Shown here one piece after another: positions 1 through 31,421 of a stretch of 31,421 bases of DNA. The DNA is from a virus. The position numbers were made by a program, and so were the translations under genes. The notes under the pieces were generated by a model. The model was not told where the DNA came from. It saw nothing but the letters and a program-made list of their open reading frames with translations, and searched no databases. The stretch is taken from positions 1 through 31,421 of the IMG/VR virus record IMGVR_UViG_3300037493_001277; one strand, written 5' to 3'. How positions within the stretch are numbered: the stretch's first letter is position 1; each line of letters starts with the position of its first letter.

Positions 1-127
1 TTGTTAGTTCATTCACGTTGCCAACGGTTTACTTTTTTCATGGGACCGTTAAAGAAACCAATATCACTCTAACTAAAAGACAATTTGATACTGATAAAAC
101 ACCGCTTGTCTATTTGCTTGAAATATT
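1..127. repeat. Left copy of 127-bp terminal overlap
   Basis: These bases are identical to 31295-31421. An exact overlap of 127 bases is what a de Bruijn assembler with k=127 leaves on a circular or terminally redundant contig. The reading frame crossing the join stays open. The unique genome is then 31,294 bp. A true 127-bp direct terminal repeat cannot be excluded from sequence alone. Confidence 0.95.
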
Positions 128-470
128 TAGTGAAAGATTCAATGAAGATGTTGACGAGTTCGATCGTGTAAGTGATTTGCGTTTGTTCTTTCTTACTCAT
201 GCTAATTTTGAAGAGTGGGAGATTGACGAGTTTTACGACAATAGCATCAAGCCTATGCAAAGATTGGTTCAACACTTTATTGATACGCTTAACAAACAAG
301 TTAGAGTGCAACAAATAAGAGAGTACGAACTAACTAACCTTTCTCGCTTCGGTGTTTACGTGAATAACAAAGGCTTTGAATCGACATTGTTTGAGGATAA
401 ATTAAGCGGTGTTGAGTTGAGAATTTCGCTTGAATTAAGAAAGCCGACCGATTGCGGTGGGTATTGCTAA
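3..470 (+). CDS. Head-tail completion candidate, 3' part (gene split by contig ends)
   Basis: This is the C-terminal part of a protein of about 232 residues that begins at 31066 and crosses the circular junction. The frame stays open back to the left edge, so the TTG at position 18 is not a real start. The segment is mixed alpha/beta: an N-terminal FHGTVKE...LTKRQFDTD region, an acidic middle with ERFNEDVDEFDRV, and a C-terminal ELRISLELRKPTDCGGYC. I recognise no family motif. Its place between a connector-like gene and the tail-tube gene is where siphophages encode head-completion, tail-terminator or neck proteins, so that role is inferred from order only. A promoter for the tail-tube gene follows directly. 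Confidence 0.85.
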   Translation, partial: VSSFTLPTVYFFHGTVKETNITLTKRQFDTDKTPLVYLLEIFSERFNEDVDEFDRVSDLRLFFLTHANFEEWEIDEFYDNSIKPMQRLVQHFIDTLNKQVRVQQIREYELTNLSRFGVYVNNKGFESTLFEDKLSGVELRISLELRKPTDCGGYC

Positions 471-479
471 CAAAAAAAA

Positions 480-507
480 TTGGCAATTATAAATTGAATT
501 AAATTTG
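480..507 (+). promoter_or_regulatory. Bacteroidota-type promoter for tail-tube gene
   Basis: TTG at 480-482, a 17-nt spacer, then TAAATTTG at 500-507, a perfect match to the Bacteroidota -7 consensus TAnnTTTG. An A-tract lies just upstream. The TTGGCAATTA at its start also occurs at the portal promoter (26747). The start codon lies 33 nt downstream of the -7 box. Confidence 0.65.
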
Positions 508-540
508 ATGAATAAATAATAACTTTTAAAATTTAAAATT

Positions 541-1470
541 ATGGCAAATTGTTGCAGTCTTACAGTCGCAAATACAGGGTTTGGCTGTACCCCCATTATG
601 GAAGTAGTGGAGAAATTCATCGAAGTATCTTACTTTAAAGAAGATGGTACTATCAATGAAATTGATTTGACAGATACATTCAACTTAGCTTATTTTACCG
701 CGCTTGTAAATAACGCTGATGAAACTTTACGCTGGTATCCTTTACCGTTCGTTAAGAACATGGTAGATGAGCGCGCAGATTCTGACTTTGAAACTTTTGA
801 TGACAAGACTAAAATCGAAAGACAAGTTGGTATTCGTTCTGTAAAGACAATGATTACTACTTTAGGCAATAACGCTGGTGCTGTTTCTCCTCAAATGGTT
901 GGTAAGATTAACGATAAGAAATGTAAAGTTTCGGGTTTGTTTGGTATTACTAAGTCAAAACAATTAGTAGGCGAAATGATTAACACTGGTTACTTAGCGC
1001 CAATTAGAATTGATAACGGTTCAATTTCTGCAAGATTAATCAAAACTGGTTCAGGTGCAACGACTCAAAAAATTGACTTAGCTTTTGATTGGCATTTAGA
1101 TGTACAAGATGAAAGATTAAGAACATTAGAGGCAGACGAAATGAGCACAGATATTAGCTTGTTAAACGGTTTATTAGATGTTACTTCAACATACAGCGCA
1201 ATCGGTCAAACATCATTCAAAGCGACTTTAAAAACACAATACGGTTCATTCTTGAATCCTGTATTAGTTGAAGGATTAGTAGCTGGTGATATGGCTCTTT
1301 ACAATGTAACTGATAGTGCTTCGGTAACTATTACATCTATTGCTGAAAGCCCAGACGGAACGTATCAAATTAACTTTGCTTCGCAAACGGTTGCTGATGT
1401 GCTTCGTTTAACCATCACTAAAGACGGTTACAACTTCGCAGCGGTAACAGCGAATAATATCACAATATAA
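541..1470 (+). CDS. Putative major tail tube protein
   Basis: This 309-residue protein would polymerise into the tail tube, through which DNA leaves the capsid. The evidence is circumstantial but consistent: the size is right, the gene lies after the head-connector genes and before the tape measure, and it has its own strong promoter and terminator, as expected for a very abundant protein. Residues 1-220 form the presumed tube domain. Residues about 225-309 look like an Ig-like beta domain (VTSTYSAIG..., then AGDMALYNVTD and SPDGTYQINF), a common surface decoration of tail tubes. The start is the ATG after an A/T-rich leader with no Shine-Dalgarno. No sequence-only motif proves the function. 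Confidence 0.7.
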   Translation: MANCCSLTVANTGFGCTPIMEVVEKFIEVSYFKEDGTINEIDLTDTFNLAYFTALVNNADETLRWYPLPFVKNMVDERADSDFETFDDKTKIERQVGIRSVKTMITTLGNNAGAVSPQMVGKINDKKCKVSGLFGITKSKQLVGEMINTGYLAPIRIDNGSISARLIKTGSGATTQKIDLAFDWHLDVQDERLRTLEADEMSTDISLLNGLLDVTSTYSAIGQTSFKATLKTQYGSFLNPVLVEGLVAGDMALYNVTDSASVTITSIAESPDGTYQINFASQTVADVLRLTITKDGYNFAAVTANNITI

Positions 1471-1478
1471 TACACTAA

Positions 1479-1504
1479 GGGGAGGGCTTCGGCTCTCCCT
1501 TTTT
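1479..1504 (+). terminator. Intrinsic terminator after tail-tube gene
   Basis: An eight-pair stem, GGGAGGGC (1480-1487) with GCTCTCCC (1492-1499) including one G-T pair, is closed by a TTCG tetraloop and followed by five T. It lies 9 nt past the stop codon. Readthrough must feed the downstream tail genes, since no promoter was seen before the next gene. The stem resembles the hairpin behind the capsid gene. Confidence 0.9.
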
Positions 1505-1516
1505 AAAACTAAAACA

Positions 1517-1777
1517 ATGGCAGCAGAAAATGAATTTTTAAAAGTTGGTGGTGTAACCTTCGCGCTTTACGGTGTAGCTGGTTTAACTAAAGATGAATTT
1601 GTATCGATGTACAAAGGCACTCCCCAGCTTACTGATGGCTTAGATAAGATTTGGGCGACTCTAAAAGCAGAGTGCAAAGCGAAAGGTATAGTGTGGGCGG
1701 AAGATGCGTTAAAAGAAGCGCCAGCAAACACAGATGCACAAATCAAGCCTAAGAAGAAAAAGAAAAGCGAAGAGTAA
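1517..1777 (+). CDS. Small tail-region protein, unknown
   Basis: An 86-residue protein with a compact N-terminal region (KVGGVTFALYGVAGLTKDEF) and a charged tail ending in a run of lysines and acidic residues (KPKKKKKSEE). It lies immediately after the tail-tube terminator, with the ATG behind AAAACA. In siphophages the genes between tube and tape measure usually encode tail-assembly chaperones or tail-completion proteins. I infer an assembly role from position only. The next gene starts 3 nt after its stop, so the two are probably translated together. Confidence 0.75.
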   Translation: MAAENEFLKVGGVTFALYGVAGLTKDEFVSMYKGTPQLTDGLDKIWATLKAECKAKGIVWAEDALKEAPANTDAQIKPKKKKKSEE

Positions 1778-1780
1778 ACA

Positions 1781-2239
1781 ATGAAAGCCTTAGCTGATTT
1801 GTTGAGAAAAATAATCGGCTTAGAAAGCAAAGCGGACAGATTGTTTATTGAAATATTGAAGGATAGCAACGTACAAGCGCAGATAATTGATTTCAATTTA
1901 GAGCAAATGTACGAGGGCGGTATAGATAGTGAAGGTCGTTCTTTGGGTGAGTATGCCACGATAACGGTTCAATATTACAAGCCTTTAGCGCGAAGTTTGG
2001 GTAACGACGGGAGGACAGACCACATCACGTTAAAAGATACGGGAGAATTTTACAAATCATTTAGGATAAAAGTAGAAAATGACGGGTTCAAAATCACAGC
2101 CGACACAATCAAAGAAAACACAGATTTGGCGCAAGTTTATCCCGATGTTCTTGGGCTTACTAAAGAGAGCAAGCAAATGGTTAGTGAACTTATTACACCG
2201 TATTTTATTGAAAGCATACGCAAAGAACTATTGGGTTAG
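1781..2239 (+). CDS. Tail-completion-like protein, unknown family
   Basis: 152 residues. An N-terminal helix is followed by FNLEQMYEGGIDSEGRSLGEY and then ITLKDTGEFYKSFRIKV. The pattern of a glycine turn, a polar strand and DTGxxYxSF is reminiscent of small phage neck or tail-completion proteins that carry the LkdTGxLyxS signature. The match is weak and made by eye. Position between tube and tape measure supports a morphogenesis role. Confidence 0.75.
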   Translation: MKALADLLRKIIGLESKADRLFIEILKDSNVQAQIIDFNLEQMYEGGIDSEGRSLGEYATITVQYYKPLARSLGNDGRTDHITLKDTGEFYKSFRIKVENDGFKITADTIKENTDLAQVYPDVLGLTKESKQMVSELITPYFIESIRKELLG

Positions 2240-2249
2240 TATTGAGGAG

Positions 2250-2669
2250 ATGCCTATTTATAATTGGTTCAAGTGGCACGAAGATAAGGACGATAAATGG
2301 TTAACTAAAAAAGGCAAAGCCGGCTTACTTACTTCGTACTTTGGTAACAAGGTAATGACGCAATTCATAGAGCGTTTTGGCTTTAGTGAATCGTTTATAA
2401 AGGCTTTGGAGAAGGAGAAAGAATTGGTATTGTTACAAGCGAGAATGGCAATAACAGAAGATAGAAGTTTGAGCGCATTTATTAAGATTTGTCAAATAGA
2501 GATTGAAGCATTGAAAGCAGAAACTAACAGCCGTTCCGACTTTTACGAAATTAAGGGAGTGTTAGAACATGAGATGGGATTTCAAATTGATATTAAAAAA
2601 GTAAGTGTAGCAGAATATTACACCTACTTCAAAGCATTAAAAAAAATAAGACCTAAGCAAAATGGCTGA
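2250..2669 (+). CDS. Putative tail assembly chaperone (position-based)
   Basis: A 139-residue, mostly helical protein directly upstream of the tape-measure gene, which it overlaps by 8 nt. That is the classical place of the tail assembly chaperone that coats the tape measure before tube polymerisation. The reading frame is open upstream to 2079, but that stretch overlaps the previous gene in another frame. The ATG at 2250, 10 nt after that gene's stop and behind GAGGAG, is the sensible start. I saw no obvious slippery heptamer in the overlap, so a frameshift fusion with the previous gene is possible but unsupported. Confidence 0.75.
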   Translation: MPIYNWFKWHEDKDDKWLTKKGKAGLLTSYFGNKVMTQFIERFGFSESFIKALEKEKELVLLQARMAITEDRSLSAFIKICQIEIEALKAETNSRSDFYEIKGVLEHEMGFQIDIKKVSVAEYYTYFKALKKIRPKQNG

Positions 2670-5220
2670 AAGCGGTAAAATAACGAGAGAGGATATAATC
2701 GCAAAGGACGCGTTCACATCTGCCGTTGAGGAAGCAAAAGAATTATTAAAGGTTGTAACCGACATTCAAAACGCGTTAAAGACAAAGGCTAAACAATCAA
2801 CAGAAGGGTTCGCTATTGCATCGCCTCAAACACTTGATGACGTTGCTAAATTAACCAAGCAGATTGAAGATTTAAAAAAGGAAATTGAAGCGTTAAACGC
2901 TGTAAAGAAGAAACAAAAGAAAGCAGAAGAAGAACTTACGCAAATTGAAAAAGAAAGAGCGGCATTAAGAGCAAAGCTAAATAAATTAAATAGCGATGAT
3001 ATAGAGGAAAACACAGAATTAAACCTTCTAATCAAGCAACAAAACCAAGCCAATAAAGAGCGAATCATATTGAATAGCAATATGACTACGACTTATGAAA
3101 AACAAGTCACGAGGTTAGCGCAAATAAAAAGAGAATTAAAAACACTATCAACAGAAGGGAAAAAAGCACCAGAAGAATTATTAAGTGAGTTCAAAAAGTT
3201 AGATGGCAGCGTAAGAAAAGCAGAGGAAAGTGTAAAAGAATTTCACAGAAGCATAGGTAACTATTCAAGCGCAACAGCAGAACTTAAAGACTTAACGCGT
3301 CAATTAATAGATTTAGAACGTGCTGGGCAAAGAGATACGGCAGCATTTAGAGATATGCGACAACGTGCTGCGGAACTAAAGGACACGATAGCCGACACGA
3401 AAGCAGAGATTACAACAATGGCAAGCGACACGCAAACCATTGATGGAATGGTAGGTAGTGTCAATCTTTTAGCCAACGCGTACCAAGTAACAGAGGGCGC
3501 GTTAGTGTTATTAGGAGAGAATAGCGAAGAGTGGAAGGAAACAATGGTAAAGTTACAAGCTATAATGGCTGTAACAACTGGGATTCAAGAAATACAAAAT
3601 TTATTGCAGAAGGAAAGTGCTGCGATGATGTTTTTAAACAACGTAGCAACTAAGGCAGCAGCGGCAGCGCAAGGAATATATGCTTTTGCTGTTGGTGCTT
3701 CTACTGGCGCAATGAAAGCGTTTAGAATTGCATTACTTGCTACGGGTGTGGGCGCGTTAATTGTTGGCATTGCTGCCTTAGCTGGTGCTTTTGATGATTT
3801 AGGTCTTTCAGTAGAGGAAGAAACAGAAAAGCAGAAAAAATTAACAGAAGCAATTTTAAAAACAGATGATGCTTACAAAAAAATAATAGAAAAAAGCGAT
3901 AAGTTAAGAGCGAGAAGTAATGAAGGTGTTAATGTATTAAATAGAGAGTTAATAATACTAAAAGCAAAAGGCGCGACACAACTTGAAATATTTAATAAAG
4001 AGCAAGAAATAAGACGAGAAGAATTATTTAGGTTAAAAGCAAGCGCTGAAACGCGATTTCAAACACAAGCGGAAATAGATGCAAATTTATTAGAAGCGTT
4101 GGATTTAGAAAAACAAATAAAGGATAAGCAAACAGAAATAGAGGCAGCGCGATTAGAGTTTGAAAGAGCCGAAAGAGAGAAATCGGAAAGCAGTAAAATA
4201 GAAACCGTAAAAAATACCTACAATGAAGTAACGGAAATAAAAGAGCAAGCAGTAGAAGACGATATAAACAATGCAGAAGAAACGCAAAGAATAATTGATG
4301 AAACAGCGATAGCTGAAATGGAAGCTAATGAGGAGGCTTACAATCAATCTGTACTATTAGCTGAACAAGAAGCAGCAAAGAAAAAAGAAATAGAAGATAA
4401 AGCATTGGCAGACAAAAAGAAAGCGCAACAAGATGAATTAGCACAAGAAAGAAGAGTACAGCAACAAGTATTACAAGGCATTGAACAAGGGACTAAAAGA
4501 AGAAGCGAGATAGTTCAAAATGGCTTAAATGCTGAGATTAAAAAGCAAGATGAAGCGGTGCAAAGACAGCAAGAGTTAGCTGCTCAAGGCTTAGATAACA
4601 CTTTAGCATATCAAGAAAAGAAGCGCGAGGAGTTGCAAGTAAAATTAGAGCGTGAGAAGGAAGCAGAGAGAAGACGCGAGGAGGCTTTACAATTAGCTGG
4701 CGCGTTCTTAGGTTCGTATCAAAGTAGGTTAGATAATAAACAAAACACTACTCAAGCCTTAGCTGGTGCGCTTGCTGATACCTTAATTGCAAAGGCGATT
4801 AGTTCAACAATAGCGGGCGCGTTTGCTGGCGGTGTTGAGGACTTTCAAGGTAAAGGAACGGGAACGAGTGATAGTAATTTAATTGCATTCTCACATGGTG
4901 AATCGGTAGTAACGGCAAAGGCAACACAACAATACAGCGGACTCGTTACAGCCATGAATAAAGGCTTAGTTGATGATTACGTTAAGCAAATGATATTACC
5001 TGACATGGACGCGCCAATGAAGTCAAACGGCAATAGTTTTCAAAGTGCTGCGATAGTGTACACATTAACAAAAGAGTTGGGAGAATTGAAACAAGCAATT
5101 AAAAACAAACAAGAGATAAAAGTGAATTGGAACGCGCAAGGTGAACGAGTGGAGGAGATTGTTAAAGATGGAATGAAGACGGTTATTAAGCACGTAACAA
5201 CTGGAAAGCGTAGATTATGA
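2662..5220 (+). CDS. Tail tape measure protein
   Basis: At 852 residues this is the longest protein of the genome, as usual for a siphophage tape measure. It sets tail length during assembly and is released ahead of the DNA. Residues 1-260 and 390-700 are dominated by heptad-like Lys/Glu/Gln coiled coils. Residues about 331-378 form an Ala/Gly/Ile-rich hydrophobic block (ATGVGALIVGIAALAGAF) that probably inserts into the host membrane. A second Ala-rich segment lies near residues 680-735. At about 0.15 nm per residue the tail would be near 130 nm; this is an inference. It overlaps its neighbours at both ends. Confidence 0.92.
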   Translation: MAESGKITREDIIAKDAFTSAVEEAKELLKVVTDIQNALKTKAKQSTEGFAIASPQTLDDVAKLTKQIEDLKKEIEALNAVKKKQKKAEEELTQIEKERAALRAKLNKLNSDDIEENTELNLLIKQQNQANKERIILNSNMTTTYEKQVTRLAQIKRELKTLSTEGKKAPEELLSEFKKLDGSVRKAEESVKEFHRSIGNYSSATAELKDLTRQLIDLERAGQRDTAAFRDMRQRAAELKDTIADTKAEITTMASDTQTIDGMVGSVNLLANAYQVTEGALVLLGENSEEWKETMVKLQAIMAVTTGIQEIQNLLQKESAAMMFLNNVATKAAAAAQGIYAFAVGASTGAMKAFRIALLATGVGALIVGIAALAGAFDDLGLSVEEETEKQKKLTEAILKTDDAYKKIIEKSDKLRARSNEGVNVLNRELIILKAKGATQLEIFNKEQEIRREELFRLKASAETRFQTQAEIDANLLEALDLEKQIKDKQTEIEAARLEFERAEREKSESSKIETVKNTYNEVTEIKEQAVEDDINNAEETQRIIDETAIAEMEANEEAYNQSVLLAEQEAAKKKEIEDKALADKKKAQQDELAQERRVQQQVLQGIEQGTKRRSEIVQNGLNAEIKKQDEAVQRQQELAAQGLDNTLAYQEKKREELQVKLEREKEAERRREEALQLAGAFLGSYQSRLDNKQNTTQALAGALADTLIAKAISSTIAGAFAGGVEDFQGKGTGTSDSNLIAFSHGESVVTAKATQQYSGLVTAMNKGLVDDYVKQMILPDMDAPMKSNGNSFQSAAIVYTLTKELGELKQAIKNKQEIKVNWNAQGERVEEIVKDGMKTVIKHVTTGKRRL

Positions 5221-7094
5221 AGACAATATTTTATCTTAACGGTGCAGCTATTGAACCTCCAGCAAATCAAAAGGAGTTGTCCATTCAACTTAACTTTGAT
5301 AAAGATGCGCCAACGGCTCAGGTATCAATCAACAAGTGGCGATTCGTGCGCGATAACGCTGGCACTATTCAAGATTACATCGATGGCGGTCTATTGGGCG
5401 CTGGTACTATTTACGGCAATTACACAACATCAACGGGTATCTTTGAAGGTTTGCCCTTTAAAATAGAATTAGAGCACTTAGGGACAACGGATGTTATCTT
5501 CGATGGCTATTTAGACCTAAGCGATAATGTTGAGGTTAGCGATAACGATATAACAGCAAGCGCAAAAGAAACACATAAAATTGATTGGTTAAATGAAAGT
5601 GCTGATAGCGTAGACTTTCAATTCTTATACGACACACAACCATCATTATTTAACAACAAGTTTATTGATATACCTTACGTTATTAATACAATTCCAAAAG
5701 CTGGCGAAGCATTTTTAGCTATAATTTCCGCTTTCGTTATTACTAATTCATTGATTGTTACGGGCAAAGATATATCAAAAGCAATAAGCAAGATAGGTAC
5801 TGGTTGGGAAGCGGTGGGTGGTATCATTGAGTTGATCGCGGAAATCATTTATTTCATTACGCTTTTGGCGACTTTGATTAAATTAATTTACGATGCTTTC
5901 AACTATATTATTCAGCCTGTTAAGTATCATCAAGCGATGAGGATCAAAGACCTTTTAGAAATTGGTTGCGCTCACTTTGGTTACACTTTTCAATCGTCAA
6001 TATTTAGCGGTGAATTAGCGGACGCGGTGATACTACCTGAGAAGTACCAGAACCCTGATACCGATGGTATTTTAGGCTTTCTTAATCCTAATGAACCTGA
6101 GATGAGAGGTTATTACAAAGGCACGTTTGGTCAGTTGTTGCGAGATATTAAATTGATGTTTAACGCGAAGATTATAATTAACAATGGTACGTTAATAATT
6201 GAGCGTAGAGATTACGATTTATTCCCAGCAACAACTTATCAACTGCCTGACTTAAGAAACGATTGGAATGGCTTTAATGCTGATGAATTTAAAAGCGGTT
6301 ACTATTTAAAGTTTCAAACAGATTTAAACGATAAAAACACGATTGATAAATACGAGGGTACAGCGTATCAAATTACCTTGCAGCCTAACATCGTTAACAA
6401 TCAATTCAATCTATTGTACAAAGGCTATGAGCGTATAGATTTTCCTTTTGCACTTGGTAAAAAGAAAACATCGTTAACTTTCCCCGAGCAAGTATTTAGA
6501 GCAATCTTAGATACATTCAGCGCGGTTGCGAATGTGTTTGTGTTGATTATTAATGGCGCTATTGATGCCTTGCAAGCGGTGATAGGGTTAATTAATGATT
6601 TAATTGATGCGCTGGCGTTTGTTGGAATAGACATTAATTTTAATTTACAGGCGCCTGAGAATATCCCTCCAGTTGTTTTAGGTAATTTAATCACCGACAG
6701 ACTTGGAATGTTACTACTTGAAAACGACTTTGTGAACGTACCTAAAATATTCATCATTCAAGAAGGAAGCACACCACGTAAAACAGATGTAGATGAAACA
6801 CTTAACGCAAAGTATCTTTGGGATAACTATCATTTTATTAATTCCTTTTATCCAATCTCAGGAAAGCATAATCAGTATATTAAGCGCACTTTTGATAACG
6901 TGCCTTTTTGTTTCGAGGATTATCAAAAAGTAAAATTAGACAACAGAATATTGACTAATTTTGGAGAGAGCGCGCTTGTTGATTCTTTAGAGTGGAACGT
7001 GTACAGACAGAGCGCGAATATCAAGTACAGAGTAAACAAATTATACTACAACAACTTTAAAACACCAACAACAAATGAAGCAACCGGAAATTAA
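5217..7094 (+). CDS. Tail tip / baseplate protein (distal tail region)
   Basis: A 625-residue protein that starts at an ATGA overlap with the tape-measure gene, the slot of distal-tail or baseplate-hub proteins. The first 130 residues are beta-rich (KTIFYLNG..., then FDGYLDLSDNVEVSDNDI). Two hydrophobic helical stretches follow: residues about 160-240 (IISAFVITNSLIVTG, IIELIAEIIYFITLLATLIKLI) and residues about 420-475 (VANVFVLIINGAIDALQAVI). Between and after them are beta-rich regions. The hydrophobic segments could help penetrate the envelope. I do not recognise a named family, so the tail-tip role is inferred from order. Confidence 0.75.
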   Translation: MKTIFYLNGAAIEPPANQKELSIQLNFDKDAPTAQVSINKWRFVRDNAGTIQDYIDGGLLGAGTIYGNYTTSTGIFEGLPFKIELEHLGTTDVIFDGYLDLSDNVEVSDNDITASAKETHKIDWLNESADSVDFQFLYDTQPSLFNNKFIDIPYVINTIPKAGEAFLAIISAFVITNSLIVTGKDISKAISKIGTGWEAVGGIIELIAEIIYFITLLATLIKLIYDAFNYIIQPVKYHQAMRIKDLLEIGCAHFGYTFQSSIFSGELADAVILPEKYQNPDTDGILGFLNPNEPEMRGYYKGTFGQLLRDIKLMFNAKIIINNGTLIIERRDYDLFPATTYQLPDLRNDWNGFNADEFKSGYYLKFQTDLNDKNTIDKYEGTAYQITLQPNIVNNQFNLLYKGYERIDFPFALGKKKTSLTFPEQVFRAILDTFSAVANVFVLIINGAIDALQAVIGLINDLIDALAFVGIDINFNLQAPENIPPVVLGNLITDRLGMLLLENDFVNVPKIFIIQEGSTPRKTDVDETLNAKYLWDNYHFINSFYPISGKHNQYIKRTFDNVPFCFEDYQKVKLDNRILTNFGESALVDSLEWNVYRQSANIKYRVNKLYYNNFKTPTTNEATGN

Positions 7095-7311
7095 CCCAAA
7101 GGATTTACAAAAGGCGATGAAGGTTCTAAGCGATTTATCATCTAACGCTTCTTTGTTTCAAAACCTTGCAGAAAATATGATTAATACTTTGTCGCCTGAG
7201 GATAAGGACAAAGTAAATAAGGCGGTGAATACAAAGGATATTAAGAAGGCAATGGATAAATTAAACGGTGCGCTAAATAAAATGCAAACGTATGGCAGTA
7301 AGAGTAGATAG
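7075..7311 (+). CDS. Small helical tail-module protein, unknown
   Basis: 78 residues, almost entirely charged helix (QKAMKVLSDLSSNASLFQNL; KAMDKLNGALNKMQTYG). It overlaps the 3' end of the preceding tail gene by 20 nt and the start of the next by 20 nt, so it belongs to one translationally coupled tail operon. Its role is unknown; it may be a chaperone or a minor structural protein. Confidence 0.75.
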   Translation: MKQPEINPKDLQKAMKVLSDLSSNASLFQNLAENMINTLSPEDKDKVNKAVNTKDIKKAMDKLNGALNKMQTYGSKSR

Positions 7312-9658
7312 CATTTCGTTTAATAGCGAATTAACAAGCGGTTCAACTGATTATCTTTTAGGCAATGTGCTTAATAGCGTAACATCAACTATCAATATAT
7401 CAGTGGGCTGGTTTGCTTTTGCTTCGGCTTCAACTAAAATTCTATTCGCACCTACTACGGGCTATCCTAACCCTGATGAAATCATTAGATGCAATAGTCC
7501 TTTATTTGCTGAGTTTAATTTGGGCGATACAATAGATGTTAATGGCACTACTTCCAACGATGGCAGCTATACGATAGCAGCTATTATAAGTGCAAATGAA
7601 ATAAGACTAACAACATCGCTTGTTAATGAGTTAAGCAGCACAGCAGAGATTATAGGTACAACACCGATAACAGCATTGAACTACTTTTACAACTTGATAG
7701 AAAATGCAAATGCACCTTCTTATATCAGTCAAATTGATGGCAGCGTGCAAAAGTATTTAGCCTTTGATTTAGATGCAACAGATACAAGTACGGTCGTGCC
7801 ATTCGTTGGTGTTGGTGCTAAGTCTTGGCAATGTGGAGGCGCAACAATCAAAGGCGATGGTGTTGATGCTTACTTTCAATACTTCGAGATAACGCACAAC
7901 TTTTTGGTTATTCCTTATTACATCGAGGGTGAATATAATGATTTGCTTACTGGCATTAAGCCGTATAACTTCGATAACACAAATTCTTTAAAATACATTT
8001 CTAACTTTGAAGCCTTATATTTTAGGACTGACCCGAACAAAAAGCAAATAGGTTCATTCGTAAGTAATAAAGGTAATGTGGGGTGGTTTGATGAGAACTT
8101 CAATACAGACCTTACTAACTATTCGCATACGGCAATAGTTCACAAAACACCAACAAATATTACTTTGCCAAGTGTTGAGATTTCACAAAATTTAAACACG
8201 TTTACCTTCGATGTAACAAACGCAACAGATACGCCATTCGTATTGAATACAACGGCTTGTATTTTAGGCTTCTCTTTACTTAGTGATGAGATAGATTATA
8301 CCGATGCAGCAAAGACAGTTGAAGAAAACTTTTACATTGATAGGATTCAGACAACGGTTACAAACAACGCGACAACAGCGACGGGTGATTACATTGAGAA
8401 CTTGAACGTGGAATATATTAGCAGTAGTACAGTAAGGGTAACGGGCAACTTTAAATTTTCTGCTGGTGATGTTACTCATCTAAGTGCTTTGAGTGGTAAG
8501 CGTTATTGTATGACCTTTGATGTAGTTGATGATTCTTTAACTATTGATAATGCCGACAGAGTTACGCTCTTAGTCGATGCAAACGACCTTTATATTGATA
8601 CTTCAAACGATGGCTTGATTGTTTTCGATACCACGATTGTAACAATGGCAGACCAAGCGCAAGACGGTGTACTAACTACGGAGGCTTTCCCGACTGATGC
8701 TATTGTGATTCGCTCAATCATTGCTTTTGATTACGAAATCAATACGGACTTTACAAGTATAACAGCAAAGATTATAGCTGAGAATTCGACGGGCGACTCA
8801 TTCGATTTAGATTCGTTTAGTTTTAACTTAAGCACACAGCCGAAGGTTAGTGATATAATGCAGATAAGCATCAACCAACCGCGCCCGTTTATACCGAGCG
8901 GTGAAGACTTTTTTCAAAACATAATCGTTAAGCGTAGGAGTGATTTAGATGCTGGCAATCTTTATTATTATGAGATTGATTTTCCTATCTTATTCCGTTG
9001 GGAATATTGGAGGTCATTGCTGGGTGTTAATGCTGCTTTTTTTAATACTTCATTACCGAATAACGGGTATAATAATTTGTGGTACAGATACGATGCAGCG
9101 CCATTCAATATTAAAGGTGTGATTCAATTAGATTTAATAAACGATGGAAACGCTTTAAGTTTTGAGGATAAAATAACCTTAGACGCTTACAACTATTCAA
9201 CTGGTGCGGATTGGACTATCAAGACTTTAAAAGCATACGACCTTAGTAATAACGAATTGACAGACGGCACGAATAAATTTGTGCAAGGCTTTGCGAAAAC
9301 TAAAATAGTTGCGGTGTTTGAAAACACTAACCCGATAGATTTACCAAGCGTATTCGTTCGCTTTGCTGCTGAGGTGTACGAGAGCGGTGGAATTAGTGGT
9401 TTGCATACTATTGACTCTCTTTATCCAGTTGCTGCGAGCGAATGGTTTGAGAATGATGGTAATGGTGGTTTGATTGAATTAGTATTGAGCGGAAATGAGA
9501 TAACGGCAACGGCTTACTTAGACAACACTAAGATACCAACGGGCGGAACTTTAACGCTTTATGCGAGAATTTACAACGGCACTCCAGCAGATGGTAAATT
9601 GACGGAAGCTGGTATATTTAAAGCGACGGAGGATGGTATTCTAAAACAACTTGAATAA
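7292..9658 (+). CDS. Large beta-rich tail/baseplate protein, unknown family
   Basis: 788 residues, strongly beta in character, Thr/Asn/Asp-rich and almost free of cysteine, as is typical for adhesion or baseplate proteins. The N-terminus contains a small beta module (NLGDTIDVNGTTSNDGSYTI). Several later stretches look like repeated Ig- or carbohydrate-binding-like domains, for example FTFDVTNATDTPFVLNT and VRVTGNFKFSAGDVTHLSAL. It lies between tail-tip genes and the tail fibre, so it is probably a tail-tip or receptor-contact protein. No catalytic motif was seen. Confidence 0.75.
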   Translation: MAVRVDSISFNSELTSGSTDYLLGNVLNSVTSTINISVGWFAFASASTKILFAPTTGYPNPDEIIRCNSPLFAEFNLGDTIDVNGTTSNDGSYTIAAIISANEIRLTTSLVNELSSTAEIIGTTPITALNYFYNLIENANAPSYISQIDGSVQKYLAFDLDATDTSTVVPFVGVGAKSWQCGGATIKGDGVDAYFQYFEITHNFLVIPYYIEGEYNDLLTGIKPYNFDNTNSLKYISNFEALYFRTDPNKKQIGSFVSNKGNVGWFDENFNTDLTNYSHTAIVHKTPTNITLPSVEISQNLNTFTFDVTNATDTPFVLNTTACILGFSLLSDEIDYTDAAKTVEENFYIDRIQTTVTNNATTATGDYIENLNVEYISSSTVRVTGNFKFSAGDVTHLSALSGKRYCMTFDVVDDSLTIDNADRVTLLVDANDLYIDTSNDGLIVFDTTIVTMADQAQDGVLTTEAFPTDAIVIRSIIAFDYEINTDFTSITAKIIAENSTGDSFDLDSFSFNLSTQPKVSDIMQISINQPRPFIPSGEDFFQNIIVKRRSDLDAGNLYYYEIDFPILFRWEYWRSLLGVNAAFFNTSLPNNGYNNLWYRYDAAPFNIKGVIQLDLINDGNALSFEDKITLDAYNYSTGADWTIKTLKAYDLSNNELTDGTNKFVQGFAKTKIVAVFENTNPIDLPSVFVRFAAEVYESGGISGLHTIDSLYPVAASEWFENDGNGGLIELVLSGNEITATAYLDNTKIPTGGTLTLYARIYNGTPADGKLTEAGIFKATEDGILKQLE

Positions 9659-9663
9659 ATAAA

Positions 9664-9692
9664 TTTGTGAGTAAAAAAATAATTTAATTTTG
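9664..9692 (+). promoter_or_regulatory. Bacteroidota-type promoter for tail fibre gene
   Basis: TTTG at 9664-9667, a 17-nt spacer, then TAATTTTG at 9685-9692, a full match to TAnnTTTG. Only 5 nt separate the -7 box from the ATG, so the transcript would be leaderless or nearly so. The spacing is the same as at the other late promoters. Confidence 0.6.
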
Positions 9693-9697
9693 AATTT

Positions 9698-11002
9698 ATG
9701 AGCGAGAAGATTAGCGAATATATAACAAGCGTTACAGCCTTAGCGAGTGGCGACCTTATGGATGTGAGTAAGTTAATTTCGACTTCTCCCGATGTTTATC
9801 AATCGCAAAAATTAAACTACTCTGTATTACTTACTGAGTTGAATGCTGACCTATCAATAACGCTACAAAGCGCATACAACGCATCCACGCAACCGCAGAT
9901 ATTAACATCTGTTGCTAAAGGTGGTGTAGTTATTAGAAGCGGTCAATCCTTAGATACAAATTCAGTTTTAGAACTAAAAAATATTGCTGGCTCATCAACT
10001 TTTGTTGTGGGCGGCAATGGTATTGTGGCAACGGGTAACTGGCAAGCAACGACAATAGCTGCTGCCTTTGGTGGTACTGGTCAAACTTCATATACAGCAG
10101 GTGATTTGATTTATGCAAGCAATACAACAGCGATTGCAAAGTTAGGTATCGGAACTTCGGGACAAGTGTTAACGGTAAGTGGTGGTGGCATTCCTTCGTG
10201 GGCGGCTGTATCGGCATCTAACTTAGGTTCAGCAAACTTAACATCAGCAGACGACGCGAGAACATTCACACTTAAAAGTGGCGGAACGGCAACACAATAT
10301 TTGCAAATTTTAAATTCTGGAGGCGGCAATTTATTGAAATTAAGTGGTAACAGTACCATTGATTTTGGGAGTTCAGCCAATTATATTAATTCAAATTTTC
10401 ATTGTAATCCTGCCACTAATACGAATTTTAATGTATTACGAGGAACGGATGTTTACATTCAAAGCGACGTGGCGGCTTATACAACGTATTTTCGTGGTTC
10501 TTCGTGGTCAAAAATTATTGTATTAAGCCACGATGCTGGACAAGTTTCTGTAGCTGGAGCGAGTGCTGGATTTTTCGCCTTAAATAATACAGGAACAGAA
10601 AGCATTATTCAAAGATTAGATTCAAACGGCGCTTATATTCTTTATAGAAATAGCGCTAATGCCAATATATTTGCGATAGATGCGAATTCTGCTGTTGCTG
10701 GAATTATAGGCGATTTTGGGGTGGGCGCTTTTGGACCCTATGCAGCAAGATTATATGTCAAAGGCAGCGGCTCAACATCAGCAACAACTACGGCATTATT
10801 TCAAAATTCAGCAAGCGTATCAGCACTAACAATAAAAGACGATTTATATTGTATTTTTAGAGCCAAAAACGCTGTTATACCCGATGCAGATTTAGCAAAT
10901 AATGAATTGAGTTTTTATATCGAAGAGGCTACAAATGATTTGCATTTCAAAGTCAAATATTCAACGGGGACGGTGAAAATTGGAAAAGTAAATTTAATTT
11001 AA
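9698..11002 (+). CDS. Tail fibre protein
   Basis: A 434-residue protein that probably forms the trimeric fibre or tip binding the host surface. Residues about 120-170 carry the characteristic phage-fibre module (AAAFGGTGQTSYTAGDLIYA, then LGIGTSGQVLTVSGGGIPSW) seen in many tail fibres. The N-terminus (residues 1-60) would attach to the tail. The remainder is beta-rich, Ser/Thr/Asn/Gly-rich sequence expected of a fibre shaft and receptor-binding end. No C-terminal chaperone domain was recognised. The gene has its own promoter immediately upstream and is followed closely by two small genes, so they are probably co-transcribed. Confidence 0.85.
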   Translation: MSEKISEYITSVTALASGDLMDVSKLISTSPDVYQSQKLNYSVLLTELNADLSITLQSAYNASTQPQILTSVAKGGVVIRSGQSLDTNSVLELKNIAGSSTFVVGGNGIVATGNWQATTIAAAFGGTGQTSYTAGDLIYASNTTAIAKLGIGTSGQVLTVSGGGIPSWAAVSASNLGSANLTSADDARTFTLKSGGTATQYLQILNSGGGNLLKLSGNSTIDFGSSANYINSNFHCNPATNTNFNVLRGTDVYIQSDVAAYTTYFRGSSWSKIIVLSHDAGQVSVAGASAGFFALNNTGTESIIQRLDSNGAYILYRNSANANIFAIDANSAVAGIIGDFGVGAFGPYAARLYVKGSGSTSATTTALFQNSASVSALTIKDDLYCIFRAKNAVIPDADLANNELSFYIEEATNDLHFKVKYSTGTVKIGKVNLI

Positions 11003-11008
11003 AAATAT

Positions 11009-11401
11009 ATGTTAAAAATAACCAACACAGCAGAAACGGCATTCACATTCAGCGGAATAGAAATGCCAATAGGTCAAGATATTTACTTCTTCATCGAGAA
11101 CTTTAATTCAAATGTGGGAGTAATGAATATTAACGCTTTCCCTCAAAAGTTAGTATCGGAAACGGTTGATGGTGTAACAACAAACACATATCATCCTTTA
11201 CCAAAAATAGACCAATTAGAGAGCGTAGGAATTGAAATAACGGGTGATGAAGAACTAAGTAAAAACGGTTTAAAAGGCGTAGGACTTCGCGTAGATACTA
11301 TTTACGAAGCATCGTTATTAGCAGTTAATTACTTTGAAGTAAACGTGCCATCAACAGCAGGTTTGTTTTCAATCATCGGGTTAAATTTAGAAGCAATATA
11401 A
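11009..11401 (+). CDS. Tail-fibre-adjacent protein, unknown
   Basis: 130 residues, predicted mainly beta (FTFSGIEMPIGQDIYFFIEN; VTTNTYHPLPKIDQLESVGI). It starts 6 nt after the tail-fibre stop behind an A/T-rich leader. It could be a fibre-associated structural protein or chaperone. No family recognised. Confidence 0.7.
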   Translation: MLKITNTAETAFTFSGIEMPIGQDIYFFIENFNSNVGVMNINAFPQKLVSETVDGVTTNTYHPLPKIDQLESVGIEITGDEELSKNGLKGVGLRVDTIYEASLLAVNYFEVNVPSTAGLFSIIGLNLEAI

Positions 11402-11414
11402 TTAAATAAACAAC

Positions 11415-11582
11415 ATGAAAGCAGAACAAAAAAAACAATTAGCAGACGCGTTAAACTACATTTACAGCATCAGCACAAAGGCAGCAGTTGAAAAACAATC
11501 TCACGATGTTTGTTTTGAAGCAGCAAAAGAATTAATGAAGTATATCGAATCAATCGAAGTCGAAGAAACTAAAGAAGATTAA
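11415..11582 (+). CDS. Short helical protein, unknown
   Basis: 55 residues beginning MKAEQKKQLADALNYIYSIS and ending in an acidic tail (EVEETKED). The ATG follows AAACAAC 13 nt after the previous stop, and the next gene starts 3 nt after its own stop, so it fits the operon exactly. It is probably a small helical accessory or chaperone; no function can be assigned. Confidence 0.65.
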   Translation: MKAEQKKQLADALNYIYSISTKAAVEKQSHDVCFEAAKELMKYIESIEVEETKED

Positions 11583-11585
11583 ACG

Positions 11586-12515
11586 ATGCCAACGGGAGAG
11601 TGCATAAAAGCTAATTTCATTATCATAGGCACTAACCCTATCGAGGACGTGCCGAGTATTGGTGGCATTATACCAGCTTCACCCGTTGCTCAATGTTGCT
11701 CTAAAACTACCTTCTTTGCGAGTACGTCAAGCGATGACGTACTAAAAAATGATAGCACTTCTTTTTTATGGGTTCTTTCTCCTTTAGTTTCTGCTGCTGT
11801 AATGACACTACAAAAAGCAGACGCGAGCGGAACATTCACAGATGTACAAACATTAAATAATAATGATTTCGGTACGTTCTACGCGCTTAACTTTAATAGC
11901 GATGACGATAATAGAAAGTACATTGGTTATCTCTTAGATATGCGCTTAGTTATCTTAGACGATGGCGCTGGATTGTATCGATTAAAGAATGTTATTACTA
12001 CGGTACTCGGCAATAAATCTTTATACTCAAATTCATTTTGTTTAGTTGAATATTCGCCAGCTTTAATTAACGGGACTGTAAGAATAGAAACTTACACAAA
12101 TGGAATTCGTGGCGCGGCTGGTTCGCAAACTGACTACATAGATTTTAATTCAATCAATTGGTATAATCAAATAAGGCTTAAAGGTATGTTTGGATTCACA
12201 TCAAGCGAATACACGCGCGAAGAAGTGGAATATAACAACGGACAGAAGCAATGGGTAGTTGATGAGCAAAAAGAAAAGTACATTTTAAAGTTAAAACCTA
12301 TTGAACAAAGCACGAGAAGTTTTGTTAAGACAGACGTTTTGCAAGCTGATGAAATCATTGTTACAGATTACAACAATACTAATCCTGATGAATTTATTAG
12401 CGTGTACGTTAAAGGTTCGGGAGGTTTTGAACCTCGACACAATATAAAAGAAGCATTGCCAGTTGATATTACTTTTGAATCTGCATTTAATAATCAAAGA
12501 AAAAGACGCTGCTAA
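11586..12515 (+). CDS. Virion-module protein, unknown (309 aa)
   Basis: 309 residues, beta-rich, with cysteines near both ends (GEC at the start, QCCSK near residue 38, KRRC at the C-terminus), which could form disulphides outside the cell. Sequences such as LYRLKNVITTVLGNKSLYSN and GFEPRHNIKEALPVDITFES resemble folded virion domains rather than enzymes. It is the last large gene before the lysis cassette. A tail or adhesion role is likely by position, not by motif. Confidence 0.75.
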   Translation: MPTGECIKANFIIIGTNPIEDVPSIGGIIPASPVAQCCSKTTFFASTSSDDVLKNDSTSFLWVLSPLVSAAVMTLQKADASGTFTDVQTLNNNDFGTFYALNFNSDDDNRKYIGYLLDMRLVILDDGAGLYRLKNVITTVLGNKSLYSNSFCLVEYSPALINGTVRIETYTNGIRGAAGSQTDYIDFNSINWYNQIRLKGMFGFTSSEYTREEVEYNNGQKQWVVDEQKEKYILKLKPIEQSTRSFVKTDVLQADEIIVTDYNNTNPDEFISVYVKGSGGFEPRHNIKEALPVDITFESAFNNQRKRRC

Positions 12516-12746
12516 ATGAATCCTCAATCTATAACTATATTAATAAGCGTAGGCGGTATTTTTGTGGCGATTATAGCGTACTTTTTAAATAGATTAATTC
12601 AGCAAGTAGATAAGATAACGGAGAAAGCAAATAGTATTGAAAATTCAATGACTAAATTAAGTGTTGAACTTTACTCTATTGATAAAAGATTGAGCGCAAT
12701 GGAAAGAGATATATACGTTGTACATCGTAACGGAGTGGCGAAATGA
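12516..12746 (+). CDS. Small membrane protein with coiled coil, lysis module
   Basis: 76 residues. An N-terminal transmembrane helix (residues about 5-25, ITILISVGGIFVAIIAYFL) is followed by a coiled coil (QQVDKITEKANSIENSMTKL...). This one-helix-plus-coiled-coil plan resembles small holin-associated proteins of the XhlA kind. It directly follows the stop of the previous gene and precedes the holin candidate. A holin partner or antiholin is the best guess. Confidence 0.75.
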   Translation: MNPQSITILISVGGIFVAIIAYFLNRLIQQVDKITEKANSIENSMTKLSVELYSIDKRLSAMERDIYVVHRNGVAK

Positions 12747-12790
12747 GTTTAGATGAAATTAATATAGCTTTTATTTCGTACGAACTATGA
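12743..12790 (+). CDS. Possible 15-codon coupling minigene
   Basis: A reading frame of 15 codons (MSLDEINIAFISYEL) joins its neighbours by ATGA overlaps at both ends: its ATG overlaps the stop of the upstream membrane protein, and its stop overlaps the ATG of the holin candidate. It may carry ribosomes from one lysis gene to the next. It could be chance. Confidence 0.3.
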   Translation: MSLDEINIAFISYEL

Positions 12791-13020
12791 CGATGTGGGA
12801 AAAGATAAAGGCTGAGGCTAAGGCACGTTATGTTATAGGCTTCATGATAGGTGCTATTTTGGCGCTTGCTTTTATACTTGCTTTTTTTGTTGAGTACCCT
12901 AAAAATAATGAGGTGTTAATAGCAAAATTAGAAACAGCATTCAGCATATCATTTGGCGCGTTTATTCAACACGTAATGAAGACACCCGATAAAGAAAAAA
13001 ACAATGCAACACATGGATAA
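12787..13020 (+). CDS. Putative holin
   Basis: 77 residues. A short charged N-terminus is followed by a strong transmembrane helix (residues about 16-36, VIGFMIGAILALAFILAFFV), a second weaker hydrophobic stretch (residues 51-63, AFSISFGAFIQHV) and a charged C-terminus. Size, topology and position just before the endolysin, whose ATG lies inside this gene, suit a holin that opens the inner membrane. There is no family motif. Confidence 0.65.
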   Translation: MTMWEKIKAEAKARYVIGFMIGAILALAFILAFFVEYPKNNEVLIAKLETAFSISFGAFIQHVMKTPDKEKNNATHG

Positions 13021-13501
13021 GATAAGCACACACATAAGCTATGAGGAGGCAGTAAACAGCCCAACGGCAAAAGCAAAAGGTATAAGCAACGAACCAACAT
13101 TAGAGCACTTGAAAGCAATGGTAACGGTGGCGGTGAAATGCTTTGAACCAGTGCGCAAATTTGCAAACGTACCTTTAAAGATTAATTCTTTTTATCGCTC
13201 ACCTATTCTTAATAAAGCCATCGGTGGTGCAGTTGATAAGTTCGGACAAGCGAAGTCGCAACATTGCAAAGGTGAAGCGATAGACTTTACTGGCAATGGT
13301 AAGATTAAAAATTCTGTGCTTTTTCAACACATTAAAGCTAATTTAGAGTGGGATCAGCTAATTTGTGAGCATCCAGTAAACGGTGAACCAACTTGGATTC
13401 ATGTTAGTTATAAAGATGGCGCAAATAGAATGCAGATATTGACCGTTGACAAAGAAAGTCCGAACGGTAGAGGATATAAGAAAGGGGACTGCAATGAATA
13501 A
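13004..13501 (+). CDS. Endolysin, peptidase M15 family (D-Ala-D-Ala type)
   Basis: A 165-residue zinc peptidase that cuts peptidoglycan cross-links or stem peptides to release progeny. The M15 signatures are complete: SQHCKGEAIDF (residues 85-95; zinc ligands H87 and D94 in the SxHxxGxAxD pattern) and WIHVSY (residues 131-136; third ligand H133). The FYRSP motif at 63-67 is also typical. There is no signal peptide, so export depends on the holin. The start overlaps the holin gene by 17 nt. A second ATG, three codons downstream, is an alternative start. Confidence 0.92.
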   Translation: MQHMDKISTHISYEEAVNSPTAKAKGISNEPTLEHLKAMVTVAVKCFEPVRKFANVPLKINSFYRSPILNKAIGGAVDKFGQAKSQHCKGEAIDFTGNGKIKNSVLFQHIKANLEWDQLICEHPVNGEPTWIHVSYKDGANRMQILTVDKESPNGRGYKKGDCNE

Positions 13502-14141
13502 GGAGGTAGCAATAAGAGATATAACAATTTTAGTGCTGGGCTTCCTTACTATCATGCTATTATTTAAAGGGTGCAACGACAGAAAAAGAAGCACATCGCT
13601 TGTTATTGACTTGCAGAATTATAGCGACAAGGTTAAAGAGTATGAAGATGCAAATGGTAATCTAATTGAGTATAATGCTGCGATGCAGTTATTGGTTGAC
13701 CAAAAGAGCGATGAGGTGCTGGCAATAGAAAAAAGATTAAAGTTAAAAGATACAGAGGTGTTGATAAAGTATAAATCAATTTTCAAGTACGACACAATCA
13801 ATCACGTATTTCGTGAGCAGCTGCCTTGTACTGCCTTTATTGATTCATTTAGTATTGATAGCACTTTCTTTAAATTTGATGCTGTTATAACGGAAAAAAA
13901 TTTTAGTTTATACAACATTCAAGTTCCGAACGAGCAGACATTCATTATAGGTAAAAAAAAAAGCAGCTGGCTTAAAGATGATTCACTTTCTGTAATAGTT
14001 GAGAATAGCAATCCAAACATAAAAGGAGAAAGCCTGAGAGCATTCACCTTCAAGCCTTCCACTAAGTGGTACAATAGTTATAAATTCAAAGGCGCTGTTT
14101 TTGCTGCTGGTGTTATTGGTGGCTTCTTGCTTGCTAAATAA
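13494..14141 (+). CDS. Membrane protein with u-spanin-like topology
   Basis: 215 residues from the ATG at 13494 (8-nt overlap with the endolysin); the upstream in-frame TTG would extend it into that gene. An N-terminal hydrophobic segment (residues 10-24) ends in LFKGC, with Cys27 a possible lipid-attachment site. The middle is helical and charged. The C-terminus is a transmembrane helix (residues about 198-214, FAAGVIGGFLLA). A lipobox-like N-terminus plus a C-terminal helix, right after the endolysin, is the topology of unimolecular spanins that fuse inner and outer membranes. The lipobox is not canonical, so this is inference. Confidence 0.75.
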   Translation: MNKEVAIRDITILVLGFLTIMLLFKGCNDRKRSTSLVIDLQNYSDKVKEYEDANGNLIEYNAAMQLLVDQKSDEVLAIEKRLKLKDTEVLIKYKSIFKYDTINHVFREQLPCTAFIDSFSIDSTFFKFDAVITEKNFSLYNIQVPNEQTFIIGKKKSSWLKDDSLSVIVENSNPNIKGESLRAFTFKPSTKWYNSYKFKGAVFAAGVIGGFLLAK

Positions 14142-14230
14142 CGAGGCTGCAACCTATCACAATCATCGCATAGATACCATTTATCAACAGCAATAGGTTT
14201 GCCGCATCGTGCGCAATAATTTTGAGGCAT
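14078..14230 (-). CDS. Small zinc-ribbon protein
   Basis: 50 residues, with its ATG at 14230. Two CxxC knuckles, CARC (residues 6-9) and CDDC (residues 21-24), with an aromatic/hydrophobic spacer (VDKWYL), form a typical zinc ribbon; the rest is a basic, proline-rich tail (KKPPITPAAK). Its last 64 bases overlap the end of the rightward spanin-like gene, so transcription converges here. It is the last gene of the leftward block. Function is unknown; nucleic-acid or protein binding is likely. Confidence 0.6.
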   Translation of the reverse strand: MPQNYCARCGKPIAVDKWYLCDDCDRLQPRYLASKKPPITPAAKTAPLNL

Positions 14231-14231
14231 A

Positions 14232-14486
14232 TTACTTTAGTTTTTCGATTAAATAATCGGTTTTAACAATGCTTATTACTATTTTGTCTAATAAATATTT
14301 ATTCCAAGAATCTATTTCTTTTAGTAACTCATTTTTAAATTTCTTCACCTCCCTTTCGCTTTCCTGTTGAGCGTATTCCTTCATAGCCTTATGAAAGTAA
14401 AATATGTACTTTTCGGAAATCTTTTCTTTGTGAATTTCAAAACATTCTTTAAAGTGCTTGTTCATTATCTCCTCTGCTGTTTTCAT
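14232..14486 (-). CDS. Charged helical protein, unknown
   Basis: 84 residues, highly charged and helical (MKTAEEIMNKHFKECFEIHK at the start, then EYAQQESEREVKKFKNELLK). It starts behind an A-rich leader and ends 1 nt before the zinc-ribbon gene. Probably an early accessory protein; no family recognised. Confidence 0.7.
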   Translation of the reverse strand: MKTAEEIMNKHFKECFEIHKEKISEKYIFYFHKAMKEYAQQESEREVKKFKNELLKEIDSWNKYLLDKIVISIVKTDYLIEKLK

Positions 14487-14502
14487 ACTATTTTTTTAAA
14501 AT

Positions 14503-14775
14503 TTATCTTCCATTTTGGGGTTGTTTATTTTTATAAAACCATTCATCTAATGTTAATACATAATCATCTATATTTTTGATGTATTCTTCTTCAAATATAG
14601 TTCCTTCGTCAATCTGAAATTTATAGATAGAGGTTATTCCTAATTTATCTAAAATCATAGGATTTTCAATAACATCAAAAACAAACTTCTCTTTAGATTC
14701 ATATTCAAAAGGCACATTCCATTCCCAGCATTCTGGTGAAGAACAACAAGTGTAATCAAAAACTAATTTCTCCAT
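14503..14775 (-). CDS. Acidic small protein, unknown
   Basis: 90 residues, acidic and aromatic. A Cys cluster near the N-terminus (YTCCSSPECWEW) could bind metal. The C-terminal half carries DYVLTLDEWFYK. It belongs to the leftward accessory block; the next gene follows after 16 nt. Function unknown. Confidence 0.7.
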   Translation of the reverse strand: MEKLVFDYTCCSSPECWEWNVPFEYESKEKFVFDVIENPMILDKLGITSIYKFQIDEGTIFEEEYIKNIDDYVLTLDEWFYKNKQPQNGR

Positions 14776-14815
14776 TTATCCTCATCAATTTATACCGACT
14801 AGCGGTGGTTAACTA

Positions 14816-15013
14816 TTAACTTTCTCTTTCGTTTATTTGGTCGTGAAAGTTCCATAAAAATTCATTGATTAAATTTTCATCGCCTTCTCCGTTCTCTTTA
14901 TTTATGGCATTGCTGTTAGTGGTTAAAAGTCTGTAATTGTTTCCGTTGTGCTTTATGTAACACAACCAGCGCCCATCAGCTTTAGGGAAAATTTTTGTTA
15001 TTTCAGTTTTCAT
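14816..15013 (-). CDS. Small protein, paralogue of the gene at 16352-16552
   Basis: 65 residues. It shares with the first gene of this block a start of MKxxI, a central TTxSxAIxxExGEG and xLxNEF, so both descend from one duplicated gene. The fold is likely a small beta sheet followed by one helix (LINEFLWNFHDQI). Function unknown. Its stop codon lies inside a 14-bp motif (14804-14817) repeated at the end of the adjacent gene. Confidence 0.7.
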   Translation of the reverse strand: MKTEITKIFPKADGRWLCYIKHNGNNYRLLTTNSNAINKENGEGDENLINEFLWNFHDQINERES

Positions 15014-15042
15014 ATTAATTTATTTTGTTTATTTTGGGGTGG

Positions 15043-15372
15043 TTAACTATTTACTGGTTCAATGTTTAACTTCACTTCCTGTATTGATATAGCACCACCA
15101 TAATGCCGTTCAGCAATTTCCATTGATTCGCATTGCACTATTTCTTTTGTGGTATAACCACTCCAATCTATCTCAATCATAAAAGTTTTCCACTCTTTTT
15201 GTGGGGTTGCTAAAGATTCTCGATATTCTTTAAGCCTTTCAGAATAATGAACAATATGCCATCGAGAAAGTTCAATGAATTCCTGAGGTGCGTTGTTGCT
15301 TTGCAGCCAGTCAAGGTGCTTCTCCTCATTTGTAATCATTGTTTCTATTTTATTCGCAATTTCTGTTTTCAT
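15043..15372 (-). CDS. Unknown protein, leftward block
   Basis: 109 residues: a helical N-terminal half (TNEEKHLDWLQSNNAPQEFI, HYSERLKEYRESL) and a beta C-terminal half (WKTFMIEIDWSGYTTKEIVQ). Its ATG overlaps the stop of the upstream gene by 4 nt (ATGA), indicating translational coupling. No family recognised. Confidence 0.7.
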   Translation of the reverse strand: MKTEIANKIETMITNEEKHLDWLQSNNAPQEFIELSRWHIVHYSERLKEYRESLATPQKEWKTFMIEIDWSGYTTKEIVQCESMEIAERHYGGAISIQEVKLNIEPVNS

Positions 15373-15557
15373 ATACAGTTTATCGAATGGTTTTGAATCA
15401 ATGTCTTTACGTTCAACTTTAAAACGGTCGGCTTTTTGAAGCGGCTTATAAAAAAGTCAGCCATTCTCTCAGCAGTTCTTAACTGGTCTTTTGTAGTGCA
15501 GCTTACAATAGTGTCAATCACCTTTAGGTAAGCGCGTTCGGTTTGGTAAGCGTTCAT
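15369..15557 (-). CDS. Small helical protein, unknown
   Basis: 62 residues, helical in its first two thirds (YLKVIDTIVSCTTKDQLRTA, then MADFFISRFKKP). It is coupled to the downstream gene by a 4-nt overlap. Similar short helical proteins are common in Bacteroidota phages, but I cannot name a family. Confidence 0.65.
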   Translation of the reverse strand: MNAYQTERAYLKVIDTIVSCTTKDQLRTAERMADFFISRFKKPTVLKLNVKTLIQNHSINCI

Positions 15558-15560
15558 AAA

Positions 15561-15716
15561 TTATAGTTTTAGTTTGTTTGTAATTTCTTTAATCATCTTG
15601 GTTATTTCTTTGTTGTTGCTAAAGGCATCGTAATCGCGCAATGCTAAAATTAATAAACCTTTTTCGTAACTGGCCAATGATTGAGGTTCTTTGGTTGTTT
15701 GTTTATCTGTTTTCAT
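15561..15716 (-). CDS. Short helical protein, unknown
   Basis: 51 residues (MKTDKQTTKEPQSLASYEKG... to TNKLKL), with its ATG at 15716 overlapping the last base of the upstream gene's stop. The frame is bounded tightly on both sides by other leftward genes, which supports it as real. Function unknown. Confidence 0.6.
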   Translation of the reverse strand: MKTDKQTTKEPQSLASYEKGLLILALRDYDAFSNNKEITKMIKEITNKLKL

Positions 15717-16051
15717 TATAGTAAAGATTTAATTACGTTTTTAATAATTTCAATTTCGTTGTCGGTACAAGGTATTTCATCGCCTTCGCTGGTGATATAA
15801 TAAGCCTCGTTAATCTCGTTCAATTCGCGTTCAAGTAAATAGTCTGCTGGCTCGTCGCGTGTTTCTCTGCTATAAGCAACAAAGGTCTCCGTTATAGTTG
15901 CGTTAACCACGAGGCTAACATTACCCATATCAATCTCAAATTCAAAGGTATCGGTATCGTAATCGCCCACACGATCAAAGTTAAAATCAAGTTTTTCGAT
16001 TGCGCGAACTATCTCGCGTCTGTTTTCTAAAAATACATTGATGTCGTACAT
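15716..16051 (-). CDS. Acidic protein, unknown
   Basis: 111 residues, strongly acidic (FDRVGDYDTDTFEFEIDMGN; ERELNEINEAYYITSEGDE). Such charge is seen in DNA-mimic and anti-restriction proteins, but also in many unrelated small phage proteins, so no role is assigned. It lies mid-block and ends exactly where the next leftward gene starts. Confidence 0.7.
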   Translation of the reverse strand: MYDINVFLENRREIVRAIEKLDFNFDRVGDYDTDTFEFEIDMGNVSLVVNATITETFVAYSRETRDEPADYLLERELNEINEAYYITSEGDEIPCTDNEIEIIKNVIKSLL

Positions 16052-16068
16052 ATTATAAGGGTTTAAAT

Positions 16069-16083
16069 GGGGTTGTTAACCCC
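16069..16083 (-). other. Perfect hairpin between leftward genes
   Basis: GGGGTT, a GTT loop, AACCCC: a perfect six-pair stem 6 nt past the stop of the gene at 16090-16326. On the leftward transcript it has no T-tract, so it may be an RNA-stability or partial-termination element rather than a terminator. Confidence 0.5.
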
Positions 16084-16089
16084 GTTGGT

Positions 16090-16326
16090 TTATTTTTCTA
16101 TTATTAATAAGATTCTATTTTCATTCCCATTTTGTTTTACCCAACAATGATTCGAGCCAAAACCATAAATAAATCCCGAAGTATGCACCGCATCTAAATT
16201 ATCTTTTAATTTAGCAAGGCTTGTTGATAATGTCGCACATCTTACTATTCCATCAAGCGTTATTAAATCGTGCTTGTAGTCAGTTGTGTACGGGTTAGTT
16301 AACGATGATTCAATTTGTACTTTCAT
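16090..16326 (-). CDS. Small protein, unknown
   Basis: 78 residues from the ATG at 16326, behind an A/C-rich leader (ACCAAACATT). Upstream in-frame ATGs exist but overlap the first gene of the block. Its first residues (MKVQIES) match those of the neighbouring gene (MKAQIES), which suggests shared descent of the translation start or N-terminus. The rest (TLDGIVRCATLSTSLAKLKD; GFIYGFGSNHCWVKQNGNEN) matches nothing I recognise. Confidence 0.65.
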   Translation of the reverse strand: MKVQIESSLTNPYTTDYKHDLITLDGIVRCATLSTSLAKLKDNLDAVHTSGFIYGFGSNHCWVKQNGNENRILLIIEK

Positions 16327-16351
16327 AATGTTTGGTTTTAATTGTTTGTTT

Positions 16352-16552
16352 TTAATTGTTTTCATTTTCGTAAATGTTCTCATAACACACGCGCACAAAT
16401 TCATTGAGTAATGTTTTATGGCCTTCGCCATCTTCATTGTCAATCGCTTGGCTGTCAGTGGTAGTGAAAGAGTAAGAGTAGTTTCCAAGTTTAACGGTTA
16501 CTCTCCAATGACCGTATCCTGTTTTGGTAATGCTTTCAATTTGCGCTTTCAT
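16352..16552 (-). CDS. First gene of leftward block, paralogue of 14816-15013
   Basis: 66 residues from the ATG at 16552. The reading frame extends upstream, but it would include the leftward promoter, so the ATG after an AAACAAAC-rich leader is preferred. A beta-rich N-terminal half (YGHWRVTVKLGNYSYSFTTT) is followed by AIDNEDGEG and a C-terminal helix. It is clearly related to the 65-residue protein at 14816-15013. Function unknown; early expression is expected from its promoter-proximal place. Confidence 0.7.
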   Translation of the reverse strand: MKAQIESITKTGYGHWRVTVKLGNYSYSFTTTDSQAIDNEDGEGHKTLLNEFVRVCYENIYENENN

Positions 16553-16579
16553 AATATAAGTTTTTGTTTGTTTGTTTAG

Positions 16580-16612
16580 CAAATATAGGAAACTTATTTT
16601 GATATTAAACAA
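16580..16612 (-). promoter_or_regulatory. Leftward early promoter
   Basis: On the minus strand, TATATTTG (16587-16580) is a perfect -7 box; TTG at 16612-16610 gives a 22-nt spacer, longer than at the other promoters. The start codon of the first leftward gene lies 27 nt downstream of the box. The 12 bp around the box is an inverted copy of the rightward promoter's. Confidence 0.6.
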
Positions 16613-16671
16613 AACTTATTAATAAAGTTTATGAACAAAGCAATGTTTATAACTTATTTTGTTTAGTCATA

Positions 16672-16701
16672 TTGTTTATTAATAAAGTTGGCCTATATTT
16701 G
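16672..16701 (+). promoter_or_regulatory. Rightward early promoter
   Basis: TTG at 16672-16674, a 19-nt spacer, then TATATTTG at 16694-16701 (perfect TAnnTTTG). The palindrome TTTATTAATAAA (16675-16686) lies in the spacer and could be an operator. Transcription should start near 16706, just before the long inverted repeat of the leader RNA. Confidence 0.7.
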
Positions 16702-16708
16702 CTCACAC

Positions 16709-16993
16709 GTTCATTGAGGGATTGGCAAACAAAATCCGATTTTATAGGAAAGCAGGACGCGCACCATAGCGGTTGTCTTAAGTAATAAGAAAATGAAAAC
16801 CATCACTATTCGTAGCGGTGTCGCAAACTAGCGATAATGAAATAGGAACGGGACTATGCAATGTGAGTAGTAAGCAATGTCTTCTCGACACAGTAACCAA
16901 TCTGCACTCTCGTAAGAGATGAGAACAGAGATAGTAGCTTTCACCGAACCTGACACAATGTAAATAGGACAGATACCATACCCCTCATTGAAC
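16709..16993 (+). ncRNA. Candidate structured RNA / long leader of early operon
   Basis: This 285-nt segment has no substantial reading frame and looks richer in G and C than the flanking AT-rich DNA. Its ends pair: GTTCATTGAGGG (16709-16720) with CCCTCATTGAAC (16982-16993), 11 of 12 positions. Local hairpins inside are ATTGG/CCGAT (16721-16740), a bulged stem at 16756-16777, a TTCG-capped stem at 16799-16819, TCGC/GCGA (16821-16834), ATAG/CTAT (16842-16857), TGTC/GACA (16878-16890) and CTCT/AGAG (16907-16918). The RNA would begin at the early promoter's start point. I match it to no known RNA family; it could be a free non-coding RNA or a cis-acting leader. Confidence 0.5.
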
Positions 16994-17025
16994 TTAATTT
17001 TAAACCAATAAAAAAAATTACTAAA

Positions 17026-17211
17026 ATGGCAAAAAAAGAACTTTTAAAACAAGCAAACTTCGCAAGGCTGGTGAATCAATCACCAGTGCGCATCTATTAT
17101 TTAATCGAAACGCGGAGGCTTCCCGTTACCACTATTGACGGGGTGAACTTTATAGAAGCAAGCGAGGAAAATATAAACATTGCTAAACGTAAAACAAATG
17201 ATAAAAAGTAA
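17026..17211 (+). CDS. Small helix-turn-helix DNA-binding protein
   Basis: 61 residues. NFARLVNQSPVRIYYLIETR (residues 11-30), followed by RLPVTTIDGVNFIE, matches the plan of excisionase/AlpA-like winged helix-turn-helix proteins: helix, turn, recognition helix, then a short beta wing. It is the first gene after the early promoter and leader RNA, so a role in regulating early genes or replication is plausible. With no integrase seen, a classical excisionase function is unlikely. Confidence 0.75.
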   Translation: MAKKELLKQANFARLVNQSPVRIYYLIETRRLPVTTIDGVNFIEASEENINIAKRKTNDKK

Positions 17212-17401
17212 AATTCAAGAAACGATTGACACGATAGGTCAAATTGATTTCGACATCCGATGGGTGCAGCAGAAAATTGCTAAACAGAATTACAATAGCT
17301 TTAAAAAGTCAATAGAGCATCAGGAGAAGATTCAAATGATGGTGCTGGAAAGGCTAAAAGATCGTTACAATAAACAAGTCGAGAAATTAAAAATTTACTA
17401 A
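17198..17401 (+). CDS. Small coiled-coil protein, unknown
   Basis: 67 residues from the ATG at 17198, chosen for its A-rich leader (AAAACAA) and short overlap with the preceding gene; an ATG six codons upstream is possible. Almost entirely helical and basic (DIRWVQQKIAKQNYNSFKKS, VLERLKDRYNKQVEKLK). It lies just before the recombination genes. Function unknown. Confidence 0.65.
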   Translation: MIKSKIQETIDTIGQIDFDIRWVQQKIAKQNYNSFKKSIEHQEKIQMMVLERLKDRYNKQVEKLKIY

Positions 17402-17411
17402 ATCAAACAAA

Positions 17412-18107
17412 ATGGAAAACAAACAAACAACAATCACAGATGCCAACATTGAACCAATCATTGAATTGGTGAATGAAGGAGAAGCGCACCAAGTAGGTGA
17501 GCAAACAGAAAGCAATATAACATTGCACCCAGCACCTCAACAGGGCGGTGAACTAAGTACCTTTGGCAATAAAGAAGGCTTTGAGCACGCGATGAGAGTA
17601 GCAAAGGCTTTAAGTGTTAGCGATCTTGTACCAGTGCAATACAAGGGAAATATTAGTAACTGCCTTATTGCTATTGATGTAGCAAAGAGAATAGGCGCGA
17701 GTGAGTTAATGGTTATGCAGAACTTATACATTGTGCATGGCAAACCTTCGTGGAGTTCTCAGTTTCTTATTGCAACTTTAAACGCGAGCCGTAAATTCTC
17801 ACCGCTTAGATTTGAAGAAGATGAAAACAACGGAGGTAGATGTAGAGGTGTAGCGATTGACTTAGCAACGGGCGACAAAGTAGAAGGCGTATGGGTTACT
17901 ATGGAAATGGCACACGCTGAAAAGTGGATTGATAAAGCTGGCAGCAAATGGAAAACAATGCCTCAGTTAATGATGCGTTATCGCGCTGCTGCTTTCTTTA
18001 CGCGTCAATTTGCGCCTGAGGTGTCAATGGGTATAATGACGCACGAGGAAGTGATAGATATTACTAACATTCAATCTAAACCACAAACAAAATGGACACA
18101 AGAATAA
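17412..18107 (+). CDS. RecT-like single-strand annealing protein
   Basis: 231 residues. The first 50 are low-complexity and probably disordered. From residue about 55 the sequence follows the RecT-like pattern: AMRVAKALSVSDLVPVQYKG, then CLIAIDVAKRIGASELMVMQ, then HGKPSWSSQFL, KWIDKAGSKW, and the conserved PQLMMRYRAAAFFTRQFAPE (residues 184-203). These proteins coat single strands and anneal homologous DNA during phage replication and repair. The gene overlaps the exonuclease gene by 16 nt, the usual pairing of a Red-type system, which strengthens the assignment. Confidence 0.8.
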   Translation: MENKQTTITDANIEPIIELVNEGEAHQVGEQTESNITLHPAPQQGGELSTFGNKEGFEHAMRVAKALSVSDLVPVQYKGNISNCLIAIDVAKRIGASELMVMQNLYIVHGKPSWSSQFLIATLNASRKFSPLRFEEDENNGGRCRGVAIDLATGDKVEGVWVTMEMAHAEKWIDKAGSKWKTMPQLMMRYRAAAFFTRQFAPEVSMGIMTHEEVIDITNIQSKPQTKWTQE

Positions 18108-18751
18108 TAGTAGAAGCGGAACAGCGTAGCCCTGAGTGGCACGCTGCCCGTTTAGGTTTGTTTACTTCATCGGAGATTTACAAACTAATGAGCGAACCTA
18201 AAAAGAAAACGGAAACTTTAAGCGAAGGTGCTAAAACGTACATCATGCAGAAAGTTGCTGAAAGTTTAACGGGAATTGTTGAGGAGGTGCCAGTTAATAA
18301 GGCTATGCAATGGGGTGTGGATAATGAGCCAATAGCCAAAAAATGGCTTTCTAAAATGTGCGACTTTGAAATACTTGAAACCAAGTTTATCTATATCGAA
18401 GGTATGAACTACGGTGGTTCGGGCGATGGTTGGATTCGTGAGATTGATTCTGCGCTGGAAGTGAAATGCTTGAACACAGCTAACCATTTAACTGAGATTC
18501 GTTTAGCTGAAAGTGCGGACAGCATTAGACAAAATTTGGCAAATCGTTATTGGCAAATTACAAGTGATGCATACCTTCGCAACGCGTCTAAGTGTACTTT
18601 GTGCTGGTTTGATAGTAGAGTGCCGAATGACTTTGGTTTATTCACTAAGACGTGGGATATAGTTCCTGCAGATGTTGAATTGATGCTATCTAAAATAAAG
18701 CTGGCAAACGATTACTTTCATGAACAACTTGAATACTTTAATAAACTATAA
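18092..18751 (+). CDS. YqaJ-type viral recombinase (lambda exonuclease fold)
   Basis: A 219-residue PD-(D/E)XK nuclease that resects double-strand ends 5' to 3' for the annealing protein encoded just upstream. Visible motifs: RSPEWHAARLGLFTSSEIYKL (residues 12-32; the EWHxxRxGxxTxSE signature), the WGVDNEP acid (E79), and SGDGWI with ALEVKC (D112, E123, K125; the catalytic D-ExK). A C-terminal helix-rich region follows. It probably acts as a multimer, threading one strand. Confidence 0.9.
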   Translation: MDTRIIVEAEQRSPEWHAARLGLFTSSEIYKLMSEPKKKTETLSEGAKTYIMQKVAESLTGIVEEVPVNKAMQWGVDNEPIAKKWLSKMCDFEILETKFIYIEGMNYGGSGDGWIREIDSALEVKCLNTANHLTEIRLAESADSIRQNLANRYWQITSDAYLRNASKCTLCWFDSRVPNDFGLFTKTWDIVPADVELMLSKIKLANDYFHEQLEYFNKL

Positions 18752-18754
18752 ACT

Positions 18755-18922
18755 ATGAAAAAGGGATACTGGTGTAAGCAGCGCGAACTTGTTACTATTC
18801 TGCAAGAGGATAGGACACATTACTTAATAGAGTTCTTCAACGGGGTAAAACTTTGCACGAATAAAAATGCGGTGCAGGATATTTATTTTGATGAGAATAT
18901 AAAAGAAGGTGAATTAATCTAA
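18755..18922 (+). CDS. Small protein, unknown
   Basis: 55 residues (MKKGYWCKQRELVTILQEDR, then HYLIEFFNGVKLCTNKNAVQ, ending EGELI). Predicted strands suggest a small beta barrel. It starts 3 nt after the exonuclease stop and ends just before a -7-like box. Function unknown; early operon membership is clear from spacing. Confidence 0.6.
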   Translation: MKKGYWCKQRELVTILQEDRTHYLIEFFNGVKLCTNKNAVQDIYFDENIKEGELI

Positions 18923-18931
18923 ATAATTTGC

Positions 18932-19048
18932 TATATTTGTGCATCTCTTAGGTGAAAGGTCGAAAATCACTAAGAAATTATTTAACAACCGAATCGGGCA
19001 ACTGGTATATGGGTATTCGACCACCTCACCGCCAGTTCCTGAGGAGGT
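18932..19048 (+). promoter_or_regulatory. -7 box and structured leader of initiator gene
   Basis: TATATTTG at 18932-18939 is a perfect -7 box, but I see no clear TTG at -33. The leader then forms a nine-pair stem with one bulge (18946-18955 with 18967-18975) and a long-range stem AACTGG/CCAGTT (19000-19005 with 19032-19037). A rare Shine-Dalgarno-like GGAGGT (19043-19048) lies 12 nt before the ATG and can pair with ACCTC at 19023-19027. This suggests translational control of the initiator. Confidence 0.45.
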
Positions 19049-19060
19049 TTATATTTTACT

Positions 19061-19738
19061 ATGGCTAAAGACCCAGCATTTTTATTTTACCCTAACGACT
19101 GGTTAGGAGGAACTCTCGGAATGACTTTTGAAGAAAAAGGCGCATACATGGAATTGTTAATGCTACAATTTAACAGAGGTCATATGACCTCACATATGAT
19201 GGGTCATATGGTTGGTCAAAATTTGGATAAACTTTTGCATAAATTTATAAAAGATGAAAACGGACTATATTATAATGTTAGGTTAGATGAGGAAAAGGAA
19301 AAGCGTAAAACCTTTACTGCGAGTAGGAGAAACAACATAACTGGGACTAATCAACACACGAAAAACAACCATAAAAAAGAAGGTCATAAGGGAGGTCATA
19401 TGAGCTCTCATATGGAAAATGAAAATAATAATACTATTATTATTAATAAAGAAGACAAAAGAGAGAAGTCAAAACAACTTTGGAATTATTTATTAAGTTC
19501 CAAGCAATGGATTGACCCGTTAATTATGAAGCATCAAACCAATAGGGAACTAATAGCACTTTCATTAAAAGATTTTTTTGCAATACAGAATTTAATCGAA
19601 AACCCGAGAGAGGATGCAGAAGAAGTTAAAAAGCATTTTGCTAACTGGCTTAAAAAAAACCCGCCTAAAAAGGCTGAAGTACCGTTAAGCAATAACCCAG
19701 CGCCTTGGGCTAACTTTGGTAAACACGAAGAAGTATGA
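19061..19738 (+). CDS. Replication initiation protein, DUF1376/YdaU-like
   Basis: 225 residues. The N-terminal 75 residues show the DUF1376 signature (PAFLFYPNDWLGGTLGMTFE, then EKGAYMELLMLQFNRG), a domain found at the start of phage replication initiators. A polar, Asn/Lys/His-rich linker (residues about 86-135) contains repeated HM pairs encoded by CATATG repeats. A helical C-terminal domain follows (SKQLWNYLLSSKQWIDPLIM; FFAIQNLIENP). The organisation (DNA-binding N-terminus, linker gene segment with repeats, helicase gene next) parallels lambda O. It ends in an ATGA overlap with the helicase gene. Confidence 0.75.
   Translation: MAKDPAFLFYPNDWLGGTLGMTFEEKGAYMELLMLQFNRGHMTSHMMGHMVGQNLDKLLHKFIKDENGLYYNVRLDEEKEKRKTFTASRRNNITGTNQHTKNNHKKEGHKGGHMSSHMENENNNTIIINKEDKREKSKQLWNYLLSSKQWIDPLIMKHQTNRELIALSLKDFFAIQNLIENPREDAEEVKKHFANWLKKNPPKKAEVPLSNNPAPWANFGKHEEV
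19178..19456 (+). other. Candidate replication origin inside initiator gene
   Basis: CATATG occurs at 19181, 19193 and 19205, spaced exactly 12 bp, and again at 19397 and 19409, again 12 bp apart. Extended GGTCATATG copies lie at 19178, 19202 and 19394, a partial GGTCATA at 19382, and the perfect palindrome GGTCATATGACC at 19178-19189. An almost pure A/T stretch (about 19415-19447) follows the last repeat. Iterons next to an AT-rich unwinding element within the initiator gene are the layout of lambdoid origins. The role is inferred. Confidence 0.5.
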
Positions 19739-20715
19739 GTAAATTAATAGCAGCAGAAAACATCTTTGAGCCATCAGAGGGGCGCGCATTTGTAGAAGGT
19801 TTAAGAAGCGGTGCGATAAAAAGAGGGCTTGGTATTGGCGACAAGGTAGCTGACCAGCATTTAGCTTATAAGCCTGAGCAACTTGTATTTATTAACGGGC
19901 ATGATAACGTGGGTAAAACAGATTGGATATTATGGTACTTCTGTGTGCTAAGTAAAAAATATAATTTGAAGTGGGATATATTTTCAGCCGAAAATTCAAT
20001 AGGTTCATTGAAAGTTAAGATAGCGCAGTTTTTAACTGGCATCAATATTTTTAAGATACCTGAAATGCAGTTGCATAGAACGTATGATGAAATGAGCGAA
20101 ATGTTTAATTTTGTCCGCAACGATAAACTATTTGATGCAAAACAGATATTGGAAGTGAGCAGCGGCACGAAGTCAAACGGTTTACTTATTGACCCGTACA
20201 ATTCACTTAAAGGGATGGGGCTTGGTAATAACAAGCACGAAGAAGATTATGAGATTTGCGCTTTGATGCGTATCTTCTGCAAGCAGACACACAAAAGTTT
20301 ATATGTCAATACGCACTTGGTAACTGAGGCTGCGAGAAAAAAGTTCCCAAAAGACCACGTAAACGAAGGACATTTGATGCCTCCCGAAAAAGCCGATACC
20401 GAAGGAGGGCAAAAGTTTGCTAACAGAGCCGATGATTTTATAAGCATTCACCGTATGACGCAACACGCAACAGCGTTCAATGTAACTGAGGTACACGTAC
20501 GAAAAGTTAAAGAAACATTAACGGGTGGGAGTGTTACACCGAGAGAAGCACCACTACTATTCACGATGCAAGACTATTGTAAATTCACCATTGGAGGCAA
20601 TAACGTACTTGAAACAACACCAGTACAACAAACATTATCAACTTTAAACCATGTAAAAAATGACAAATTTGAAACTGAGAGCGTTCAAGCGGATGCAGAC
20701 CCTTTCCCGTTCTAA
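19735..20715 (+). CDS. Replicative helicase-like ATPase (RecA/DnaB fold)
   Basis: 326 residues. Walker A GHDNVGKT (55-62), Walker B LLIDPYNSL (150-158), a sensor-like YVNTHLV (190-196) and KFANRADDFISIHR (227-240) fit the ATPase core of DnaB/RepA-type hexameric helicases. FSAENS (83-88) is the usual acidic motif after strand 2. There is no primase or zinc-binding domain, so host primase or another factor would be required. The gene is coupled to the initiator by overlap, forming a two-gene replication module. Confidence 0.8.
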   Translation: MSKLIAAENIFEPSEGRAFVEGLRSGAIKRGLGIGDKVADQHLAYKPEQLVFINGHDNVGKTDWILWYFCVLSKKYNLKWDIFSAENSIGSLKVKIAQFLTGINIFKIPEMQLHRTYDEMSEMFNFVRNDKLFDAKQILEVSSGTKSNGLLIDPYNSLKGMGLGNNKHEEDYEICALMRIFCKQTHKSLYVNTHLVTEAARKKFPKDHVNEGHLMPPEKADTEGGQKFANRADDFISIHRMTQHATAFNVTEVHVRKVKETLTGGSVTPREAPLLFTMQDYCKFTIGGNNVLETTPVQQTLSTLNHVKNDKFETESVQADADPFPF

Positions 20716-21067
20716 GATAGCAGAGGAGAGAGAAACCGATAGCCTCAATGATTTATTTAAAGAGGAGGTTATGATTGATTTATCATTCGACTTGGCACTT
20801 TGCGAAATGATGGCGAAAAAATCAGCTGGAGCAAAAAAGAATAATTGGGAAAATATGGCTTTGCGAATTCAATCGTATAAAGATTACATTGATAAAATCC
20901 ATTCTAAGGCAAAAAGAGAGTATCTAATAAACGATATGAATCCAAGTGATATAATTACACTACTCGATAAAAATAAGCGCTTAGAGAGGTTTAATTTAAG
21001 TTTGATGAAACAGAATGATAATGTAAAAACGCAAATTGATAATTATGTGGCCCGATACGGATTATGA
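20660..21067 (+). CDS. Unknown protein, replication region
   Basis: 135 residues from the ATG at 20660, behind an A-rich leader; it overlaps the helicase end by 56 nt (an ATG at 20693 would shorten the overlap). Basic N-terminus, central helices (LCEMMAKKSAGAKKNNWENM, YIDKIHSKAKREYLIN) and a C-terminal coiled coil. Its place behind the helicase suggests a replication accessory such as a loader or regulator, without motif support. Confidence 0.65.
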   Translation: MTNLKLRAFKRMQTLSRSKIAEERETDSLNDLFKEEVMIDLSFDLALCEMMAKKSAGAKKNNWENMALRIQSYKDYIDKIHSKAKREYLINDMNPSDIITLLDKNKRLERFNLSLMKQNDNVKTQIDNYVARYGL

Positions 21068-21257
21068 AAAAAAGATTTGGAACTTATGCCAAACGATGGA
21101 AGTAGGTAAGGTTTTCGATATTACTCTTTATGTGGCACCTGAGAGAAGGCAAAAGTTTATCGAGATAGTAAAAGGTTATATTGACCACGATTGTAGTGAT
21201 TTAACTTATATTGAGTTCAACAACGAATACACGAAGATTAAAAAATATTTAAAATAA
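21045..21257 (+). CDS. Small protein, unknown
   Basis: 70 residues from the ATG at 21045; the TTG at 21036 is a weaker alternative. The sequence starts MWPDTDYEKKIWNLCQTMEV and has DITLYVAPERRQKFIEIVKG in the middle. It overlaps the previous gene by 23 nt and is followed 2 nt later by the methyltransferase gene. Function unknown. Confidence 0.65.
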   Translation: MWPDTDYEKKIWNLCQTMEVGKVFDITLYVAPERRQKFIEIVKGYIDHDCSDLTYIEFNNEYTKIKKYLK

Positions 21258-21259
21258 TT

Positions 21260-21925
21260 ATGAAAGTACTTAATTTATATGCCTGCTTAGGCGGAAACAG
21301 ATACAAGTGGACTGATTGCGAAGTAACAGCGGTTGAACTTGACCCAGAACTTGCACGAATGTACCAAGAGAGATTTCCAAATGATACGGTTATTATTGCA
21401 GATGCACACCAGTACTTATTAGACCACTATAAAGAATTTGATTTTATATGGAGTTCACCACCATGCCCAACACATTCAAGGGTTAGATTTACTCAAAAAA
21501 ATAAGGATTTTTATAAACCTGAATATCCAAACATGATGCTTTACCAAGAGGTTATTTTTTTAGAATATCATTTTGCTGGGAGATATATTGTTGAGAATGT
21601 TATACCTTATTATGAGCCTTTAATTCCCGCACAGAAAAGAGGCAGGCATTTATATTGGACTAATTTTAGACTACCAAATGATACGGGTGAGAGAAAAGAA
21701 GGAAAAGGACTTATTGGGGGGTGTAATAATGAGTTTGAAAAATTATGTGAGTTTCATAAAATAAATATAGACTCGTATAAAGGAGAGCAAACGAAAATAA
21801 AAATTGCTAGGAATCTTGTTGATTACGAAGTGGGAAAAACAATTTTCAATACAGCAAGAGGAATAATAGAAAAGCAAAATGTAAATCAAACTTCAATATT
21901 TGACGAATTACAAAAAATAATTTAA
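21260..21925 (+). CDS. C5 cytosine DNA methyltransferase (short)
   Basis: 221 residues. Motif I is the variant LYACLGGNRY (6-15), motif II AVELDPELA (24-32), motif IV SSPPCPTHS (65-73) with catalytic Cys69, motif VI YIVENV (109-114), and motif VIII QKRGRHLYWTNF (125-136). It would methylate cytosine in phage DNA to evade host restriction, or as a regulatory mark. It is well short of the usual 300-400 residues: the target-recognition domain is small or missing. The start is an ATG behind an A/T-rich leader. Confidence 0.85.
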   Translation: MKVLNLYACLGGNRYKWTDCEVTAVELDPELARMYQERFPNDTVIIADAHQYLLDHYKEFDFIWSSPPCPTHSRVRFTQKNKDFYKPEYPNMMLYQEVIFLEYHFAGRYIVENVIPYYEPLIPAQKRGRHLYWTNFRLPNDTGERKEGKGLIGGCNNEFEKLCEFHKINIDSYKGEQTKIKIARNLVDYEVGKTIFNTARGIIEKQNVNQTSIFDELQKII

Positions 21926-21942
21926 AATAATTATGAAAAAGT

Positions 21943-21972
21943 TTGCAAATCAAAATAAAGGTGCTATATTTG
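21943..21972 (+). promoter_or_regulatory. Bacteroidota-type promoter downstream of methyltransferase
   Basis: TTG at 21943-21945 (part of TTTG), a 19-nt spacer, then TATATTTG at 21965-21972. The geometry matches the rightward early promoter at 16672. The next gene starts 22 nt after the -7 box. It provides separate expression for the small-gene cluster from 21995 on. Confidence 0.65.
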
Positions 21973-21994
21973 GGTATAATTTAAAACAAACGAT

Positions 21995-22456
21995 ATGAAA
22001 AAAATAGGATTTGGAGGTACATTTTACACGCTTTGGGATATACAAAGCGATTTAATAAACTTGGGGATTGGTGCATCTTACAATAGGATAACCGCTACTT
22101 ACTACAAGAACTTATCAAAAGACTTAAACGAGGCTAAAATAAAGGCTGGGACAGATGATTTTGACGAATGTTTACAAGGTAAAAAAAGGTCATTTTCTTA
22201 TAACACCCCAATAATATTAGAGCCTAAATTAATTACTGACTGTGGTAGGCTTTGGAGAATTATTTGTGTAAATGACAAAGAAAATATGGTTGATGGCGTA
22301 AGATTACAAGCATTTGAACAAGCAAAAGAACTTGGCTACTTAACCGAATGTACAGATGAAAATGGAGTTTACTATCAATGGAATGGTAAATTGAGATTTA
22401 ACGAAAGAGTGTGGGAGTGTTTAACTATCAATGTAAGATTTAGAGGGACTGTTTGA
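21995..22456 (+). CDS. Unknown protein, own promoter
   Basis: 153 residues. FGGTFYTLWDIQSDLINLGI suggests a folded N-terminal domain; later come RLWRIICVNDKENMVDGVRL and a C-terminal beta part (GVYYQWNGKLRFNERVWECL). No family is recognised. A dedicated promoter and placement next to the methyltransferase suggest an early host-takeover or anti-defence gene; this is inference. Its initiation region nearly duplicates that of the next gene. Confidence 0.7.
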   Translation: MKKIGFGGTFYTLWDIQSDLINLGIGASYNRITATYYKNLSKDLNEAKIKAGTDDFDECLQGKKRSFSYNTPIILEPKLITDCGRLWRIICVNDKENMVDGVRLQAFEQAKELGYLTECTDENGVYYQWNGKLRFNERVWECLTINVRFRGTV

Positions 22457-22477
22457 GAACAATTTAAAACAAACAAT

Positions 22478-22735
22478 ATGAAAACAATAGCAGAACAAAG
22501 AGTAGCAGCGATAAGAGTGATAAATAACATTATTACTTTAAAAACAAACGTGTTTAACGGTTGCGAAGCTGACGAATTAGAACTGGAAGAACAATCTAAA
22601 AGACTTGAAGGAATTAAAAATTGGGCAATTAGCAATAACCAACTACCTGAAATTAAAAACTATTTTAATTCTCATAATTTCGGGCAAAGAAATCAATTTG
22701 CTGCTGCTGAACTATCTTCTTATTTTCATTCTTAA
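22478..22735 (+). CDS. Small helical protein, unknown
   Basis: 85 residues: MKTIAEQRVAAIRVINNIIT, an acidic middle (GCEADELELEEQSKRLEGIK) and a polar, Asn/Phe-rich C-terminus. The translation initiation region (22461-22484) matches that of the gene at 21995 at 23 of 24 positions. Function unknown. Confidence 0.65.
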   Translation: MKTIAEQRVAAIRVINNIITLKTNVFNGCEADELELEEQSKRLEGIKNWAISNNQLPEIKNYFNSHNFGQRNQFAAAELSSYFHS

Positions 22736-22738
22736 TTC

Positions 22739-22903
22739 ATGACAAACAAAAAAGAATGGGGAGGCACTCGGCAAGGTTCGGGTGCTAAACCACAATACAA
22801 CGAGAAAACAACAACCATCGCTTTTCGTGTACCGATTAGCAAGGTTGATGAGGTTAAAGTATTAATCAAAAACAAACAAACACAATGGAAAAACAAGATT
22901 TAA
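22739..22903 (+). CDS. Ribbon-helix-helix-like small protein
   Basis: 54 residues. The GGTRQGSGAKPQYNEKTTTI start followed by AFRVPISKVDEVKVLIK follows the pattern of short phage ribbon-helix-helix proteins (basic Gly-rich arm, TxxIxFRVP strand, helix). Such proteins bind operators as dimers. It overlaps the following gene by 19 nt. Confidence 0.55.
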   Translation: MTNKKEWGGTRQGSGAKPQYNEKTTTIAFRVPISKVDEVKVLIKNKQTQWKNKI

Positions 22904-23157
22904 GGTTAGTGTACGTTTACGATTCAAACGGCACGCTGGTAAACGGAAAGCCTTTTGTTGGGTTTAAAGCCGTGTATGATTACCTAGACAAAACAGATAA
23001 GGCGCAAAATTCGTGGATTCGATTAAGGAGATATAACAATGCAAAAATGCAATGCCGACCTAATGGAGACATGATAGCCGGCTACTACTTCCGCACCCGA
23101 CCAACAACAGTATTCAAATCAAAAGTTAAGTTTTACAATCTAAAATTAAAAGCATGA
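22885..23157 (+). CDS. Unknown protein
   Basis: 90 residues, basic, beginning with a strand-like RLVYVYDSNGTLVNGKPFVG and then FKAVYDYLDK. The C-terminus (GYYFRTRPTTVFKSKVKFYN) is rich in aromatic and basic residues. The AAACAAAC-type leader lies inside the previous gene, and its end overlaps the next start by 4 nt. Function unknown. Confidence 0.65.
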   Translation: MEKQDLRLVYVYDSNGTLVNGKPFVGFKAVYDYLDKTDKAQNSWIRLRRYNNAKMQCRPNGDMIAGYYFRTRPTTVFKSKVKFYNLKLKA

Positions 23158-23477
23158 AAGCAGCAGAAAGAACAACGTACATCTACCGAATAGTAGGTGA
23201 ACAAAGACACCTTCAAATGGTATGCCCAACGATAAGCGCAGCATCGAGATTCATAGCGAGTGAATTAGAATTGAACGTGGCTAACTTTAGAATTGAACCG
23301 CACATCGACACAGAGATACATATAGGGAATAGATACGTGGTAACTTCCTATTTAAAGTGGAAAAGCAAAGCCAAGCAAATAAACGATGCGATGATTGAAG
23401 CAGCAAACAGACCTCAGCATTTGCGTTTCATTGGATTTAATTATAAGTTTGATGAATGCGAAGAATTGCGAGAATAG
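23154..23477 (+). CDS. Unknown protein
   Basis: 107 residues (RTTYIYRIVGEQRHLQMVCP; AASRFIASELELNVANFRIE). The initiation codon overlaps the previous stop (ATGA) and the end overlaps the nuclease gene by 22 nt. The mixed alpha/beta character suggests a folded domain; no family is recognised. Confidence 0.65.
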   Translation: MKAAERTTYIYRIVGEQRHLQMVCPTISAASRFIASELELNVANFRIEPHIDTEIHIGNRYVVTSYLKWKSKAKQINDAMIEAANRPQHLRFIGFNYKFDECEELRE

Positions 23478-23743
23478 ACAGCAACCAAAAACAAATTGTT
23501 GAACAGCTAAGGCGGTTAGGTGTAACGGTGTTGCATACTCACCAGCTAAAAAACTGCTTTGATATTTTAGTGGGCTATGAAAAAAAGAACTATGCCTTTG
23601 AGATTAAAGATGGAAGCAAGCCGAAAAGCGCAAGGCGACTAACAGAAGGTGAGCAAAAGTTTTTTGACGGCTGGCTAGGTCAAGTCGATAAAGTTGAAAG
23701 CATTGAAGACATTTGTAAAATAATAGGGATAAAATTGATTTAA
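23456..23743 (+). CDS. VRR-NUC-like nuclease
   Basis: 95 residues. The PD-(D/E)XK core reads CFDILVGY (D36), then YAFEIKDG (E49, K51), followed by RRLTEGEQKFFDGWLGQV, the pattern of VRR-NUC and related Holliday-junction-type nucleases (D...ExK, then LTxxE/Q..F...W). It could trim branched intermediates produced by the recombination system or by packaging. The short length suits a single-domain phage enzyme. Confidence 0.7.
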   Translation: MRRIARIDSNQKQIVEQLRRLGVTVLHTHQLKNCFDILVGYEKKNYAFEIKDGSKPKSARRLTEGEQKFFDGWLGQVDKVESIEDICKIIGIKLI

Positions 23744-23744
23744 A

Positions 23745-23921
23745 ATGGGCGATTACGACTTGATGCCGTTTGGCAATTATGAAGGCTGGGAGTTAGGCGA
23801 TGTACCAGCTGAATACTTATTGAATATTCTTCGTACCGGAGAGGCCAAAGGCGAACTAAAAGAATACATCGAGGACGTGAAAGACATCTTGGAGTTAGAA
23901 ATACTAAGCAAATTGAATTGA
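23745..23921 (+). CDS. DUF3820-like small protein
   Basis: 58 residues. MPFGNYEGWELGDVPAEYLL closely fits the DUF3820 pattern (MPFGKyKGxxlxdvPxxYL), a short family named for a quorum-sensing-linked protein but of unknown biochemical role and frequent in phages. It starts just after the nuclease stop and overlaps the next start by 4 nt. Confidence 0.65.
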   Translation: MGDYDLMPFGNYEGWELGDVPAEYLLNILRTGEAKGELKEYIEDVKDILELEILSKLN

Positions 23922-24349
23922 AAGCAAGCGTAAACAGCAAGGTGATTGACGGTAAGTGCGCCACGAATAAAGGTAGCATATCGAAAGCCTTTGAACAATT
24001 TGAAGGTAAAGAGATAACCATAACCATTGAAAAGAAAAAAAGGAAGCGTAGCAACGAGCAGAACGCGTATTTATGGGGCTGTGTTTATCCGTTAGTTAAA
24101 ATGCAGTTCTATGAAACGTGCGGTGAAGTGTTTACCATTGAGGAGGTTCACGAGATAATGAAGATGAAGTTCAACAGCGTGGAATTGATTAACGAAGAAA
24201 CGGGAGAGGTTATAATAGTTCCTAAAAGCACCACTAAGAACAGCAAATTTGAACAGGAACAATACCACGAACAGATAAGAAGTTTTGCAAAAGAATGGTT
24301 TAATATTTACATACCGTTGCCGAATGAAGAAATTTTTATAAATTCGTAA
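23918..24349 (+). CDS. NinB-like recombination protein
   Basis: 143 residues. The KKRKRSNEQNAYLWGCVYPL segment (residues 39-58) matches the RSxxQNxxxW signature of NinB/Orf, and the length equals that of lambda NinB. These proteins bind single-stranded DNA and help recombination. No in-frame ATG fits, so translation probably starts at the TTG at 23918, which overlaps the previous stop (TTGA). Confidence 0.6.
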   Translation: MKASVNSKVIDGKCATNKGSISKAFEQFEGKEITITIEKKKRKRSNEQNAYLWGCVYPLVKMQFYETCGEVFTIEEVHEIMKMKFNSVELINEETGEVIIVPKSTTKNSKFEQEQYHEQIRSFAKEWFNIYIPLPNEEIFINS

Positions 24350-24363
24350 AAACAAACAAACGA

Positions 24364-24660
24364 ATGAGCGGGAATTTCGATGCAGAGAAAAGAGTTCTAA
24401 TTGACAAGATGCTTAATGATTGCATTGAAGATATGACGAGAGAGAAGGTTAGTGAGTATTACGAGTATATTAGGGACAAGTTCTATATTTACAATATCCC
24501 TAAGGAATGCGATTTGATGCACGTATTAAAACAAAGATTTTACGGTCGGGGCAAATGGTGGATGATAGACTGCCCGATTAATAAATTGAAAGTGATACAA
24601 GCGAAACGAGAAACATATAAACGACCTTACTTTATTGAGGTGTTAAAACAGATAGGATGA
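24364..24660 (+). CDS. Unknown protein
   Basis: 98 residues with a helical N-terminus (KRVLIDKMLNDCIEDMTREK) and a tryptophan-rich middle (FYGRGKWWMIDCPINKLKVI). It starts behind AAACAAACAAACGA and ends in an ATGA overlap with the next gene. Function unknown. Confidence 0.65.
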   Translation: MSGNFDAEKRVLIDKMLNDCIEDMTREKVSEYYEYIRDKFYIYNIPKECDLMHVLKQRFYGRGKWWMIDCPINKLKVIQAKRETYKRPYFIEVLKQIG

Positions 24661-24812
24661 ACAGAAAATTAAAAGCAGTAGTTAAGACGGTGTTATTTGT
24701 AGCCTTAATAGGTTCGTTAATATCTTTATGCTATCTTACTAACTGGAAGGTAGGGGTAGCAGTTTACACGCTTATTTCGTTACATCATTTATTAGCAAAA
24801 GATGAAAAGTAA
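24657..24812 (+). CDS. Small two-helix membrane protein
   Basis: 51 residues with two hydrophobic segments (VVKTVLFVALIGSLISLCYL; VGVAVYTLISLHHLLA) and a basic start. Overlaps of 4 nt upstream and 11 nt downstream tie it to a chain of tiny genes. Possibly a superinfection-exclusion or other envelope-acting early protein, but that is a guess. Confidence 0.6.
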   Translation: MNRKLKAVVKTVLFVALIGSLISLCYLTNWKVGVAVYTLISLHHLLAKDEK

Positions 24813-24936
24813 AGAAGCGGAATATTACGCTGGCATCATTAAAGAAGCGTTAAAGGAAGTTCAGAATAGGCAGAACAGCAAAGAAGAAACGCTGTGCTAT
24901 AAGTATAAGAAGCTAATTAAAAATAAAACAAAGTGA
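24802..24936 (+). CDS. Tiny basic helical protein, unknown
   Basis: 44 residues (MKSKEAEYYAGIIKEALKEV; CYKYKKLIKNKTK). Its end overlaps the GTG start of the next gene by 4 nt. No function can be assigned. Confidence 0.55.
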   Translation: MKSKEAEYYAGIIKEALKEVQNRQNSKEETLCYKYKKLIKNKTK

Positions 24937-25091
24937 ACTATTATTTACTATCATTCGATTACATAGGCGACAAAAGAATGTTTATTGACAAGCTGGTGAA
25001 GGCTCAAAACCTTGACGAGGCTATTGATAAGATAAAAAGCAAATACCCGTTGGCAACTGAATTTACAAATGACACAATAACAGAATGGTAG
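24933..25091 (+). CDS. Tiny protein with GTG start, unknown
   Basis: 52 residues (MNYYLLSFDYIGDKRMFIDK; AIDKIKSKYPLATEFTND). A GTG overlapping the previous stop (GTGA) is the natural start; an internal ATG would give 37 residues. It overlaps the zinc-ribbon gene by 7 nt. The strand-helix pattern resembles small ferredoxin-like domains, without proof. Confidence 0.5.
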   Translation: MNYYLLSFDYIGDKRMFIDKLVKAQNLDEAIDKIKSKYPLATEFTNDTITEW

Positions 25092-25189
25092 AGTTAACAA
25101 CAATAAAGTGCATAGTGTGCGAGTCTATTATAGACCATGCTGAGGTATTTTGTTATAAGTGTGGGGTTGCATTGAGAAGTCCACTATAA
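25085..25189 (+). CDS. Tiny zinc-ribbon protein
   Basis: 34 residues with two CxxC pairs, CIVC (9-12) and CYKC (23-26), 10 residues apart, forming a minimal zinc ribbon. It is the last of five overlapping genes and lies just upstream of terminase. Function unknown. Confidence 0.5.
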   Translation: MVELTTIKCIVCESIIDHAEVFCYKCGVALRSPL

Positions 25190-25206
25190 TAGTGAAAAGT
25201 AGTGAT

Positions 25207-25506
25207 ATGGCTAAGTTTGAGAAAGGACATAAAAAAAAAGGCGGTAGAGAAAAAGGAATTGAAAACAAAATCACGCAAGACGCGAGAGAATTGTTTATTA
25301 GTATAATGGAGGGCGAAGTATGCCACGTCCAAAAGGCGTTAGCTGATGTAAGAAATGAGGACTCAGTAAACTATCTAAGATTACTAACTAACCTATTCCC
25401 TTACTTCATACCTAAGAAGACAGACGTTACCACAAACGGCAAGGATATTAATATGACAGATAGTAAGCCATTTCACGAATGGGCGGACGATGATAAAACA
25501 GAATAA
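25207..25506 (+). CDS. Putative terminase small subunit
   Basis: 99 residues from the ATG at 25207. The basic FEKGHKKKGGREKGIENKIT start, followed by helices (ELFISIMEGEV; VNYLRLLTNLFPYFIPKK) and an acidic C-terminus, is the plan of short phage small terminase subunits that recognise the packaging site. It overlaps the large-subunit gene by 17 nt. In-frame sequence upstream overlaps the zinc-ribbon gene and was left out. Confidence 0.65.
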   Translation: MAKFEKGHKKKGGREKGIENKITQDARELFISIMEGEVCHVQKALADVRNEDSVNYLRLLTNLFPYFIPKKTDVTTNGKDINMTDSKPFHEWADDDKTE

Positions 25507-26743
25507 GAAATACAAAGAATTATACACTACCGATAAAAGATATATCATCATAACGGGCGGAAGGGGTAGCGGTAAATCTTTTCACGCAAATACAGCAATG
25601 TGTTTGTTAACGTATGAGCAAGGGCACAGAGTGTTGTTTACTCGATATACAATGTCAAGTGCTGAAATATCTATTATTCCTGAGTTCACCAATAAGATTG
25701 AACTGATGAATAAAGAGGAAGACTTCCACGTAAACAAAACAGAGATAACAAACAAGGTTACTGGTAGCGAAATAATCTTTAGAGGCATCAAAACAAGTTC
25801 GGGCAATCAAACAGCTAACCTAAAAAGTATTGCCGATGTTACAACGTGGGTATTAGATGAAGCAGAAGAGTTAATAGATGAAAGCATCTTTGATAAGATA
25901 AACCTATCGATAAGAACTAACAAAGCTAAGAATAGGGTTATAATGGTTCTCAATCCATCAAATAAAAAGCATTGGATATACAAAAAGTTTTTTGAAAAGC
26001 ATTTATCATTTATAGAGATTGATGGAGTGCAAATAGAAACAACCACCCACCCTGATGTGTTGCACATTCATAGTACCTACTTAGATAACATCAATAACCT
26101 TTCTGCATCGTTTATTAAAGATGTGGAAGAGATGAGAAAAATAGACTTTAACCACTATTGCCACGTTGTATTAGGTCAATGGCTTGGTAGGTTAGAGGGT
26201 GCGTTGTTTGTTGAAGATACTTTTAGATACTTCAAAACATTGCCTGAGCATAAGCCCGACAGCGTACTTGGTTATGTCGATGTTGCCGATGAAGGAAGCG
26301 ATTACCTATGCGCTGTATTTGCCAAAATATACGGCAATCAAATCTATATTACAGATGCTATCTTTACTCAGGACACAATAGACATAACGTGTCCGATGGT
26401 GGTGGCGAAGATTAAAGAGTTGAACGCTGATTATACGAGAGTAGAGGGTAACAATCAAGGGGGCGGCTTCATTCGATTACTAAGGCAATCGGTCCAAGAG
26501 GATAAGATATTAAGCGTTAAGAACACCCAAAACAAACACACGCGTATTTTAATGAGTTACCACACTATCAAGAATAGATTCATGTACGTTAACCCAGCAA
26601 AGCAAACAGACGAATATAGAGCAATGATGCAACAGATATACGAGTACAAAAAAGACGGCAAGAGCAAACACGATGATGCGCCCGATTCGATGGCTGGGCT
26701 CGGTAGGTTTATTGAGGTGATGCTTCCGCATATCTTAGAATAA
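25490..26743 (+). CDS. terL: Terminase large subunit
   Basis: 417 residues, PBSX-like. The ATPase has Walker A GGRGSGKS (23-30) and Walker B VLDEAEE (121-127, with the catalytic acid). The nuclease domain shows GYVDVADEG (D264 and D267), VEGNNQGGG (E319) and KHDDAPDS (D395/D396), the RNase H-like metal ligands. It cuts concatemers and drives DNA into the prohead through the portal encoded next. The 417-residue length is normal. Confidence 0.95.
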   Translation: MIKQNKKYKELYTTDKRYIIITGGRGSGKSFHANTAMCLLTYEQGHRVLFTRYTMSSAEISIIPEFTNKIELMNKEEDFHVNKTEITNKVTGSEIIFRGIKTSSGNQTANLKSIADVTTWVLDEAEELIDESIFDKINLSIRTNKAKNRVIMVLNPSNKKHWIYKKFFEKHLSFIEIDGVQIETTTHPDVLHIHSTYLDNINNLSASFIKDVEEMRKIDFNHYCHVVLGQWLGRLEGALFVEDTFRYFKTLPEHKPDSVLGYVDVADEGSDYLCAVFAKIYGNQIYITDAIFTQDTIDITCPMVVAKIKELNADYTRVEGNNQGGGFIRLLRQSVQEDKILSVKNTQNKHTRILMSYHTIKNRFMYVNPAKQTDEYRAMMQQIYEYKKDGKSKHDDAPDSMAGLGRFIEVMLPHILE

Positions 26744-26745
26744 AA

Positions 26746-26774
26746 TTTGGCAATTAATTTAATACTTAATTTTA
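26746..26774 (+). promoter_or_regulatory. Bacteroidota-type promoter for portal gene
   Basis: TTTG at 26746-26749, a 17-nt spacer, then TAATTTTA at 26767-26774 (TAnnTTTG with one mismatch). TTGGCAATTA is shared with the tail-tube promoter. The start codon follows 13 nt after the -7 box. Confidence 0.6.
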
Positions 26775-26787
26775 AAAAAAATTATCT

Positions 26788-28050
26788 ATGAGTTACGTTT
26801 CTAATATTGTCGCTAAAATATTTGGATTTAATAGTATTAACGGCATGTACACTCAGTCTATTTACGACCGCAAAAACCCTATACTAATAGACACCCAAAA
26901 CAAGTTAGAAATATATAAGACCATTCCACACTTCCAATCTGTTATCAATGTTTTAGCTGATATGTTTAAAAACATGGAGTTAAAACTATACGAAAAAAAA
27001 ACGGGCGAACAAATAGAGAATCACCCAGTATTAGACCTATTAAGAAAGCCTAACCCATTGCGCTCATTCGAGGAGTTTCTATTTGAGTATTACGTTTTCA
27101 AATCTGTATTCGGCAACGCTTTTATATATCAAATTAAAGGGCTTCCGAGCGCGTTACCTTCAATCATGTGGAACTTACTTCCAAGCGATGTTGAGGTAGT
27201 GCCGACGGGTAAACTTTACAGCCAAAGCACGATTGATGGAATTATAAAGACCTATAAGGTTTACGACCAATCGACCTATATTAACGTGTCGCCCAGCGAC
27301 ATGATATATAAGAATGAAGGAGTGGGCGGTAATTTAATAACCTCAATAAGTAAAGTAGATTCTTTGCAGTTGCCTTTGTCCAATATAATTGGCGCACTAA
27401 AGAGTGAAAACGTGCTGATAGTTGAACGAGGCGCAGAAGGTATACTAACAAACGAAACGAGCGCAGATGGTGGCGCAATACCATTAGGCAAAGAAGAACG
27501 CGATAGGATAACACGCGAAATGGACCGCACCTACGGAATCTTTGACGGGCAAAAAAGAAAGATTATCACGAATAGTTCTTTGAAGTGGCAGCCAATGAGT
27601 TTCCCGATGAAAGACTTAATGTTATTAGAGTGCATCGAGAGCGACTTTCAAAGCATTTGCGCAGCTTACGGCGCTGATAGAGATTTGTTCCCAAGCACTA
27701 AGGGCGCAACATTCGAGAATAAGAACAACGGACTAAAGGCAACTTACCAAAACACTATACAACCTCAAGCTGATGACTTAATGAGCATCTTAAACAATGC
27801 TTTTGGTTTAGAGAAACAAGGGCTTTACTTAGTTGCTGATTATTCTTATTTGCCAGTGCTGCAAGAGGACAAACAAAAAGAAGAACAATCCGAGAAAACA
27901 GAAGCAGAAAAAAACAGCATCAATGTAAATACAATCATTACTTTGAATAGAGCGGTGTTAAATGGAGAGATAAGTCGTGATGTTGCGGTGAACATATTAA
28001 GCGATGTAATGAAGCGAGGTGTAGAGGAGGCAAACCATCATATCAATTAA
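26788..28050 (+). CDS. Portal protein, HK97 type
   Basis: 420 residues. The sequence has the HK97/phage-portal pattern: IYKTIPHFQSVINVLADMFK near residues 46-65, then HPVLDLLRKPNPLRSFEEFL, then FKSVFGNAFIYQIKG (the portal core), and C-terminally QSICAAYGADRDLFPSTKGA (residues 287-306). The dodecameric portal sits at one capsid vertex and is the channel for packaging and the site where the tail attaches. A charged C-terminal tail (EDKQKEEQSEKTEAEKN) follows. Confidence 0.93.
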   Translation: MSYVSNIVAKIFGFNSINGMYTQSIYDRKNPILIDTQNKLEIYKTIPHFQSVINVLADMFKNMELKLYEKKTGEQIENHPVLDLLRKPNPLRSFEEFLFEYYVFKSVFGNAFIYQIKGLPSALPSIMWNLLPSDVEVVPTGKLYSQSTIDGIIKTYKVYDQSTYINVSPSDMIYKNEGVGGNLITSISKVDSLQLPLSNIIGALKSENVLIVERGAEGILTNETSADGGAIPLGKEERDRITREMDRTYGIFDGQKRKIITNSSLKWQPMSFPMKDLMLLECIESDFQSICAAYGADRDLFPSTKGATFENKNNGLKATYQNTIQPQADDLMSILNNAFGLEKQGLYLVADYSYLPVLQEDKQKEEQSEKTEAEKNSINVNTIITLNRAVLNGEISRDVAVNILSDVMKRGVEEANHHIN

Positions 28051-28060
28051 AGAAAAAAAA

Positions 28061-28088
28061 TTGCGAATACTTTTTGTATTTATTTTTG
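28061..28088 (+). promoter_or_regulatory. Bacteroidota-type promoter for protease-capsid genes
   Basis: TTG at 28061-28063 after an A8 tract, a 17-nt spacer, then TATTTTTG at 28081-28088 (perfect TAnnTTTG). The ATG is 7 nt further on. Capsid-gene transcription may start here, since only 3 nt separate the protease and capsid genes. Confidence 0.65.
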
Positions 28089-28095
28089 AAAAGAA

Positions 28096-28965
28096 ATGGA
28101 AGAAGCGAAAAAACATATACTAAGTGAAGTCGATAAAAAGTCGGCTCATTACTCTGTTAAAAGTGCTGATGCAAATATTTTAGATGTTAGTACATCGTCC
28201 CGTATAGTTACGGGCTTCTTCAATTCTTATAACTTTTTCGATTCAGATAAGGACGTGTTAATAATGGGCGCTGCTAAGAAGTCAATCGAAGAACGCGGTG
28301 TTAATAGCACAGCGGTTGCGAAGATTAAACACGCATTGAACCACGACTTGACGACCTTAGTAGGTAAGTTACAAGTGCTGGAAGAAACCACAAAGAATGG
28401 AATTACTGGTATTTATTTTGAGTCTAAGATTGCCAATACAACACTTGGGAATGATACTCTCATCAATTATAAGGAAGGTATATACGACAATCACTCAATC
28501 GGTTTCAAGTACAATCAACTTTCTTTAATAGAGTCGGAAAAGAATCCCGTTGCTTGGAATGAAGTAGTGAGCAAATTACTTAACCCTGAGGAAGCGGAAA
28601 AATACGGGTATCTTTATTTAGTTAAAGAAATAAACCTATTCGAGGGTTCAACTGTTGCCTTTGGTGCAAATTCACTTACTCCATTCTTGGGAGTTAAAAG
28701 CGGCAGCAAGGAATCAATGACCTTAGCACTTGTAAGCAAATTAAATCAACTTGAACATACGGTTAAAAACGGAATGCAAAGCGATGAAATGTTAAGCACG
28801 TTTGAACTGCAGATTAAACAATTCAAGCAAATACTAAAAGAGATTGAAGTAGCAGAAACCTTTGATAAGTCCACACTTGCAAAAGTGCCGAGCGAAGCAA
28901 AATCAAGCGAACCGATAAAACCAAAATTCGACATTAACTCAATTATTAAAAATCTAAATTTCTAA
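28096..28965 (+). CDS. Prohead protease with C-terminal scaffold-like region
   Basis: 289 residues. The U35-type serine protease core: RIVTGFFNSYNFFDSDKDVL (36-55), KIKHALNHD with catalytic His83, and YKEGIYDNHSIGFKY with catalytic Ser134. The protease processes the capsid shell and internal scaffold during maturation. Residues about 210-289 are helical and charged (KSGSKESMTLALVSKLNQLE, FELQIKQFKQILKEIEVAE), which could serve as a scaffold. The gene is 3 nt from the capsid gene. Confidence 0.9.
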   Translation: MEEAKKHILSEVDKKSAHYSVKSADANILDVSTSSRIVTGFFNSYNFFDSDKDVLIMGAAKKSIEERGVNSTAVAKIKHALNHDLTTLVGKLQVLEETTKNGITGIYFESKIANTTLGNDTLINYKEGIYDNHSIGFKYNQLSLIESEKNPVAWNEVVSKLLNPEEAEKYGYLYLVKEINLFEGSTVAFGANSLTPFLGVKSGSKESMTLALVSKLNQLEHTVKNGMQSDEMLSTFELQIKQFKQILKEIEVAETFDKSTLAKVPSEAKSSEPIKPKFDINSIIKNLNF

Positions 28966-28968
28966 AAA

Positions 28969-30201
28969 ATGGAAGCACAAGACCAAAAAGCGTTAGTTGA
29001 CGCTATCAACATTGAAGTTGGTAAAAAACTTGATGCGGTGAAAGCCGAATCATTAAACGAAGTAGCAAGTTTAAAAGCCGAATTAGAGGCAGTTAAAGCA
29101 GCTAAAGAAGAATTGAAAAGCGAAGTGAACGGTGAGATTGTTAAATTGAAAGCAGCTAACGAAGCAGCTTCTGAAAAAACAGAATCTTACAAATCACTTG
29201 CTGACTTATTCGTTGACGGTTACAAAGCAATCGTTAAAGAGAATGGCGCAAACATGAAGAAAAAAGGGTTTAGCGCACAGATGAGCGTTAAGGCTGCTGG
29301 TACTATGACCACTGCTAACATCGATGCTGTTGGTACTAACTCAATTCCTTATCAATTAGCTTCTTTTTCAACTGGCTTGGTAACAACTAAGAGAAGAAGA
29401 CCTTTTATCATCGACCTTACTAACTTCGGAAGAACGGATAAAATGTACGTTCAATGGGCTGAAATGGCTAACAACGACCCGAATACAGCTGGCATGACTG
29501 CGGAAGGTGCTGCTAAAACTCAAGAAGATTTCGATGTAAACGAAAAATCTGCTAAAGTAGAGAAAGTAACGGCTTACACTAAAGTATCAATGGAGATGTT
29601 AGATGATGTTGCTTTTATGGAGGCAGAAATCAGAAACAACTTAATTGAACTTATTGCATTGAAAGCTGATAGCGGTGTATTAAGCGGTAACGGTACTACG
29701 CCGAACTTGAATGGTATCATTACTCAATCAACTACTTATGCTGCTGGTTCTTTTGCTGGTACGTTTGGAACTGCTGCTAACAACTTCGATGTATTGCGTA
29801 CTGCAATCAACCAAGTTGAGGCTGCAAATTACTTACCTTCTGCAATCGTATTGCATCCAACAGATGCTACATTCATGGAATTGACTAAGGCAACTGATAA
29901 CGGTTATGTTGCACCTTCATTATTCGTAGTGAGCAATGGTGTTACTACATTCGCTGGTATCCCAGTTATTAAAAACACTGGTATTACAGCTGGCACATTC
30001 TTACTTGGTGATTTCTCTCAAGTTAACGTGAGAATGAGACAAGATGCTACTATCTCAATGGGTCATGAAAACGATGATTTCACTAAGAACTTAATCACTA
30101 TCTTAGCTGAGATGAGATTAGTTTGCTACATTCCAACTAACAGAGTGTTATCTTTGGTTACTGGTTCATTCACAACTGCGAAAACAGCGTTGAACGCATA
30201 G
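28969..30201 (+). CDS. Major capsid protein, HK97 fold
   Basis: 410 residues. The first 75 are a coiled coil (NEVASLKAELEAVKAAKEEL; KSEVNGEIVKLKAANEAASE), the delta/scaffold domain usually cut off by the prohead protease. The shell domain begins near residue 90 and includes IPYQLASFSTGLVTTKRRRP (E-loop region), SGNGTTPNLNGI (residues about 238-249, conserved in HK97-type proteins) and AIVLHPTDATFMELTKATDN. A strong terminator follows, as expected for the most abundant virion protein. Confidence 0.95.
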   Translation: MEAQDQKALVDAINIEVGKKLDAVKAESLNEVASLKAELEAVKAAKEELKSEVNGEIVKLKAANEAASEKTESYKSLADLFVDGYKAIVKENGANMKKKGFSAQMSVKAAGTMTTANIDAVGTNSIPYQLASFSTGLVTTKRRRPFIIDLTNFGRTDKMYVQWAEMANNDPNTAGMTAEGAAKTQEDFDVNEKSAKVEKVTAYTKVSMEMLDDVAFMEAEIRNNLIELIALKADSGVLSGNGTTPNLNGIITQSTTYAAGSFAGTFGTAANNFDVLRTAINQVEAANYLPSAIVLHPTDATFMELTKATDNGYVAPSLFVVSNGVTTFAGIPVIKNTGITAGTFLLGDFSQVNVRMRQDATISMGHENDDFTKNLITILAEMRLVCYIPTNRVLSLVTGSFTTAKTALNA

Positions 30202-30206
30202 TTAAT

Positions 30207-30240
30207 GGGGGAGGGTTCATACTCTCCCCTTTAATTTTTA
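30207..30240 (+). terminator. Intrinsic terminator after capsid gene
   Basis: GGGGAG (30208-30213) pairs with CTCCCC (30224-30229) around a 10-nt loop, followed by a T-rich stretch (TTTAATTTTT). It is similar in sequence to the hairpin behind the tail-tube gene. The T-tract is interrupted, so some readthrough to the next genes is likely. Confidence 0.8.
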
Positions 30241-30251
30241 AACTATAAAAA

Positions 30252-30431
30252 ATGGCTAAGAAAGTAAAAGAAGTAGAGGTTATAGAAGTTGCAGAAGTTG
30301 CTGCTATTACTGGCAACGTATCAATTAAAATAATCAAAGATACGCAACACCTTAAAAAAGGTGAAGTATATAAAGAAAGCGGTGATATTGCTTCGTTATT
30401 AGTAGCGAAAGGTATTGCTGAAATAATCTAA
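30252..30431 (+). CDS. Small head-region protein, unknown
   Basis: 59 residues. A charged start (MAKKVKEVEVIEVAEVAAIT) leads to a small beta module, SIKIIKDTQHLKKGEVYKES, then SLLVAKGIAEII. Short proteins of this LKKGE...LxxxGxAxxI type are common next to the capsid gene. A head-decoration or adaptor role is plausible but unproven. Confidence 0.7.
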   Translation: MAKKVKEVEVIEVAEVAAITGNVSIKIIKDTQHLKKGEVYKESGDIASLLVAKGIAEII

Positions 30432-30456
30432 AAAACGCTTTGTTTGTTTTGTTTGG

Positions 30457-30487
30457 AGGTGGGCGGTAAAAAACCCACCTTTTTTTT
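30457..30487 (+). terminator. Intrinsic terminator before connector gene
   Basis: AGGTGGG (30457-30463) pairs with CCCACCT (30474-30480), 10-nt loop, followed by a run of T to 30487. It lies downstream of the small head gene, 18 nt before the connector start. This makes three strong hairpin terminators in the late block. Confidence 0.85.
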
Positions 30488-30505
30488 AAAGATAAATTTA
30501 TAATT

Positions 30506-31069
30506 ATGGCATCAATATTAGTTAAAACAACAGACTTTACGGGGCTTTATTACATCGCTCAAACAACATACACAACACCAATATTGCAAGCCTATATTGA
30601 TGAGTTTGAAAAGACCTACATTCGTAAATTGTTAGGCTTAACGCTTGGCGACTTGTTTATTGCAACGGTAGTAAATAACGTACCAGTTGGTGCAAGATAC
30701 CTTAATGTGTTTAATCCATTGGCAATTCAAGTAAGTGGCTTAAATAACGGTGTTTCGTTAGTGGGTGAGTTTTATACAGAGGGTAGAATATTCGAAAGTA
30801 GAGGAATGAAAGAAATATTGAAAGGTATTATCTATTGCTTATACGTGCAAGGTACTCAAGCGCATCATTCACAGAGCGGTGTTGCTAAGTCTTTGGGCGA
30901 TGTAGGTATAGTAATGACGGGAGAGAGTGCAGCGCGTATGGGCGAGATTAGACACAATGGAATCATATCCGATTGGGAGGCGGTTCAATACTACATTCAC
31001 GTGAACGCGGCAACATATCCTGAGTACGATGGTTTACAATTAGCACCTAAATACAGCGCGATATTATGA
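30506..31069 (+). CDS. Head-tail connector protein candidate
   Basis: 187 residues. LQAYIDEFEKTYIRKLLGLT near the N-terminus, then EGRIFESRGMKEILKGIIYC and YVQGTQAHHSQSGVAKSLGD, followed by EYDGLQLAPKY at the end, fit the plan of gp6-like connectors of Bacteroidota phages. The assignment comes mainly from position after the capsid gene. It overlaps the next gene by 4 nt. Confidence 0.7.
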   Translation: MASILVKTTDFTGLYYIAQTTYTTPILQAYIDEFEKTYIRKLLGLTLGDLFIATVVNNVPVGARYLNVFNPLAIQVSGLNNGVSLVGEFYTEGRIFESRGMKEILKGIIYCLYVQGTQAHHSQSGVAKSLGDVGIVMTGESAARMGEIRHNGIISDWEAVQYYIHVNAATYPEYDGLQLAPKYSAIL

Positions 31070-31421
31070 TGTATAAAACAGATATAATAGATTACTTAAG
31101 CAGCGTACTAACTGCGGTTAATAAGACCGTAACTATTACGGCAACAACTAACCCAAGCGCGGGCGTTTATACCATTACCGTTGATGATGTTAAATGGATT
31201 CAACCAAGCATTGTGCTATCAATAGGCAGTAACAATTACACCGTAAGTTCGATTTCGGGCTGTGTGATTACTCTAAGTGGTAGCGCTGCAATAATTGTTA
31301 GTTCATTCACGTTGCCAACGGTTTACTTTTTTCATGGGACCGTTAAAGAAACCAATATCACTCTAACTAAAAGACAATTTGATACTGATAAAACACCGCT
31401 TGTCTATTTGCTTGAAATATT
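31066..31421 (+). CDS. Head-tail completion candidate, 5' part (continues at position 3)
   Basis: The N-terminal part of the protein of about 232 residues that is completed by 3-470 once the circle is closed. It starts MMYKTDIIDYLSSVLTAVNK (the first of two tandem ATGs overlaps the previous stop) and continues with a beta-rich module (NPSAGVYTITVDDVKW; LSIGSNNYTVSSISG). The frame stays open across the junction, which independently supports circularity. Probably a neck or tail-terminator protein, by position. Confidence 0.85.
   Translation, partial: MMYKTDIIDYLSSVLTAVNKTVTITATTNPSAGVYTITVDDVKWIQPSIVLSIGSNNYTVSSISGCVITLSGSAAIIVSSFTLPTVYFFHGTVKETNITLTKRQFDTDKTPLVYLLEI
31295..31421. repeat. Right copy of 127-bp terminal overlap
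   Basis: Identical to 1-127; see the left copy. Removing one copy closes the genome at 31,294 bp. Confidence 0.95.

Follow-up and report, generated by a model that had tools for sequence, protein, structure and literature searches.

A candidate structured RNA element of about 285 nucleotides behind divergent early promoters of phages that probably infect Flavobacterium-like bacteria

The gene-free gap and its genomic context

The largest gap in the 31,421-nt virus DNA analysed (hereafter the window, meaning this whole stretch) spans positions 16553-17025, a total of 473 nt without a plausible gene, the next gaps being of 138 and 74 nt. Most of it is taken up by a 285-nt element, in agreement with the original prediction of a non-coding stretch in the largest gap of the genome. 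The gap also holds two divergent early promoters, with TATATTTG on each strand. The features of this region are presented in Table 1.

Table 1. Features of the gap and of the candidate RNA element, in window coordinates.
Feature	Position	Strand	Remarks
TTG of -33 region	16672-16674	+	19 nt upstream of TATATTTG; sequence, pattern scan
-7 element TATATTTG of the rightward early promoter, reading into the element	16694-16701	+	sequence, pattern scan
TATATTTG of the leftward early promoter	16580-16587	-	element behind this promoter in L028, L031 and L013
Predicted transcription start	16706/16707	+	inferred from the F. johnsoniae 4-5 nt spacing (PMC6847099)
RNA element of about 285 nt, candidate accessory early RNA	16709-16993	+	none of the variants has a conserved coding frame; homologous elements in L028, L031 and L013
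5' arm of closing stem, GTTCATTGAGGG	16709-16720	+	11/12 complementary to 16982-16993; paired with a probability of about 0.95 in each of the three variants
Helix 5, 5' side, CAGG	16753-16756	+	pairs with 16949-16952; change to CAGA/UCUG in homologues is compensated
Domain closed by helix 7 (16772-16779 with 16843-16849)	16772-16849	+	U-A/C-G/U-G at one pair; encloses hairpins 16801-16820 and 16821-16834
Hairpin, TTCG loop in window, CTCGC loop in homologues	16801-16820	+	stem with A-U to U-G compensated change
Hairpin TCGC-AAACTA-GCGA	16821-16834	+	stem invariant, loop variable
Highly conserved 94-nt core	16855-16948	+	1 change with respect to L028
Hairpin pair in core, TCTG...CAGA around TCTCGT...ATGAGA	16901-16929	+	minimum-energy fold of all three variants
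Helix 5, 3' side, CCTG	16949-16952	+	pairs with 16753-16756
3' arm of closing stem, CCCTCATTGAAC	16982-16993	+	followed by TTTTTTT in L028 and L013, but by TTAATTTT in window
Gene of small predicted DNA-binding protein, HTH-like, 61 aa	17026-17211	+	downstream of element; L028, L031 and L013 have the gene without the element upstream

The promoter consensus of Flavobacterium johnsoniae is TTTG/TANNTTTG, with transcription starting 4-5 nt past the -7 element and a mean leader length of 33 nt (PMC6847099). With this spacing, the predicted start falls 2-3 nt ahead of the first base of the closing stem, as had been proposed when the element was said to begin at the expected transcription start of the TATATTTG promoter, and a leader of about 320 nt would precede the next gene. 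The distance from TATATTTG to the element is 7 nt in the window and 6 nt in the homologous contig L028, and the local G+C content of the element (0.40-0.44) is set off from that of its surroundings (0.19-0.35). Judging from the arrangement of the sequence, the 61-aa gene would be co-transcribed with the element in the window, yet it is not the partner gene of the element in the homologues.

Several additional observations were made around the gap. Across many relatives the predicted DNA-binding protein of 61 aa is conserved at 95-100% identity, and no match to it was found in Pfam, PHROG, named phages or solved structures. A 24-nt inverted repeat (79%) lies between the divergent promoters at 16616-16639 and 16662-16685, and AACTTATTTTG is duplicated there; both may serve as operators, perhaps for the 61-aa protein. 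The leftward early operon differs strongly among relatives, and two small early proteins encoded in the minus strand of the window (16352-16552 and 14816-15013) share the pattern T..S.AI..E.GEG...L.NEF and look like paralogues.

The record is a complete-looking circular virus genome, and the exact 127-bp repeat at 1-127 and 31295-31421 points to a closed circle or a terminally redundant assembly of about 31.3 kb. Relatives of its terminase and capsid proteins are largely found in Flavobacteriales phages (Flavobacterium, Nonlabens, Leeuwenhoekiella, Riemerella), and the window promoters carry the Bacteroidota form TANNTTTG; the hosts of the element-bearing viruses are probably Flavobacterium-like bacteria. 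No close prophage was found, the family search around one weak match covering 3 genomes, and the window contains neither tRNA nor tmRNA genes. The large terminase gene (25490-26743, with 25159-25506) shows 46-50% identity to all six compared relatives carrying it, in contrast to the adjoining portal and capsid genes (80-99% identical to relatives), and looks as if it had been swapped by recombination. A strong G+C-rich hairpin followed by T-rich DNA, 3' of the major capsid gene (30207-30230), is a likely terminator.

Predicted structure and conserved core

The predicted fold of the element is multibranched with its two ends joined, and 14 helices are included in the predicted consensus. The closing inverted repeat of 12 bp claimed originally is present at the ends, but it is complementary at 11 of the 12 positions, and when the gap was shuffled by dinucleotides a repeat as good at similar spacing arose in 10 of 150 sequences (7%), so that taken alone it constitutes weak evidence. 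In the homologues a second pair of this stem is also lost, the remaining 20 paired bases being unchanged; their conservation amid 19% divergence is expected by chance in about 1.5% of cases. The hairpin with a TTCG loop described originally was likewise found, but this loop is not conserved in the homologues. The fold energy is not unusually low when compared with shuffled sequences (z -1.55 for the window, 0.08 and -0.12 for two homologues).

A test of structure conservation, with shuffles that preserve both the conservation pattern and the core/shell blocks, gave an index of 0.935 for the sense strand versus 0.826 +/- 0.042 in the shuffles (P 0.01), the value for the antisense strand being 0.872 (P 0.17). 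Three compensated double changes were found among 75 pairs of the three distinct sequences (helix 5 G-C/A-U, helix 7 U-A/C-G, helix 8 A-U/U-G), a number equalled in 90 of 500 shuffles, and covariation starting from the own predicted fold of the window was mostly not significant across comparisons (P 0.02-0.30). A common sense-strand fold of the three distinct sequences is thus supported by these models, not proven.

The changes between the window and L028 (37 in 284 columns) are unevenly distributed, with 1 in the 94-nt core and 36 in the other 190 columns (19%). Fisher's test gave P 3e-6 and a run-length permutation P 1e-4, the latter being the fairer figure because the limits of the core were set after seeing the data. 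Strong selection on the core would be a simpler explanation of this pattern than the exchange of a short patch.

In the window, no terminator-like site was found 3' of the element, nor was a promoter seen that would serve the following gene separately. In L028 and L013 the run TTTTTTT directly follows the closing stem, and no local hairpin was scored there. The longest antisense frame (42-53 codons) was also considered as a gene and rejected, because substitutions are distributed 6/4/5 by codon position, without third-position bias.

Homologues, empty sites and comparison with known RNAs

Relatives were collected via the downstream 61-aa protein, RecT and a leftward gene. Homologues of the element, about 86% identical to that of the window, were found in only three other virus contigs (L028, L031 and L013), corresponding to two RNA variants since the L031 element is identical to that of L028. 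In all three contigs the element stands behind the leftward promoter, reading leftward on the strand of the promoter, and starts 6 nt past TATATTTG. The first gene downstream is the HTH-like gene in the window, MKATVIRK in L028 and L031, and MYDVNVF in L013. Inversion of the whole promoter-plus-RNA segment was rejected, as the promoter segment keeps the same forward orientation in the window and in L028, with 92% identity; only the RNA changes sides of the divergent promoter. When L013 and L028 were compared, the flanking genes were 72-75% identical, the promoter plus element 94% and the element itself 98%, which indicates a recent horizontal exchange and a module that travels between phages.

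Six relatives (L004, L006, L008, L009, L011 and L014) have intact divergent promoters with ordinary short 5' UTRs and an empty site, and close relatives with the same HTH gene are mostly devoid of the element. Covariance model R1, run against the whole records of 20 relatives (fragments in some cases), revealed no copy, and a covariance-model search of 395 Bacteroidota genomes gave chance scores only (best E 0.08). Blastn detected nothing homologous to the element in phages or plasmids. DNA patterns were scanned for five times in virus contigs and once in genome contigs; beyond the three contigs mentioned above, these scans yielded only chance oligomer matches that were discarded by profile search or by inspection, a result that for the 15-mer pattern holds among the matches listed. 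As far as the sequences allow us to judge, the element is a facultative module docking at the +1 of either early promoter, always on the strand of the promoter, and a candidate RNA family of narrow known distribution.

Neither the window nor a homologue matched any family of Rfam 15 at gathering score (including GOLLD, ROOL, RNase P, tmRNA, group I/II introns and 6S), which bears out the original statement that no known RNA family could be recognised. A permissive search (E<=10) gave for the window only SAM-II (E 3.9), a chance match, and for L028 the 6A family (E 9.7) on the opposite strand. Likenesses to RNase P (AGGAAAG...CCATAG) and to the P7 pairing of group I introns (ACUAU/AUAGU) were inspected by eye and dropped, the order of the motifs being wrong and the models giving no match. 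The 6S RNA, a regulator of host RNA polymerase, consists of one long hairpin interrupted by a central bubble and measures about 200 nt or less. It resembles the element in the long-range closing stem that joins both ends, and the host polymerase had been among the targets suggested originally, but the predicted fold of the element is multibranched and no model of the 6S family matched it.

Two other comparisons are closer. The put elements of phage HK022 stand behind both early promoters and give an RNA of about 70 nt with two stem-loops, which suppresses termination by binding the zinc-binding domain of the polymerase beta' subunit (PMC9378689). The element shares with putL and putR the position behind a phage early promoter on the strand of the promoter (seen in the sequences of the window, L028, L031 and L013), the independence of the following gene and the lack of an evident protein partner. 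Unlike put, it is about 285 nt long, multibranched, facultative and placed behind one promoter at a time, and no sequence relation between both was found. GOLLD and ROOL are also phage-borne structured RNAs without assigned function, ranging from about 660 nt to more than 800 nt, frequently close to tRNA islands and with elaborate structures supported by covariation (PMC12286853); the element, by contrast, has about 285 nt and no Rfam match, and lies in a window without tRNA genes. By analogy, it would work most like HK022 put or GOLLD/ROOL, being a member of neither.

Proposed role and alternative explanations

The reading that we favour, tentatively and with a probability of roughly 0.4, is that the element constitutes an accessory, horizontally exchanged early RNA module, structured and of about 285 nt, which acts mainly in trans. 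According to this proposal, the host RNA polymerase would make the RNA early in infection and the transcript would fold end-to-end into a multibranched structure with its 5' terminus at the closing stem. Function would reside in the conserved core (16855-16948), through contact with a host factor. The RNA would act on a host protein or RNA, either as its decoy or as its inhibitor, after being freed by processing from the read-through early mRNA or while simply tethered to it. The promoter would be required only for expression of the element, and for this reason the downstream gene would be interchangeable. Action in trans, a host target and any processing are parts of the proposal that we infer.

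The strand-locking of the element to the promoter, together with its +1 position, argues for an action as RNA, and a gene-specific riboswitch is hard to reconcile with the interchangeable downstream genes; action in trans is more likely than a gene-specific leader. It had been proposed originally to collect leaders ahead of the same HTH gene in related phages; close relatives with this gene are mostly devoid of the element and elsewhere it precedes other genes at the opposite promoter, so that it is not a leader of the HTH gene. A role in packaging or replication, suggested at that time, is unlikely since the element is missing from close relatives that share the promoter region; this absence speaks as well against an essential operon-wide antitermination role. 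The more general claim of an unknown RNA produced from the early promoter finds partial support in the recurrence of the element, its promoter and strand relation, the core and the sense-biased structure. As in an independent trans-acting non-coding RNA, a promoter is present at the 5' end (TATATTTG). Against the trans-acting reading, the element as drawn is the leader of a longer mRNA, with no terminator and no promoter for the next gene seen, its stability is ordinary, and the covariation is thin (three compensated pairs), with three distinct sequences only.

One alternative is a cis-acting, promoter-proximal leader that alters the transcript or the polymerase for any operon, like put or a protector of the mRNA 5' end. 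In favour of such a leader, the element would always be transcribed first, in sense and at +1, it is fused to the early operon without terminator whatever gene follows, and HK022 has put behind both early promoters (PMC9378689). This explanation is doubtful and the trans-acting RNA is favoured over it: only one of the two early operons carries the element in any phage, close relatives keep the same operons without it, it is four times the length of put, and there would be little to read through, as intrinsic terminators are not in excess in the window (14 versus 11.2 in shuffles). If the element were instead a plain long 5' UTR or a relic, DNA gained by recombination at the promoter and transcribed without an RNA role, the fold energies no better than those of shuffles, the closing repeat reachable by chance (7%) and the lack of the element in most relatives would be readily understood. 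The core with 1 change beside 19% divergence, the exact +1 placement on two different promoters with spread between phages, and the sense-strand-specific structural consistency make this improbable.

The sharp ends with an inverted repeat of 12 bp (11/12) and the presence/absence polymorphism recall a selfish mobile element, based on RNA or on DNA, that has imperfect inverted repeats at its termini and inserts immediately 3' of TATATTTGCT, and the two insertion points have CCTATATTTGCT in common with different flanks. We regard it as quite improbable, since no target duplication or encoded enzyme was seen, copies were found at these two promoters only (none in plasmids, other phages or the 395 sampled Bacteroidota genomes), and co-orientation with the promoter is unexpected for a plain DNA element. 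Least probable is that the conserved core works as DNA, as an origin or as a site of recombination or protein binding, rather than as RNA: it adjoins the divergent promoter region, rich in AT and in repeats as regulatory or origin DNA typically is, but relatives retain this AT-rich region without the element, which excludes a required origin, and the orientation is locked to the strand of the promoter in both placements.

Returning to the trans-acting RNA module, its widest form would be a new class of mobile RNA modules, promoter-dependent and gene-independent, docking at the +1 of early promoters and producing a trans-acting RNA, which we consider rather unlikely at present. To our knowledge, the accessory genes known from phage early regions almost all encode proteins. 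A trans-acting module, if true, could be for example an RNA inhibitor of host defence or of the host RNA polymerase, delivered as the first product of infection in Bacteroidota hosts, which have an unusual transcription machinery. The analysis gives the candidate RNA a predicted start site, a length and a core that are precise enough to be tested, and an RNA cassette that swaps promoter sides and spreads between phages would, if confirmed, point to RNA-based takeover or counter-defence in phages of Bacteroidota.
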